Source of the DNA: Oscillospiraceae bacterium
Lineage (GTDB): Bacteria; Bacillota; Clostridia; Oscillospirales; CAG-272
Direction of reading: 5' to 3'
Assembly: GCA_015065005.1 (NCBI GenBank)
Contig: SVRE01000012.1
Location: 1-43,041, forward strand
Length of the DNA stretch: 43,041 nt
Below, in pieces: positions 1 through 43,041 of the stretch. Under the pieces are notes generated by a model. It was given only the letters and a program-made list of their open reading frames with translations, was not told the origin of the DNA and ran no database searches. Both the position numbers and the translations under genes were made by a program. Each line of letters starts with the position of its first letter. Position 1 is the first letter of the stretch.

Positions 1-191
1 CGGCCGATAAGAGTATTCTTAATAACCATGTAGTCAACGCCGGCTTTTCTGAATGCAGCACGCATCTTTGTATCGTTTTCAACTGTGATACCCTGATATT
101 GAACAAGAACACCACTCTGCGCCTTCTTGATTTTTTCAACAAGATCAGCAACAATGGCTTTCTTTTGTTCGAGAACTGAATTACTTGGCAT
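1..191 (-). CDS. rplJ: Ribosomal protein uL10 (L10), N-terminal part
   Basis: Partial gene running off the left edge; 63 codons are visible. It reads MPSNSVLEQKKAIVADLVEK onward, then a segment ending VDYMVIKNTLIGR, the typical N-terminal rRNA-binding region of L10. L10 anchors the L7/L12 stalk on 23S rRNA. The start at 191 is fixed by AAGGAGG seven bases upstream. It is preceded by an L10-type leader, an attenuator hairpin and a consensus promoter, so autogenous control of a rplJ-rplL operon is expected; rplL would lie outside the window. Confidence 0.95.
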   Translation of the reverse strand, partial: MPSNSVLEQKKAIVADLVEKIKKAQSGVLVQYQGITVENDTKMRAAFRKAGVDYMVIKNTLIG

Positions 192-217
192 AAAACAACC
201 TCCTTAAATATTTCCGT

Positions 218-270
218 AAAACAAAAAGTCTTTTTTCTAAACTGCAAAAATGCACACCGAAAAAAGACTT
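218..270 (-). terminator. Attenuator hairpin in the rplJ leader
   Basis: On the minus strand a 12-bp perfect stem (AAGTCTTTTTTC with GAAAAAAGACTT, 226-237 and 259-270) is followed by TTTTTGTTTT. It lies between the L10-binding leader and the rplJ ribosome binding site, the position expected for a regulated terminator. Regulation by L10(L12) binding is inferred from the known family. Confidence 0.8.
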
Positions 271-351
271 AATTTATCATATGAAATAATATTAATTCTT
301 CCTCGGCAGGGAGCATTTAGCAATTACTGTGACCTGCTGTCTTTGGATTTG
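271..351 (-). promoter_or_regulatory. L10 ribosomal protein leader RNA
   Basis: The minus strand carries AAAGACAGCAGGT and then CTCCCTGCCGAGGAAGAA, the two conserved strands of the L10 leader that mimic the L10 site on 23S rRNA. Binding of excess L10-L12 complex is known to repress the operon. It sits between the promoter at 359-387 and the attenuator at 218-270, directly ahead of rplJ. Confidence 0.85.
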
Positions 352-358
352 CCTTGAC

Positions 359-387
359 ATTATAGCACGCAAGATAGCGTTTGTCAA
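359..387 (-). promoter_or_regulatory. Consensus sigma-A promoter of rplJ
   Basis: A perfect TTGACA (382-387) and a perfect TATAAT (359-364) are separated by 17 bp on the minus strand. This places the start near 352, at the beginning of the L10 leader. It lies 20 bp beyond the dnaI stop codon, and no strong terminator separates them, so dnaI transcripts may also read into the leader. Confidence 0.9.
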
Positions 388-405
388 TAGCTTTTTTGAA
401 AAAAT

Positions 406-1374
406 TTATCTTTTTACTCTTTTTGCCTTTCTTATATCCTCGCCCTTGAAAAACTTAATCGCAAAGTCACCAAACAAACGGCTGGTGATTCTGTCATTGT
501 AAAGCTTCCTTATTTCCTCGGAATTTAAATTAGTGCTCAATATAATAGGTAGTCTTTTGTTTAAGCGGGTGTTGATAAGGTTGTAAAGGCAGGAAACGGT
601 GAAGTTTGTAACAACCTCAGTACCAAGGTCGTCAATTATAAGCAGGTCGCACTCCATATACTTTGTGGAAACAGGTTCCTCTCCTGCGTACCTGTCACGG
701 AAACGGTCATTTTCGAAATCGGAGAAAATGTTAGTGGCAGTTTCGTAAACAACGTAGTAGCCCTTTTCAATAATAGCCTTTGCAAGTGCGGTTGACAGGT
801 GCGTTTTGCCAAGGCCTGTGCCACCAACAAAGAGAAGATTGGAGCTTTCCTTGTCAAAGCTTTTCGCGTATTCCTTAAGGTCATCTAAAAGATAGGACAT
901 TTGCTCGCGCACGTTTTCTGCATACATATCAAGGGAAAAGTTTTCAAAGCTCTGTCCCGAGATAAGCTGGCCAACACCCGATGCCTCAAGCTGCTTTGTA
1001 ATCAACGCATTTTTAAGGCAGGAGCATATTTTACCGTTTATGTAGCCCTGGTCCTGGCACTTTTCGCACTGATGCTTCAAATCTGTATAGTCAACAGGGT
1101 AGCCATCAGCGGTTAAAAGGGCAGCACGCTTGTCTTGTAGCTCCTTATTTCTTTCCTTGATTTTTGCAATTCTTTCCTCTAAGCCGTCCTTACCCTGTAA
1201 GGATGCGCCCAAAATCTGCAAGCCTGTAGAGGACATCTCATAGTCAATTTCCTTAAGCTCGGGAATACGCTCATAAACCTCGTAAAGGTGCATTTGGCGC
1301 ACAGACTCGCTTTGCTTTCTTTTTTTATCAAATTCGCTAAAAACCGAAGCTACAATTTCCTTGGAATAGCTCAT
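406..1374 (-). CDS. dnaI: Primosomal helicase loader, DnaI/DnaC-type AAA+ ATPase
   Basis: 322 aa. The N-terminal half carries a zinc-binding cluster C103-x2-C106 ... C117-x-C119, as in DnaI-type loaders. The AAA+ core has Walker A GGTGLGKT (184-191) and Walker B LLIIDDLG (D248, D249). Family members load the replicative helicase onto origin or restart DNA. The gene overlaps the upstream dnaD by 4 bp (ATGA), so translation is likely coupled. The dnaD-dnaI pairing supports a primosome role rather than an IstB transposition protein, which has a similar ATPase core. Confidence 0.9.
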   Translation of the reverse strand: MSYSKEIVASVFSEFDKKRKQSESVRQMHLYEVYERIPELKEIDYEMSSTGLQILGASLQGKDGLEERIAKIKERNKELQDKRAALLTADGYPVDYTDLKHQCEKCQDQGYINGKICSCLKNALITKQLEASGVGQLISGQSFENFSLDMYAENVREQMSYLLDDLKEYAKSFDKESSNLLFVGGTGLGKTHLSTALAKAIIEKGYYVVYETATNIFSDFENDRFRDRYAGEEPVSTKYMECDLLIIDDLGTEVVTNFTVSCLYNLINTRLNKRLPIILSTNLNSEEIRKLYNDRITSRLFGDFAIKFFKGEDIRKAKRVKR

Positions 1375-2327
1375 TTCTTTCTCCTTTCCATCATTTCTTC
1401 ATTGGAGCGCTTAAGCGCCGCCTCAAAAAAGTCATCCGTTTCAAAGGTAGACATAGATATTTTTTGCTTATTTTTGTAGTCCTCAAGGGATTTTTCCACA
1501 TCCTCAGCAGTTTTAATGCCGTTGTTGTGCCAATTATCGAGGATTTTCGCCATATAGGCATAGGAAAGCTTGCCTGTCTTTTCAATGGTAATATCGTAAG
1601 CCTTGCTTATTACATCGAAATTGGTTTTCAAGCCAATCCATTTTTCGATATATCCCTTTTCACTCTTGGTAAATTCGCGTTCACCAATGCCCAAAAGCTT
1701 TCTTATTTTATATTCCAAGCTGCGCTTGTTACGCCTTGCCGCAAAATGCTCCTCTAATTTAGAATAGGAAAAAATTCCCTCGTCATAAAGGTTAGCGGCG
1801 GTTTTTCTTATGTAAGCCCAGCTTGATTTTTCAATTTCAACACAATGTGTAAGCAGCAAAAGTATAAACTCATCACTGAATTTATAGTAAGACTTTAATT
1901 GCATTACATTATTATAATCCTGTGCGGTAAAGCTCTTGCCAAGCACATTTTGGCACTCGTTGCAAAGGGCGCGGAAATCCTTGTTTTTCTCCACATAGGA
2001 AAGGATTTGCTTGCCTGTATATGCAGGCTCTCTGTTTTGCACAGCTGCCTCGGAAATTGCGGCACTTTGCACCGCCACCTCTAAGCCCTCAACACTTAAA
2101 ACGCCCTTTTCCACCCAAAAGGCAAGAGCATTTTTAATTTCATTAATACTAATAGAGAGCCTTTGGGAAATGGTGGTCAGAAAAGGCTCAATATCGTTTA
2201 AATGCTGTGGCGCACCTGCTAAGGAAAGCAGCACCTTTAACTGCTCCTCACTTGCTATGGGCGCTAAATCCGCAACACTTGAAGGCAGATTTAAAATTCC
2301 GCCTGTGTATTTTATTTCAACTTTCAT
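1371..2327 (-). CDS. dnaD: DnaD-domain replication initiation protein
   Basis: 318 aa when started at 2327 (MKVEIKYTGG), where GGAGAAAAGA lies just upstream. A longer frame to 2378 would run into the hairpin array and lacks a good ribosome binding site. The N-terminal region looks like a winged-helix segment and the middle contains a DnaD/DnaB2-type helical domain, including YIEKWIGLKTNFDVISKAYD, followed by a charged tail. DnaD-family proteins remodel origin DNA and recruit the helicase loader. The following dnaI overlaps by 4 bp. Confidence 0.85.
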   Translation of the reverse strand: MKVEIKYTGGILNLPSSVADLAPIASEEQLKVLLSLAGAPQHLNDIEPFLTTISQRLSISINEIKNALAFWVEKGVLSVEGLEVAVQSAAISEAAVQNREPAYTGKQILSYVEKNKDFRALCNECQNVLGKSFTAQDYNNVMQLKSYYKFSDEFILLLLTHCVEIEKSSWAYIRKTAANLYDEGIFSYSKLEEHFAARRNKRSLEYKIRKLLGIGEREFTKSEKGYIEKWIGLKTNFDVISKAYDITIEKTGKLSYAYMAKILDNWHNNGIKTAEDVEKSLEDYKNKQKISMSTFETDDFFEAALKRSNEEMMERRKK

Positions 2328-2357
2328 TCTTTTCTCCAATAAAAACGCAATAATAAC

Positions 2358-2500
2358 GCCGAAGGCATATCGTACCATTTAGGTATATCGTTTGAACGAG
2401 ATTTTCGATACTCGAAAACGATATTGGGCAAACCCAACGATATATTGCAAGGGCAATACGATATTTTTGCTGAAGCAAAAGTTAAGCTGACAGGTCAGCT
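2358..2500. repeat. Hairpin array 1 (CGATAT-linked mini-stems)
   Basis: Chain of short perfect stem-loops. Clear members are TCGTTtgAACGA (2388-2399), TTTTCGAtacTCGAAAA (2402-2418), TTGGGcaaaCCCAA (2424-2437), ATTGCaaggGCAAT (2444-2457), TTTTGCtgaaGCAAAA (2465-2480) and AGCTGACagGTCAGCT (2485-2500). The three linkers in the right half read CGATAT or ACGATAT. In the left part (GCCgaaGGC at 2358, TACCatttaGGTA at 2373) the linker is inverted, ATATCG. The last hairpin overlaps the tsaD stop codon. The array fills the tsaD-dnaD gap. Confidence 0.85.
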
Positions 2501-3496
2501 CGGATATGCATTCAGGCTCTCATCAGCCCTTTTTCCGTCTAAGTATTCGTAATAGCCCTGGGCACCAATCATAGCCGCATTATCACCGCACAAGCAAAGC
2601 TCGGGCGCGTAAAAGGTTGCCTTTTTCCTCTTGCAAACAGACTCAATTCCTGCGCGTATATGGGAATTAGCACTAACTCCGCCTGCAAGCACAATTTTGT
2701 CATAGCCTGTTTTGTCAAGTGCCATCTTCACCTTGGATTTAATAGCCTCAACTATTGAGTGGGTGCAGGAAGCGGCAATGTCTGCACGCGGTAGCTCCTC
2801 GCCCTTTTGGTTCTTTGTGTTAATGTAATTTACAACTGCAGTTTTAAGTCCGCTGAAGGAAAAATCAAGGGTGTCCTTGGAAATGGCGGGAGAGGGGAAG
2901 GGAATAGCATTTTTGTCACCCTGTGTCGCAAATTTATCCATTGCAGCACCACCGGGATAGGGTAAACCCATAACCCTGCCAATCTTGTCAAAGCACTCGC
3001 CTGCCGCATCATCACGTGTAGAAGCGATTTCTTCAAACTCCGTATATGACTTAACGTCAAAAAACGATGTGTGTCCTCCCGAAACCACAAGGGCTAAAAA
3101 CGGAGGCTTCAGCTCCTTGTGTGTCAAATAATTTGCCGCCACGTGTCCCTTAATGTGGTCAACAGGCACAAGGGGGATATTATAGGCAAAGGCTAAGGAC
3201 TTAGCAAAGTTAACCGCAACCAAAAGCGCACCGATAAGGCCGGGGCCGTTGGTTACGCAAATAGCTTCTATGTCCTTCATTGTAATGCCCGCTGTGTCAA
3301 GCGCCTCATAGGTGATTTTAGAAATAGCCTCGATATGGGCACGGCTGGCAATTTCAGGCACAACGCCGCCGTAGAGGGCGTGGATGTCAACCTGAGATGC
3401 AATGATATTTGATTTTAAAATACGCTTGTCCGTATCCATTTCCAAAACCGCGCAGGCAGTTTCGTCACAGGAGGACTCAAAGGATAAAATATACAT
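2495..3496 (-). CDS. tsaD: tRNA N6-adenosine threonylcarbamoyltransferase TsaD
   Basis: 333 aa, full length for the family. It starts MYILSFESSCDETACAVLEM, the ASKHA-type phosphate-binding start of Kae1/TsaD. Metal ligands are visible in VDHIKGH (H114, H118). GPGLIGAL and VSGGHTSFF are further family signatures. With TsaB, TsaC and TsaE it makes t6A37 in ANN-decoding tRNAs. It lies two bases after rimI, a common tsa-rimI arrangement. Its stop codon falls inside the last hairpin of array 1, so the array sequence forms the C-terminal codons. Confidence 0.97.
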   Translation of the reverse strand: MYILSFESSCDETACAVLEMDTDKRILKSNIIASQVDIHALYGGVVPEIASRAHIEAISKITYEALDTAGITMKDIEAICVTNGPGLIGALLVAVNFAKSLAFAYNIPLVPVDHIKGHVAANYLTHKELKPPFLALVVSGGHTSFFDVKSYTEFEEIASTRDDAAGECFDKIGRVMGLPYPGGAAMDKFATQGDKNAIPFPSPAISKDTLDFSFSGLKTAVVNYINTKNQKGEELPRADIAASCTHSIVEAIKSKVKMALDKTGYDKIVLAGGVSANSHIRAGIESVCKRKKATFYAPELCLCGDNAAMIGAQGYYEYLDGKRADESLNAYPS

Positions 3497-3498
3497 TC

Positions 3499-3942
3499 TT
3501 AAAACTCCAAATTCATTAAAATAGCATCCTCACGCGGGGCGGAAAAATGCCCCTTGGAAATGCCAACCCTTACAAATCCAAATTTTTCGTAGAGGGAAAT
3601 AGCCGCTTGGTTTGAGGCGCGCACTTCTAAAAAGTACTTGATAACGCCCCTTTCACGGCAACGGTCTATTAGTGCCTTCATCACTCTTTTGCCTACCCCG
3701 TGTCGCTTAAATTCATTTTTTGTGGCAAAATTTATAATCTGGCATTCATCAATAATAACAGTGAAGCTTACATACCCAACAACTGTGCCACCAAGCTTGG
3801 CAACAAGCACGCTTGATATGTCGCTTTCATATATACTCAAAAAATCCTTTTCCTTAAAGGGAGTTGAAAATTCCTCCTCTTCGATGCTCACAAGGGCAGG
3901 AATATCCTCCTTTTCAAAAACGGAAACAGTTAAATTTTCCAT
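3499..3942 (-). CDS. rimI: Ribosomal-protein-alanine N-acetyltransferase RimI (GNAT)
   Basis: 147 aa from the start at 3942 (MENLTVSVFEKEDI). An upstream in-frame extension to 4056 lies within comEB and is rejected. GNAT motif A is seen as NEFKRHGVGKRVMKALI, with acetyl-CoA contacts in the R/Q-x2-G-x-G/A loop, then LEVRASNQAAISLYEKFGF, the typical RimI C-terminal part. In E. coli the target is the N-terminal Ala of S18; other substrates are possible. It begins one base after the comEB stop and ends two bases before tsaD, so the three genes are translationally linked. Confidence 0.9.
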   Translation of the reverse strand: MENLTVSVFEKEDIPALVSIEEEEFSTPFKEKDFLSIYESDISSVLVAKLGGTVVGYVSFTVIIDECQIINFATKNEFKRHGVGKRVMKALIDRCRERGVIKYFLEVRASNQAAISLYEKFGFVRVGISKGHFSAPREDAILMNLEF

Positions 3943-3943
3943 T

Positions 3944-4432
3944 TTAATATCCGAATTTTCCGGAAAGGCTGTCATCGTTATCAATCCAATCGGAAACATT
4001 GACAACTGTGTATTCAAGCTTGTTGTTGCGGATAATAACCTTATCAATTCCCGCATTGATAATTTGGCGCTTGCACATCATACAGCTGTTCATACCGCCG
4101 ATGATTTCTTCGGTTTTCGGGTCTGTGCAGCACATATAAAGGGTAGCGCCCAGCATTTGCTCACGGGATGCGGAAATAATAGCGTTAGCCTCCGCATGCA
4201 CGCTTCTGCAAAGCTCGTATCGTTCACCCTTTGGAATACCTAAGCTGTCACGGTAGCAGGAGCCAAGCTCGTTACAGTTTTTTCTGCCACGTGGGGCGCC
4301 GTTATAGCCTGTTGAAACTATAACATCGTTTTTTACGATAATAGCACCGAATCTGCGCCTTAAGCAGGTGCTCCTTTCCGATACTGTTTGCGCTATGTCA
4401 AGATAATAATTATTTTTTGATACTCTTTCCAT
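3944..4432 (-). CDS. comEB: dCMP deaminase family protein (ComEB type)
   Basis: 162 aa. The zinc and catalytic motif HAEANAI and the downstream CMMC of the cytidine/deoxycytidylate deaminase fold are both present, and the N-terminal RRRFGAIIV and GYNGAPRG are typical of dCMP deaminases. The reaction is dCMP to dUMP, supplying dTMP synthesis. The GGAGG binding site sits in the loop of a small hairpin (AATAC-ctcc-GTATT, 4433-4446) at the edge of hairpin array 2. It is followed directly by rimI. Confidence 0.9.
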   Translation of the reverse strand: MERVSKNNYYLDIAQTVSERSTCLRRRFGAIIVKNDVIVSTGYNGAPRGRKNCNELGSCYRDSLGIPKGERYELCRSVHAEANAIISASREQMLGATLYMCCTDPKTEEIIGGMNSCMMCKRQIINAGIDKVIIRNNKLEYTVVNVSDWIDNDDSLSGKFGY

Positions 4433-4514
4433 AATACCTCCGTATTTTCGCCATAGGCGAAGGTGATATTCCGTGCAAGCACGGAGTGATATTTTAATGC
4501 CACGCCTTTAAAAT
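4433..4514. repeat. Hairpin array 2 (GTGATAT-linked mini-stems)
   Basis: Members are AATACctccGTATT (4433-4446, loop is the comEB ribosome binding site), TTCGCCataGGCGAA (4447-4461), TCCGTGCaaGCACGGA (4470-4485) and ATTTTAA...TTTAAAAT (4491-4514). Linkers are GGTGATAT (4462-4469) and GTGATAT (4486-4492). The array fills the whole gap between the topB stop and the comEB start. Confidence 0.85.
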
Positions 4515-6608
4515 TCAACTGAAATCGAAAACAACCTTACCGCTTTCGTCTAATTTTAAAACCGCATCAAAGGGCTTATTGTTTTTGGAAATAAAGCCGC
4601 TGATTTTGTTTGTTTTTCCGTTTGCCAACAGCGCCTTTGCGTGGTTAATTGAAATTGTTTTTTTGCAAATATGCTTCCAAATTACGAATTTACAGCCGTT
4701 TTTGTAGTTGGAGCAGCCATAGCCAAGCCGCCCGCTGATAATTTCGTTACCGCAAAGTGGGCAGGTGCCAATATGCTCACCAACAACACCAATGTTCGTT
4801 TCAATATCCTTCGCCTTATCAAAAACCTCTTGGATTTCATTTTCAGCAAGCTGAACACTGTCAGAAATCGTACACTCCCCGCGGAAAACTCGCTTTAGTG
4901 ACTGGCCGAGCTGGGAGGTCTTATACTTGTCCATAATAATGCCAAGCTGTGACAGAGCCTCAATTAAATACTCTCCGTCAGGCTGAATGTGGTACACGTC
5001 CTTTTTAAGTGCTATATATGCGCTCTTACAAGCATTATCTATAATGCCCGTTCTTGTTGCCTCAGTGCCAAGCTCCAAACCCTCGAAAATTGCCTTATAG
5101 TCCTCATCATCATTTTCATCAGCATTTTGCTTATCCTCTTTAAATGGATTTTTGAGGTAGTTGTTAAGCGTTTCGATAGTGTAATGCTTAGGGGGAGTTG
5201 TTTCCTTTTCCACAGGCTTAAAGTCAATGTTAACACGGTCTCCCTTTTGCAGCTTAGGCAAAATCTTGTCCTTGGGTGTATAATCATCAAACTTTGTCCA
5301 GCCCTTTTGGGTGATTACAGTGCCTTTAAGCACAAATTCCTCCAGGGTGCCAACCATAATTTTAATTTCGCTCTTTTCGCAAAGGCAATCCTCCTCGCAG
5401 AAAACAGCAACAAATCGCCTTAAAATTGTTGAATAAACCTGCTTTTCCTTGTCGGACAGAGCCTTTGGGTCAGGAATTTTATATGTAGGGGTCAGGGCAG
5501 AGTGGCTTTCGATTTTAGAATCATCAAATATACTTTTGCCCGTCTTGAATTTTACAGGATATCCGAGCTTTTGCACACTTGCAATGATAGACTTTATCTT
5601 TCCTTGCTCAGCCGTTGCCAAATACTCTGAGTTGGTACGCGGGTAAGTTACATATCCCTCCTCATAAAGCTTTTGAACAATGCTCAAGGAATCATCCATC
5701 GACATCTTGTATTTTTTACCAAGATAGCTTTGCAGCTTTGAAAGGGAAAACAGCTTTGGCGGGGAGAGCGTGGATTTTTTCGTTGTAACCGAGGTTACAA
5801 TAGCCTCACACGCATTGTATTTGTCGCACATTTCCTTCGCCTTGTCAAGCTCATCCTTTGCAAATTTGTTCTTTGACGTCAGCTCCACAAACTCATCATT
5901 GGTCTTTTCATTGGAAACCATAACGTAGTACTTTTGCGGTACAAAGTTACGTATGTCCATATCCCTGTCGTAAATTGCCTTGACAATAGGAACAATAACA
6001 CGGCCAACACGCAAAAGCTTGCCTGTTTTAAGGGTGGCAAAGCGGGTAAGGTTAACACCGTAAAGCCAGTCGATATACGTTCTTGCAAAGCCCTCGTTCG
6101 CAAGGTTTTCGTACTCACCCTCATCCTTCATTTCCAAAAGCCCCTGTGAAATTGTTTCGGGTGTCTGGTCAGGCAGCCAAAGGCGCACAAAGCTCTTTTG
6201 ACCTTCAAGGGCATACCTTACACAAAGGCGCACAATAATTTCACCCTCACGGTCGGAGTCGCCTGCGTTTACAATTGTGTCAACATCCTGTCTGTTGCAA
6301 AGTCTTTTTATAATGTTAAATTGCTTTTCAACACCGGAGTCAACCTGCTTTTTCTCATTCTTCTTCAAGTTAAATTTAAACTCCTTGGGAAAGCAGGGCA
6401 GGTTATCCATTGTCCATCTGCCACTCTCGCTGGGAGAATAGTCTTCAATATCAGCTAAGGAGAAAAGATGGCCGAAAACCCAGGAAACAATATAATTTCC
6501 ACCCTCGAAATATCCGTTATATTTCTTCATTTCATCCTTTTGCAGCTTTGAAATGCCTGCAATTATGTTTCTTGCAAGGGATGGCTTTTCCGCAATAATA
6601 AGGTACAT
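4515..6608 (-). CDS. topB: DNA topoisomerase III (type IA)
   Basis: 697 aa. The Toprim domain begins MYLIIAEKPSLARNI (E7) and carries DSDREGE (117-123) with the metal-binding acidic residues. The active-site tyrosine is Y322 in TYPRTNSEYL. The C-terminal tail has one zinc-ribbon-like segment, CPLCGNEI...CSNYKNGC. The enzyme decatenates and relaxes negatively supercoiled DNA by single-strand passage. It has its own promoter at 6641-6669 and a strong AAAGGAG binding site, and may head the operon running to dnaI. Confidence 0.95.
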   Translation of the reverse strand: MYLIIAEKPSLARNIIAGISKLQKDEMKKYNGYFEGGNYIVSWVFGHLFSLADIEDYSPSESGRWTMDNLPCFPKEFKFNLKKNEKKQVDSGVEKQFNIIKRLCNRQDVDTIVNAGDSDREGEIIVRLCVRYALEGQKSFVRLWLPDQTPETISQGLLEMKDEGEYENLANEGFARTYIDWLYGVNLTRFATLKTGKLLRVGRVIVPIVKAIYDRDMDIRNFVPQKYYVMVSNEKTNDEFVELTSKNKFAKDELDKAKEMCDKYNACEAIVTSVTTKKSTLSPPKLFSLSKLQSYLGKKYKMSMDDSLSIVQKLYEEGYVTYPRTNSEYLATAEQGKIKSIIASVQKLGYPVKFKTGKSIFDDSKIESHSALTPTYKIPDPKALSDKEKQVYSTILRRFVAVFCEEDCLCEKSEIKIMVGTLEEFVLKGTVITQKGWTKFDDYTPKDKILPKLQKGDRVNIDFKPVEKETTPPKHYTIETLNNYLKNPFKEDKQNADENDDEDYKAIFEGLELGTEATRTGIIDNACKSAYIALKKDVYHIQPDGEYLIEALSQLGIIMDKYKTSQLGQSLKRVFRGECTISDSVQLAENEIQEVFDKAKDIETNIGVVGEHIGTCPLCGNEIISGRLGYGCSNYKNGCKFVIWKHICKKTISINHAKALLANGKTNKISGFISKNNKPFDAVLKLDESGKVVFDFS

Positions 6609-6640
6609 GGTTTTCTCCTTTCAAAAGTCGATACAAAATA

Positions 6641-6669
6641 ATTGTATCACATTTTGCTACACAATGCAA
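6641..6669 (-). promoter_or_regulatory. Promoter of topB
   Basis: TTGCAT (6664-6669 on the complement) and TACAAT (6641-6646) with a 17-bp spacer, about 33 bp ahead of the topB start. It is divergent from the promoter at 6715-6743. Confidence 0.7.
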
Positions 6670-6714
6670 GTATTATATTATAAAATATAATGCGCAGTTT
6701 TTAATTGCAGTTTA

Positions 6715-6743
6715 TTGACATAATGTCTGCTAAGTGCTATAAT
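6715..6743 (+). promoter_or_regulatory. Consensus promoter of the lipoprotein gene at 6772
   Basis: Perfect TTGACA (6715-6720) and TATAAT (6738-6743) with a 17-bp spacer, followed by AAAGGAG (6759-6764) ahead of the ATG at 6772. Confidence 0.9.
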
Positions 6744-6771
6744 TATATTAACTCTAAAAAAGGAGAAAAGT

Positions 6772-8538
6772 ATGAAAAAAATAATTTTAACAGCACTTTG
6801 CATAACCGCAATTATTTCTTGTATCGCACTGCTTACAGCCTGTGATACAGGATGTATTACCGCACATAAGGATGCAAATAAGGATGGTATTTGTGAGGAG
6901 TGTGGGCGTGATATTTCCGAAACACAGCTTGCCCCAAAGGACTATCTTCAGTATGTGGACGGTGAAAATGAAAAGAATTTTTCAGAAGCGCAGAAAAATG
7001 ATGCGTTATCGAATATGACGGTGCATAGCGGCACACTAAACAGCTTGCTTGTACAATTCAATAACTCAAGCGCAGCCCCGGGGGAGATGAAAACCGCCTT
7101 CTTGAACACAGAGACGGGAGAGATAGTCTTTAAGCTTAATATGGAGGCGGAGGATGCAAAGATAGTATCAACCGCCCAGCTTTCCGACCCCAATGCAGAG
7201 GCACCGTTTATTATGGTAAACTCAGTAGATAATACGAAGGAAACCCCGAAATACAAAACAGCTCTGTATTCCTACCTTGGTAAGGAAATTGCTGTTGCCA
7301 CCTCGGCTAAAGGCTTTGCCGAAGCGCCTATGAAGTATAATGCGGATTTGTGGCTCTTTGACGGGAAAATTTATAAATACAAGGACGGCGTGGCAAAATA
7401 TTTGCTTGATAAGGGTCTTGCCCAAATTCCAAGCATTGATTATGCCTCCGATACATATTTTTACAGAATAGAGGAAAGCGGTGCTTATGTTTACGATAGT
7501 ACCCTTAAGCTTGTAACGGGGTATGAGGCTCCTTCAAACTCAATAAAATCAAGCTTTTTTGTGCTTGGTGACGGAAATATATTTGCGCAGAATATAATCT
7601 ATCTGCCAAACGAAGCTGAGGAGTATGACCTGGTTCTGAACGGACTCAAGTGCGGTCTGGAATCGCTTGTAATTGATGCAAAGTCAGGAAAGATTGAAAG
7701 CGAGGACCTTGATTTTTACGTGTATGAGCTTTCAAATATAATCACAAATCCCGATTTAAAAAACGAAATCATAAAGTATGACGTGCTTGCTAATGTGGCT
7801 TACATTTCAAGGATTGAAAATTATGCTTTATCGACAAATGAGGAGCTTGTAAATCTATCCGATGAATTTGTATTAATCAATTACTTAGCTCACGAGGTGC
7901 CAATGCAGGACGGTATTGCCACCCCAATCAGTGCAGACAGGTATATTGTTAAGGACAAGTCGGGCAAGAAATATTTGGTTGACGGTAAGGGTGAGCTTGT
8001 TGGTGAGGTTACCGATGCTACATATATTGCAAAAACAGGACTTTTCCTGTATGATGGAAGCTACTATGATATGGATCTTAAGCTTGTAATGGACATAGAT
8101 GAAATGGGCTATGAGCTTGTTGAGCATTGTTATCCGGGTGGATTATCATATCTTGAGCCGATTTACTCGGTTTACCGCAAAAAGGCAGAGGGAAATGAGG
8201 AGTATAGCTATTTTGTGCTAAAGGACGGAAAAATGTGTCAGCTCGCAGAAAATGGCACACCGACAAGGTTTTTCGTTGACCGTAATAACAGTAGCTACTT
8301 CTACTATGATTACATAGCACAGGATGAGCAGGTGTACAGAGCCTTCTGTGACTTTGACGGTAAGGAGCTGTTCAAGGTACAGATAAGTGCAGAGGCATTT
8401 GTTGATGTAACGGCTACAGCCTTGACAGAGGGTGAGTGCTTGCTGTTTGAGCATACGTATCGCGGAGAAGACGGAGTTTCCGTAAAGGATTTCTATCTGT
8501 CAATCAGCAAAAAGACCGAAGAGTCAAAAAAGAAATAA
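6772..8538 (+). CDS. Predicted lipoprotein, function unknown
   Basis: 588 aa. An N-terminal signal with lipobox LLTAC (Cys24) indicates a membrane-anchored surface lipoprotein. Directly after it comes HKDANKDGICEECG, a short Asp/Cys motif of a kind often seen near the start of clostridial surface proteins. The rest alternates short beta-type segments such as KYLLDKGLAQI and KYLVDGKGELVGEV, which suggests a repeated beta-propeller-like or WD-like sensor fold, though no family is recognised with certainty. It is a single-gene unit with its own promoter and terminator. Confidence 0.8.
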   Translation: MKKIILTALCITAIISCIALLTACDTGCITAHKDANKDGICEECGRDISETQLAPKDYLQYVDGENEKNFSEAQKNDALSNMTVHSGTLNSLLVQFNNSSAAPGEMKTAFLNTETGEIVFKLNMEAEDAKIVSTAQLSDPNAEAPFIMVNSVDNTKETPKYKTALYSYLGKEIAVATSAKGFAEAPMKYNADLWLFDGKIYKYKDGVAKYLLDKGLAQIPSIDYASDTYFYRIEESGAYVYDSTLKLVTGYEAPSNSIKSSFFVLGDGNIFAQNIIYLPNEAEEYDLVLNGLKCGLESLVIDAKSGKIESEDLDFYVYELSNIITNPDLKNEIIKYDVLANVAYISRIENYALSTNEELVNLSDEFVLINYLAHEVPMQDGIATPISADRYIVKDKSGKKYLVDGKGELVGEVTDATYIAKTGLFLYDGSYYDMDLKLVMDIDEMGYELVEHCYPGGLSYLEPIYSVYRKKAEGNEEYSYFVLKDGKMCQLAENGTPTRFFVDRNNSSYFYYDYIAQDEQVYRAFCDFDGKELFKVQISAEAFVDVTATALTEGECLLFEHTYRGEDGVSVKDFYLSISKKTEESKKK

Positions 8539-8554
8539 TCAATAAAAAAGAACA

Positions 8555-8588
8555 GGCACGCAAGTTTACCTTGCGTGCCGCTTTTTAG
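8555..8588 (+). terminator. Terminator after the lipoprotein gene
   Basis: Ten-bp stem GGCACGCAAG / CTTGCGTGCC around a 5-nt loop, followed by a GCTTTTTAG run. Confidence 0.9.
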
Positions 8589-8656
8589 TTAATAACAAAA
8601 CCGGTACAGCTTTCAAGCCTACTGAGGTTTAAAATACCGAGCGGTTGCTATTTAAT

Positions 8657-9028
8657 TCATTCTTCTGGTATGTATCTGCAAGCCTGGCAAATTTGTCCAC
8701 CGCCAAATTTGTCAACAAAGGTGTGCTCAGTCTTGTTGGTGACCGCCTCACAATCTTTAATATCGCAAATTAACCAGTGGTGTGTTTCGTCAGCACCCCA
8801 TTTTGAAGAATATATGTGGTCAATGTGTGTAAGCTTTGCTATTTCTTCAATTTTTTGCTCCTCACATTCCTTGCAGGAAATTATTTTGTATCCCTTTTCT
8901 TCAAGGGTTGGCGGCTGTGCCACATAACCGTTATCCCATTGATGCTCGCACTCACCGCAGGAGCAAAATATCAGGGGGAGTGTGGATAAAAGGCATAAAA
9001 TTGAAGCCAAAAGTCTATTCCTTTTCAT
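8657..9028 (-). CDS. Small Cys/His-rich lipoprotein
   Basis: 123 aa from the ATG at 9028, preceded by AGGTGG; the longer frame to 9130 lies inside the DUF896 gene. After a hydrophobic signal the sequence reads [13 protein letters not shown], giving a lipobox Cys at 22 or 24. The mature part has [15 protein letters not shown] and CQACRY pairs with spaced His, resembling the Cys/His knuckles of the CotH-type protein at 25326. Function is unknown. It overlaps the end of the upstream gene by 14 bp, so it is probably translated with it. Confidence 0.75.
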
Positions 9029-9230
9029 TTTTGTTTCCCACCTTTTTCTTGGTTCCGTCAGGGTATTGAATGTATGTATTGCCAAGTATTCCGCGCATAG
9101 AAGCACGAAAGCCCTGTATATATTCCTCACGCAGCTTAGCTTGCTCTTCCTTTTCCTCAGGGGTCAGTCCCTCTTGCGTTTTTTGCTTTCTTGCAAGCTC
9201 GTTGATTCTGTCGATTTTTTCTTTTTCCAT
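9015..9230 (-). CDS. DUF896 family protein (YnzC-like)
   Basis: 71 aa. The sequence [17 protein letters not shown], then [18 protein letters not shown] and FRASMRGIL, matches the small helical DUF896/YnzC family known in Firmicutes. Family members form a two-helix hairpin and have no firmly established role. The gene lies 16 bp after mnmA and overlaps the next lipoprotein gene by 14 bp. The binding site (GCGAGAAA) is weak, so its translation may depend on mnmA. Confidence 0.88.
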
Positions 9231-9246
9231 TTTGTTTCTCGCTTTT

Positions 9247-10299
9247 CTATGAAATTATTCCGCCGCCTATTACAATATCACCGTCATAAAGCACAACGCT
9301 TTGCCCTTTGGAAATGGCTCTTTGCGGCTCATCAAATGTAACGTGCAAAAGTCCGTTTTCCATAACCGCATATGCATCAGTTTCCTCCTGCTTATAGCGG
9401 ATTTTTGCCTTTACACGCATGGGCGTGTCTAAATTATCAACTGCCAACAGGTTTACATCCCTTGCAAAAAGCTCACTTTTCATAAGATGCTCAGTGTCAC
9501 CTATTATGATTTTGTTTTGCTCAAGGTCCTTGTCAACAACGTACATGGAACGGTCAAGTGCAAGCCCCAGGCCCTTTCGCTGACCTATGGTATATCGTAT
9601 AATGCCCTTGTGCTTGCCAAGATATTTTCCGTCAAACCTTATAAAATCACCCTCGGGATATTTTTTGCCCGTGTACTCCTCTATAAATTTTGCGTAGTCC
9701 CCGTTTGGTACAAAGCAAATGTCCTGGCTGTCCTTTTTGGCGCTTATATCAACACCAAGCTGTGCGGCAAGCTCTCTTGTTTCACTCTTGGATGTAACAT
9801 TGCCTAAAGGAAACATAACCCTTGCAAGGCGTTCCTTTGAAATGCGGTAAAGCACATAGCTTTGGTCCTTTGATAAATCCGTTGCTTTTTTAAGCACAAC
9901 CCTGCCGTATTTTTCACTGTATTCTGTAATGGCATAGTGCCCCGTGGCTACATAATCGTAGCCGTTTCTTTCTGCGTATTCAAAAAGCTTGTCAAATTTT
10001 AAGCGGAAATTACACTCAATACATGGGTTTGGCGTAAAGCCGTTTTCGTATGCGCTTATGAAATTGCGGATAACATATTTGTCAAAGTCGGAGGAAAAAT
10101 CCACCACCCTGTGTTCAATTTTCAGCAAATCACAAACATGCCTTGCATCCTCAATATCCTTTTTTGTAACGCAGCCCTCAGCTCCGCTTGTATATAGGTG
10201 CATCGTAGCGCCGATACAGGGGTAGCCCTGGCTTTTTATCAGGTATGCAACGGCAGAGCTGTCAACTCCACCGCTCATAGCAATTAAAACGTTTTTCAA
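9247..10299 (-). CDS. mnmA: tRNA-specific 2-thiouridylase MnmA
   Basis: About 350 aa. The PP-loop SGGVDSS lies near the N terminus; NPCIECN and [13 protein letters not shown] hold the two catalytic cysteines, and IGQRKGLG is a further family signature. The enzyme thiolates U34 of Lys, Glu and Gln tRNAs. The start is inferred as a TTG at 10299 (reading [11 protein letters not shown]), two bases after the rhamnosidase stop, with AAAGGAAG inside that gene's end. A longer TTG start at 10347 would overlap the rhamnosidase and add sixteen residues not typical of the family. Confidence 0.93.
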
Positions 10300-10300
10300 A

Positions 10301-12430
10301 TTAAAATACGTATCTTCCTTTCTCAAGGTTATATGTCTTGCCTTCAATTACAACAGTTGCTTTAACAGGAGTTGTAATTTCGTATCGGAAGGAATTTCCT
10401 TCCTTGTACCAAGCGCTTTCCACGGTGCCGTGTCTTGTTTCGATTTTCGCGCTTAAATGGTTCAGCTTTTTTGTTGGGTGAGGGGCGATAAACACTTCCT
10501 CAAAGCCTGGCTTGTCCTCAACTGTTTTGATACCGCAGGCAACACCGTATACCCAATCCGCAACGCTTCCGTATGCGTAGTGGTTAAAGGAGTTCATGTC
10601 CTTTGACCAAAATTCACCCTTGTCGTTAACTCCGTCCCAATGCTCCCAAATGGTGGTAGCGCCTTGCTTAACAGAGAAGAGCCAAGAGGGATAGTCCTCC
10701 TGTAAAAGCAAATCGTAGGCAAGCTCACAGTATCCGTTTTCACTCAACGCATGGAGCAAATACGGTGTGCCGACAAAGCCTGTCTTCAATCTTTTTCCGT
10801 TTTCAATTATCATATTGGCAAGCTTCTTTGCCACCGCCTCCTTGTTGTCCGTCAGGTCAAAGTAAAGCGCAACGACGCACTCGGTCTGCGTTTTGAATTC
10901 CTTGAAGGTTTTCTTGAACTTTTCCTTTATGCGCTTCGATAGCGTTTCGTGCTTTTTGCACTTGTATCCCAGCACCTTGCCGATTTTGTCAACCAGGGTG
11001 GTGGAGTAGTAATAAAATGCAGAGGCGATTATATCGTCGTTTGAGCTGCCCTTGTAGCTGCCTGCAGGTGCGTCAAGACCAAGCCAGTCACCAAACTGCC
11101 AGCACTCTGTCCAAAGATATTTGGACTTTGTAATCGTGCCGATGTGGTCAATATATTTTTTCATACAGGGATACATTTTTCTGAGCACGCTCTTGTTTGC
11201 GTATGTCAGATAAATCTGCCAGGGACAAATGGTAATGGCGTCGGACCAAACGGCAGTGGAGCCGCATTCGCCCCAATAATGAGGAATAATGAAGGGAACG
11301 CTTCCGTTTGGATACTGGTCAAGCCTCATATCCTCCAGCCATTTTTCAAAAAATCTGTTTACGTCATAGTTGTAAGAGGCAGTTCTTACAAACACCTGGG
11401 CATCTCCTACCCATCCCATTCGCTCGTCGCGCTGAGGGCAGTCTGTGGGGATGTCTAAAAAGTTACCCTTTTGTCCCCATATGATGTTGGAGAAAAGCTT
11501 GTTCAAAAGGGGATTTGAGGAGGAAAGATATCCTGTGCGCTTAATGTCGGAGTGTACCACGATTGCAGAAATGCTGTCGGGGGTAACCTCGCAGGGGAAT
11601 TCATTTACGCGAATATATCTGAAGCCGTAGAAGGTCAAAAGAGGCTTGTGTACGTTTTTGCCCTCCTTGCAGATATATTCAAACTCGCTCTTGGCAGAAC
11701 GGTAATTCTCAGTATAGAAATTGCCGTCCTTGTCCAGCACCTCGGCAAAGGAAAGGGAAACGCGCTCCTTAGCCTTAGCGTCGAGCTCTATCTGACAATA
11801 GCCTGTCAGGTTCTGGTTGAAATCTATAACGGTTTCACCCTTTGGAGTCTTGAATATTCTGTGGGCCTTGATTATCTCCTGCTCCTTGACAATTTCACCC
11901 TGCTGCTTTACAATGTCAACCCCTGTATAGTCGAAGGACTTGGCAGGGACAAACTCCATTTCGTACGTAGCATCATAATGCTCTCCATCGTAAATATCAG
12001 TAAAGGTGACAGGACCCAAGGAGGCTTGCCAGTCCTCATCGGAATATATATAGCTGTCATTTCCGTCCTTGTCTACAATATGAAGCTGACACTTCAGTGC
12101 CTCATACCAGTCGGGCTTTTCCTCACTGTTGCGTGTGTTCAATCTTCCTCTGAACCAGCCCTTGCCAAGAGTGACCTGTAGCACGTTATCCTCTTTTATC
12201 ATGCTCGTTACGTCATATGTCTGCATTTGCACGCGCTTTACCGACGTGCCGCCCGGGGCTAAAATAAAGTCGCCTACGCGCTGTCCGTTCAAGGTGGCAA
12301 CGTAGCAACCAAGAGACGTGATTTCCAGTGTGGCGCGTTTTATTTCACCTGCGGAAAACGTCCTTTTCAGAACAGGAGAGTGAAAGACTGGGTCGGTGGG
12401 ATATGATATCCATTTTGAATTATTAAGCAT
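10301..12430 (-). CDS. Alpha-L-rhamnosidase, glycoside hydrolase family 78
   Basis: 709 aa with no signal peptide, so likely cytoplasmic. The N-terminal beta-sandwich includes GCYVATLNGQRVGD and LGKGWFRGRL. The (alpha/alpha)6 catalytic domain carries DCPQRDERMGWVGD (330-343), the GH78 general-acid region, followed by WTECWQFGDWLGLDAPAG. It should release terminal alpha-L-rhamnose from plant or bacterial glycans after uptake. It is shorter than many GH78 enzymes (850-1000 aa) because accessory beta domains are few. It leads a transcript that continues into mnmA, an unusual partner. Confidence 0.92.
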   Translation of the reverse strand: MLNNSKWISYPTDPVFHSPVLKRTFSAGEIKRATLEITSLGCYVATLNGQRVGDFILAPGGTSVKRVQMQTYDVTSMIKEDNVLQVTLGKGWFRGRLNTRNSEEKPDWYEALKCQLHIVDKDGNDSYIYSDEDWQASLGPVTFTDIYDGEHYDATYEMEFVPAKSFDYTGVDIVKQQGEIVKEQEIIKAHRIFKTPKGETVIDFNQNLTGYCQIELDAKAKERVSLSFAEVLDKDGNFYTENYRSAKSEFEYICKEGKNVHKPLLTFYGFRYIRVNEFPCEVTPDSISAIVVHSDIKRTGYLSSSNPLLNKLFSNIIWGQKGNFLDIPTDCPQRDERMGWVGDAQVFVRTASYNYDVNRFFEKWLEDMRLDQYPNGSVPFIIPHYWGECGSTAVWSDAITICPWQIYLTYANKSVLRKMYPCMKKYIDHIGTITKSKYLWTECWQFGDWLGLDAPAGSYKGSSNDDIIASAFYYYSTTLVDKIGKVLGYKCKKHETLSKRIKEKFKKTFKEFKTQTECVVALYFDLTDNKEAVAKKLANMIIENGKRLKTGFVGTPYLLHALSENGYCELAYDLLLQEDYPSWLFSVKQGATTIWEHWDGVNDKGEFWSKDMNSFNHYAYGSVADWVYGVACGIKTVEDKPGFEEVFIAPHPTKKLNHLSAKIETRHGTVESAWYKEGNSFRYEITTPVKATVVIEGKTYNLEKGRYVF

Positions 12431-12466
12431 AGCCGAAGCTCCTTTTACATTTTGATTTGCAGATAT

Positions 12467-12494
12467 ATTTTATCATATTTACAAAAAAAATCAA
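12467..12494 (-). promoter_or_regulatory. Promoter of the rhamnosidase-mnmA transcript
   Basis: TTGATT (12489-12494, complement) and TAAAAT (12467-12472) with a 16-bp T-rich spacer; AAAAGGAG precedes the ATG at 12430. It is divergent from the arsR-type promoter. Confidence 0.6.
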
Positions 12495-12512
12495 TAAGTT
12501 TGAGAAAAAGTA

Positions 12513-12541
12513 TTGACAATTCTATTTCTTGGTGGTACAAT
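12513..12541 (+). promoter_or_regulatory. Promoter of the metal-resistance operon
   Basis: TTGACA (12513-12518) and TACAAT (12536-12541), spacer 17 bp. The operator palindrome begins six bases downstream of the -10, so a bound repressor would block initiation. Confidence 0.85.
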
Positions 12542-12546
12542 GAACA

Positions 12547-12564
12547 TATGAACAATTGCTCATA
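12547..12564 (+). promoter_or_regulatory. ArsR/SmtB-type operator
   Basis: TATGAACAATTGCTCATA is an 18-bp near-perfect palindrome (one mismatched pair) centred on CAATTG. It closely resembles the TATGAACA...TGTTCATA operators of SmtB, CzrA and CadC family repressors. It covers the expected transcription start and lies 32 bp before the repressor ATG. Autoregulation is inferred. Confidence 0.85.
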
Positions 12565-12595
12565 CTTCAAAAGCAGGGCAAAAAAGGAGTAAAAT

Positions 12596-12922
12596 ATGGA
12601 TAATACAAGTGCAATTTCAAAGATTCAGGATGCTATTACGAGAAACAGTGAGCTTTTTGATAGCTTGGCTCAGCTTTATAAGCTGTTTGCGGATAGTAGC
12701 CGTGTTAAAATTTTGGTAGCGCTTACACAGAGCGAAATGTGTGTTAGCGAAATTTCCGAATTTCTTTCGATTACACAGTCTGCTGTATCACATCAGCTAA
12801 GAATACTGAAGTCAAGCAATCTTGTAAAGACAAGGCGTGACGGTAAAAACATCATTTATTCATTAACAGACAATCACGTAAGAACAATAATTGACTGTGG
12901 TATGGAGCACATAACCGAATAA
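12596..12922 (+). CDS. ArsR/SmtB-family metal-sensing repressor
   Basis: 108 aa winged-helix protein. The recognition helix is SITQSAVSHQLRILKSSNLV. The alpha-5 metal site is intact in SmtB order: D92, H94, H105 and E108, the pattern for Zn-type sensing. One cysteine (C49 in SEMCVSEIS) lies where alpha-3 sensors have ELCVCDL, so a full alpha-3 thiolate site is missing. Zinc is therefore the likelier signal, with cadmium possible. It ends two bases before the ATPase gene and probably represses the operon through the palindrome at 12547-12564. Confidence 0.92.
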   Translation: MDNTSAISKIQDAITRNSELFDSLAQLYKLFADSSRVKILVALTQSEMCVSEISEFLSITQSAVSHQLRILKSSNLVKTRRDGKNIIYSLTDNHVRTIIDCGMEHITE

Positions 12923-12924
12923 GA

Positions 12925-14754
12925 ATGAAGAATTTTATTAAGGAAAACAAGCTTACGCTATTGCGGCTGCTTTTTTCGGTGGCTTTGGTGGTTGCGGCTG
13001 TGGTTTTGAAGGGGTATAGTGAGGCGGCATCTGTTGTGTTATACCTACTTGCCTTTGCCCTTTCCGGTTGCCTTATAGTAGTTAAGGCATTGGTAAGTCT
13101 TGTAAAGGACTTAAAGGTTGGGGAAAAAATGCTTATGACCGTGGCAGCTGCCGGCGCTATTGCTGTGGGTGAGTACTTTGAGGCTGCCTTAATTGTAATT
13201 CTGTTTGAGATTGGTGAGCTGATTGAGGACCTGGCTGTCACCTCCTCCCGAAATTCTGTGGAAACTCTGCAAAGCATCCGCCCGGATAAGGCAAGGATGA
13301 AGAGCCGCGGCAACATCGTAGATGCACAAAAGGTGCGTATCGGTGATGTTATTGAGGTTTTGGCAGGGGAGAGAATACCGCTTGACGGAATAGTTGTAAA
13401 CAGTGTTGGCTCTGTTGACACCTCTGTTATCACGGGTGAAAGCACTCCGCGTGAGGTAAGGAGCGGTAATGAGGTTTTGGCAGGCTGCCTTAATCTTAAC
13501 AGTGTTTTACATATCAAGGTTACAAGGCATTTTCATAGAAGCGCAGCACAAAGAATAATTGACTTGAGTCAAAATGCTCTCGATAAGAAAACAAGAAACG
13601 AAAAGTTTATAAGGCGCTTTGCAAACATATATACACCAATAGTTATTTTACTTGCAATAGCGGTTGCGGTAATTCCGCCGCTTTTTGACGGCTTTAACTT
13701 TATGCGCTGGATTTACAGGGCGTGCGCTCTTCTTGCGATTTCCTGTCCATGCGCCCTTGTAATATCAGTGCCGCTTGCATATTTTTGCAGTATCGGCTAT
13801 GCATCTAAAAAAGGAATTTTAATTAAAAGCTCTTCAGTGCTTGAAAGCCTTGAGGGAATAAACACAATGGCATTTGACAAAACAGGCACCCTTACCAAGG
13901 CGGAGCTTCACGTTACCAAGGTGGAGGCAGAGGCAGGCTTTTCCAAAATAGACCTTTTAAGGTTTATTTGCATAGCGGAGGCAAAGTCTAATCACCCCAT
14001 AGCCAAAGCGGTTGAGTACGAGGCAAAGAAGTTGAAAATATCCTTTGAAAAGGGTGAAAATTATAAGGAATATGCAGGCAAGGGTGTTGAGTGTGATTCG
14101 GAGTTCGGCCACATTATGGCAGGCACACGCGCCTTTGTGGATGCAACATCAGGCACAAACGCAGGAACAGTTTTTGTTTCGGTAAACGGTAAATACGTTG
14201 GCTTTGTCGGCATAGGTGATGAGCTGAAGGAAAACAGTAAGATAGCCTTTGAACGTCTTCGTAAGCTCCGCGTACGCAAGAAAATAATCCTTAGCGGAGA
14301 TAAAAAGACAAAGGTTGATATGGTGGCAAAAAATCTTGGTGCAGACGGTGCTTATTCCAATCTTTTGCCCGAGGATAAGCTTGATGCAATTGAGGACATT
14401 ATTGCAAATACACCAAACTGTAAAATTGCATATTGCGGTGACGGTATAAATGACCTGCCGTCTCTTGCAAGGGCAGATGTTGGTATTGCAATGGGGGCAG
14501 TCGGCTCTGATGCGGCAGTTGCAAAAAGCGATGTTGTAATAATGGATGATGACATAATCAAGGTGCCGTTGGCAATTAAAATTGCAAGAAAAACAAAGCA
14601 CGTTGTAATTCAAAATATCGTATTTGCAATTGCGGCAAAGGTGGCGCTCCTTGTGCTAAGCACAATGGGTATTGTACCGCTTTTTGCGGCAGTGCTGGGG
14701 GATGTTGGGATATTGATTATATCCATTTTAAATTCAATAAGAGCAGGTAGATAA
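12925..14754 (+). CDS. P1B-type heavy-metal exporting ATPase (Zn/Cd/Pb class)
   Basis: 609 aa. Motifs in order: TGES (170-173), CPC (274-276) in SCPCAL, DKTGT (phosphorylated D318), SNHP (H357), GDGIND (505-510). A lysine in the next-to-last membrane segment (FAIAAKVALL) and an acidic GDVG (D593) in the last are features of the Zn/Cd/Pb ZntA/CadA group rather than the copper group. There is no N-terminal HMA domain or CxxC motif; the protein begins almost directly with membrane segments. Its gene follows the repressor gene with a 2-bp gap, supporting efflux of the metal that the repressor senses. Confidence 0.93.
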   Translation: MKNFIKENKLTLLRLLFSVALVVAAVVLKGYSEAASVVLYLLAFALSGCLIVVKALVSLVKDLKVGEKMLMTVAAAGAIAVGEYFEAALIVILFEIGELIEDLAVTSSRNSVETLQSIRPDKARMKSRGNIVDAQKVRIGDVIEVLAGERIPLDGIVVNSVGSVDTSVITGESTPREVRSGNEVLAGCLNLNSVLHIKVTRHFHRSAAQRIIDLSQNALDKKTRNEKFIRRFANIYTPIVILLAIAVAVIPPLFDGFNFMRWIYRACALLAISCPCALVISVPLAYFCSIGYASKKGILIKSSSVLESLEGINTMAFDKTGTLTKAELHVTKVEAEAGFSKIDLLRFICIAEAKSNHPIAKAVEYEAKKLKISFEKGENYKEYAGKGVECDSEFGHIMAGTRAFVDATSGTNAGTVFVSVNGKYVGFVGIGDELKENSKIAFERLRKLRVRKKIILSGDKKTKVDMVAKNLGADGAYSNLLPEDKLDAIEDIIANTPNCKIAYCGDGINDLPSLARADVGIAMGAVGSDAAVAKSDVVIMDDDIIKVPLAIKIARKTKHVVIQNIVFAIAAKVALLVLSTMGIVPLFAAVLGDVGILIISILNSIRAGR

Positions 14755-14795
14755 AAAAAGCTGAATGAATATTTTGTTCATTCAGCTTTTTGATT
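14753..14795. terminator. Bidirectional terminator
   Basis: Stem AAAAAGCTGAATGAA / TTCATTCAGCTTTTT around a 7-nt loop, with A-run and T-run on opposite sides. It serves the ATPase gene on the plus strand and the convergent membrane-protein gene ending at 14796 on the minus strand. Confidence 0.9.
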
Positions 14796-16805
14796 TTAAA
14801 ATTGTTTTTTTCTTGCTTTTCGTGTGCGGATAATTTCGTAGCCGATTCCCAAAAGGGTGATGGCAAGAGAAATGGGAGTTATTACAAAGGACGCCTTACG
14901 CAAGGCTGTACCCTCATATGCAGTTTCAACCTTATACCTGCCTGCTTGAAGCTTAAAGGAGACAAGTCCGTCAGTGTCCTGTGCATCCAAGGCAAAGCTT
15001 TCATTGGTTTCTTGGTTTGTTACATTAATAGCATAGCCGGGATAATAGAAAAGCGGCAATTGAACCAAAATTTCATTTTCTGCGGTAATTTCCATTTGGT
15101 AAACAGGGGCAAAGGCATATTTTTTAACAACCGTACCGCTTCCGTATAAAATCACAGGGTCATACCTGTAATCCTGTTTACCGGTATAAGAATATTTAAG
15201 ATCCCTTCTTACCTTGTAGCAAAGTGAATTTTCGTATTGTGACTTATAATTGTCATCCGTTAAAACTTGAGGGCAGTATTCTCTGCAAACACCGATTGAA
15301 GAGGTGTTGTCAAAGGTTTGCTCCTGGTCGATTTTTGGCACCCAGTCGGTTTTGTTTTCATATGCAAGTCGCTTTTCAATCAGTGCTTGATTGGAGGCAA
15401 GCAAAAGGCCCACAAGGAGTGCTAAGGCAGCCGTTACAGGCTTTATTGTAAATTGCCTCGATAAAAGGCAAGCCAAAATAGAAATGCAAATTTGAACCAA
15501 GGACCACATTCGCCAAGGAAATTGAATTTTCCTCAAAAATGCAGGAGCGATATTAAGCCAAAAGCTTTTATCAACCATCAAAATCACGGAAAAAATAATT
15601 GTTGCAATACACAGCCAAAACAGTGGATTTTTAATAATTGCTATTTTCTCATTTACATGGTTGCTTTTAGCGGTATATACGGAAAATGTGTATATTATAA
15701 TAAAGACCGCCATGCCAAGATAAAGCTCAACTCTTCGGTATTTGAATGAAATTGTCAATAATGCTATTGCAGATGAGATCGGTATATGAAAATATTTAAG
15801 GCGCGGAAGCGTTGACAGAATAAGATCTGCAAAAAAGAATAAAAGCGCGCCAACAACAAACATAGTAAGCCCCGTGTATAGGGATATAGAGCTAACGCCA
15901 ATACTGCCAAGCCAGGAAATGTTTAAAAAGCCGGAAAATGTGGCTTGCTGGTCGGTCCTGCCCGCAAGATGCTCGGGGCTTGTCCACATTGCCTGCTCGT
16001 TTGATAGGTTGTAATAGTCCAAGCCCATAAGCTCAAGCTGGGAGAACATACCGATTGATGCAATGCCAATAAGCAAAACAACGGACACAAGGCAGTAGGC
16101 AGTATATTTTGGCTTTTTTAGTAATTTAAAAAGCCAAGGCAAGGAAATTGCAAGATACACAATACCCACAATAAAAACAACAAGGGCGGTTAGGTTATGG
16201 GAAAGGTACAAAAGAGCGCCCCCAAAAATAACCTCAACAAAGGGGGTTATTTTGATATTATCCTTGTCCATATGTACAATATCGTAAAGACCCATAAAGA
16301 AAAGGGGGATAAACAAAAAAGAAAATGCTTCCGCAAATGCCATACGGCAAAAGGCGTCAAATAAGCGGTAAGGATACAACACATAGACAGCGCCGCCTAT
16401 GATTGATGCAACCTTGTTACCAAAGGAAAGGTGCAGGCCAAAGCGATACATAAAAACGCCGGAAATGAAAACCGTCAAAATCAAAACAAGCTTAAAGGCG
16501 GACAAAACGGTTAAGCCAAGGACATTTAGCAAAAGTGCAACGACAACAACGGTAATATGGGGGATTGGCGAATAAAAAAGACCGCCGCCCGTACCGTATC
16601 CAAGGACCAGGTTGCCGCTTATAGCGCTAAGGGGCTTACCGTCAACAATAGTGTTATATTTATCAAGAATATTTCCAAAATGGTAGTGGTAGTCATCACC
16701 GTATGAAATGCCTTCATAAAAAACGAGATAGGTCCCCATAAGCGAAAAAGCCAAAATCAAAATATAAGGCAATGACCATTTAGCTATATTTTTCACCTTG
16801 CTCAT
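14796..16805 (-). CDS. Polytopic membrane protein, GT-C/PTPS-related-like
   Basis: 669 aa with about a dozen hydrophobic segments from residue 12 to about 480, then a soluble C-terminal part and a final membrane segment (ITPISLAITLLGIGYEII) before a basic tail. The first external loop holds GDDYHYHFGNILDKY, an acidic and His-rich loop in the place of the catalytic Asp of GT-C glycosyltransferases. The pattern resembles the membrane 6-pyruvoyl-tetrahydropterin-synthase-related or YfhO-like group of probable glycosyl carriers. The exact substrate cannot be read. It is a single gene with its own promoter. Confidence 0.65.
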   Translation of the reverse strand: MSKVKNIAKWSLPYILILAFSLMGTYLVFYEGISYGDDYHYHFGNILDKYNTIVDGKPLSAISGNLVLGYGTGGGLFYSPIPHITVVVVALLLNVLGLTVLSAFKLVLILTVFISGVFMYRFGLHLSFGNKVASIIGGAVYVLYPYRLFDAFCRMAFAEAFSFLFIPLFFMGLYDIVHMDKDNIKITPFVEVIFGGALLYLSHNLTALVVFIVGIVYLAISLPWLFKLLKKPKYTAYCLVSVVLLIGIASIGMFSQLELMGLDYYNLSNEQAMWTSPEHLAGRTDQQATFSGFLNISWLGSIGVSSISLYTGLTMFVVGALLFFFADLILSTLPRLKYFHIPISSAIALLTISFKYRRVELYLGMAVFIIIYTFSVYTAKSNHVNEKIAIIKNPLFWLCIATIIFSVILMVDKSFWLNIAPAFLRKIQFPWRMWSLVQICISILACLLSRQFTIKPVTAALALLVGLLLASNQALIEKRLAYENKTDWVPKIDQEQTFDNTSSIGVCREYCPQVLTDDNYKSQYENSLCYKVRRDLKYSYTGKQDYRYDPVILYGSGTVVKKYAFAPVYQMEITAENEILVQLPLFYYPGYAINVTNQETNESFALDAQDTDGLVSFKLQAGRYKVETAYEGTALRKASFVITPISLAITLLGIGYEIIRTRKARKKQF

Positions 16806-16839
16806 AAAAACCTCCCTGTTGCTTTATAAAATATAATTA

Positions 16840-16868
16840 AGTATACACCTTTGTCATTAAGATGTCAA
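16840..16868 (-). promoter_or_regulatory. Promoter of the membrane-protein gene
   Basis: TTGACA (16863-16868, complement) and TATACT (16840-16845), spacer 17 bp; GGGAGG precedes the ATG at 16805. Confidence 0.85.
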
Positions 16869-16912
16869 TAAGAAAGAAAATTGTAATAAAATGTTTGAAA
16901 TAAAGGATAATG

Positions 16913-16944
16913 AACAAAAAACAGGAAACTTGCGTTTCCCGTTC
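16913..16944 (-). terminator. Terminator of the epimerase gene
   Basis: On the minus strand AACGGGAAAC-gcaa-GTTTCCTGTT is followed by TTTTTTG, directly after the stop at 16947. Confidence 0.85.
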
Positions 16945-16946
16945 TT

Positions 16947-17822
16947 TTATTTAATTGTAACGGAATAACCGTTTTTGTAGGTATAACCCACAGGAAGATG
17001 TATCATTTCCTCCTTGGTCAAAAGGTTGTCAACCTTGCCCTCAGTTGCAGGTACAGAGGTCCAGGGCTCAATGCAAACATACGGGGCATCAGTCTTAACC
17101 GCGTGCCAAAGACCAATGTATTTCATACCGTCAAATCGCATGGTAACGCTTCTTTGTGTCTTGTCAGAGCCAAGCTTAACCTCCTTTGCAACATTGTAAA
17201 GGAAGATGGCATCATTATCAAATAAATCGTGCCTTAAATCAATTCTTTTTGTGCCTTGTGGGTTGTAAAGCTTATCCTGGTGGGTAAGGAAGCAGGCGGG
17301 GGAAAAATCAACCCTTAAAGCTTCGCAGCTTTTTGCAAATTCCACATAACAGTCCTCAAAGGCAAGACCCTTATCAAGGGGCGCGTTAAATGCAGGGTGA
17401 CCGCCAACAGAGAAGATAAGCTCCTTTGTATCGGTATTTTTAACCTCATATTTAACGTCAAGGCAGTTGTCCTTCAAAGAAAATGTAACATCAAATACAA
17501 AATCAAATGGGTAAACAGAGCGTGTTTCCTCATTTGCAGAAAGCTCCAGGGTAACAAGACTCTTGGAAACGGACTTTAGCTCAAACTTGCTTTTTCTTGC
17601 AAAGCCGTGGTTAGGAAGAGTGTATGTTTTGCCAAGATAGGTATATTCACCGTTATAAAGTCTGCCGCAAATAGGGAACATAATGGGCGCACGTCCTGCC
17701 CAATATTTTTCATCCCCCTGCCATAAATATTCGTGCCCGTCAGCAGTTTTAACTGACATAAGCTCCGCGCCGATATCGGAGACGGAAACTGTTAAACAGT
17801 CATTTTGAATTATGTATTCCAT
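16947..17822 (-). CDS. Aldose 1-epimerase family protein (LacX-like)
   Basis: 291 aa from the ATG at 17822 (MEYIIQNDCLTVSVSDIGAE), with GAGGT just upstream; a longer frame to 17882 runs through the promoter. The sequence shows the galactose-mutarotase beta-sandwich pattern: FPICGRLYNGEY, NHGFARKS (first catalytic His region), SVGGHPAFN (second His) and CIEPWTS. The family interconverts alpha and beta anomers of aldohexoses or acts on phosphosugars; the substrate is not determinable. It is divergent from the radical SAM gene, with promoters only two bases apart. Confidence 0.9.
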   Translation of the reverse strand: MEYIIQNDCLTVSVSDIGAELMSVKTADGHEYLWQGDEKYWAGRAPIMFPICGRLYNGEYTYLGKTYTLPNHGFARKSKFELKSVSKSLVTLELSANEETRSVYPFDFVFDVTFSLKDNCLDVKYEVKNTDTKELIFSVGGHPAFNAPLDKGLAFEDCYVEFAKSCEALRVDFSPACFLTHQDKLYNPQGTKRIDLRHDLFDNDAIFLYNVAKEVKLGSDKTQRSVTMRFDGMKYIGLWHAVKTDAPYVCIEPWTSVPATEGKVDNLLTKEEMIHLPVGYTYKNGYSVTIK

Positions 17823-17853
17823 ATGTAACCTCGCTAAATTCGTTATCACAGAT

Positions 17854-17882
17854 ATTTTAACACATATTTTGCCAAAAATCAA
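17854..17882 (-). promoter_or_regulatory. Promoter of the epimerase gene
   Basis: TTGATT (17877-17882, complement) and TAAAAT (17854-17859), spacer 17 bp. It is nearly back-to-back with the divergent promoter starting at 17885. Confidence 0.7.
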
Positions 17883-17884
17883 TA

Positions 17885-17913
17885 TTGAAAATTATCGGCA
17901 CGTATGGTAGAAT
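17885..17913 (+). promoter_or_regulatory. Promoter of the radical SAM gene
   Basis: TTGAAA (17885-17890) and TAGAAT (17908-17913), spacer 17 bp. It leaves a leader of about 20 bases before GGGAGGT and the GTG start. Confidence 0.7.
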
Positions 17914-17940
17914 ATATAAGGATTGAAGGGAGGTGCGCCT

Positions 17941-18894
17941 GTGGCAAATATCGCGCTTTTGAACAGATGTAATTTAAGATGCCCCTATTGCTTTGCAGAT
18001 AACTATATAGCTGATGAAAGGACGGACATTACCCTTGACACCTTTAAGGTGCTTCTTGATTTTTGCGCTCCTGAGGGGGAACTTGGAATTATCGGTGGTG
18101 AGCCGCTTTTGCACAAGGAATTTGACAGCATTATGTCTCTTGCACTGAACGATTACCGATTTAACAGGATAACTGTATTTACAAACGGTGTAAATCTCCA
18201 TAAGCATCTTAATGCGGTAAATGACCGAAGGGTAATGCTTTTAATTAACGTAAATTCCCAAAGGGATATGGGTCAGGGTGCGTTTTATCTTGTGGATTCA
18301 AATATTGACTTGCTTTTTAAATCGGGATTTTCAGGAAGCATCAGTATAGGAATTAATGTGTATGAGGAAAATCAGGATTTTACCGACTTTTTATACCTGG
18401 TAAAAAAATACGGATTTAAGAAAATAAGATTGAGTGTTGTAATTCCCCATCAAAAAAGCGAGGGTGGCATTAAATATTTTATGCGTATGAAGCCAACTCT
18501 TTTTAATCTTTATAGGGAATTGAAGGCGCTTGGCGTCAGCCCCTGCTATGACTGTAATGCCATACCGGAGTGTGTTTATACCGAGGAGGAAAAGTCGTTT
18601 TTACAGACACTCCCCTTCGCAAATGACTTTGAAAGGCAGATTTTCTGCGGGGAGCGCAGCGTTTGCTCTCCGGTGATTGATTTGTACCCGGATTTAAGTG
18701 CAACACGTTGCTTTGGCTGTTATGATATGGCAAGAGCTGATATACGGGAGTTTGAAAATATATTCGATTTGAAAAACTACTTTTTTAAGGAAATTGATGC
18801 AAGGCTTGTTCATAATTACTCCTGGGAAAAATGTAAGGATTGCTACAAATACAAAACCTTTGGCTGCTTTGGCGGCTGTCTTTGCTATAAATAA
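17941..18894 (+). CDS. Radical SAM protein with Cys-rich SPASM-like tail
   Basis: 317 aa from a GTG at 17941, chosen because GGGAGGT sits six bases upstream; an upstream TTG at 17923 lacks a site. The motif CNLRCPYC (C10, C14, C17) binds the 4Fe-4S cluster that cleaves SAM, and GGEPLL is the next strand motif. The C-terminal part carries many cysteines (CYDC, CGERSVC, CFGCYD, CKDCYKYKTFGCFGGC), like a SPASM domain with auxiliary clusters. No precursor peptide or partner gene is visible nearby. It could be a peptide-modifying enzyme or an anaerobic maturase; the substrate is unknown. Confidence 0.85.
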   Translation: MANIALLNRCNLRCPYCFADNYIADERTDITLDTFKVLLDFCAPEGELGIIGGEPLLHKEFDSIMSLALNDYRFNRITVFTNGVNLHKHLNAVNDRRVMLLINVNSQRDMGQGAFYLVDSNIDLLFKSGFSGSISIGINVYEENQDFTDFLYLVKKYGFKKIRLSVVIPHQKSEGGIKYFMRMKPTLFNLYRELKALGVSPCYDCNAIPECVYTEEEKSFLQTLPFANDFERQIFCGERSVCSPVIDLYPDLSATRCFGCYDMARADIREFENIFDLKNYFFKEIDARLVHNYSWEKCKDCYKYKTFGCFGGCLCYK

Positions 18895-18905
18895 AAGAAG
18901 AAACG

Positions 18906-18928
18906 GGTGGTAATTACCACCTTTTTTC
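18906..18928 (+). terminator. Terminator of the radical SAM gene
   Basis: Perfect palindrome GGTGGTAATTACCACC (18906-18921) followed by TTTTTTC. Confidence 0.9.
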
Positions 18929-18957
18929 TTGCAATTAAAATAATATAGTGGTAAAAT
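18929..18957 (+). promoter_or_regulatory. Promoter of nnrE-nnrD
   Basis: TTGCAA (18929-18934) and TAAAAT (18952-18957), spacer 17 bp. It begins immediately after the U-run of the preceding terminator. Confidence 0.65.
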
Positions 18958-18977
18958 ATAAAAAAGGCGGTGAGCAA

Positions 18978-20465
18978 ATGAAGGCAGTTACAAGCGTATA
19001 TAATATGCGTATCAGTGACAAGAATACCATAGAGAATAAAATACCGTCTCTTGAGCTTATGTATAAGGCGGGAGAGGGAATATATAAAAGCGTTGATTGG
19101 CACGGTAAAATTCTTGTTGTCTGTGGCAAGGGCAATAATGCAGGGGATGGGTACGTTGTCGCACAGCTGTTAAAGGACGGCGGCTATGATGTTGAAATTT
19201 TGCTTCTTGAGAAAGCATTTTCTCCTGACGGAAAATACTATTTTGACATATGCAATTCCAAAAAAGTGCCTTGGAGTGTCTATAATTTGGGAAAAATACA
19301 GGGCTATGACATAATTCTTGACTGTATTTTCGGCACAGGCTTTAAGGGTAATGTGGAAGGAAGCGCAAGGGCGCTTATTGAGGGTATCAATGAAAGCGGT
19401 GCTTACGTTGTGTCTGCTGACATTAACAGTGGCTTAAATGGGGATAGCGGTCTTTGCAGTATATGTGTAAAAAGTGATTTGACAATTTCAATAGGCACAT
19501 ACAAAAGCGGACATTTTTTGAATATGGCAAAGGACAAAATCGGTAAGCTGATAAATATTGACATTGGTATTGATTTGTTGGAGAAGCCATACCTTTTGCT
19601 CGAAAAGGCGGATGCTTACAAGTTCTTAGGCAGACGTGATAATTTTACAAACAAGGGAACATACGGATATGTTACGTTAATTGGCGGTTGTCTTGAGTAT
19701 TCGGGGGCAGTTAAGCTTGCAAATTTGGCGGCAACGGCTATGCGTAGCGGTAGCGGGGTGGTTAAGCTTGCTATACCGAAATCCATATGTACGTCTGTTG
19801 CACCTTACCTTCTGGAAAGCACTCTTTATCCTCTTTCCGACACTGACGGGAGCGTGAAATTTTGCGAAAATGAGATACAGGGTGCCCTAAATAACGTAAA
19901 AGCGTTAGCTATAGGTATGGGCTGGGGTCAAAGGGGTGACAACTCGCAAATCCTAAAATATATTCTTGAAAATTACAGCCTGCCTGTAATTATTGATGCG
20001 GACGGACTTAACACTCTTGCTAAAATGGATAGTGCTATTTTAAGGAATAGCAAATGCAAGGCTGTACTAACCCCACACCTAAAGGAATTTGAGCGCCTTT
20101 GCGGTGTACCTGTGGCAAAAATACAGGAAAGCCCAATAGAATATGCTAAGGAATATGCAAAAAGCACAGGTGCCGTCCTGCTATTAAAGGGCCCGACAAC
20201 CGTGATTACAGACGGAGATACTGTTTTTCTGTCCAGCACTGGCTGCGCAGGAATGGCAACTGCGGGAAGCGGAGATGTGCTAAGCGGAATTTTGTGCGCT
20301 ATGTGCGGTGCCCACAACGATATTTTAAAGGCGGTTGGTATTGGCGCGTTTATAAATGGCTACGCAGGTCAAATGGCACAGGCTGAATATGGGGATATTT
20401 CAATGATAGCCTCCGATACTGCAAGATTTATTGCCAAAGCAATAAAAGAGTTAACAAAGGACTAA
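18978..20465 (+). CDS. nnrD: Bifunctional NAD(P)H-hydrate epimerase / ADP-dependent dehydratase
   Basis: 495 aa from the ATG at 18978; the GTG at 18948 lies within the promoter and is rejected. The N-terminal domain (about 1-205) is the YjeF_N/NnrE epimerase, with GKGNNAGDGYVVA and SADINSGLNGDSG. The C-terminal domain (about 225-495) is the NnrD dehydratase of the ribokinase-like fold, with LTPHLKEFERL and AGSGDVLSGI around the catalytic Asp. Together they repair damaged NADHX and NADPHX. A single gene encodes both, as in E. coli. An own promoter and terminator frame it. Confidence 0.95.
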   Translation: MKAVTSVYNMRISDKNTIENKIPSLELMYKAGEGIYKSVDWHGKILVVCGKGNNAGDGYVVAQLLKDGGYDVEILLLEKAFSPDGKYYFDICNSKKVPWSVYNLGKIQGYDIILDCIFGTGFKGNVEGSARALIEGINESGAYVVSADINSGLNGDSGLCSICVKSDLTISIGTYKSGHFLNMAKDKIGKLINIDIGIDLLEKPYLLLEKADAYKFLGRRDNFTNKGTYGYVTLIGGCLEYSGAVKLANLAATAMRSGSGVVKLAIPKSICTSVAPYLLESTLYPLSDTDGSVKFCENEIQGALNNVKALAIGMGWGQRGDNSQILKYILENYSLPVIIDADGLNTLAKMDSAILRNSKCKAVLTPHLKEFERLCGVPVAKIQESPIEYAKEYAKSTGAVLLLKGPTTVITDGDTVFLSSTGCAGMATAGSGDVLSGILCAMCGAHNDILKAVGIGAFINGYAGQMAQAEYGDISMIASDTARFIAKAIKELTKD

Positions 20466-20469
20466 ACAC

Positions 20470-20501
20470 AAAAAACGAGGTGAAATTCACCTCGTTTTTT
20501 A
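20470..20501 (+). terminator. Terminator of nnrE-nnrD
   Basis: Stem ACGAGGTGAA / TTCACCTCGT (sharing the central A) with an A-run before and TTTTTT after. It lies five bases beyond the stop codon and directly abuts the MITE-like element. Confidence 0.9.
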
Positions 20502-20786
20502 GTTAGCCACAGTATACCCAATCGAACCCGTCTATCGCGCAAAATAGACGGCGCCTTCCAACAGATAAAGCCTTGAAATATTTTTATATGCCTGCGTCTT
20601 TCTCTATTGAAATCCCCTCGCCTATTATGTGCGAATAGATTGCTTCGCAAATTTAGAGCGAATAAATAGAGGCTTAGGCAAGACAAAAAAGCGCGGGCGA
20701 TTAATAATCGGCAAGATTTTTTCGTTGCAGCATAAGGCTTTATTTATCGCTCCAAATCGGGTTCGACTGGGTATACTGCGGCTAAC
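20502..20786. mobile_element. MITE-like 285-bp imperfect palindrome
   Basis: Two 29-bp terminal inverted repeats, 20502-20530 and 20758-20786, match at 27 of 29 positions; each begins GTTAGCC and ends TCGAACCCG. Inside are CCGTCTAT / ATAGACGG (20528-20551) and other partly pairing arms such as AGATAAAGCCTT with AAGGCTTTATTTAT. There is no convincing long reading frame; frames of 66-74 codons here arise from the repeats themselves. No clear target-site duplication is visible. The whole gap 20466-20836 is this element plus the terminator before it. Confidence 0.75.
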
Positions 20787-20836
20787 CGAAACTTTTAAAA
20801 AATTTTCATCAGCTTTTTACACCTGTTAAACATGAG

Positions 20837-21562
20837 TTAACAATTCTTTTCTATGTAGCTAATGGTGATGTCAAGAAACTTTTTGCTCATTTCCTCGCCT
20901 AAATCACAATGGTCCTTATTTGGTACCTTGTAATAGTCAACATGCCTGTATTTGGAAAGCTCTTTTACAAATTTTTCACTGTGCATATCAATGTTAACCG
21001 CACTGTCTTTTTCACAGTGGAATACGGTATATTCGGTTTTTTCAGGGAGCGTGCTTGCTAAATGCAAGGGGGAGCAGCTCCTTAATGCCTCGTCAAGTGT
21101 GCAATCATATGCGTAAAATGCACTGTAAATGGTACGTGGCAAGTCAACCCTTTCTGTAAAGTGGTACGGAAGGTCGCAAACAGGGCAATTTGCAACACAG
21201 CCCACAGGCGTGTGCTTTGCGTACTTGGTGTAAACAATGCAGGCAAGGCCGCCCATTGAACCGCCGATTGCTACCAAGGGTGTCTTATCAGTCAATCCGT
21301 GCTTTTCCTTTAAAACATCAATAATTTCATCAGCTAAGCCTACCTCGTCCTTGTTCATCCAGCCCCAGGGGTTTGTGTAAGGGGTAATAAATAAAATATC
21401 ATTTTCAGCCAGGGCTATGCCTGTTTTTGTATCCTCGCGGTACATTGCCTGCCCTCCAAGGCCAAAGAAATCAATAACAATCCCCTTGATTTTCCCCTTG
21501 ATAATTTTTTCATTTGTATATGCAAAATAATGTAAGTTTTCGCGTCTTATTATTTTTTCCAT
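20837..21562 (-). CDS. Alpha/beta-fold hydrolase (prolyl-oligopeptidase-like)
   Basis: 241 aa, no signal peptide. The nucleophile elbow is GGSMGG (S102), the acid is likely the Asp in HCEKDSAVN, and the His is in NKDHCDLGE, giving a Ser-Asp-His triad in the right order. The active-site neighbourhood WGWMNKDEVGLADEI fits serine hydrolases of the S9/esterase group. The substrate is unknown. It starts 50 bp after the Mrr-like gene, with GAGGT before the ATG, and is probably the last gene of a three-gene transcript. Confidence 0.85.
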   Translation of the reverse strand: MEKIIRRENLHYFAYTNEKIIKGKIKGIVIDFFGLGGQAMYREDTKTGIALAENDILFITPYTNPWGWMNKDEVGLADEIIDVLKEKHGLTDKTPLVAIGGSMGGLACIVYTKYAKHTPVGCVANCPVCDLPYHFTERVDLPRTIYSAFYAYDCTLDEALRSCSPLHLASTLPEKTEYTVFHCEKDSAVNIDMHSEKFVKELSKYRHVDYYKVPNKDHCDLGEEMSKKFLDITISYIEKNC

Positions 21563-21612
21563 ATTAACCTCTTTTTGCCTTTTTTCTGTACCCTGTGTCT
21601 GATTTTAATTGT

Positions 21613-22620
21613 TTATCTGTTAAAAATAGCCTCATCAAAGGTGTATCCTTCCTTGTACTTGTTAATACCGTATGAGGTTCGCTTAACAAGGCTGAAAAGC
21701 TTATCTCCGTCAATACCCACAAGGTCACCTACCGCATCAATAAAGTTTTCCGCACTTTCGTGAAAATGTGTTGTGGTTACGTAAATTCCGCGTGTTGCGC
21801 CCTTGGCATTCATAGCGCCGTAAAATTCACGTACCTCCTTTTCCGTTACGTGGGCACGGTCACGGCACTTGGTTTGTGCAACAATGGTTTCAACGAAGCC
21901 AAGGAAATCAACGGTTTCCAATTCCACATCAAGCCCACCGTCATCACTGCCGCCTGTTATGTCACAGAAAACAACCATCTTGCCTGACAGGGTGAAATAC
22001 TTTTCAAGCAAATTTGCAACAAAGCTTTCAAAAAACTTACCACCCATCAGCCACAGCTTTTTGAAAAACTTTGGCTTAAATTCATTTTCAGGCAGGGGAG
22101 TGTCGTTATTTTCGTTTATGTCCTCCGGGGTTATGTCTCTGTATTTGCCGTCAATGAACTCAATCTCGTCATTGTTCAATAGATTAAAAAGAACATTACC
22201 CGCAATAGAGTGTAAGGAATAATCATCCTTGAAGGATGATGTTGTGTCAGTGCCGAAATGGATTTCAAGCTGGCGGAAAATTTCATTTTTGGTGTAAGCC
22301 CCTCTTTGCAAAATTTCCTTAACCTCTGCCTCTACCAAATCCTCTTTAACTATAACAAGCTCCTCCTTGGCAAGGGAGTATCTGTCTCCCTTACGTTTAA
22401 GGTTCTGCTTATTTATAAGCTCGTTTATGGCGGTAGATATATAGCTTCTGATTACGCTGTTTTTGCTCCTTGGGGAATTGTCCTCAAGCTCCGCCTCACT
22501 TAACCCGTAGCATAAAAGCGCGCCTTCAATTATCTCATTTCTTGTTGCGTTTTCCGTATTTGAAAGAAATTTGATAACCGCCTCTGTTGATTTCCTTTTC
22601 ATTTTGTTGGTAACTCTCAT
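21613..22620 (-). CDS. Mrr-like restriction endonuclease family protein
   Basis: 335 aa. The C-terminal part is a PD-(D/E)xK nuclease of the Mrr_cat type: E198 in GGKFFESFVANLL, D231 in DDGGLDVELE, and the Q249-x-K251 motif in VAQTKCRD, followed by YVTTTHFHESA. The first 180 residues look like two winged-helix segments with charged linkers, probably the DNA-recognition part. Mrr proteins cut methylated or otherwise modified DNA. No methylase or other defence gene is adjacent. It sits 9 bp after the SGNH hydrolase gene; AAGGTGA precedes the ATG. Confidence 0.85.
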   Translation of the reverse strand: MRVTNKMKRKSTEAVIKFLSNTENATRNEIIEGALLCYGLSEAELEDNSPRSKNSVIRSYISTAINELINKQNLKRKGDRYSLAKEELVIVKEDLVEAEVKEILQRGAYTKNEIFRQLEIHFGTDTTSSFKDDYSLHSIAGNVLFNLLNNDEIEFIDGKYRDITPEDINENNDTPLPENEFKPKFFKKLWLMGGKFFESFVANLLEKYFTLSGKMVVFCDITGGSDDGGLDVELETVDFLGFVETIVAQTKCRDRAHVTEKEVREFYGAMNAKGATRGIYVTTTHFHESAENFIDAVGDLVGIDGDKLFSLVKRTSYGINKYKEGYTFDEAIFNR

Positions 22621-22629
22621 AAAATCACC

Positions 22630-23631
22630 TTATTTCTCAAGTATTTTCCTGATAACAGGCTCAATAACCTGTGCCATTTTGAAAAAGCCCAGGTCATTTG
22701 GATGGACCGTATCAATAAAGCAAAGCTCCTTGTCAGGGTCGTTTTTGAAAAAGCTTTCTCCGTCAATAAAATATACGTTTTTATCTCCGCATTTTATGGC
22801 GTTTTCGTAAGTAGCCCTAACAACCTCTTTTCTTGCAAGCTCATCTTCCTCGTAATTAGCGCAAGGTCGGGTTAACATTACAATTGGTAAATAGGGCTGC
22901 TTTTGGCGTATGCGCTTGAAAAACGGCTCGTGGGTAGCCTTTAAATGCTCAACCGTTGGTGCGTTGTGGTCATAGTCGTAAATAAACACAGAAATATCAA
23001 TAGTATTTATAAAGTCCGCCATTTCAAGCTCACCCTTTGCACTTCCCGAAAAGCCTAAATTGTAGTAATCCGCATCCAGGTGCCTTGAAATCATTGCATT
23101 GTATCCGTTACAAACGTTGCAGGCAATACCGCCCTCAGTAATGGAAGAGCCGTAAAAGAGCATAGGCTTTGAATATTTGTAAGGTGTTGGCGGTTCAATG
23201 CTCGCATCATCCTCAATATACACCCACACATTTTTTAATATTTCGTTTCTCGGTAAAAAGATGGTTACATCCTCCATCTTTTCGCTTTTAGTGAAGGTTC
23301 TTTCGCAAACCTTTGTTTCATAGTTGTACGCGTTTACAAGCCCCAAATATCTTGATGTGGGTCGCTCACCAACAAAAACGTATGCGCTCTGGCAAGCGTA
23401 AATTGACATACCAATATCAACACTCAGGGTTTCAAATTCAATTTTCAGTGTGAATTTTTTAGAGTTGGTCCTGAAGCCAAGACGCGCACCCATCGGGCGC
23501 CTTCCCAAGAATTCAAGACTTGGTACCTTTTCTATTAGCTCATCAGGCAATCTTTTAAGAGCTTTGTGCTTTTCAAAGTGCGGTATTCCAAAAACCTTGA
23601 TTGGATAGTCGCTATATGTATATTCCCTCAT
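22630..23631 (-). CDS. SGNH/GDSL-family hydrolase
   Basis: 333 aa from the ATG at 23631, behind GAGGT; the GTG at 23643 is less likely. A beta-sandwich-like N-terminal half is followed by the SGNH core: block I YGSSIT, block II GFSGSAKG, block III DYDHNAP and block V DTVHPND. Family members deacetylate or de-esterify sugars or lipids, often carbohydrate esters. No signal peptide is seen. It heads a transcript including the Mrr-like gene and the hydrolase. Confidence 0.88.
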   Translation of the reverse strand: MREYTYSDYPIKVFGIPHFEKHKALKRLPDELIEKVPSLEFLGRRPMGARLGFRTNSKKFTLKIEFETLSVDIGMSIYACQSAYVFVGERPTSRYLGLVNAYNYETKVCERTFTKSEKMEDVTIFLPRNEILKNVWVYIEDDASIEPPTPYKYSKPMLFYGSSITEGGIACNVCNGYNAMISRHLDADYYNLGFSGSAKGELEMADFINTIDISVFIYDYDHNAPTVEHLKATHEPFFKRIRQKQPYLPIVMLTRPCANYEEDELARKEVVRATYENAIKCGDKNVYFIDGESFFKNDPDKELCFIDTVHPNDLGFFKMAQVIEPVIRKILEK

Positions 23632-23663
23632 AATGTACCTCACAAATATATATCTTCAATACT

Positions 23664-23692
23664 ATTTTATCATATAAATATTAACACTTCAA
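23664..23692 (-). promoter_or_regulatory. Promoter of the SGNH hydrolase transcript
   Basis: TTGAAG (23687-23692, complement) and TAAAAT (23664-23669), spacer 17 bp, about 32 bp ahead of the start codon. Confidence 0.7.
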
Positions 23693-23702
23693 TAAATTTT
23701 CA

Positions 23703-23758
23703 AAAAAAGAAGGTGCAAGAGCAAACTAAATTATAGCTCGCTTTTACACCTTTTAACT
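23703..23758 (-). terminator. Terminator of the beta-lactamase-fold gene
   Basis: On the minus strand AAGGTGTAA...GAGC pairs, with a bulge, with GCTC...TTGCACCTT, followed by CTTTTTTT. The stem is imperfect but the position and T-run fit. Confidence 0.6.
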
Positions 23759-23759
23759 G

Positions 23760-25235
23760 TTATTTTATTTTTGCCCACGCCTGCCCGTCATAGCCCCACA
23801 AAAAGTCCTCGGCAGTATTGCAAAATAGCACAGTTGCTACATCATCTTTAAACGCAAAGGTTAAAGATGCATTGCCAAAATAGTCATCAATTATTTGGGC
23901 AAGCAGCATGATTTTATTGTCCTGTAGCCAAGCAAATGAAACCGCATCCTTGTACCTATGCCCGTCTGTTGTACGTACGTGTCCGTACTCCTTTGAATAT
24001 CCAAGCTCGGGGAAATAGCCAAAGCAGTTTTGGTTTACATAAAAAGGTAATTCCATTTTGTTTCCGTCCTTAACGTAGGAGAAAATACCCTTTTCCTTAC
24101 CTTCAAAGGTAAATGTAAACTCGCTTAAGTTCATTTTGTTTTTGTCACATATGTAGGTTTTGCCGTTTAATCCTTCACGCATAGGGGAATCACTCTCACC
24201 ATTGATTGCAAACAGCTTGAGCGTGGCGGTTAATTCATCCAGCTCTCTTGCCTCAATTTCGTTTTCGGGCAGGGGAGTGTTACTTAAATTATCTATAATC
24301 AAGTCAAAAAGCTGATTAACAATATAGTCACTTGCCGCATCGTTTCCTTGGTTGTCGGCGGTACAGCAAAAGATAAAATCGTATTTTGGAATACAAATTG
24401 CAAGCTGGTCTCCCATTCCAACAAAGGCAAAGGAGTCCTCCTCTCCAATCCAAATCTGGTAGCCGTATCCGTGGCGGAATGGGTGCAGATGTCCGTCCCA
24501 CCTGTTGTCAACCTGCTTTGATGAGGCTTTGCGCAAAAACTCATCGTTCATTAGTCGCTTTTGGTTGTGAACACCGTAATTCATAACAAACCGAGCGAAG
24601 GAAGCAAGGTCGCGTGTGGTACATATCATTGCGGAATCTCCCCAGGAATCGCCGTTTGGAGTTTTAAGCACCCTTGCGTTTTTAAATGTACCAAGATGGC
24701 TGAAAATACGCTCATTCAAGTAATCGAAAAGCCTTCTTCCCGTCAGCTTTTCAACAAGCGAGCATAAAACCTGTGAGCCGGCGCTGTCGTATTCCCAAAT
24801 AGTACCGCTTGGGCGTCTGTTTCCTTTGTCACTGAAATAAAGGTGTGTCCTGTCAGGATCACTCTCGCAGAACCAACCACAGGGCAAGCCTGTTGTTGTC
24901 ATAGTCAGCATCTCTCTGATTGTTTGGGATTTTAAGGATTCGCACAGTGGCGTGTCGATCTTTTCGGGAAAATAGTCAACAATTCTGTCATCAAGCTTAA
25001 GCAGCCCGTCCTCTTCGCAAAGCCCTATGGCAACGGCAACAAAGCTTTTGGTAACAGAATACATTCTGTGGTTATAGTCCTTGTCAAAGGGCGCCCAGTA
25101 GCCCTCGTAAAAAATATTGTCTCCGCGCATCATAAGCACACTGTGCATATGCATTTGGCGCTTGTTTAACTGATTAATATATTGCTTTACAAAAGCGGAG
25201 GAAATGCCCACGCTTTCGGGTGTCACAACCTTCAT
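23760..25235 (-). CDS. Serine hydrolase of the beta-lactamase / penicillin-binding fold
   Basis: 491 aa, no obvious signal peptide. The SxxK motif is SVTK (S60, K63) in HRMYSVTKSFVAVAIG, the place seen in class C beta-lactamase-like esterases. EYDSAGSQV occupies the usual Y-x-N position, with Ser replacing Asn after Asp. Members include D-aminopeptidases, esterases and simple hydrolases, so antibiotic resistance cannot be assumed. The last 150 residues form a beta-rich domain of unknown role. Promoter and terminator make it a single-gene unit. Confidence 0.88.
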   Translation of the reverse strand: MKVVTPESVGISSAFVKQYINQLNKRQMHMHSVLMMRGDNIFYEGYWAPFDKDYNHRMYSVTKSFVAVAIGLCEEDGLLKLDDRIVDYFPEKIDTPLCESLKSQTIREMLTMTTTGLPCGWFCESDPDRTHLYFSDKGNRRPSGTIWEYDSAGSQVLCSLVEKLTGRRLFDYLNERIFSHLGTFKNARVLKTPNGDSWGDSAMICTTRDLASFARFVMNYGVHNQKRLMNDEFLRKASSKQVDNRWDGHLHPFRHGYGYQIWIGEEDSFAFVGMGDQLAICIPKYDFIFCCTADNQGNDAASDYIVNQLFDLIIDNLSNTPLPENEIEARELDELTATLKLFAINGESDSPMREGLNGKTYICDKNKMNLSEFTFTFEGKEKGIFSYVKDGNKMELPFYVNQNCFGYFPELGYSKEYGHVRTTDGHRYKDAVSFAWLQDNKIMLLAQIIDDYFGNASLTFAFKDDVATVLFCNTAEDFLWGYDGQAWAKIK

Positions 25236-25264
25236 ATCAAATCTCCTTATAAAGTCTTTTATTT

Positions 25265-25293
25265 ATATTATCACAAACAAAAATACAATTCAA
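25265..25293 (-). promoter_or_regulatory. Promoter of the beta-lactamase-fold gene
   Basis: TTGAAT (25288-25293, complement) and TAATAT (25265-25270), spacer 17 bp; AAGGAG lies before the ATG at 25235. Confidence 0.65.
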
Positions 25294-25323
25294 TAGAAAA
25301 CGGCTACAAAATGTAGCCGTTTG
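25291..25323 (-). terminator. Terminator of the CotH-type gene
   Basis: AAACGGCTACA-ttt-TGTAGCCGTTT on the minus strand directly after the stop codon, followed by TCTATTG. Confidence 0.85.
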
Positions 25324-25325
25324 AA

Positions 25326-27683
25326 TTATTGTATTGTACTCCAGGCTAAAATTTCATCCATTTTAGCAAGCCTTTTCCTTGCAAAATCAAGAATTTGGTC
25401 AATATGGTTTGATGTCTGGCTTGGTACGCCTGTCCATTTTTGCTTTTCTGCTATCCTTGCTATCTGGGGTATTTTATCAAAAAATGCAGTAAAACGTGCT
25501 TCGATATTTTCAATGGTGTAAGCGCTTTGCCTTAATTCCCACCACCTTGATACAAATCGTGAGTAGAAAACCGTATAAAGCCTTTGCCAAAGCAAATTGT
25601 AGTTTGCAATGCCAAAATTGTTAATAAGCAAATGGTTTTCATCAAAGGCAACCTGCCCGTTCCATCTGAGTCCCCAGGTTCCGTCCATATCGTAAACACT
25701 TGAGAACCAATGTGTTCCGTCATAGGTTACCCATAAAATATTCTTACTTACATTGTCGTCAGCGCAGATAAAGAAGGTGTGCAGCATAGAGTCAATACAT
25801 TTGTCAATATCAACATAATTCTCAATGCCTATTCTGAATGCCTCATCATCGTTTTTTGTTTCTAAAACGAAATTAATAAGGTTGTTAAGGCTCTCAACCA
25901 CCCACAAGGTGGAGTTGTCAACCAAGCTGTCCTCGTTTGAAGCGTACTCAAGCTCCCAATAAGAAGAATATGTCCAATTTGGATTGTTAGGGTTGTAGCT
26001 GATTGGCTCCTTCATAGCAACCGAATTGCCCCATTGGTCACCCATAACAATTGCTTGGTTTTTCTCATCACTGTCTTTCATATCGAACATCCATTTATCC
26101 TTTGGAATGTTCATTGTGTAAATACCGTGGAACTTGCCGTTGTTGAATACCAAAATAGGGAACCCGTCAATGGCGCCGCCATTTGGCAATTCGCTAAGCT
26201 CATCAAATACATGACGTGAGTCAATTACATCGCCGTAAAGCTGCCCCGAAACAACATTTCTTGATTGTGAATAGTCAATCCAGTTTGCCTTCATACAGTA
26301 TTTGAATTCCTTGCCCCAACCGTCTGAAAGCTCAACCTTGTTCTTTGTCCCGTCAGCCTCATAAAGCTTAATTGAGTAATTTTTCTTGGGATAACCCGCG
26401 CTTGAAGCACCCTGTATCCTTATTTCAGCGGTACAATCGAAGGAAAGCTCGCCATCGGAATAAGAAAATGGAATACTGATATATTCGTTTTTAGAAGCCT
26501 TTGAAATGTCACCGTTCAGGTCAACTATAGGCATACCAATGTCATTTGGAGTAATGGTTTTGTATATACCCGTTTGTGTGTCAGGGGAAGAGAAAATACC
26601 ACAGCGTACAGTGTAGCTCTCCCCGCTTACAACAATTGAGGTAAGTGTCATTTTAGCCACGTCAAAGGTAATGTTACAGCCCTGGCAAAGCCCGTCACCG
26701 TTGCATATATGATAATTTACAGCAGGCTCATTTTCGTTGAAAATTTCTTTTTCCGCACCGCACATATCGCAGGTATAAACATTCTTGCCGGGGACACAGC
26801 TTGGTGCTACCACCTTGGAAAAGCTCCAGGTATGCTCAAGTGCTACACCCTCTGTAAGCTCACAACGGGAGCAATGCTTTGGCTTTATACAGCTAACCTC
26901 AACCCAATCGTGTCCCAAGGGCTTGCCAAAGCCCTTTTTACAGACAGAGCAGGTGCTTGGCAAATAGCACGTTGCCTCGGAATATTGATGTCCGGGGGCT
27001 TGCTCTTCAGCTAAGCCACAATCGTTACAGGTGCGTGGGATTTCACAACCGTTAAACACCCATTGGTGTACAGTAGGTTCATCACTTTTTGCATTACATA
27101 CAGAGCAGAAAATAGGCTGTGAGCAGGAAATTTGCACCCAAGTGTGGTCACTTACCGAGCCTACAGATTTCTTACATCTTGAGCAGGTGCGTGGGGCTTG
27201 GCAGCTTGCCTCGACCCACTGGTGCTGGCCCTTTTCGCCGATTGCGCCGCAGAAATAGCAGTGTGCATATACATCACATACAGGCTCTGACCAATCATGC
27301 TCAAGGGTACCACCCGTAACGATTCCACAAGCAGAGCAAGTGGCAGGGGATTTGCAGGTTGCGCTAACCCAGTTATGCTCAAGCTTCTGCCCCAATTGCT
27401 TACAAACTGTGCAAACGGGTGTTTCCTCGCACGCAACATCAGAGTATTTATGTCCAAGGGCTTCACCCTCAGTAAGCTTACATTGGCTACAGGTTTTTGG
27501 TGTTGTACAGCTGGCATTTTCCCACACGTGTCCGCGTGCCTTACCTTGCGTTACACCGCAAAGGCTACATTTCGAGGGAGAAATGCATGTGGAGGACTCC
27601 CATCGGTGCTTACATTCCCCACAGGAGCAAATAACGACCAACAGCGTTATAAGCATTAGTGCCAACAAAATTAATTTCTTCAT
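25326..27683 (-). CDS. CotH-family lipoprotein with ten Cys/His knuckle repeats
   Basis: 785 aa. A signal and lipobox region (VVICSC, Cys19 or Cys21) precedes ten tandem repeats of 25-26 residues with pattern H-x-[WY]-x4-C-x5-C-x2-C-x8-9. The first His of each unit falls at 26, 52, 78, 103, 129, 154, 180, 206, 232 and 258, with a closing His at 284. A degenerate unit (CDMCGAEKE) and CNGDGLCQGC follow. The C-terminal domain from about 395 is CotH-like: EIRIQGASSAGYPKKNYSIK, then YDMDGTWGLRW. CotH proteins are atypical protein kinases of spore coats; here a surface role is inferred. Confidence 0.88.
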   Translation of the reverse strand: MKKLILLALMLITLLVVICSCGECKHRWESSTCISPSKCSLCGVTQGKARGHVWENASCTTPKTCSQCKLTEGEALGHKYSDVACEETPVCTVCKQLGQKLEHNWVSATCKSPATCSACGIVTGGTLEHDWSEPVCDVYAHCYFCGAIGEKGQHQWVEASCQAPRTCSRCKKSVGSVSDHTWVQISCSQPIFCSVCNAKSDEPTVHQWVFNGCEIPRTCNDCGLAEEQAPGHQYSEATCYLPSTCSVCKKGFGKPLGHDWVEVSCIKPKHCSRCELTEGVALEHTWSFSKVVAPSCVPGKNVYTCDMCGAEKEIFNENEPAVNYHICNGDGLCQGCNITFDVAKMTLTSIVVSGESYTVRCGIFSSPDTQTGIYKTITPNDIGMPIVDLNGDISKASKNEYISIPFSYSDGELSFDCTAEIRIQGASSAGYPKKNYSIKLYEADGTKNKVELSDGWGKEFKYCMKANWIDYSQSRNVVSGQLYGDVIDSRHVFDELSELPNGGAIDGFPILVFNNGKFHGIYTMNIPKDKWMFDMKDSDEKNQAIVMGDQWGNSVAMKEPISYNPNNPNWTYSSYWELEYASNEDSLVDNSTLWVVESLNNLINFVLETKNDDEAFRIGIENYVDIDKCIDSMLHTFFICADDNVSKNILWVTYDGTHWFSSVYDMDGTWGLRWNGQVAFDENHLLINNFGIANYNLLWQRLYTVFYSRFVSRWWELRQSAYTIENIEARFTAFFDKIPQIARIAEKQKWTGVPSQTSNHIDQILDFARKRLAKMDEILAWSTIQ

Positions 27684-27741
27684 ATTATATATATTCTCCG
27701 TTAACTTATATCATTTCAATGATTAGTGCAATCTTTTCTAT

Positions 27742-27770
27742 ATTATAACATAAACGTAGAGTTTTTTCAA
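27742..27770 (-). promoter_or_regulatory. Promoter of the CotH-type gene
   Basis: TTGAAA (27765-27770, complement) and TATAAT (27742-27747), spacer 17 bp. A leader of about 50 bases follows before the GGAG and ATG at 27683. Confidence 0.75.
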
Positions 27771-27783
27771 CTATAATGCTTTT

Positions 27784-27826
27784 TAATAATAAAAAAGCAG
27801 ATTTTCGCTAACGAAAATCTGCTTTT
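27784..27826 (-). terminator. Terminator of the beta-helix protein gene
   Basis: Stem AAAAGCAGATTTTCG / CGAAAATCTGCTTTT (27793-27826), then TTATTATTA on the minus strand, just after the stop at 27842. Confidence 0.9.
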
Positions 27827-27841
27827 AGTGTTATTGTTAAA

Positions 27842-29308
27842 TTACTCAGCAACGTTCATAAAGTCCTTGAATACTACATATGGAACTTCATTTGCTGCAA
27901 CAATTGCTATCTCATTTTCAATAAGAGTAACATATCTCTTGCCTTCACCCAAATCAATGTACAAAGCCATAACAAGCTGAGCGCTGGTGTGCTTTTCGTT
28001 TTCTGGGTTAATGCCGGAAATCTTTACATTGAATAATTCGTAATCGGAGTAAGCTGCAAAGGAAGTGGTCTTATCTTCGTTGATAGAGCCGATACCGAAA
28101 GCACAACCGAAGTCGAAGCTTTCAATTCCCTTTTCTTCACAGTAAAGGTTGATAACCTCATGGTCGATGGTGTAGCCTGCTGTGATTGAATTCCAGTCGG
28201 TTTCATTTACAGAGTAGCCAAGGAATGTAAAAGCCTTTTCCAAGGAAAGAACAACGCCGTAAGTGCCGTCTTCATTTAGTGTACAAGCAAAGCCCTTTGC
28301 ACAGTAAGCAGATACATCATACATATGTACACCGCCTGAAACAGCAGGAATGCTTACTTCAGCACCGTCTGCATCCTTAGTGTAAACATAAACTTCGCCA
28401 TTATATGTACCGCCTGTAATTGATGCATCGAGTCCGTATTCATCACTGCCTGCATTTCCATTGTACAAGAACACGTAGCCGTTGAATGTACCATTGGTGA
28501 TATCAATGTCAGTGACAGCAGAGTCCTTAGCAGTGTAGAAGGATGAGTAGAAGGCATAAGTACCGGTAATCTCACCGCCGCTGATAATGGTTGTTGTTTT
28601 CTTGGAGCTGGTAAATCCGTGAATCTGAATACCAGCATATCCACCGGTGATTGTACCGCCTGTAACTGTAAGAGAGTTTTCTTGGTTGCCGAAATTAGGC
28701 TGTCTGATTGCTATACTAACGGCTGTGATTGTGCCGCCATTTACAGTTAAGGTGTTGTAAGAATCAATTGCATAGGGGGCACCGCCTCTGGGGCTTGTGT
28801 TTTCAATAGTACCACCGTTTACGGTGAGAACACCGTGGTTAATGATTGTGCTTGTTGAGTAGCCTGTTGAAACCTTTGAGGAGTAGTAAGTTAACTTACC
28901 TGTGCCCTCAGCAGAGCTATCATTAATAGTTAATGTACCGTTGTTTGTGATTAAAGCAGAAGCCTTATCAGCTTCAACTGAAGCAGAAACTGTATGTCCG
29001 TTCAAATCAATAATAATGGACTTTCCGCTTGCTACAGTAAGAAGTGTAGTAAGAGTGGAATCACTGATTAAAGTGATTGTTTCGCCGTTTTCCGCTGCAT
29101 CAATAGCCTCCTGCAAGGTTTTGTACTCAGTATCGCCAATCTTGGCAACAGCCTTAGCTCCGAAAAGGTTTTCTACATCATAGATATACGTAAGTGTATC
29201 TCCGTTTTCCTCCACCTCAAAGCCATTAGTGGTTGTAGCAAACACGGAAACTGCGCAAAAGGCAGAAAGAATAACAAATGTCATGAAAAATAATAGTGTT
29301 TTTTTCAT
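27842..29308 (-). CDS. Secreted beta-helix protein, function unknown
   Basis: 488 aa. Signal peptide MKKTLLFF...SVFA with cleavage after Ala24 and no lipobox, sortase signal or membrane anchor, so probably secreted. After AKIGDTEYKTLQEAIDAAENG, a leader segment common in gut Firmicute exported proteins, comes a run of T/N/G-rich rungs (LTVNGGTIE, LTVNGGTITA, LTVTGGTITGGYAG, ISGGEITG) typical of a parallel beta-helix like pectate lyases or adhesins. The last 130 residues form a different domain. No catalytic residues can be named; surface adhesion or glycan binding is likely. Confidence 0.82.
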   Translation of the reverse strand: MKKTLLFFMTFVILSAFCAVSVFATTTNGFEVEENGDTLTYIYDVENLFGAKAVAKIGDTEYKTLQEAIDAAENGETITLISDSTLTTLLTVASGKSIIIDLNGHTVSASVEADKASALITNNGTLTINDSSAEGTGKLTYYSSKVSTGYSTSTIINHGVLTVNGGTIENTSPRGGAPYAIDSYNTLTVNGGTITAVSIAIRQPNFGNQENSLTVTGGTITGGYAGIQIHGFTSSKKTTTIISGGEITGTYAFYSSFYTAKDSAVTDIDITNGTFNGYVFLYNGNAGSDEYGLDASITGGTYNGEVYVYTKDADGAEVSIPAVSGGVHMYDVSAYCAKGFACTLNEDGTYGVVLSLEKAFTFLGYSVNETDWNSITAGYTIDHEVINLYCEEKGIESFDFGCAFGIGSINEDKTTSFAAYSDYELFNVKISGINPENEKHTSAQLVMALYIDLGEGKRYVTLIENEIAIVAANEVPYVVFKDFMNVAE

Positions 29309-29340
29309 AAAGTCCTCCTTAAAAATACTTATACACGTAT

Positions 29341-29369
29341 ATAATACACTATTTTGTTTGAAATTTCAA
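29341..29369 (-). promoter_or_regulatory. Promoter of the beta-helix gene
   Basis: TTGAAA (29364-29369, complement) and TATTAT (29341-29346), spacer 17 bp; AAGGAGG lies before the ATG. Confidence 0.75.
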
Positions 29370-29464
29370 TACTAATTAGAAAATTTGTTGTTTTTTGTTA
29401 AAAATGACTAAAAAGGAAGAGCCTTTGTAATTTATCTCTTATAATAGCTATTTTAATCAAATCC

Positions 29465-29493
29465 TTGATTTTAAGTTTTATTTGTGATAAAAT
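29465..29493 (+). promoter_or_regulatory. Promoter of ykpA and the cmk-ispH operon
   Basis: TTGATT (29465-29470) and TAAAAT (29488-29493), spacer 17 bp, ahead of the ATG at 29526. No other clear promoter is seen before baiN, cmk, plsC or ispH, so one transcript could run to the terminator at 35994. Confidence 0.65.
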
Positions 29494-29525
29494 TAATAAG
29501 ATAAATACTTATTTACGAGGGTTTT

Positions 29526-31127
29526 ATGATAACTGTTAATAACTTAACATTTAATTTTGGCGGACAGGTACTTTTTAAGGATGTAAATTTAAAGTTCACC
29601 CCGGGTAACTGCTACGGAGTTATCGGTGCTAACGGTGCCGGCAAAAGTACATTTTTAAGGATTCTTTGTAAGGAGCTTGAACCGACAAAGGGCGAGGTTT
29701 ATATTCCGGAAAACATAAGAATGTCTGTTTTGAAGCAGAACCACTTTGCTTATGATGAGTACACTGTTTTAGACACGATAATTATGGGTAATGAGCATCT
29801 TTACAATATTATGAAGGAAAAGGACGCCATTTACTTAAAGGAAGATTTTACTGATGAGGACGGTATTCGCGCCTCTGAGCTTGAGGGTGAATTTGCGGAG
29901 TTGAACGGCTGGGAGGCGGAAAGTGATGCCTCCAAACTTATACAGGGTCTTGGCTTGTCAGAGGACTTGCTTTATTGCCAGATGTCAGACCTTTTGGAAA
30001 GCGAAAAGGTTAAGGTGCTGCTTGCCCAAGCGCTTTTCGGCAATCCCGATATCATTTTGCTTGATGAGCCTACAAACGGTCTTGACATTGATGCCATTAC
30101 CTGGCTTGAGGATTTTTTGAGCGATTATTTCGGCACAGTTTTGGTTGTATCCCATGACCGTCACTTTTTAAATGACGTATGCACAAACATAGTTGATATT
30201 GACTATGTAGGAATTAAAATGTATGTTGGTAACTATGAGTTCTGGTATGAATCAAGCCAGCTTATTCAACGTATGATAAAGCAGCAGAATAAGAGAAATG
30301 AGGAAAAAATAAAGGAATTGCAAAGCTTTATTTCCCGTTTCTCTGCAAATAAATCAAAATCACGCCAGGCAACCTCAAGGAGAAAGCTGCTTGATAAGCT
30401 TTCAATCGAGGAGCTGCCGGCATCCAGCCGCCGCTATCCCTTTATCGGCTTCGATATGGAAAGGGAAGCGGGCAAGGACATATTAACCGTTAAAGACCTT
30501 TGCAAAACACAGGACGGTGAGGTGCTTTTCAAGGACATTTCCTTTATGATTGCCAAGGGCGAAAAGGTTGCTCTTTTGGGTAACGAAATGGCGGTTACTG
30601 CCTTGTTCAAGGTGTTAATGGAGGAGGATGTGGCTGATAGCGGCTCGTTCAAATGGGGCGTCAGCATTTCAAAATCATATTTCCCTAAGGATAATATTGA
30701 ATACTTTGAGGGCTGTCACGATTCTATACTTGATTGGATGAGAAGATATTCAAAGGACCAGACAGAAACATATTTGCGTGGCTTCCTTGGCAGAATGCTG
30801 TTCTCGGGAGACAGTATATTTAAAGAGGTTAGCGTGCTATCGGGTGGAGAAAAGGCAAGATGTATGTTTTCACGTATGATGCTGTTTGGCTCCAACTTCT
30901 TGCTCCTTGATCAGCCAACAAACCACCTGGACCTTGAATCCATAACAGCCGTAAACAACGGTCTTAGCGATTTTAAGGGCAATATTCTTTTCTATTCTCA
31001 CGACTATGAAACTGTAAATACCGTTGCCAACCGTATTATCGAGCTTTTGCCAAACGGCGGTATGCTTGACTTCAGCGGTACCTATGAGCAATTTATTGAA
31101 TACAAGAGGGAAAAAGGGCTGTTATAA
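29526..31127 (+). CDS. ykpA: ABC-F ATPase, YkpA/YbiT group, with degenerate second ATP site
   Basis: 533 aa with two nucleotide-binding domains and a basic linker (about 245-300), no membrane segments, so an ABC-F ribosome-associated protein rather than a transporter. Site I is intact: Walker A GANGAGKST (34-42), Walker B LLDEPTNGLD (178-187) and the LSGGEK signature of domain 2 (438-443). Site II is lost: domain-2 Walker A is LGNEMAVTAL (351-360) with no Lys, its Walker B reads LLDQPTNHLD with Gln463 for Glu, and the domain-1 signature is LLESEK (156-161). The family already has a partly degenerate site II; this copy goes further. Confidence 0.9.
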   Translation: MITVNNLTFNFGGQVLFKDVNLKFTPGNCYGVIGANGAGKSTFLRILCKELEPTKGEVYIPENIRMSVLKQNHFAYDEYTVLDTIIMGNEHLYNIMKEKDAIYLKEDFTDEDGIRASELEGEFAELNGWEAESDASKLIQGLGLSEDLLYCQMSDLLESEKVKVLLAQALFGNPDIILLDEPTNGLDIDAITWLEDFLSDYFGTVLVVSHDRHFLNDVCTNIVDIDYVGIKMYVGNYEFWYESSQLIQRMIKQQNKRNEEKIKELQSFISRFSANKSKSRQATSRRKLLDKLSIEELPASSRRYPFIGFDMEREAGKDILTVKDLCKTQDGEVLFKDISFMIAKGEKVALLGNEMAVTALFKVLMEEDVADSGSFKWGVSISKSYFPKDNIEYFEGCHDSILDWMRRYSKDQTETYLRGFLGRMLFSGDSIFKEVSVLSGGEKARCMFSRMMLFGSNFLLLDQPTNHLDLESITAVNNGLSDFKGNILFYSHDYETVNTVANRIIELLPNGGMLDFSGTYEQFIEYKREKGLL

Positions 31128-31151
31128 ATTTTATAAATTCAAAATTAATAT

Positions 31152-31176
31152 TGTAGGGGAGGGGTCAGCCCTCCCG
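31152..31176. repeat. TGTAGGG hairpin repeat, copy 1
   Basis: TGTAGGGG start followed by GGGAGGG / CCCTCCC (31157-31163 and 31169-31175) and closing CCG. It lies 24 bases after the ykpA stop, left of hairpin array 3. Confidence 0.8.
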
Positions 31177-31181
31177 CCACA

Positions 31182-31280
31182 AAACAGGTGATATGTTGCT
31201 GCGCAACGTGATATTCGGCGTTGCCGGGTGGTATTTGCCACTTGTGGCAAGTGATATTTTTGCTTGCGCAAAAGTGTATT
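31182..31280. repeat. Hairpin array 3 (GTGATAT-linked mini-stems)
   Basis: GTTGCtgcGCAAC (31195-31207), CGGCgttGCCG (31216-31226), TTGCCACttGTGGCAA (31235-31250) and TTTTGCttgcGCAAAA (31258-31273). Linkers are GTGATAT (31188-31194, 31208-31214, 31251-31257), a variant GGTGGTAT (31227-31234), and GTGTATT closing the array. It is flanked on both sides by TGTAGGG repeats and lies in the gap between ykpA and the flavoprotein gene. Confidence 0.9.
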
Positions 31281-31285
31281 GTTAT

Positions 31286-31311
31286 TGTAGGGCGGTGGCT
31301 TGCTGCCGCCG
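31286..31311. repeat. TGTAGGG hairpin repeat, copy 2
   Basis: TGTAGGGCGGTGGCTTGCT then GCCGCCG; the stem is GGCGG / CCGCC (31291-31295 and 31306-31310). It shares loop and frame with the copy at 41375-41400. Confidence 0.8.
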
Positions 31312-31344
31312 TTAATACAGAAATTACGAAAGGGGGATGTAATT

Positions 31345-32586
31345 GTGTACGAGCAGCAAAGGGTTGCAATAATCGGTGCAGGTGCCGCCGGTATGATGAG
31401 CGCAATTTATGCAGCGCAAAACGGGGCATTGGTTACTGTTTTTGAAAAGAATGACAGGGTCGGCAAAAAGCTCGCCATAACAGGCAAGGGCAGATGCAAT
31501 GTAACCAATGACTGTGATACACAGGAGCTTTTAAAGAACATAATATCCAATCCCAAGTTCTTATATGCTGCCTTCAGTAATTTTGACACAAGCGATACGA
31601 AAGCGTTTTTTGAAAATTTGGGTGTACCTCTTAAAACGGAAAGGGGCAGGCGGGTTTTCCCCGTCTCCGATAAGGCGCTTGATATTGTTTTCGCCCTTAA
31701 AAAATGTATGCATGATTATGGCGTTACCGTAAATCACGAAAAAGTAACAGAACTGATACAGAAAAACGGAAAAGTCACAGGGCTTAAAGCACAGGGCAAG
31801 GCATATGAATTTGACTCCGTAATAGTTGCCTGCGGCGGCGCTTCCTATCCGCAAACAGGCTCAGACGGTGACGGATTTATATTTGCTAAGTCAGTCGGGC
31901 ATACGGTAACTCCGTTGGTGCCGTCCCTTGTGCCCTTGGAAACAACGGAAAATGTCAGCGAAATAATGGGTGTTTCATTAAAAAATGTCACCTTGAAAAT
32001 CAAAAACAACCAAAGTGGCAAAATTGTTTTTGAGGAAATGGGTGAGATGCTCTTTACCCATTTTGGCTTAAGCGGACCATTGGTGCTTTCTGCCTCATGC
32101 CATATGGCAAAAATGGAAAAGGGAAAGTACTCGGCTGTGATAGACTTTAAGCCGGCACTTGATATTAAAACACTTGATACAAGAATTTTAAGCGATTTTT
32201 CAAAGCAGCTTAACAGGGATTTTCAAAATGCTCTTGGCGGCTTATTACCGTCTAAAATAATACCCTTTATGGTGAAAAAAAGCGGTATTGACGGAAACAC
32301 AAAGGTGAATAATATAACAAAGGAGCAAAGGCAAGCTCTGATTAGCACATTAAAGTCTCTGACTCTTGAAATAAAAGGCTTTCGCCCAATAAAGGAAGCA
32401 ATAATCACCCGGGGCGGCGTCAGTGTTAGCGAGATAAACCCATCGACTATGGAGTCTAAAAAAATAAAAGGACTTTACTTTGCAGGTGAGGTTATAGATG
32501 TGGACGCGTATACAGGCGGCTACAATTTGCAAATTGCATTCTCGACAGGAGCACTTGCAGGCATGCATGCGGCGTGGGGAGAATAG
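31345..32586 (+). CDS. NAD(P)/FAD-dependent oxidoreductase, BaiN/YhiN (HI0933) family
   Basis: 413 aa from a GTG at 31345, with AGGGGG eight bases ahead; an upstream TTG at 31300 lies in the repeat. The Rossmann GAGAAGMMSA (GxGxxG) binds FAD; GRCNVTN, VVACGGASYPQTGSDG and ITRGGVSVSEI are family markers, and AGEVIDVDAYTGGYNLQIA closes the FAD site. Members are flavoproteins of largely unknown substrate, one being a bile-acid dehydrogenase. It follows ykpA and precedes cmk, each after a hairpin array. Confidence 0.88.
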   Translation: MYEQQRVAIIGAGAAGMMSAIYAAQNGALVTVFEKNDRVGKKLAITGKGRCNVTNDCDTQELLKNIISNPKFLYAAFSNFDTSDTKAFFENLGVPLKTERGRRVFPVSDKALDIVFALKKCMHDYGVTVNHEKVTELIQKNGKVTGLKAQGKAYEFDSVIVACGGASYPQTGSDGDGFIFAKSVGHTVTPLVPSLVPLETTENVSEIMGVSLKNVTLKIKNNQSGKIVFEEMGEMLFTHFGLSGPLVLSASCHMAKMEKGKYSAVIDFKPALDIKTLDTRILSDFSKQLNRDFQNALGGLLPSKIIPFMVKKSGIDGNTKVNNITKEQRQALISTLKSLTLEIKGFRPIKEAIITRGGVSVSEINPSTMESKKIKGLYFAGEVIDVDAYTGGYNLQIAFSTGALAGMHAAWGE

Positions 32587-32676
32587 CACGAAAGGTGCAA
32601 AGATATTTCGCTTTGCGAAGAGATATTACCTTCGGTAGTGATATTTGCCTGTGGCAAGAGATATTGCTACCGCAGT
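32586..32676. repeat. Hairpin array 4 (rkGATAT-linked mini-stems)
   Basis: GCACgaaagGTGC (32586-32598, sharing the last base of the preceding stop codon), TTCGCtttGCGAA (32607-32619), TACCttcGGTA (32627-32637), TTGCCtgtGGCAA (32645-32657) and a weak last stem near 32665-32675. Linkers are AAAGATAT, GAGATAT, GTGATAT and GAGATAT. It fills the gap between the flavoprotein stop and the cmk binding site AAGGAG at 32682-32687. Confidence 0.9.
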
Positions 32677-32693
32677 TATAAAGGAGAATAAAA

Positions 32694-33359
32694 ATGAAAA
32701 TAGCATTAGACGGACCAAGCGGAGCAGGAAAAAGCACAGTTGCAAAGGTACTTGCAAAAAGGCTTGGAATTATATACGTAGACACAGGGGCTCTTTACCG
32801 TACCATTGGTCTTTATGTAAAGAGAAAGGGGATCGATAAGGAGGACAAGGAGGGCGTAATTTCCTGTCTTTCCGAAATTGATTTGAATATGCAATTTATA
32901 AACGGTGAGCAAATAATCACCTTGAATGGCGAAAGGGTTGGTGACAACATTCGCACAGGGGAAATTGCAATGTATGCATCAAAGGTTTCTGCAATTCCCG
33001 AGGTAAGGGCATTCCTTTTGAATACACAAAGAGATATTGCAAATAAGAACAGTGTTGTTATGGACGGGCGCGATATAGGTACCGTTATTTTGCCTGATGC
33101 TGAGGTTAAGGTGTTTATGACTGCCAGCCCTGAGGCAAGGGCAGAAAGACGCTACAAGGAGCTTATAGCAAAGGGCGAGAGCTGTACACTTGAAAGCGTT
33201 CTTGCCGATATAATACAAAGAGATAAAAACGATTCCACAAGGCAGACCGCCCCTTGCATTCCCGCAAAGGATGCGGTATTATTCGATAACTCAGGCTATG
33301 ATGTTGAGGAAAGTGTAGATAAGGTTATAGAGATAATAAATGCAAAGGTGAACATATGA
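32694..33359 (+). CDS. cmk: Cytidylate kinase
   Basis: 221 aa. The P-loop GPSGAGKST begins at residue 7, VDTGALYRTIGL is the CMP-binding strand, and VMDGRDIGTVILPDAEVKVFM is the characteristic DGRDIGT motif. It phosphorylates CMP and dCMP. It opens the classic cmk-plsC-ispH run and overlaps plsC by 4 bp (ATGA). Confidence 0.97.
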   Translation: MKIALDGPSGAGKSTVAKVLAKRLGIIYVDTGALYRTIGLYVKRKGIDKEDKEGVISCLSEIDLNMQFINGEQIITLNGERVGDNIRTGEIAMYASKVSAIPEVRAFLLNTQRDIANKNSVVMDGRDIGTVILPDAEVKVFMTASPEARAERRYKELIAKGESCTLESVLADIIQRDKNDSTRQTAPCIPAKDAVLFDNSGYDVEESVDKVIEIINAKVNI

Positions 33360-33973
33360 ACAAGTTTTACACTAATATAAAAAGGTTTTTTGGTGGCCTA
33401 TTCAAAAGGCTTTACCGTGTAAGGATTGTAAATCCCGAAAAGGAGCCTCTTGGCTTGCCTTATTTGGTATGCTGTAATCATACAGCCTTAATGGATGTAA
33501 CGGTTATCAGCCTGGCAATGAAGAGCCAGGTTCATTATATGGCAAAAAAAGAGGTATTCAAGGTGCCGATTTTGAGGAGCTTTGCCAAAGCTATGGGCGC
33601 ATTTCCCGTTGACAGAAAGCACGGGGATGTGGGTGCTGTTAAAAAGACAATTGAGCTTTTGAAATCGGGTGAGTGTGTTGGCGTGTTCCCCCAGGGTACA
33701 CGTAAGCCATACGTTCATCCAAGAGATACGGAAATCAAAAACGGAATAGGTATGTTTGCTGACCGCGCAGGTGTTGGCATTTTGCCCGTCTGCATCAGGA
33801 CAAAAAAGCATAAGCTTAAGCTGTTTCGCAAAACTGAGTTTGTAATCGGTGAGTATATTCCGCCCGAGGACATAAAATTCGAGGAATACACAGGCAAGGA
33901 AAAATACCAAAAAATATCTGATTACGCATTTTCCAAAATCTGTGAGCTTTACGATGAGGTAGCTGAACAATGA
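33356..33973 (+). CDS. plsC: 1-acyl-sn-glycerol-3-phosphate acyltransferase (PlsC family)
   Basis: 205 aa. The catalytic HX4D motif is NHTALMD (CCNHTALMDVTV), and the phosphate-binding motif is VFPQGTRKP (usual EGTR, here QGTR). It acylates lysophosphatidate to phosphatidate at the membrane. The 4-bp overlaps at both ends (cmk before, ispH after, ATGA type) point to translational coupling in one operon. Confidence 0.93.
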   Translation: MNKFYTNIKRFFGGLFKRLYRVRIVNPEKEPLGLPYLVCCNHTALMDVTVISLAMKSQVHYMAKKEVFKVPILRSFAKAMGAFPVDRKHGDVGAVKKTIELLKSGECVGVFPQGTRKPYVHPRDTEIKNGIGMFADRAGVGILPVCIRTKKHKLKLFRKTEFVIGEYIPPEDIKFEEYTGKEKYQKISDYAFSKICELYDEVAEQ

Positions 33974-35988
33974 TAACGGTTGCAGAAAATGCGGGCTTTT
34001 GCTTTGGAGTAAAAAGAGCAACAGATACCATTGAGGAGCTTATTAAAAATAAAAAAGAAGGGGACATAATTTGTACCCTTGGCAAGCTTATTCATAACGA
34101 GCAGTACAATAATTACTTGAAGGAAAACGGTGTTTCGGTTATATCACTTGAGCATACCCCTGCGCTTTTTGAAAAAGCAATGGAAGGAAAGCGAGTATCA
34201 ATTGTAATTCGGGCACACGGTATTGAGTATGACATACAAAAAGAGCTTGAGGACTGTGCAGAAAAGAGCGAAAATTTCCGCATCATTGACTGTACTTGCC
34301 CGTACGTTAAGAAAATACATAAAATTGCGGCTGAAAACTCAAATAAGGAAGAAATTTTCATCCTGATAGGGCAGGGTGAGCATCCCGAGGTTAAGTCCAT
34401 TATGAGCTACGTTAATAACGAGGGATACGTATTTTCCTCCTCAGATGAGCTTGAGGACTACCTGAAGGCCAAAAATTTTACAAATTTTAAGTTAAATATG
34501 GCTGCGCAAACCACTCAAAAGTTAACAGAGTGGGAAAAATGTGAAAAAATTATCAAAAAACACTGTACAAATGCAAAAATTTTTGATACAATATGTAGTG
34601 TGACTGAAAAAAGGCAGACAGAAGCGAGCGATCTTGCCTCGAAAAATGACGTTATGATTGTCATTGGCGGCAGGGACAGCTCAAATACCTCAAAATTGGT
34701 GCAGGTGTGTAAAAGCCGCTGCCCAAAGACCTATTGGATAGAAACAGCGAAGGATCTTTTGTTTGATGAAATCGGACACGCAAAAAATATTGGTATAACT
34801 GCAGGGGCTTCCACTCCTGACAGTATAATACAGGAGGTAAAAGAAATTATGGAAAATCTAAACGAAAACTTTGCGCAAATGCTCGAGGAAGAGTATGCAA
34901 AGAAAGCGAAAATATATGTAGGAGCAACAGTTACCGGTACAGTTATGGCTATTTCCGAAAACGAAATCAGCTTGGACCTTGGCGATAAGCTTACAGGCGT
35001 AATTACAAGAGACCAGATAACTGATTCCAACGATGTTAAGCTTTCTGAGCTTTTCAAGATTGGTGACTCTGTTGAGGCATCGGTTATGAGCAAGAGCGAC
35101 CTTGACGGTATCGCTATCCTTTCCAAGAAAAAGGTTGACGTAGTTAAGAACTGGCAAAAGATTGTTGACTACGCACAGAGCCAGGAAATCGTTAACGCAA
35201 AGATTACAAAGGCAACAAAGGGCGGCGTAATCGCAAGCATTGACGGTGTTGAGGTATTTATTCCTGCTTCTATGACAGGTGTTGCACAGGACGGCAATAT
35301 GGAAGAGCTTGTTAACACAACACAAGAGGTTAAGGTTGTAGAAATTAAAGAGGATAAGCGCCGTGCTATCGCTTCTATCAAGGCTGTTCTTCGTGATAAG
35401 AAGGCTGCTGAAAAGGAAGCATTTTGGGCATCTATTGAGGAAGGAAAGGTATATGAAGGACCAGTTAAGAGCTTGACATCATACGGTGCATTTGTTGACC
35501 TTGGCGGTGTTGACGGTCTTGTACATATTACAGAGCTTTCTTGGAGAAGAATCAAGCATCCAAATGAGGTTGTTAAGGTTGGCGATGTAATTAAGGTATT
35601 TGTTAAGTCCTTTGATAAGGAAGCTAACAGAATTTCCCTTGGTCATAAGACAGATGACCAGAATCCTTGGAATATCTTCAAGTCCAAGTATGAGGAGGGA
35701 AGCGTAGCTTCTGTTAAGATTGTAGGTGTTACAACTTTCGGTGCATTTGCAGAAATCGTTCCCGGCGTTGACGGTCTTATCCACATAAGCCAAATTGCTG
35801 ACAGAAAGATTGATTCTGTTGCTAACGTACTCAAGGTTGGTGACGTTGTTGATGCACAGGTAACAGGCATTGACGAAGAAAAGCAAAAGGTTTCTCTCTC
35901 CATCCGCGCACTTCTCCCAACAGAGGAAGAGGTTAGCGAGGAAGTAGTTGAAGAGGCTAATGAGGAAGCTGTAGCTGACGCTGAATAA
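33970..35988 (+). CDS. ispH: IspH fused to four S1 RNA-binding domains
   Basis: 672 aa fusion. Residues 1-285 are IspH (HMBPP reductase of the MEP isoprenoid path): cluster ligands C11 (GFCFG), C110 (DCTCPYV) and C209 (DTICSVT), substrate His at H42 and H83. Residues about 315-385, 400-470, 490-560 and 577-647 are four S1 domains; the last two are canonical (SYGAFVDLGGVDGLVHI, TFGAFAEIVPGVDGLIHI). An acidic tail EEEVSEEVVEEANEEAV ends it. This fusion is known in Clostridia and supplies the S1 function. No stop or second start lies between. Confidence 0.95.
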   Translation: MITVAENAGFCFGVKRATDTIEELIKNKKEGDIICTLGKLIHNEQYNNYLKENGVSVISLEHTPALFEKAMEGKRVSIVIRAHGIEYDIQKELEDCAEKSENFRIIDCTCPYVKKIHKIAAENSNKEEIFILIGQGEHPEVKSIMSYVNNEGYVFSSSDELEDYLKAKNFTNFKLNMAAQTTQKLTEWEKCEKIIKKHCTNAKIFDTICSVTEKRQTEASDLASKNDVMIVIGGRDSSNTSKLVQVCKSRCPKTYWIETAKDLLFDEIGHAKNIGITAGASTPDSIIQEVKEIMENLNENFAQMLEEEYAKKAKIYVGATVTGTVMAISENEISLDLGDKLTGVITRDQITDSNDVKLSELFKIGDSVEASVMSKSDLDGIAILSKKKVDVVKNWQKIVDYAQSQEIVNAKITKATKGGVIASIDGVEVFIPASMTGVAQDGNMEELVNTTQEVKVVEIKEDKRRAIASIKAVLRDKKAAEKEAFWASIEEGKVYEGPVKSLTSYGAFVDLGGVDGLVHITELSWRRIKHPNEVVKVGDVIKVFVKSFDKEANRISLGHKTDDQNPWNIFKSKYEEGSVASVKIVGVTTFGAFAEIVPGVDGLIHISQIADRKIDSVANVLKVGDVVDAQVTGIDEEKQKVSLSIRALLPTEEEVSEEVVEEANEEAVADAE

Positions 35989-35993
35989 TAAAT

Positions 35994-36029
35994 AAAAGGT
36001 AGGTTGTATTTTTAAAGCCTACCTTTTGT
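35994..36029 (+). terminator. Terminator after ispH-S1
   Basis: AAAGGTAGG / CCTACCTTT around a 14-nt loop (35995-36026), then TGTATT. It ends the plus-strand operon. Confidence 0.8.
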
Positions 36030-36040
36030 ATTAAAATGAT

Positions 36041-36066
36041 AAGGCGGAGTGATACCACTCCGCCTT
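36041..36066 (-). terminator. Hairpin after the CCCC peptide gene
   Basis: AAGGCGGAGT-gatacc-ACTCCGCCTT, a 10-bp perfect stem 12 bases beyond the stop of the small gene; the minus-strand tail ATCATTTT is only moderately T-rich. Confidence 0.6.
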
Positions 36067-36078
36067 CTTAGGTATTAA

Positions 36079-36186
36079 TTAATGGCAGCAGCAACAGAGA
36101 ACGATAACCGCTAAGATTATCAACCAGATGCACTCATTATCGAAAAGACCGCATAAACAGTTATTCATAGTATTACCAAGCTCCAT
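36079..36186 (-). CDS. 35-residue Cys-rich single-membrane-segment peptide
   Basis: 35 aa: MELGNTMNNCLCGLFDNE then CIWLIILAVIVLCCCCH. It has a hydrophilic start with CLC, one hydrophobic helix, and a CCCC-His end. Small clostridial proteins of the form NNxCL(C)GLFDNxxxWxIIL...CCC are common, often of spore or surface character, but no function is established. AAGGAAG seven bases before the ATG supports the start, and a palindrome AGAGAGA-tttttg-TCTCTCT (36211-36230) sits in its leader. It is a distinct small gene, too short for usual gene finders. Confidence 0.75.
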   Translation of the reverse strand: MELGNTMNNCLCGLFDNECIWLIILAVIVLCCCCH

Positions 36187-36297
36187 ATGGAAACTTCCTT
36201 TACAAGAATTAGAGAGATTTTTGTCTCTCTGTTATAATACTATGTCGAAATAAGTCCTGATGTTACAAAATTTGCGTTTATGTTGCTGAAAAGCTTC

Positions 36298-36644
36298 AGC
36301 TCAAGGTCAGCTTATCAGCATTGAGGAATTCGTGTGCTGCAATTGTGCTGTCGCATAGCCGCCCTCGTTGAGGGAGGGGGACCGCAACGCACAAGCTTAG
36401 AAAGAATCAATACAGTAAAAGCGGTGGAAGGAGTAAAAGAATTAGCTCAAGGTCAGCTTATCAGCATTGAGAAATTCGTGTGCTGCAATTGTGCTGTCAC
36501 ATAGCCGCCCTCGTTGAGGGAGGGGGACCGCAACGCACAAGCTTAGAAAGAATCAATACAGTAAAAGCGGTGGAAGGAGTAAAAGAATTAGCTCAAAGTC
36601 AGCTTATCAGCATTGAGGAATTCGTGTGCTGCAATTGTGCTGTC
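36298..36644. repeat. 146-bp tandem duplication with gene-end copies
   Basis: Two full units, 36298-36443 and 36444-36589, and a third partial one of 55 bp, 36590-36644. The 55-bp part is the 3' end of the zinc-ribbon gene including its stop, so the C-terminal codons DSTIAAHEFLNADKLTLS are present three times. The other 91 bp contains CCCTCgttGAGGG and an ACCGC...GCGGT pair. Full units differ at two positions only. The stretch 36187-36587 has no gene besides these copies. Confidence 0.9.
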
Positions 36645-37220
36645 TGCTGGGATAGTCGCACTCTTGTGGCATTTTTTGCATTTAACTGTCACAAAATCAC
36701 TGTAAATATTACAGTCATATTCACCCTCGCCGTCTTTGCAACCGCAATATATTTTCCCTTCATCGTTAAGCTCATGCACCACGTAGGTAACAATTTCCAC
36801 AATCTGGGGGTCGGACAGCTCGTGCTTTTTATCATTCTTCAGACTATCAAGGGAGGAATCTCCCAAAGCGCGCAAAATTTCCTCGTTAGAACGGGTAATT
36901 GCATCAGCAACATTCTTTTCCTTACCGATAAAGCAAAGGTCAACACCGCAAAGGGAGCAAGGGATAACAAATATATCACTGTTGAAAAAAACATCACGGG
37001 AAACCGTATATGTGTGCGGTGAAGGACAACCAACACAGGGGACCGTCAGTCGTAGCTTGGCATCACGTAGCTTTTCAACAGTCATAAAGCTTCCGCCACA
37101 GTCGCATTTCAGCTTAAAAAGGTCACCGCTTAAAGAAAAGGCACCTACAATGCTGGTTGGCACGCCCCCACAGACAGGACATCTGTATGCAAGGGTAGTC
37201 TTTTTTTGGTCTATAATCAT
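36588..37220 (-). CDS. Zinc-ribbon rich protein, function unknown
   Basis: 210 aa with six Cys pairs or clusters: CPVC near 14, KCDCGG near 38, PCVGC, PCSLCG, YCGCKDGEGEYDC and KCKKCH near the end. These suggest three zinc ribbons, the last of them split by a helical stretch (EKNVADAITRSNEEILRALG). It has no signal and is probably cytoplasmic. The family is known only as hypothetical. Its 3' end forms the template of the downstream tandem duplication. A consensus promoter (37277-37305) drives it. Confidence 0.8.
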   Translation of the reverse strand: MIIDQKKTTLAYRCPVCGGVPTSIVGAFSLSGDLFKLKCDCGGSFMTVEKLRDAKLRLTVPCVGCPSPHTYTVSRDVFFNSDIFVIPCSLCGVDLCFIGKEKNVADAITRSNEEILRALGDSSLDSLKNDKKHELSDPQIVEIVTYVVHELNDEGKIYCGCKDGEGEYDCNIYSDFVTVKCKKCHKSATIPADSTIAAHEFLNADKLTLS

Positions 37221-37245
37221 TTTTTACCTCTTTGTTAAAAAAATC

Positions 37246-37274
37246 TTTAAATTATTGTCCGATTATGTTATACT
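37246..37274 (+). promoter_or_regulatory. Possible promoter of the DinG-like helicase gene
   Basis: TTTAAA (37246-37251) and TATACT (37269-37274), spacer 17 bp. It overlaps the opposing minus-strand promoter, so the two could interfere. The -35 is weak. Confidence 0.4.
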
Positions 37275-37276
37275 AA

Positions 37277-37305
37277 ATTATACATTATAATAATTTTGTT
37301 GTCAA
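37277..37305 (-). promoter_or_regulatory. Promoter of the zinc-ribbon gene
   Basis: TTGACA (37300-37305, complement) and TATAAT (37277-37282), spacer 17 bp. AGAGG precedes the ATG at 37220. Confidence 0.85.
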
Positions 37306-37342
37306 GTAACTGTGGTACATAAAATAAAAGGAGGAGCAAAAT

Positions 37343-39718
37343 ATGAGTGCAGTATATGATAAACACGCAAATTCCATATATGTCAGCGCAGCTGAGCTTT
37401 GCTCCTATGTTTACCGCGGCGGTGATTTAAGTGCCAAGCCCTTACCCGGCAATAAAAACGGTGGCACAATCGTATCCCACAAATCCTGGTGCAAAAAGCC
37501 CAATATAGTAGATGCATATTCCTTTACAAGTATGGTAAACGGTATTCCCATTGTTGTGTACGCGTATCCCGAGGGGATAAGGACGGAGGACGGCAAATAT
37601 GTTATAGAAAACGTATATTCAGTGCCGTATTTTCTTGACGATATAAAAAACGGCACACTTGATATTGCAATCAAAACCGCTGTATGCACTGCCTACATAG
37701 TTTGCGAAAGGTATAAGCTCTCCTCAATAGAAGCGCGTGTAACCTTTTATAAGGAGGGCAGTGATGAGTGTAGGGAGTTTAAGCAAATATTAGAGCGTGA
37801 AGAGCTTGTTATGAGCTTTGAAAGCTTGCTTGACCTATTCTACCCATTTGCAAAAATAATTAAAGAAAAAGCAACCAACACCCTGCACCAGCTAAAGGAG
37901 CTTTCTTTTCCCTTTGAGGGCGGCGCAAGAGAAGGGCAAAGGGACTTTATAATAGAAGCCTTTCGCTCGATAAAAAGCAACAAAAGGCTTGTTGTGGAGG
38001 CGCCCACAGGTACAGGCAAAACAATGGCATCCTTATACCCTTCGTTAAAGAGCGTTGGTAACGGTGTTGCAGATAAAATATTTTATTTTACGGGAAAAAC
38101 AACCACAGCCATTGCCGCCTTGAATGCTATTGACATAATGCGTAACCGGATTCCCGATTTAAGGGCAATACATATTTCCTCAAAGGAAAAATGCTGCGTT
38201 ACATACCCACCCCGCGCCCGCCGTGTTTGTGACCCGAAGCACTGTCAGGCAACCAAGGGTTATTTTGATAAAATCAACGAGGCGTTAAAGGAGCTTTTGG
38301 AAAATCATCGCACCTACACAAAGGATATTATCGACACAGTGTCAACAAAATATGCTGTTTGCTCATATGAATTGTCTCTTGAGCTTTCCGAATGGTGTGA
38401 GCTTGTTGTGTGTGATTATAACTACCTTTTTGACCTTCAAGCATATTTCAGACGTTACTTTGATGTTGTCGATGCAAGGCACATATTTTTGATAGATGAA
38501 AGTCATAACCTGCCTGACAGAGCCAGGGAAATGTACTCCGCAACTCTGACTAAGGCGCAGTTTTTAAAAATTGCTGCAAAATATAATGGAAACAAGCAAT
38601 TAACAGGACCCTGTGTCGATATTTTAAATAAGTTCGAGGAGTTTTATGCCCTCGCAATGACGGAAAAAATGGAGCTTGACGGGGTTTTGTGCGGCTTTTA
38701 TATCAACAATCAACTACCCGAGGATATTCGTGACGAGTTTGATAAGTTTATTTTCGGCTGCAAAAAGCTTTTCAACAGGGATAATGATGATGACGAGCTT
38801 CACGAGCTTTATATGGAAACCAAAAAATTCCTGTCCGTGTGTGAGATTTTTGATAAAAGATTTACAATGTATATTGAGGCTCAAGGCGAGGATGTAAAAA
38901 TCCGTCTTTTGTGCCTTGACCCATCATTTATGCTGGACACGTGTATGAAAAAGGGCGTTTCAACCATTCTTTTTTCGGCTACTCTTACCCCTCTTGAGTA
39001 TTTCAGTGACGTGCTTGGATGCTCAAAAACAAACACGTTGTCCCTAAAATCACCCTTCGACCCTAAAAAGCAATGCCTTATCGCTATTGACAGCGTCAGC
39101 ACAAGGTATGATGACAGGAAAAAGAATGCAGGCACAATCGCTAATATCATTCGTGCCGCAACCGCAGGCAAAAAGGGTAATTACATTGTTTATTTTCCTT
39201 CCTACTCGTATCTTACAGAGGTTAAGGATATCTTTGCCCAAAAATTTCCGCAAATAAATGTTACCGTGCAGAAGAAGAGTATGTCCGAGAGTGCTAAGCG
39301 TGAATTTCTTGACTCCTTTGATGCTAAAAAGGAAGGCACGTTAATCGGCTTTTGTGTTATGGGAGGCTCCTTTTCTGAGGGCATTGACTTAAGGGGAGAA
39401 AGGTTAATCGGCGCCCTTATTGTTGGTGTTGGCTTGCCAACTATTTCAAGTGAGCTTAACATTATTAAGGAATACTTTGACAAAACAAGGGAAAACGGCT
39501 ATGCCTACGCATATACCTATCCCGGTATGAACAAGGTAATGCAGGCGGCTGGACGTGTTATCCGCAGTGAAGACGAAAAGGGAATAGTTATTTTAATAGA
39601 TGACCGCTTCGCCTCTATGGAATACAAAATGATAATGCCCGAATATTGGCATCATATCAAATATATCGGAAATGCCAAGGATTTACTGGGTCAAATTACA
39701 GAATTTTGGAAAAAATAG
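37343..39718 (+). CDS. DinG/XPD-like superfamily 2 DNA helicase with Fe-S domain
   Basis: 791 aa. Walker A APTGTGKT (220-227), DESH box at 385-388, and motif VI QAAGRVIRSEDEKG. Four cysteines for a 4Fe-4S cluster are visible: C284 or C285, C296, C301 and C340 (ending CSYELSLELSEWC). These are marks of 5'-3' helicases of the XPD/DinG/YoaA group acting on forks, R-loops or damage. The first 180 residues are not assigned to a known domain. GGAGGAGC lies before the ATG. Confidence 0.92.
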   Translation: MSAVYDKHANSIYVSAAELCSYVYRGGDLSAKPLPGNKNGGTIVSHKSWCKKPNIVDAYSFTSMVNGIPIVVYAYPEGIRTEDGKYVIENVYSVPYFLDDIKNGTLDIAIKTAVCTAYIVCERYKLSSIEARVTFYKEGSDECREFKQILEREELVMSFESLLDLFYPFAKIIKEKATNTLHQLKELSFPFEGGAREGQRDFIIEAFRSIKSNKRLVVEAPTGTGKTMASLYPSLKSVGNGVADKIFYFTGKTTTAIAALNAIDIMRNRIPDLRAIHISSKEKCCVTYPPRARRVCDPKHCQATKGYFDKINEALKELLENHRTYTKDIIDTVSTKYAVCSYELSLELSEWCELVVCDYNYLFDLQAYFRRYFDVVDARHIFLIDESHNLPDRAREMYSATLTKAQFLKIAAKYNGNKQLTGPCVDILNKFEEFYALAMTEKMELDGVLCGFYINNQLPEDIRDEFDKFIFGCKKLFNRDNDDDELHELYMETKKFLSVCEIFDKRFTMYIEAQGEDVKIRLLCLDPSFMLDTCMKKGVSTILFSATLTPLEYFSDVLGCSKTNTLSLKSPFDPKKQCLIAIDSVSTRYDDRKKNAGTIANIIRAATAGKKGNYIVYFPSYSYLTEVKDIFAQKFPQINVTVQKKSMSESAKREFLDSFDAKKEGTLIGFCVMGGSFSEGIDLRGERLIGALIVGVGLPTISSELNIIKEYFDKTRENGYAYAYTYPGMNKVMQAAGRVIRSEDEKGIVILIDDRFASMEYKMIMPEYWHHIKYIGNAKDLLGQITEFWKK

Positions 39719-39728
39719 TATAAAACTA

Positions 39729-39757
39729 TTGTAAATTATAAAATATAGTGTTATAAT
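39729..39757 (+). promoter_or_regulatory. Promoter of asnS
   Basis: TTGTAA (39729-39734) and TATAAT (39752-39757), spacer 17 bp, leaving a leader of only about 30 bases before the ATG at 39794. There is therefore no room for a T-box. Confidence 0.75.
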
Positions 39758-39793
39758 ATTTCAATATTATTTATCTTTAAAGAGGATTAAAAT

Positions 39794-41188
39794 ATGTTAA
39801 GAACAGCAATTAAAGAAATTTTTAAAAATCCACAGCAGTTTGCAGATAAGGAAATTACCGTTTGCGGTTGGGCGCGTACAATCCGTGCCAGCAATGCGTT
39901 TGGCTTTATTGAGTTGAATGACGGCTCTTATTTTTCAAATTTGCAAATTGTATTTGAGGAGCAGTTTTTAGATAATTATAAGGATATTGCAAAGCAGAAT
40001 GTTGGCACATCCTTTATCGTAAAGGGTACACTTGTTTTGACCCCTGAGGCAAAGCAACCGTTTGAGGTTAAGGCTAAGGAAATCGAAATCGAGGGTGCTT
40101 CAACTCCCGATTATCCTCTCCAAAAGAAAAGACACACCCTTGAGTATTTGCGTACAATCGCGCACCTTCGCCCAAGGACAAATTTGTTCAGTGCTGTGTT
40201 CAGGGTTCGCTCTGTTGCCGCATTTGCAATTCATAAGTTCTTTAATGAAAGGAACTTCGTTTATGTTCATACCCCAATTATCACAGGCAGTGACTGTGAG
40301 GGCGCAGGTGAAATGTTCCGTCTAACCACCCTTGACCTTGATAATTTGCCAAGGACAGAGGAGGGCAAGATTGACTTTACAAAGGATTTCTTTGGCAAGA
40401 GCGTTAACTTAACCGTTTCCGGTCAGTTAAGTGCTGAAACCTATGCTATGGCTTTTGCAAACGTATATACCTTCGGTCCAACCTTCCGTGCTGAACGTTC
40501 AAATACTGCACGTCACGCGGCTGAGTTCTGGATGATGGAGCCTGAAATTGCCTTCGCAGACTTGAAGGATGATATGGCTTTGGCAGAGGATATGATTAAG
40601 TACGTTGTCAAGTATGTTATGCAAGAGTGCCCTGCTGAGATTGAGTTCTTTAATAAGTTTGTTGACACAACCTTGGTTGACCGCTTGACAAATCTTATCG
40701 AAAACGATTTCGGCCACGTTACCTATACAGAGGCTATTGAGCTTCTTGAAAAGAGCGGCAAGAAGTTTGAATACCCTGTTAAATGGGGTATCGACCTTCA
40801 GACAGAGCATGAAAGATATATTACCGAGGAGGTATTCGGTAAGCCTGTATTCGTTACCGACTACCCTGCTGATATTAAGGCATTCTATATGCGTTTGAAT
40901 GATGACGGTAAGACCGTTGCCGCAATGGATATGCTTGTTCCGGGCGTTGGTGAGCTTATCGGCGGCTCTCAGCGTGAGGAAAGGCTTGACTACCTCTTGA
41001 AGGCAATGGAAAAGTTCAACCTGAACGAAGAGGATTATTGGTGGTACTTAGAGCTTCGTAAGTACGGTGGCACCAAGCACGCAGGCTTCGGCTTAGGCTT
41101 TGAAAGACTTATTATGTACATCACAGGCGTTGCAAACATCCGTGATGTAGAGAGCTATCCGCGTACAACAGGCTCTGCAGAATTTTAA
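39794..41188 (+). CDS. asnS: Asparaginyl-tRNA synthetase
   Basis: 464 aa, full length. The N-terminal OB fold carries [20 protein letters not shown] (anticodon binding). The class II core has motif 1 in the hinge [27 protein letters not shown], motif 2 [21 protein letters not shown] and motif 3 GFGLGFERL. It charges tRNA-Asn. AGAGGA lies before the ATG. Downstream, the 300-bp gap holds repeats and then the aminotransferase. Confidence 0.97.
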
Positions 41189-41193
41189 TTTGG

Positions 41194-41238
41194 AATTAAA
41201 TAAACTTCGTATTTCTGTGTTGCTCCTCGATTGCGACC
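41194..41238. repeat. 45-bp direct repeat, copy 1
   Basis: Matches 41323-41367 at 41 of 45 positions; shared core TTTCTGTGTTGCTCCTCGAT. Followed by two palindromes, AATGTAC-gccaa-GTACATT (41241-41259) and CCGCA-acc-TGCGG (41265-41277). Confidence 0.85.
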
Positions 41239-41322
41239 TCAATGTACGCCAAGTACATTATCGCCCGCAACCTGCGGTGCGCCTTGAACTACTCGTTTCT
41301 TCAATCCCAAATCGGCACTTAA

Positions 41323-41367
41323 AATTAAATTAGCTTCGCATTTCTGTGTTGCTCCTCGATTGTGACC
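41323..41367. repeat. 45-bp direct repeat, copy 2
   Basis: Copy 129 bases downstream of the first. It leads into the TGTAGGG repeat at 41375. The gap 41189-41486 contains only these repeats. Confidence 0.85.
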
Positions 41368-41374
41368 CTAACAA

Positions 41375-41400
41375 TGTAGGGTGGGGGCTTGCTCCCACCG
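41375..41400. repeat. TGTAGGG hairpin repeat, copy 3
   Basis: TGTAGGGTGGGGGCTTGCT then CCCACCG; the stem is GGTGGG / CCCACC (41380-41385 and 41394-41399). It shows base-pair-preserving changes against copy 2. Confidence 0.8.
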
Positions 41401-41449
41401 TGATTGTATCAGAAAAATCGGCATTCTTTTGCATAATTAAAATCGAATT

Positions 41450-41474
41450 TGTAGGGGCGAACATTGTTCGTCCG
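41450..41474. repeat. TGTAGGG hairpin repeat, copy 4
   Basis: GGGCGAAC-att-GTTCGTCC stem (41455-41473) after TGTAGG. It ends 12 bases before the aminotransferase ATG, directly against its AAAAGGA binding site. Confidence 0.8.
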
Positions 41475-41486
41475 AAAAGGAAAAAT

Positions 41487-42776
41487 ATGAAAAAATATAG
41501 CGAATTAACAAGAGAAGAGCTTGAGGCTTTACAAAAGGAGCTGAAGGCTAAATATAAGGAATATCAGGCTAAGGATTTACAGCTCAATATGGCTCGTGGC
41601 AAGCCATGTGTTGAACAGCTTGACTTGTCTATGGGTATGATGGACGTTCTGTCCAGCGATTGTGATATGACCTGTGATGACGGTACAGACTGCCGTAACT
41701 ACGGTGTTCTTGACGGTATTAAGGAAGCGCAGGAGCTTTTAGCTGATATGATGGAGGTGCCACCGGATCATATTATTATTTACGGTAACTCCAGCTTGAA
41801 CGTAATGTATGACACTATTGCACGTTCAATGTCACACGGTGTTATGGGCTCAACCCCTTGGTCCAAGCTTGATAAGGTTAAGTTTTTATGCCCTGTTCCC
41901 GGTTATGACAGGCACTTTGCGATTACACAGTACTTCGGCATTGAAATGATACCTGTTCCTATGACTCCCGAAGGACCTGATATGGATATGGTTGAAAGGC
42001 TTGTTGCTGAGGACGAGAGCATAAAGGGTATTTGGTGCGTGCCAAAGTATTCAAACCCACAGGGCTATTCTTATTCCGACTTGACAGTGCGACGCTTTGC
42101 CCGTCTTGAGCCAAAGGCGTCAGATTTCAGAATTTATTGGGACAATGCATATACAATTCACCATCTTTATGATGATAAGCAGGATAATCTTGTGGAAATT
42201 CTTGCTGAATGTAAGCGCGCAGGCAACCCTGACCTTGTTTACAAGTTCGCGTCCACCTCAAAGATAAGCTTCCCGGGCTCAGGTATTGCTGCCCTTGCAT
42301 CATCTCATAATAACTTAGAGGAAATTAAGGCTCAGCTTTCTGTTCAGACCATCGGTCACGATAAGGTTAACCAGCTCCGTCACGTTCGTTTCTTCAAGGA
42401 TATTCACGGTATGATAGAGCATATGAGAAAGCACGCAGATATTTTGAGGCCTAAATTTGAAGCGGTGCTTGAAATTCTTGAAAGAGAGCTTGGCGGCCTT
42501 GGTATTGGCGAATGGACAAAGCCAAAGGGCGGATATTTCATCTCCTTTGATTCTCTTGACGGCTGTGCCAAGGATATTGTTGCTAAGTGCAAAAAGGCAG
42601 GCGTTGTAATGACAGGTGCGGGTGCTACCTACCCATACGGTAAGGACCCACACGATTCTAATATCAGAATTGCACCGTCCTATCCGCCGCTTTCCGACCT
42701 TATTGTCGCAACTGAGCTGTTTACACTTTGCGTAAAGCTTTCAAGCATTGAAAAGCTATTAAAAGAAATGAAATAA
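41487..42776 (+). CDS. Aspartate aminotransferase-type PLP enzyme (Aminotran_MocR family)
   Basis: 429 aa from the ATG at 41487, behind AAAAGGA; a longer frame to 41346 passes through repeats. The start MKKYSELTREELEALQKEL and LQLNMARGKPCVEQLDLS are typical of the type Ic aspartate aminotransferases. The PLP lysine is in FASTSKISFPGSG, and IWCVPKYSNPQGYSYS and IYWDNAYTIHHL form the cofactor-binding loops. Aspartate/glutamate transamination is likely; alanine activity cannot be excluded. A strong terminator ends it at 42784-42822. Confidence 0.9.
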   Translation: MKKYSELTREELEALQKELKAKYKEYQAKDLQLNMARGKPCVEQLDLSMGMMDVLSSDCDMTCDDGTDCRNYGVLDGIKEAQELLADMMEVPPDHIIIYGNSSLNVMYDTIARSMSHGVMGSTPWSKLDKVKFLCPVPGYDRHFAITQYFGIEMIPVPMTPEGPDMDMVERLVAEDESIKGIWCVPKYSNPQGYSYSDLTVRRFARLEPKASDFRIYWDNAYTIHHLYDDKQDNLVEILAECKRAGNPDLVYKFASTSKISFPGSGIAALASSHNNLEEIKAQLSVQTIGHDKVNQLRHVRFFKDIHGMIEHMRKHADILRPKFEAVLEILERELGGLGIGEWTKPKGGYFISFDSLDGCAKDIVAKCKKAGVVMTGAGATYPYGKDPHDSNIRIAPSYPPLSDLIVATELFTLCVKLSSIEKLLKEMK

Positions 42777-42783
42777 GCTAATA

Positions 42784-42822
42784 AAAAACCATCAAGGTTA
42801 AAATTCCTTGATGGTTTTTATT
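42784..42822 (+). terminator. Terminator of the aminotransferase gene
   Basis: AAAAACCATCAAGG / CCTTGATGGTTTTT with an 8-nt loop, then ATTGG. An A-run at the other side makes it possibly bidirectional. Confidence 0.9.
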
Positions 42823-42923
42823 GGTGCCTTTGAGGCGTGGAAAAAACCCCTAGTTCTACTAGGGGAAAAAGACGCGAGGAACTGCAATGAAATCGGGCGA
42901 GCTTTACGCAAGCTCAAGAGAAG

Positions 42924-42952
42924 TTTACAAAAATTAAGCCTCCTGATATAAT
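42924..42952 (+). promoter_or_regulatory. Promoter of the transposase gene
   Basis: TTTACA (42924-42929) and TATAAT (42947-42952), spacer 17 bp; the start would be near 42959. It lies downstream of the CCTCCTG (42939-42945) that pairs with the ribosome binding site. Confidence 0.6.
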
Positions 42953-42991
42953 AGTAGTGGTTTGGCGACCGCATTACTAAAATACAGGAGG
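42939..42991 (+). promoter_or_regulatory. Stem-loop occluding the transposase ribosome binding site
   Basis: CCTCCTG (42939-42945) pairs with CAGGAGG (42985-42991), the ribosome binding site of the gene at 43002, extended by TAGTAGTG with CATTACTA (42952-42959, 42972-42979). IS200 is known to limit transposase translation with a leader stem-loop of this kind. Confidence 0.6.
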
Positions 42992-43001
42992 ATTAATTTT
43001 T

Positions 43002-43041
43002 ATGGAAAAGAATGAAATAAGAAGCAACGCACACTCAAAAT
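43002..43041 (+). CDS. tnpA: Transposase start, IS200-type TnpA (partial)
   Basis: Only 13 codons are visible (MEKNEIRSNAHSK), cut by the window edge. The leader NEIRSN with AHS resembles the start of Firmicute IS200/IS605 Y1 transposases, whose conserved HUH motif lies further downstream, outside this window. CAGGAGG precedes the ATG by ten bases. The call rests on this short N terminus and the left-end hairpin. Confidence 0.6.
   Translation, partial: MEKNEIRSNAHSK

Follow-up and report, generated by a model that had tools for sequence, protein, structure and literature searches.

What kind of element holds a short linker constant while the hairpins that it joins differ from one to the next? 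The question is raised by positions 31182-31280 of a 43,041-nucleotide stretch of Oscillospiraceae DNA, referred to here as the window, which is contig C72 of a 2.06-Mb genome assembly in 103 contigs from an uncultured member of the Clostridia (G000, the source genome). Its nearest named relative is a MAG from roe-deer colon, in which a neighboring protein is 85% identical, as judged from one collection scan that may omit very near records. A preliminary description, made from the letters of the window, had reported four perfect stem-loops at this locus, and all four are present: GTTGC/GCAAC, CGGC/GCCG, TTGCCAC/GTGGCAA, and TTTTGC/GCAAAA. The three further arrays that it listed were likewise found (Table 1). 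Its conserved GTGATAT linker holds as a conserved core, but the linkers are looser than described; GTGATAT, GTGGTAT, GAGATAT, AAGATAT, and CGATAT all occur, the last in both orientations at 2358-2500, where the final GATAT hairpin is TTTTGC/GCAAAA. The 31182 array sits between an ABC-F-like ATPase gene, for which ABC-F models score below their own cut-offs, and a gene for an FAD enzyme of the aminoacetone-oxidase family. The 32586 array starts right behind the stop codon of the FAD enzyme and precedes cmk, which passes the cut-off of its model. At the 2358 and 4433 arrays, GATAT reads on the plus strand, yet both lie between minus-strand ORFs.

Table 1. Features of the window and of other loci, with their positions
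Feature	Location	Strand	Details
One-directional four-hairpin array	window 31182..31280	+	linkers GTGATAT, GTGGTAT, GTGATAT; Gut-1-like, GATAT variant
One-directional array	window 32586..32676	+	linkers AAGATAT/GAGATAT/GTGATAT
Array with inverted halves	window 2358..2500	.	ATATCG left, CGATAT right, central hairpin between
Two-hairpin array	window 4433..4514	+	GTGATAT linkers; flanked by two minus-strand ORFs
GTAG-tagged palindrome, REP-like	window 31151..31182	+	left neighbor of 31182 array; hairpin class as in the GTAGGG palindromes of L082
Second GTAG-tagged palindrome	window 31285..31311	+	right neighbor of 31182 array; short matches elsewhere in genome
Ribosomal protein L10 leader (RF00557)	window 213-364	-	56.9 bits; cut-off 44
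Gut-1 over cut-off	L035 9858-9935 (G000)		64.3 bits
Gut-1 over cut-off	L035 9012-9087 (G000)		54.4 bits
T-box leader	L035 9245-9485	-	94.4 bits; cut-off 93; between the two Gut-1 arrays
RAYT-like Y1 transposase gene L082	G000 C76:4563-4964		two GTAGGG palindromes within own reading frame
Further arrays with other linkers	L099 6844-6938; L134 5231-5300; L083 2766-2858; L194 221-266; L178 1685-1808		GTTATGAA, AATTTAGCT, ATCATAACT, CAATTCATG

The window arrays are real, and chance is excluded as their source. Runs of at least three perfect hairpins with GATAT occur twice in the window and runs of at least two occur three times, as compared to none of either kind in 300 dinucleotide block shuffles. 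GATAT is the top-ranked of all pentamers in this hairpin-run test. Across the source genome, the pattern TGATATTN{9,30}TGATATT affords 31 matches, some of which are clearly no hairpins, versus one match for the reversed control pattern. It is matched in 34 of 38 genomes (the source genome counted), with part of these matches arising by chance. The description of modular hairpins on a conserved linker stands far above chance, with 0 of 300 shuffles giving a match.

The preliminary description knew of no element of such design. Rfam, however, holds one: the consensus of the Gut-1 RNA motif (RF01706) consists of three hairpins joined by a GUGAAAU linker. A scan of 12 sources (140.5 kb) at Rfam gathering thresholds affords two Gut-1 matches in another contig of the source genome. 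At relaxed thresholds, the window itself matches RF01706 at 32598-32669 (45.6 bits, E 2.3e-7) and at 31186-31262 (43.6 bits, E 7.6e-7), both under the cut-off of 50. Each match spans the full model (positions 1-77), that is, three hairpins plus the conserved linker, and the former bears four non-standard pair marks. The window arrays contain no GUGAAAU linker, and GTGAAAT copies are present in contigs C103 and C57 of the source genome. Judged by their sequence, the window arrays are Gut-1-like, a GATAT variant, rather than members of Gut-1. In the part of the 2010 report by Weinberg et al. that was available (PMC2864571), Gut-1 is marked as certainly RNA, as probably not cis-regulatory, and as occurring in the human gut only. 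A literature search limited to open-licence papers found no function for Gut-1.

The stems are only partly free: their arms vary, whereas the loop apex is conserved and strand-specific. This assignment follows from 214 different hairpins bounded by linkers of five families, among which the loop-closing pair is C-G, its C lying on the linker strand, in 175 and G-C in 13, and from 109 triloops, of which 58 are C(TNC)G and one is the mirror form C(GNA)G. In DNA, loops of the GNA type have high stability. Triloop stability was considered as proof of single-stranded DNA and was rejected, given that ViennaRNA with RNA and with DNA parameters yields equal energies for both orientations. The apex bias is therefore called strand-specific and is assigned neither to DNA nor to RNA.

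The stems had also been described as sharing no sequence, a statement that the 31182 array does not bear out. Across the window and 20 own-genome loci, each of the four 31182 modules is found again behind a G.TAT linker, with counts (window included) of three for GTTGC/GCAAC, three for TCGGC/GCCG, two for TTGCCA/TGGCAA, and six for TTTTGC/GCAAAA. None of the three 32586 modules, by contrast, recurs in the 20 own-genome loci searched. By eye, TTTTGC/GCAAAA closes six of nine arrays (31182 and 2358 in the window, L031, L035 twice, and L036); it is not the last hairpin in the 4433 or 32586 array, and in L040 it is so in part. Module order and unit number differ between arrays. The preliminary description had named the recurrence of its strings elsewhere as one consensus, as in a known repeat, as an outcome that would refute it, and such recurrence is seen in part, both in the 31182 modules and in 13 near-identical copies of a related element in the congener G009.

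The architecture of the full-length element was read from copies retrieved with patterns written for a seven-hairpin plan, a plan that, found in this way, is common to several host families. A tRNA CCA end, a terminator, or another hairpin comes first. The left half, with four hairpins, then runs L0-H1-L1-H2-L2-H3-L3-H4 and is followed by P0', which is complementary to L0 together with the 5' arm of H1. The right half, R1-H5-R2-H6-R3-H7-R4, carries inverted linkers. Covariation supports the long-range stem P0: the L0/R0 value is 0.867 for paired rows and 0.635 for shuffled ones (maximum 0.706 of 2000), in a test of 62 rows that gave related copies full weight and included three rows taken from the opposite strand. 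The arm common to H1 and P0 predicts a bistable element, with H1 and P0 as competing folds. As a separate observation, the right half of L091 has a TGTAGGG palindrome inside H6 of a Gut-1 element, an instance of nested palindromic elements.

The inverted layout also suggested a fishbone in which left linkers pair with right linkers, and this was rejected. Left-right complementarity is 65/123, as compared to a shuffled mean of 62.6 and a maximum of 69, and has no support from covariation. These numbers bear on the proposal that linker-to-linker pairing (GTGATAT with ATATCAC) builds a ladder of four-way junctions as the functional fold of full-length elements. The halves are indeed inverted in full-length copies, and own-genome copies have GTGGTATT facing AATACCAC; linker variants are nevertheless mismatched across the halves, and we regard such a fold as scarcely credible.

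A tRNA gene directly precedes the element in 8 of 11 G173 loci. For a tRNA-linked copy, the two genomes searched in its genus yielded no precisely empty site, and the ends are not sharp in the copies compared. Among 27 GATAT-type copies with enough flank, 11 lie between complementary arms, as if in a terminator loop, an arm being a stretch whose exact complement of at least 9 nt lies ~200-360 nt downstream; the permuted mean is 1.4, with a maximum of 6 of 300. Ten of the 11 complementary arms contain a run of A, and 16 of the 27 copies are without such arms. These data are partial evidence for a terminator-loop position of the GATAT type.

Presence of the arrays is lineage-specific. Orthologous gaps were read by eye in 25 congeners in which the FAD-enzyme gene was located; the window arrays were seen in neither gap of these genomes, in a reading that covers the second gap in all but G428 and G009, views long gaps to 420 nt, and covers only the 250 nt before the FAD enzyme in G011, G017, G019, and G426, where the ABC-F gene was not located. 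In 6 of the 25, by the same reading, an orthologous gap contains a different array or element: the first gap holds another array in G016 (ATATCGTT linkers) and a full element in G009, and the second gap, before cmk, holds arrays in G006 (CTAAATT), in G002 and G012 (ATGAATTG), and in G022 (GTTATGAG). The 250 nt ahead of the FAD enzyme in G011 contain an apparent element remnant. Both right-hand window arrays are also missing from the named relatives L095-L097. A processing element within operons, as had been suggested, fits poorly with arrays that are unseen in the gaps of 25 relatives and with GATAT running antiparallel to the genes in two of four arrays.

Copy number is high within the genus. 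RF01706 is matched in 28 of 29 congeners, with 52 matches in G427 and 50 in G009, and, of 391 genomes in the class, in 64, with 39 of these passing the cut-off. The 14 control genomes afford a match in E. coli alone, which is weak and does not reach the cut-off. Thirteen copies in G009, chosen for near-equal scores, share a 69-nt core that is 97-100% identical, and their upstream flanks are unrelated, with a mean identity of 26%. A hairpin lies directly upstream of 13 of these 13 copies, as compared to 282 of 520 random places in the same loci under the same loose rule. Because so many random places also pass, the case for insertion beside hairpins in G009 is weaker than the impression by eye.

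These distributions can be set against a genuine sRNA or 3'UTR element, that is, a transcribed row of hairpins that serves RNA stability, processing, or regulation of a neighbor. Such an element would be consistent with the strong pairing constraint and the covariation of P0, with the strand-specific loop apex, and with the filing of Gut-1 by Weinberg et al. It would not be expected to go unseen in orthologous gaps or to have another array in its place there, to lie in both orientations relative to genes, or to be scattered within a single species as 13 near-identical copies whose sites are unrelated. We consider this explanation unlikely, while giving it more weight than any other alternative discussed here.

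Dispersal of this kind calls to mind REP/BIME-like palindromes, which a Y1 (RAYT/TnpA) transposase would move by reading the linker on hairpin single strands. The source genome encodes a RAYT-like protein (L082), GTAG-tagged hairpins flank the 31182 array, and a short conserved tag next to a hairpin is the design of REPs. However, PF01797 is found in 41 of 63 Gut-1-positive genomes and in 45 of 80 Gut-1-negative genomes (p = 0.31), and G124, which is 98% complete and has 11 Gut-1 matches, is without it. The GTAG palindromes fit the Y1 enzyme, and those of the window look like REPs of L082, whereas the GATAT arrays do not fit it. The missing association with PF01797 speaks against the Y1/RAYT transposase as the mover of the GATAT arrays, and we hold this route to be very improbable.

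A different protein is encoded next to some of the elements. The short ORF that follows these belongs to PF05635 (23S_rRNA_IVP) and also to TIGR02436, four helix bundle protein. This gene lies ~50 nt beyond the element in a minority of copies; among 44 full-length copies with a right flank of at least 350 nt, five have an IVP gene within 250 nt. The window has none (tblastn best E 0.99). PF05635 occurs in 26 of 26 Gut-1-rich genomes from outside the genus and in 4 of 25 Gut-1-negative genomes (Fisher p = 1e-10, with genomes that are not independent), where the rich set was hand-picked from 63 Gut-1 positives, each member with at least five matches, the negatives are 25 of 325, and the PF05635 match in one rich genome, G196, is weak (E 1.9e-4). 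Within the genus, 27 of 29 congeners have PF05635. G007, the sole congener without a Gut-1 match, is also without IVP; G016, the other IVP-less congener, shows 20 Gut-1 matches at a completeness of 53%.

By eye, an element lies upstream of the IVP gene in 22 of the 30 best IVP loci, and eight are without an array. A linker-hairpin score of at least 3, a threshold set after the scores were seen, is reached upstream in 19 of 30 IVP loci, downstream in 5 of 30, and in 8 of 444 control windows; a score of at least 5 is reached in 6 of 30, 1 of 30, and 0 of 444, respectively. The order tRNA, element, IVP gene is found in 12 of the 30 loci. These associations can be compared with an account in which no mobile system acts, and slippage grows linker-hairpin units while template-switch correction of quasi-palindromes keeps the stems perfect. 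Variable unit number and order, with modules reordered between arrays, would be consistent with it. It leaves unexplained the dispersed near-identical cores with unrelated flanks of the related element in G009, the seven-hairpin plan in several host families, and the links of the elements to tRNA ends and to IVP genes. As the general explanation it is improbable, although slippage could still act on the one-directional arrays of the window.

Array and IVP gene are co-inherited. Linkers differ by lineage, comprising GTGATAT, GTGAAAT (Gut-1), GTGATGT plus AATGATGT, GTGAAGT, ATGAAG, CTAAATT, and GAATT. A tree was built from 34 IVP proteins (those of the 30 loci except L360, omitted for an internal stop, plus L090, L094, L178, L231, and L308). 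On it, the linker label requires 7 changes, the fewest possible, versus 22.9 when shuffled, with 0 of 200 shuffles as low, where labels were set by eye, the two GATGT forms were merged, and "none" was its own state. The host family label requires 19 changes. CTAAATT and GTGAAGT are not single clades, with 2 changes each, and the eight array-less IVP loci group together. The IVP of L369 (G021) is apparently chimeric, with an N-half of the CTAAATT type and a last 39 residues equal to those of the GATAT-type L359; this locus carries CTAAATT linkers, so that the linker matches the N-half. IVP clades thus largely match linkers, and they follow the linker rather than the host. A matching tree would also result from array and IVP gene traveling together, without any binding. 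L357, L361, L364, L367, and L378 belong to a separate IVP clade and show no hairpin array by eye; the IVP genes of L357, L364, and L367 follow simple repeats in tandem, for example AAATGGCAAATTG or ATGCAGAATGC.

Our analysis leads us to favor, as the probable explanation, an IVP-linked family of small selfish elements in gut Clostridia, of whose hairpin part the window arrays would be free-standing copies with no coding capacity. They are not of the full plan, and their tie to the full element consists of the linker, the modules, and the Gut-1 score; they are probably non-autonomous or decayed. In the proposed mechanism, a cognate IVP, or a partner of it, would read the linker and the strand-specific apex on folded RNA or single-stranded DNA. 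With recognition of linker and apex, the stems would need only to remain self-complementary. Copies without the gene, such as those in the window, would have been moved in trans or would have decayed, and a site beside or inside hairpins, like that of 23S rRNA IVS elements in rRNA helix loops, would keep harm low. The lattice for protein binding that the preliminary description envisaged would thereby gain a candidate binder, the IVP protein. A broader proposal, which we advance tentatively and rate as somewhat less than an even chance, is that a large class of selfish hairpin-array elements is recognized by four-helix-bundle proteins of the S23/IVP family, each lineage reading its own linker on folded RNA or single-stranded DNA, possibly via the N-half, with which the linker goes in L369. 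Gut-1 would then be one linker dialect, and the rRNA IVS would be the ribosomal branch.

The design of hairpins on a linker is already in Rfam; what appears to be added here, from sequence comparisons, is the link of IVP to Gut-1-type arrays, and none of the titles found in the open-licence literature search ties IVP to hairpin arrays. In the portions of the sources available, S23p proteins are described as being without a known function (PMC4990558), and PF05635 is said to resemble the Avd protein of diversity-generating retroelements (PMC10053308). Two orphans, the Gut-1 RNA motif of 2010 and the S23p/IVP protein family, are thus joined into one testable system. If IVP reads the linker, the arrays would offer natural address codes between proteins and hairpins, a means by which selfish DNA escapes notice within terminators and downstream of tRNA genes, and a function for this Avd-like protein family. 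They also carry the warning that convincing covariation in an Rfam sRNA family does not keep it from possibly being a mobile repeat.

Among known systems, Gut-1 is the closest in design, sharing with the window arrays hairpins with varying stems on a conserved linker. Its linker contains GAAAT, whereas the window arrays have mostly GATAT and score below the gathering threshold. Gut-1 is filed as an RNA and, in the available part of its report, as confined to the human gut; here it makes up half of a larger element dispersed among numerous Clostridia, and MAGs from deer and goat gut are the closest relatives of the window that bear a name. The IVS of Coxiella is described, in the part of the source available, as a selfish element of 428 nt that occupies helix 45 of 23S rRNA; it has a long terminal stem, and heptamers in tandem precede the start of its S23p gene (PMC4990558). 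In common with such 23S rRNA IVSs, the elements studied here have the protein family (in a minority of copies), a location at hairpins, and a short motif that is repeated ahead of the gene. They differ in location, given that an IVS sits in a 23S rRNA helix and has as its hallmark this site together with excision by RNase III, whereas the elements inspected here lie outside rRNA, after tRNA ends, in terminators, and between genes. The repeats of an IVS are tandem, whereas the short repeats here are spaced by hairpins, and an IVS carries the S23p gene, whereas most checked copies here (all but the 5 of 44) and the window arrays do not. REP/BIME elements with RAYT are likewise short extragenic palindromes with a conserved tag, in high copy and specific to a lineage; unlike them, the GATAT arrays have neither a GTAG/CGTC tag nor co-occurrence with a Y1 transposase. 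Like MITEs, the arrays are non-coding, multi-copy, and apparently moved in trans.
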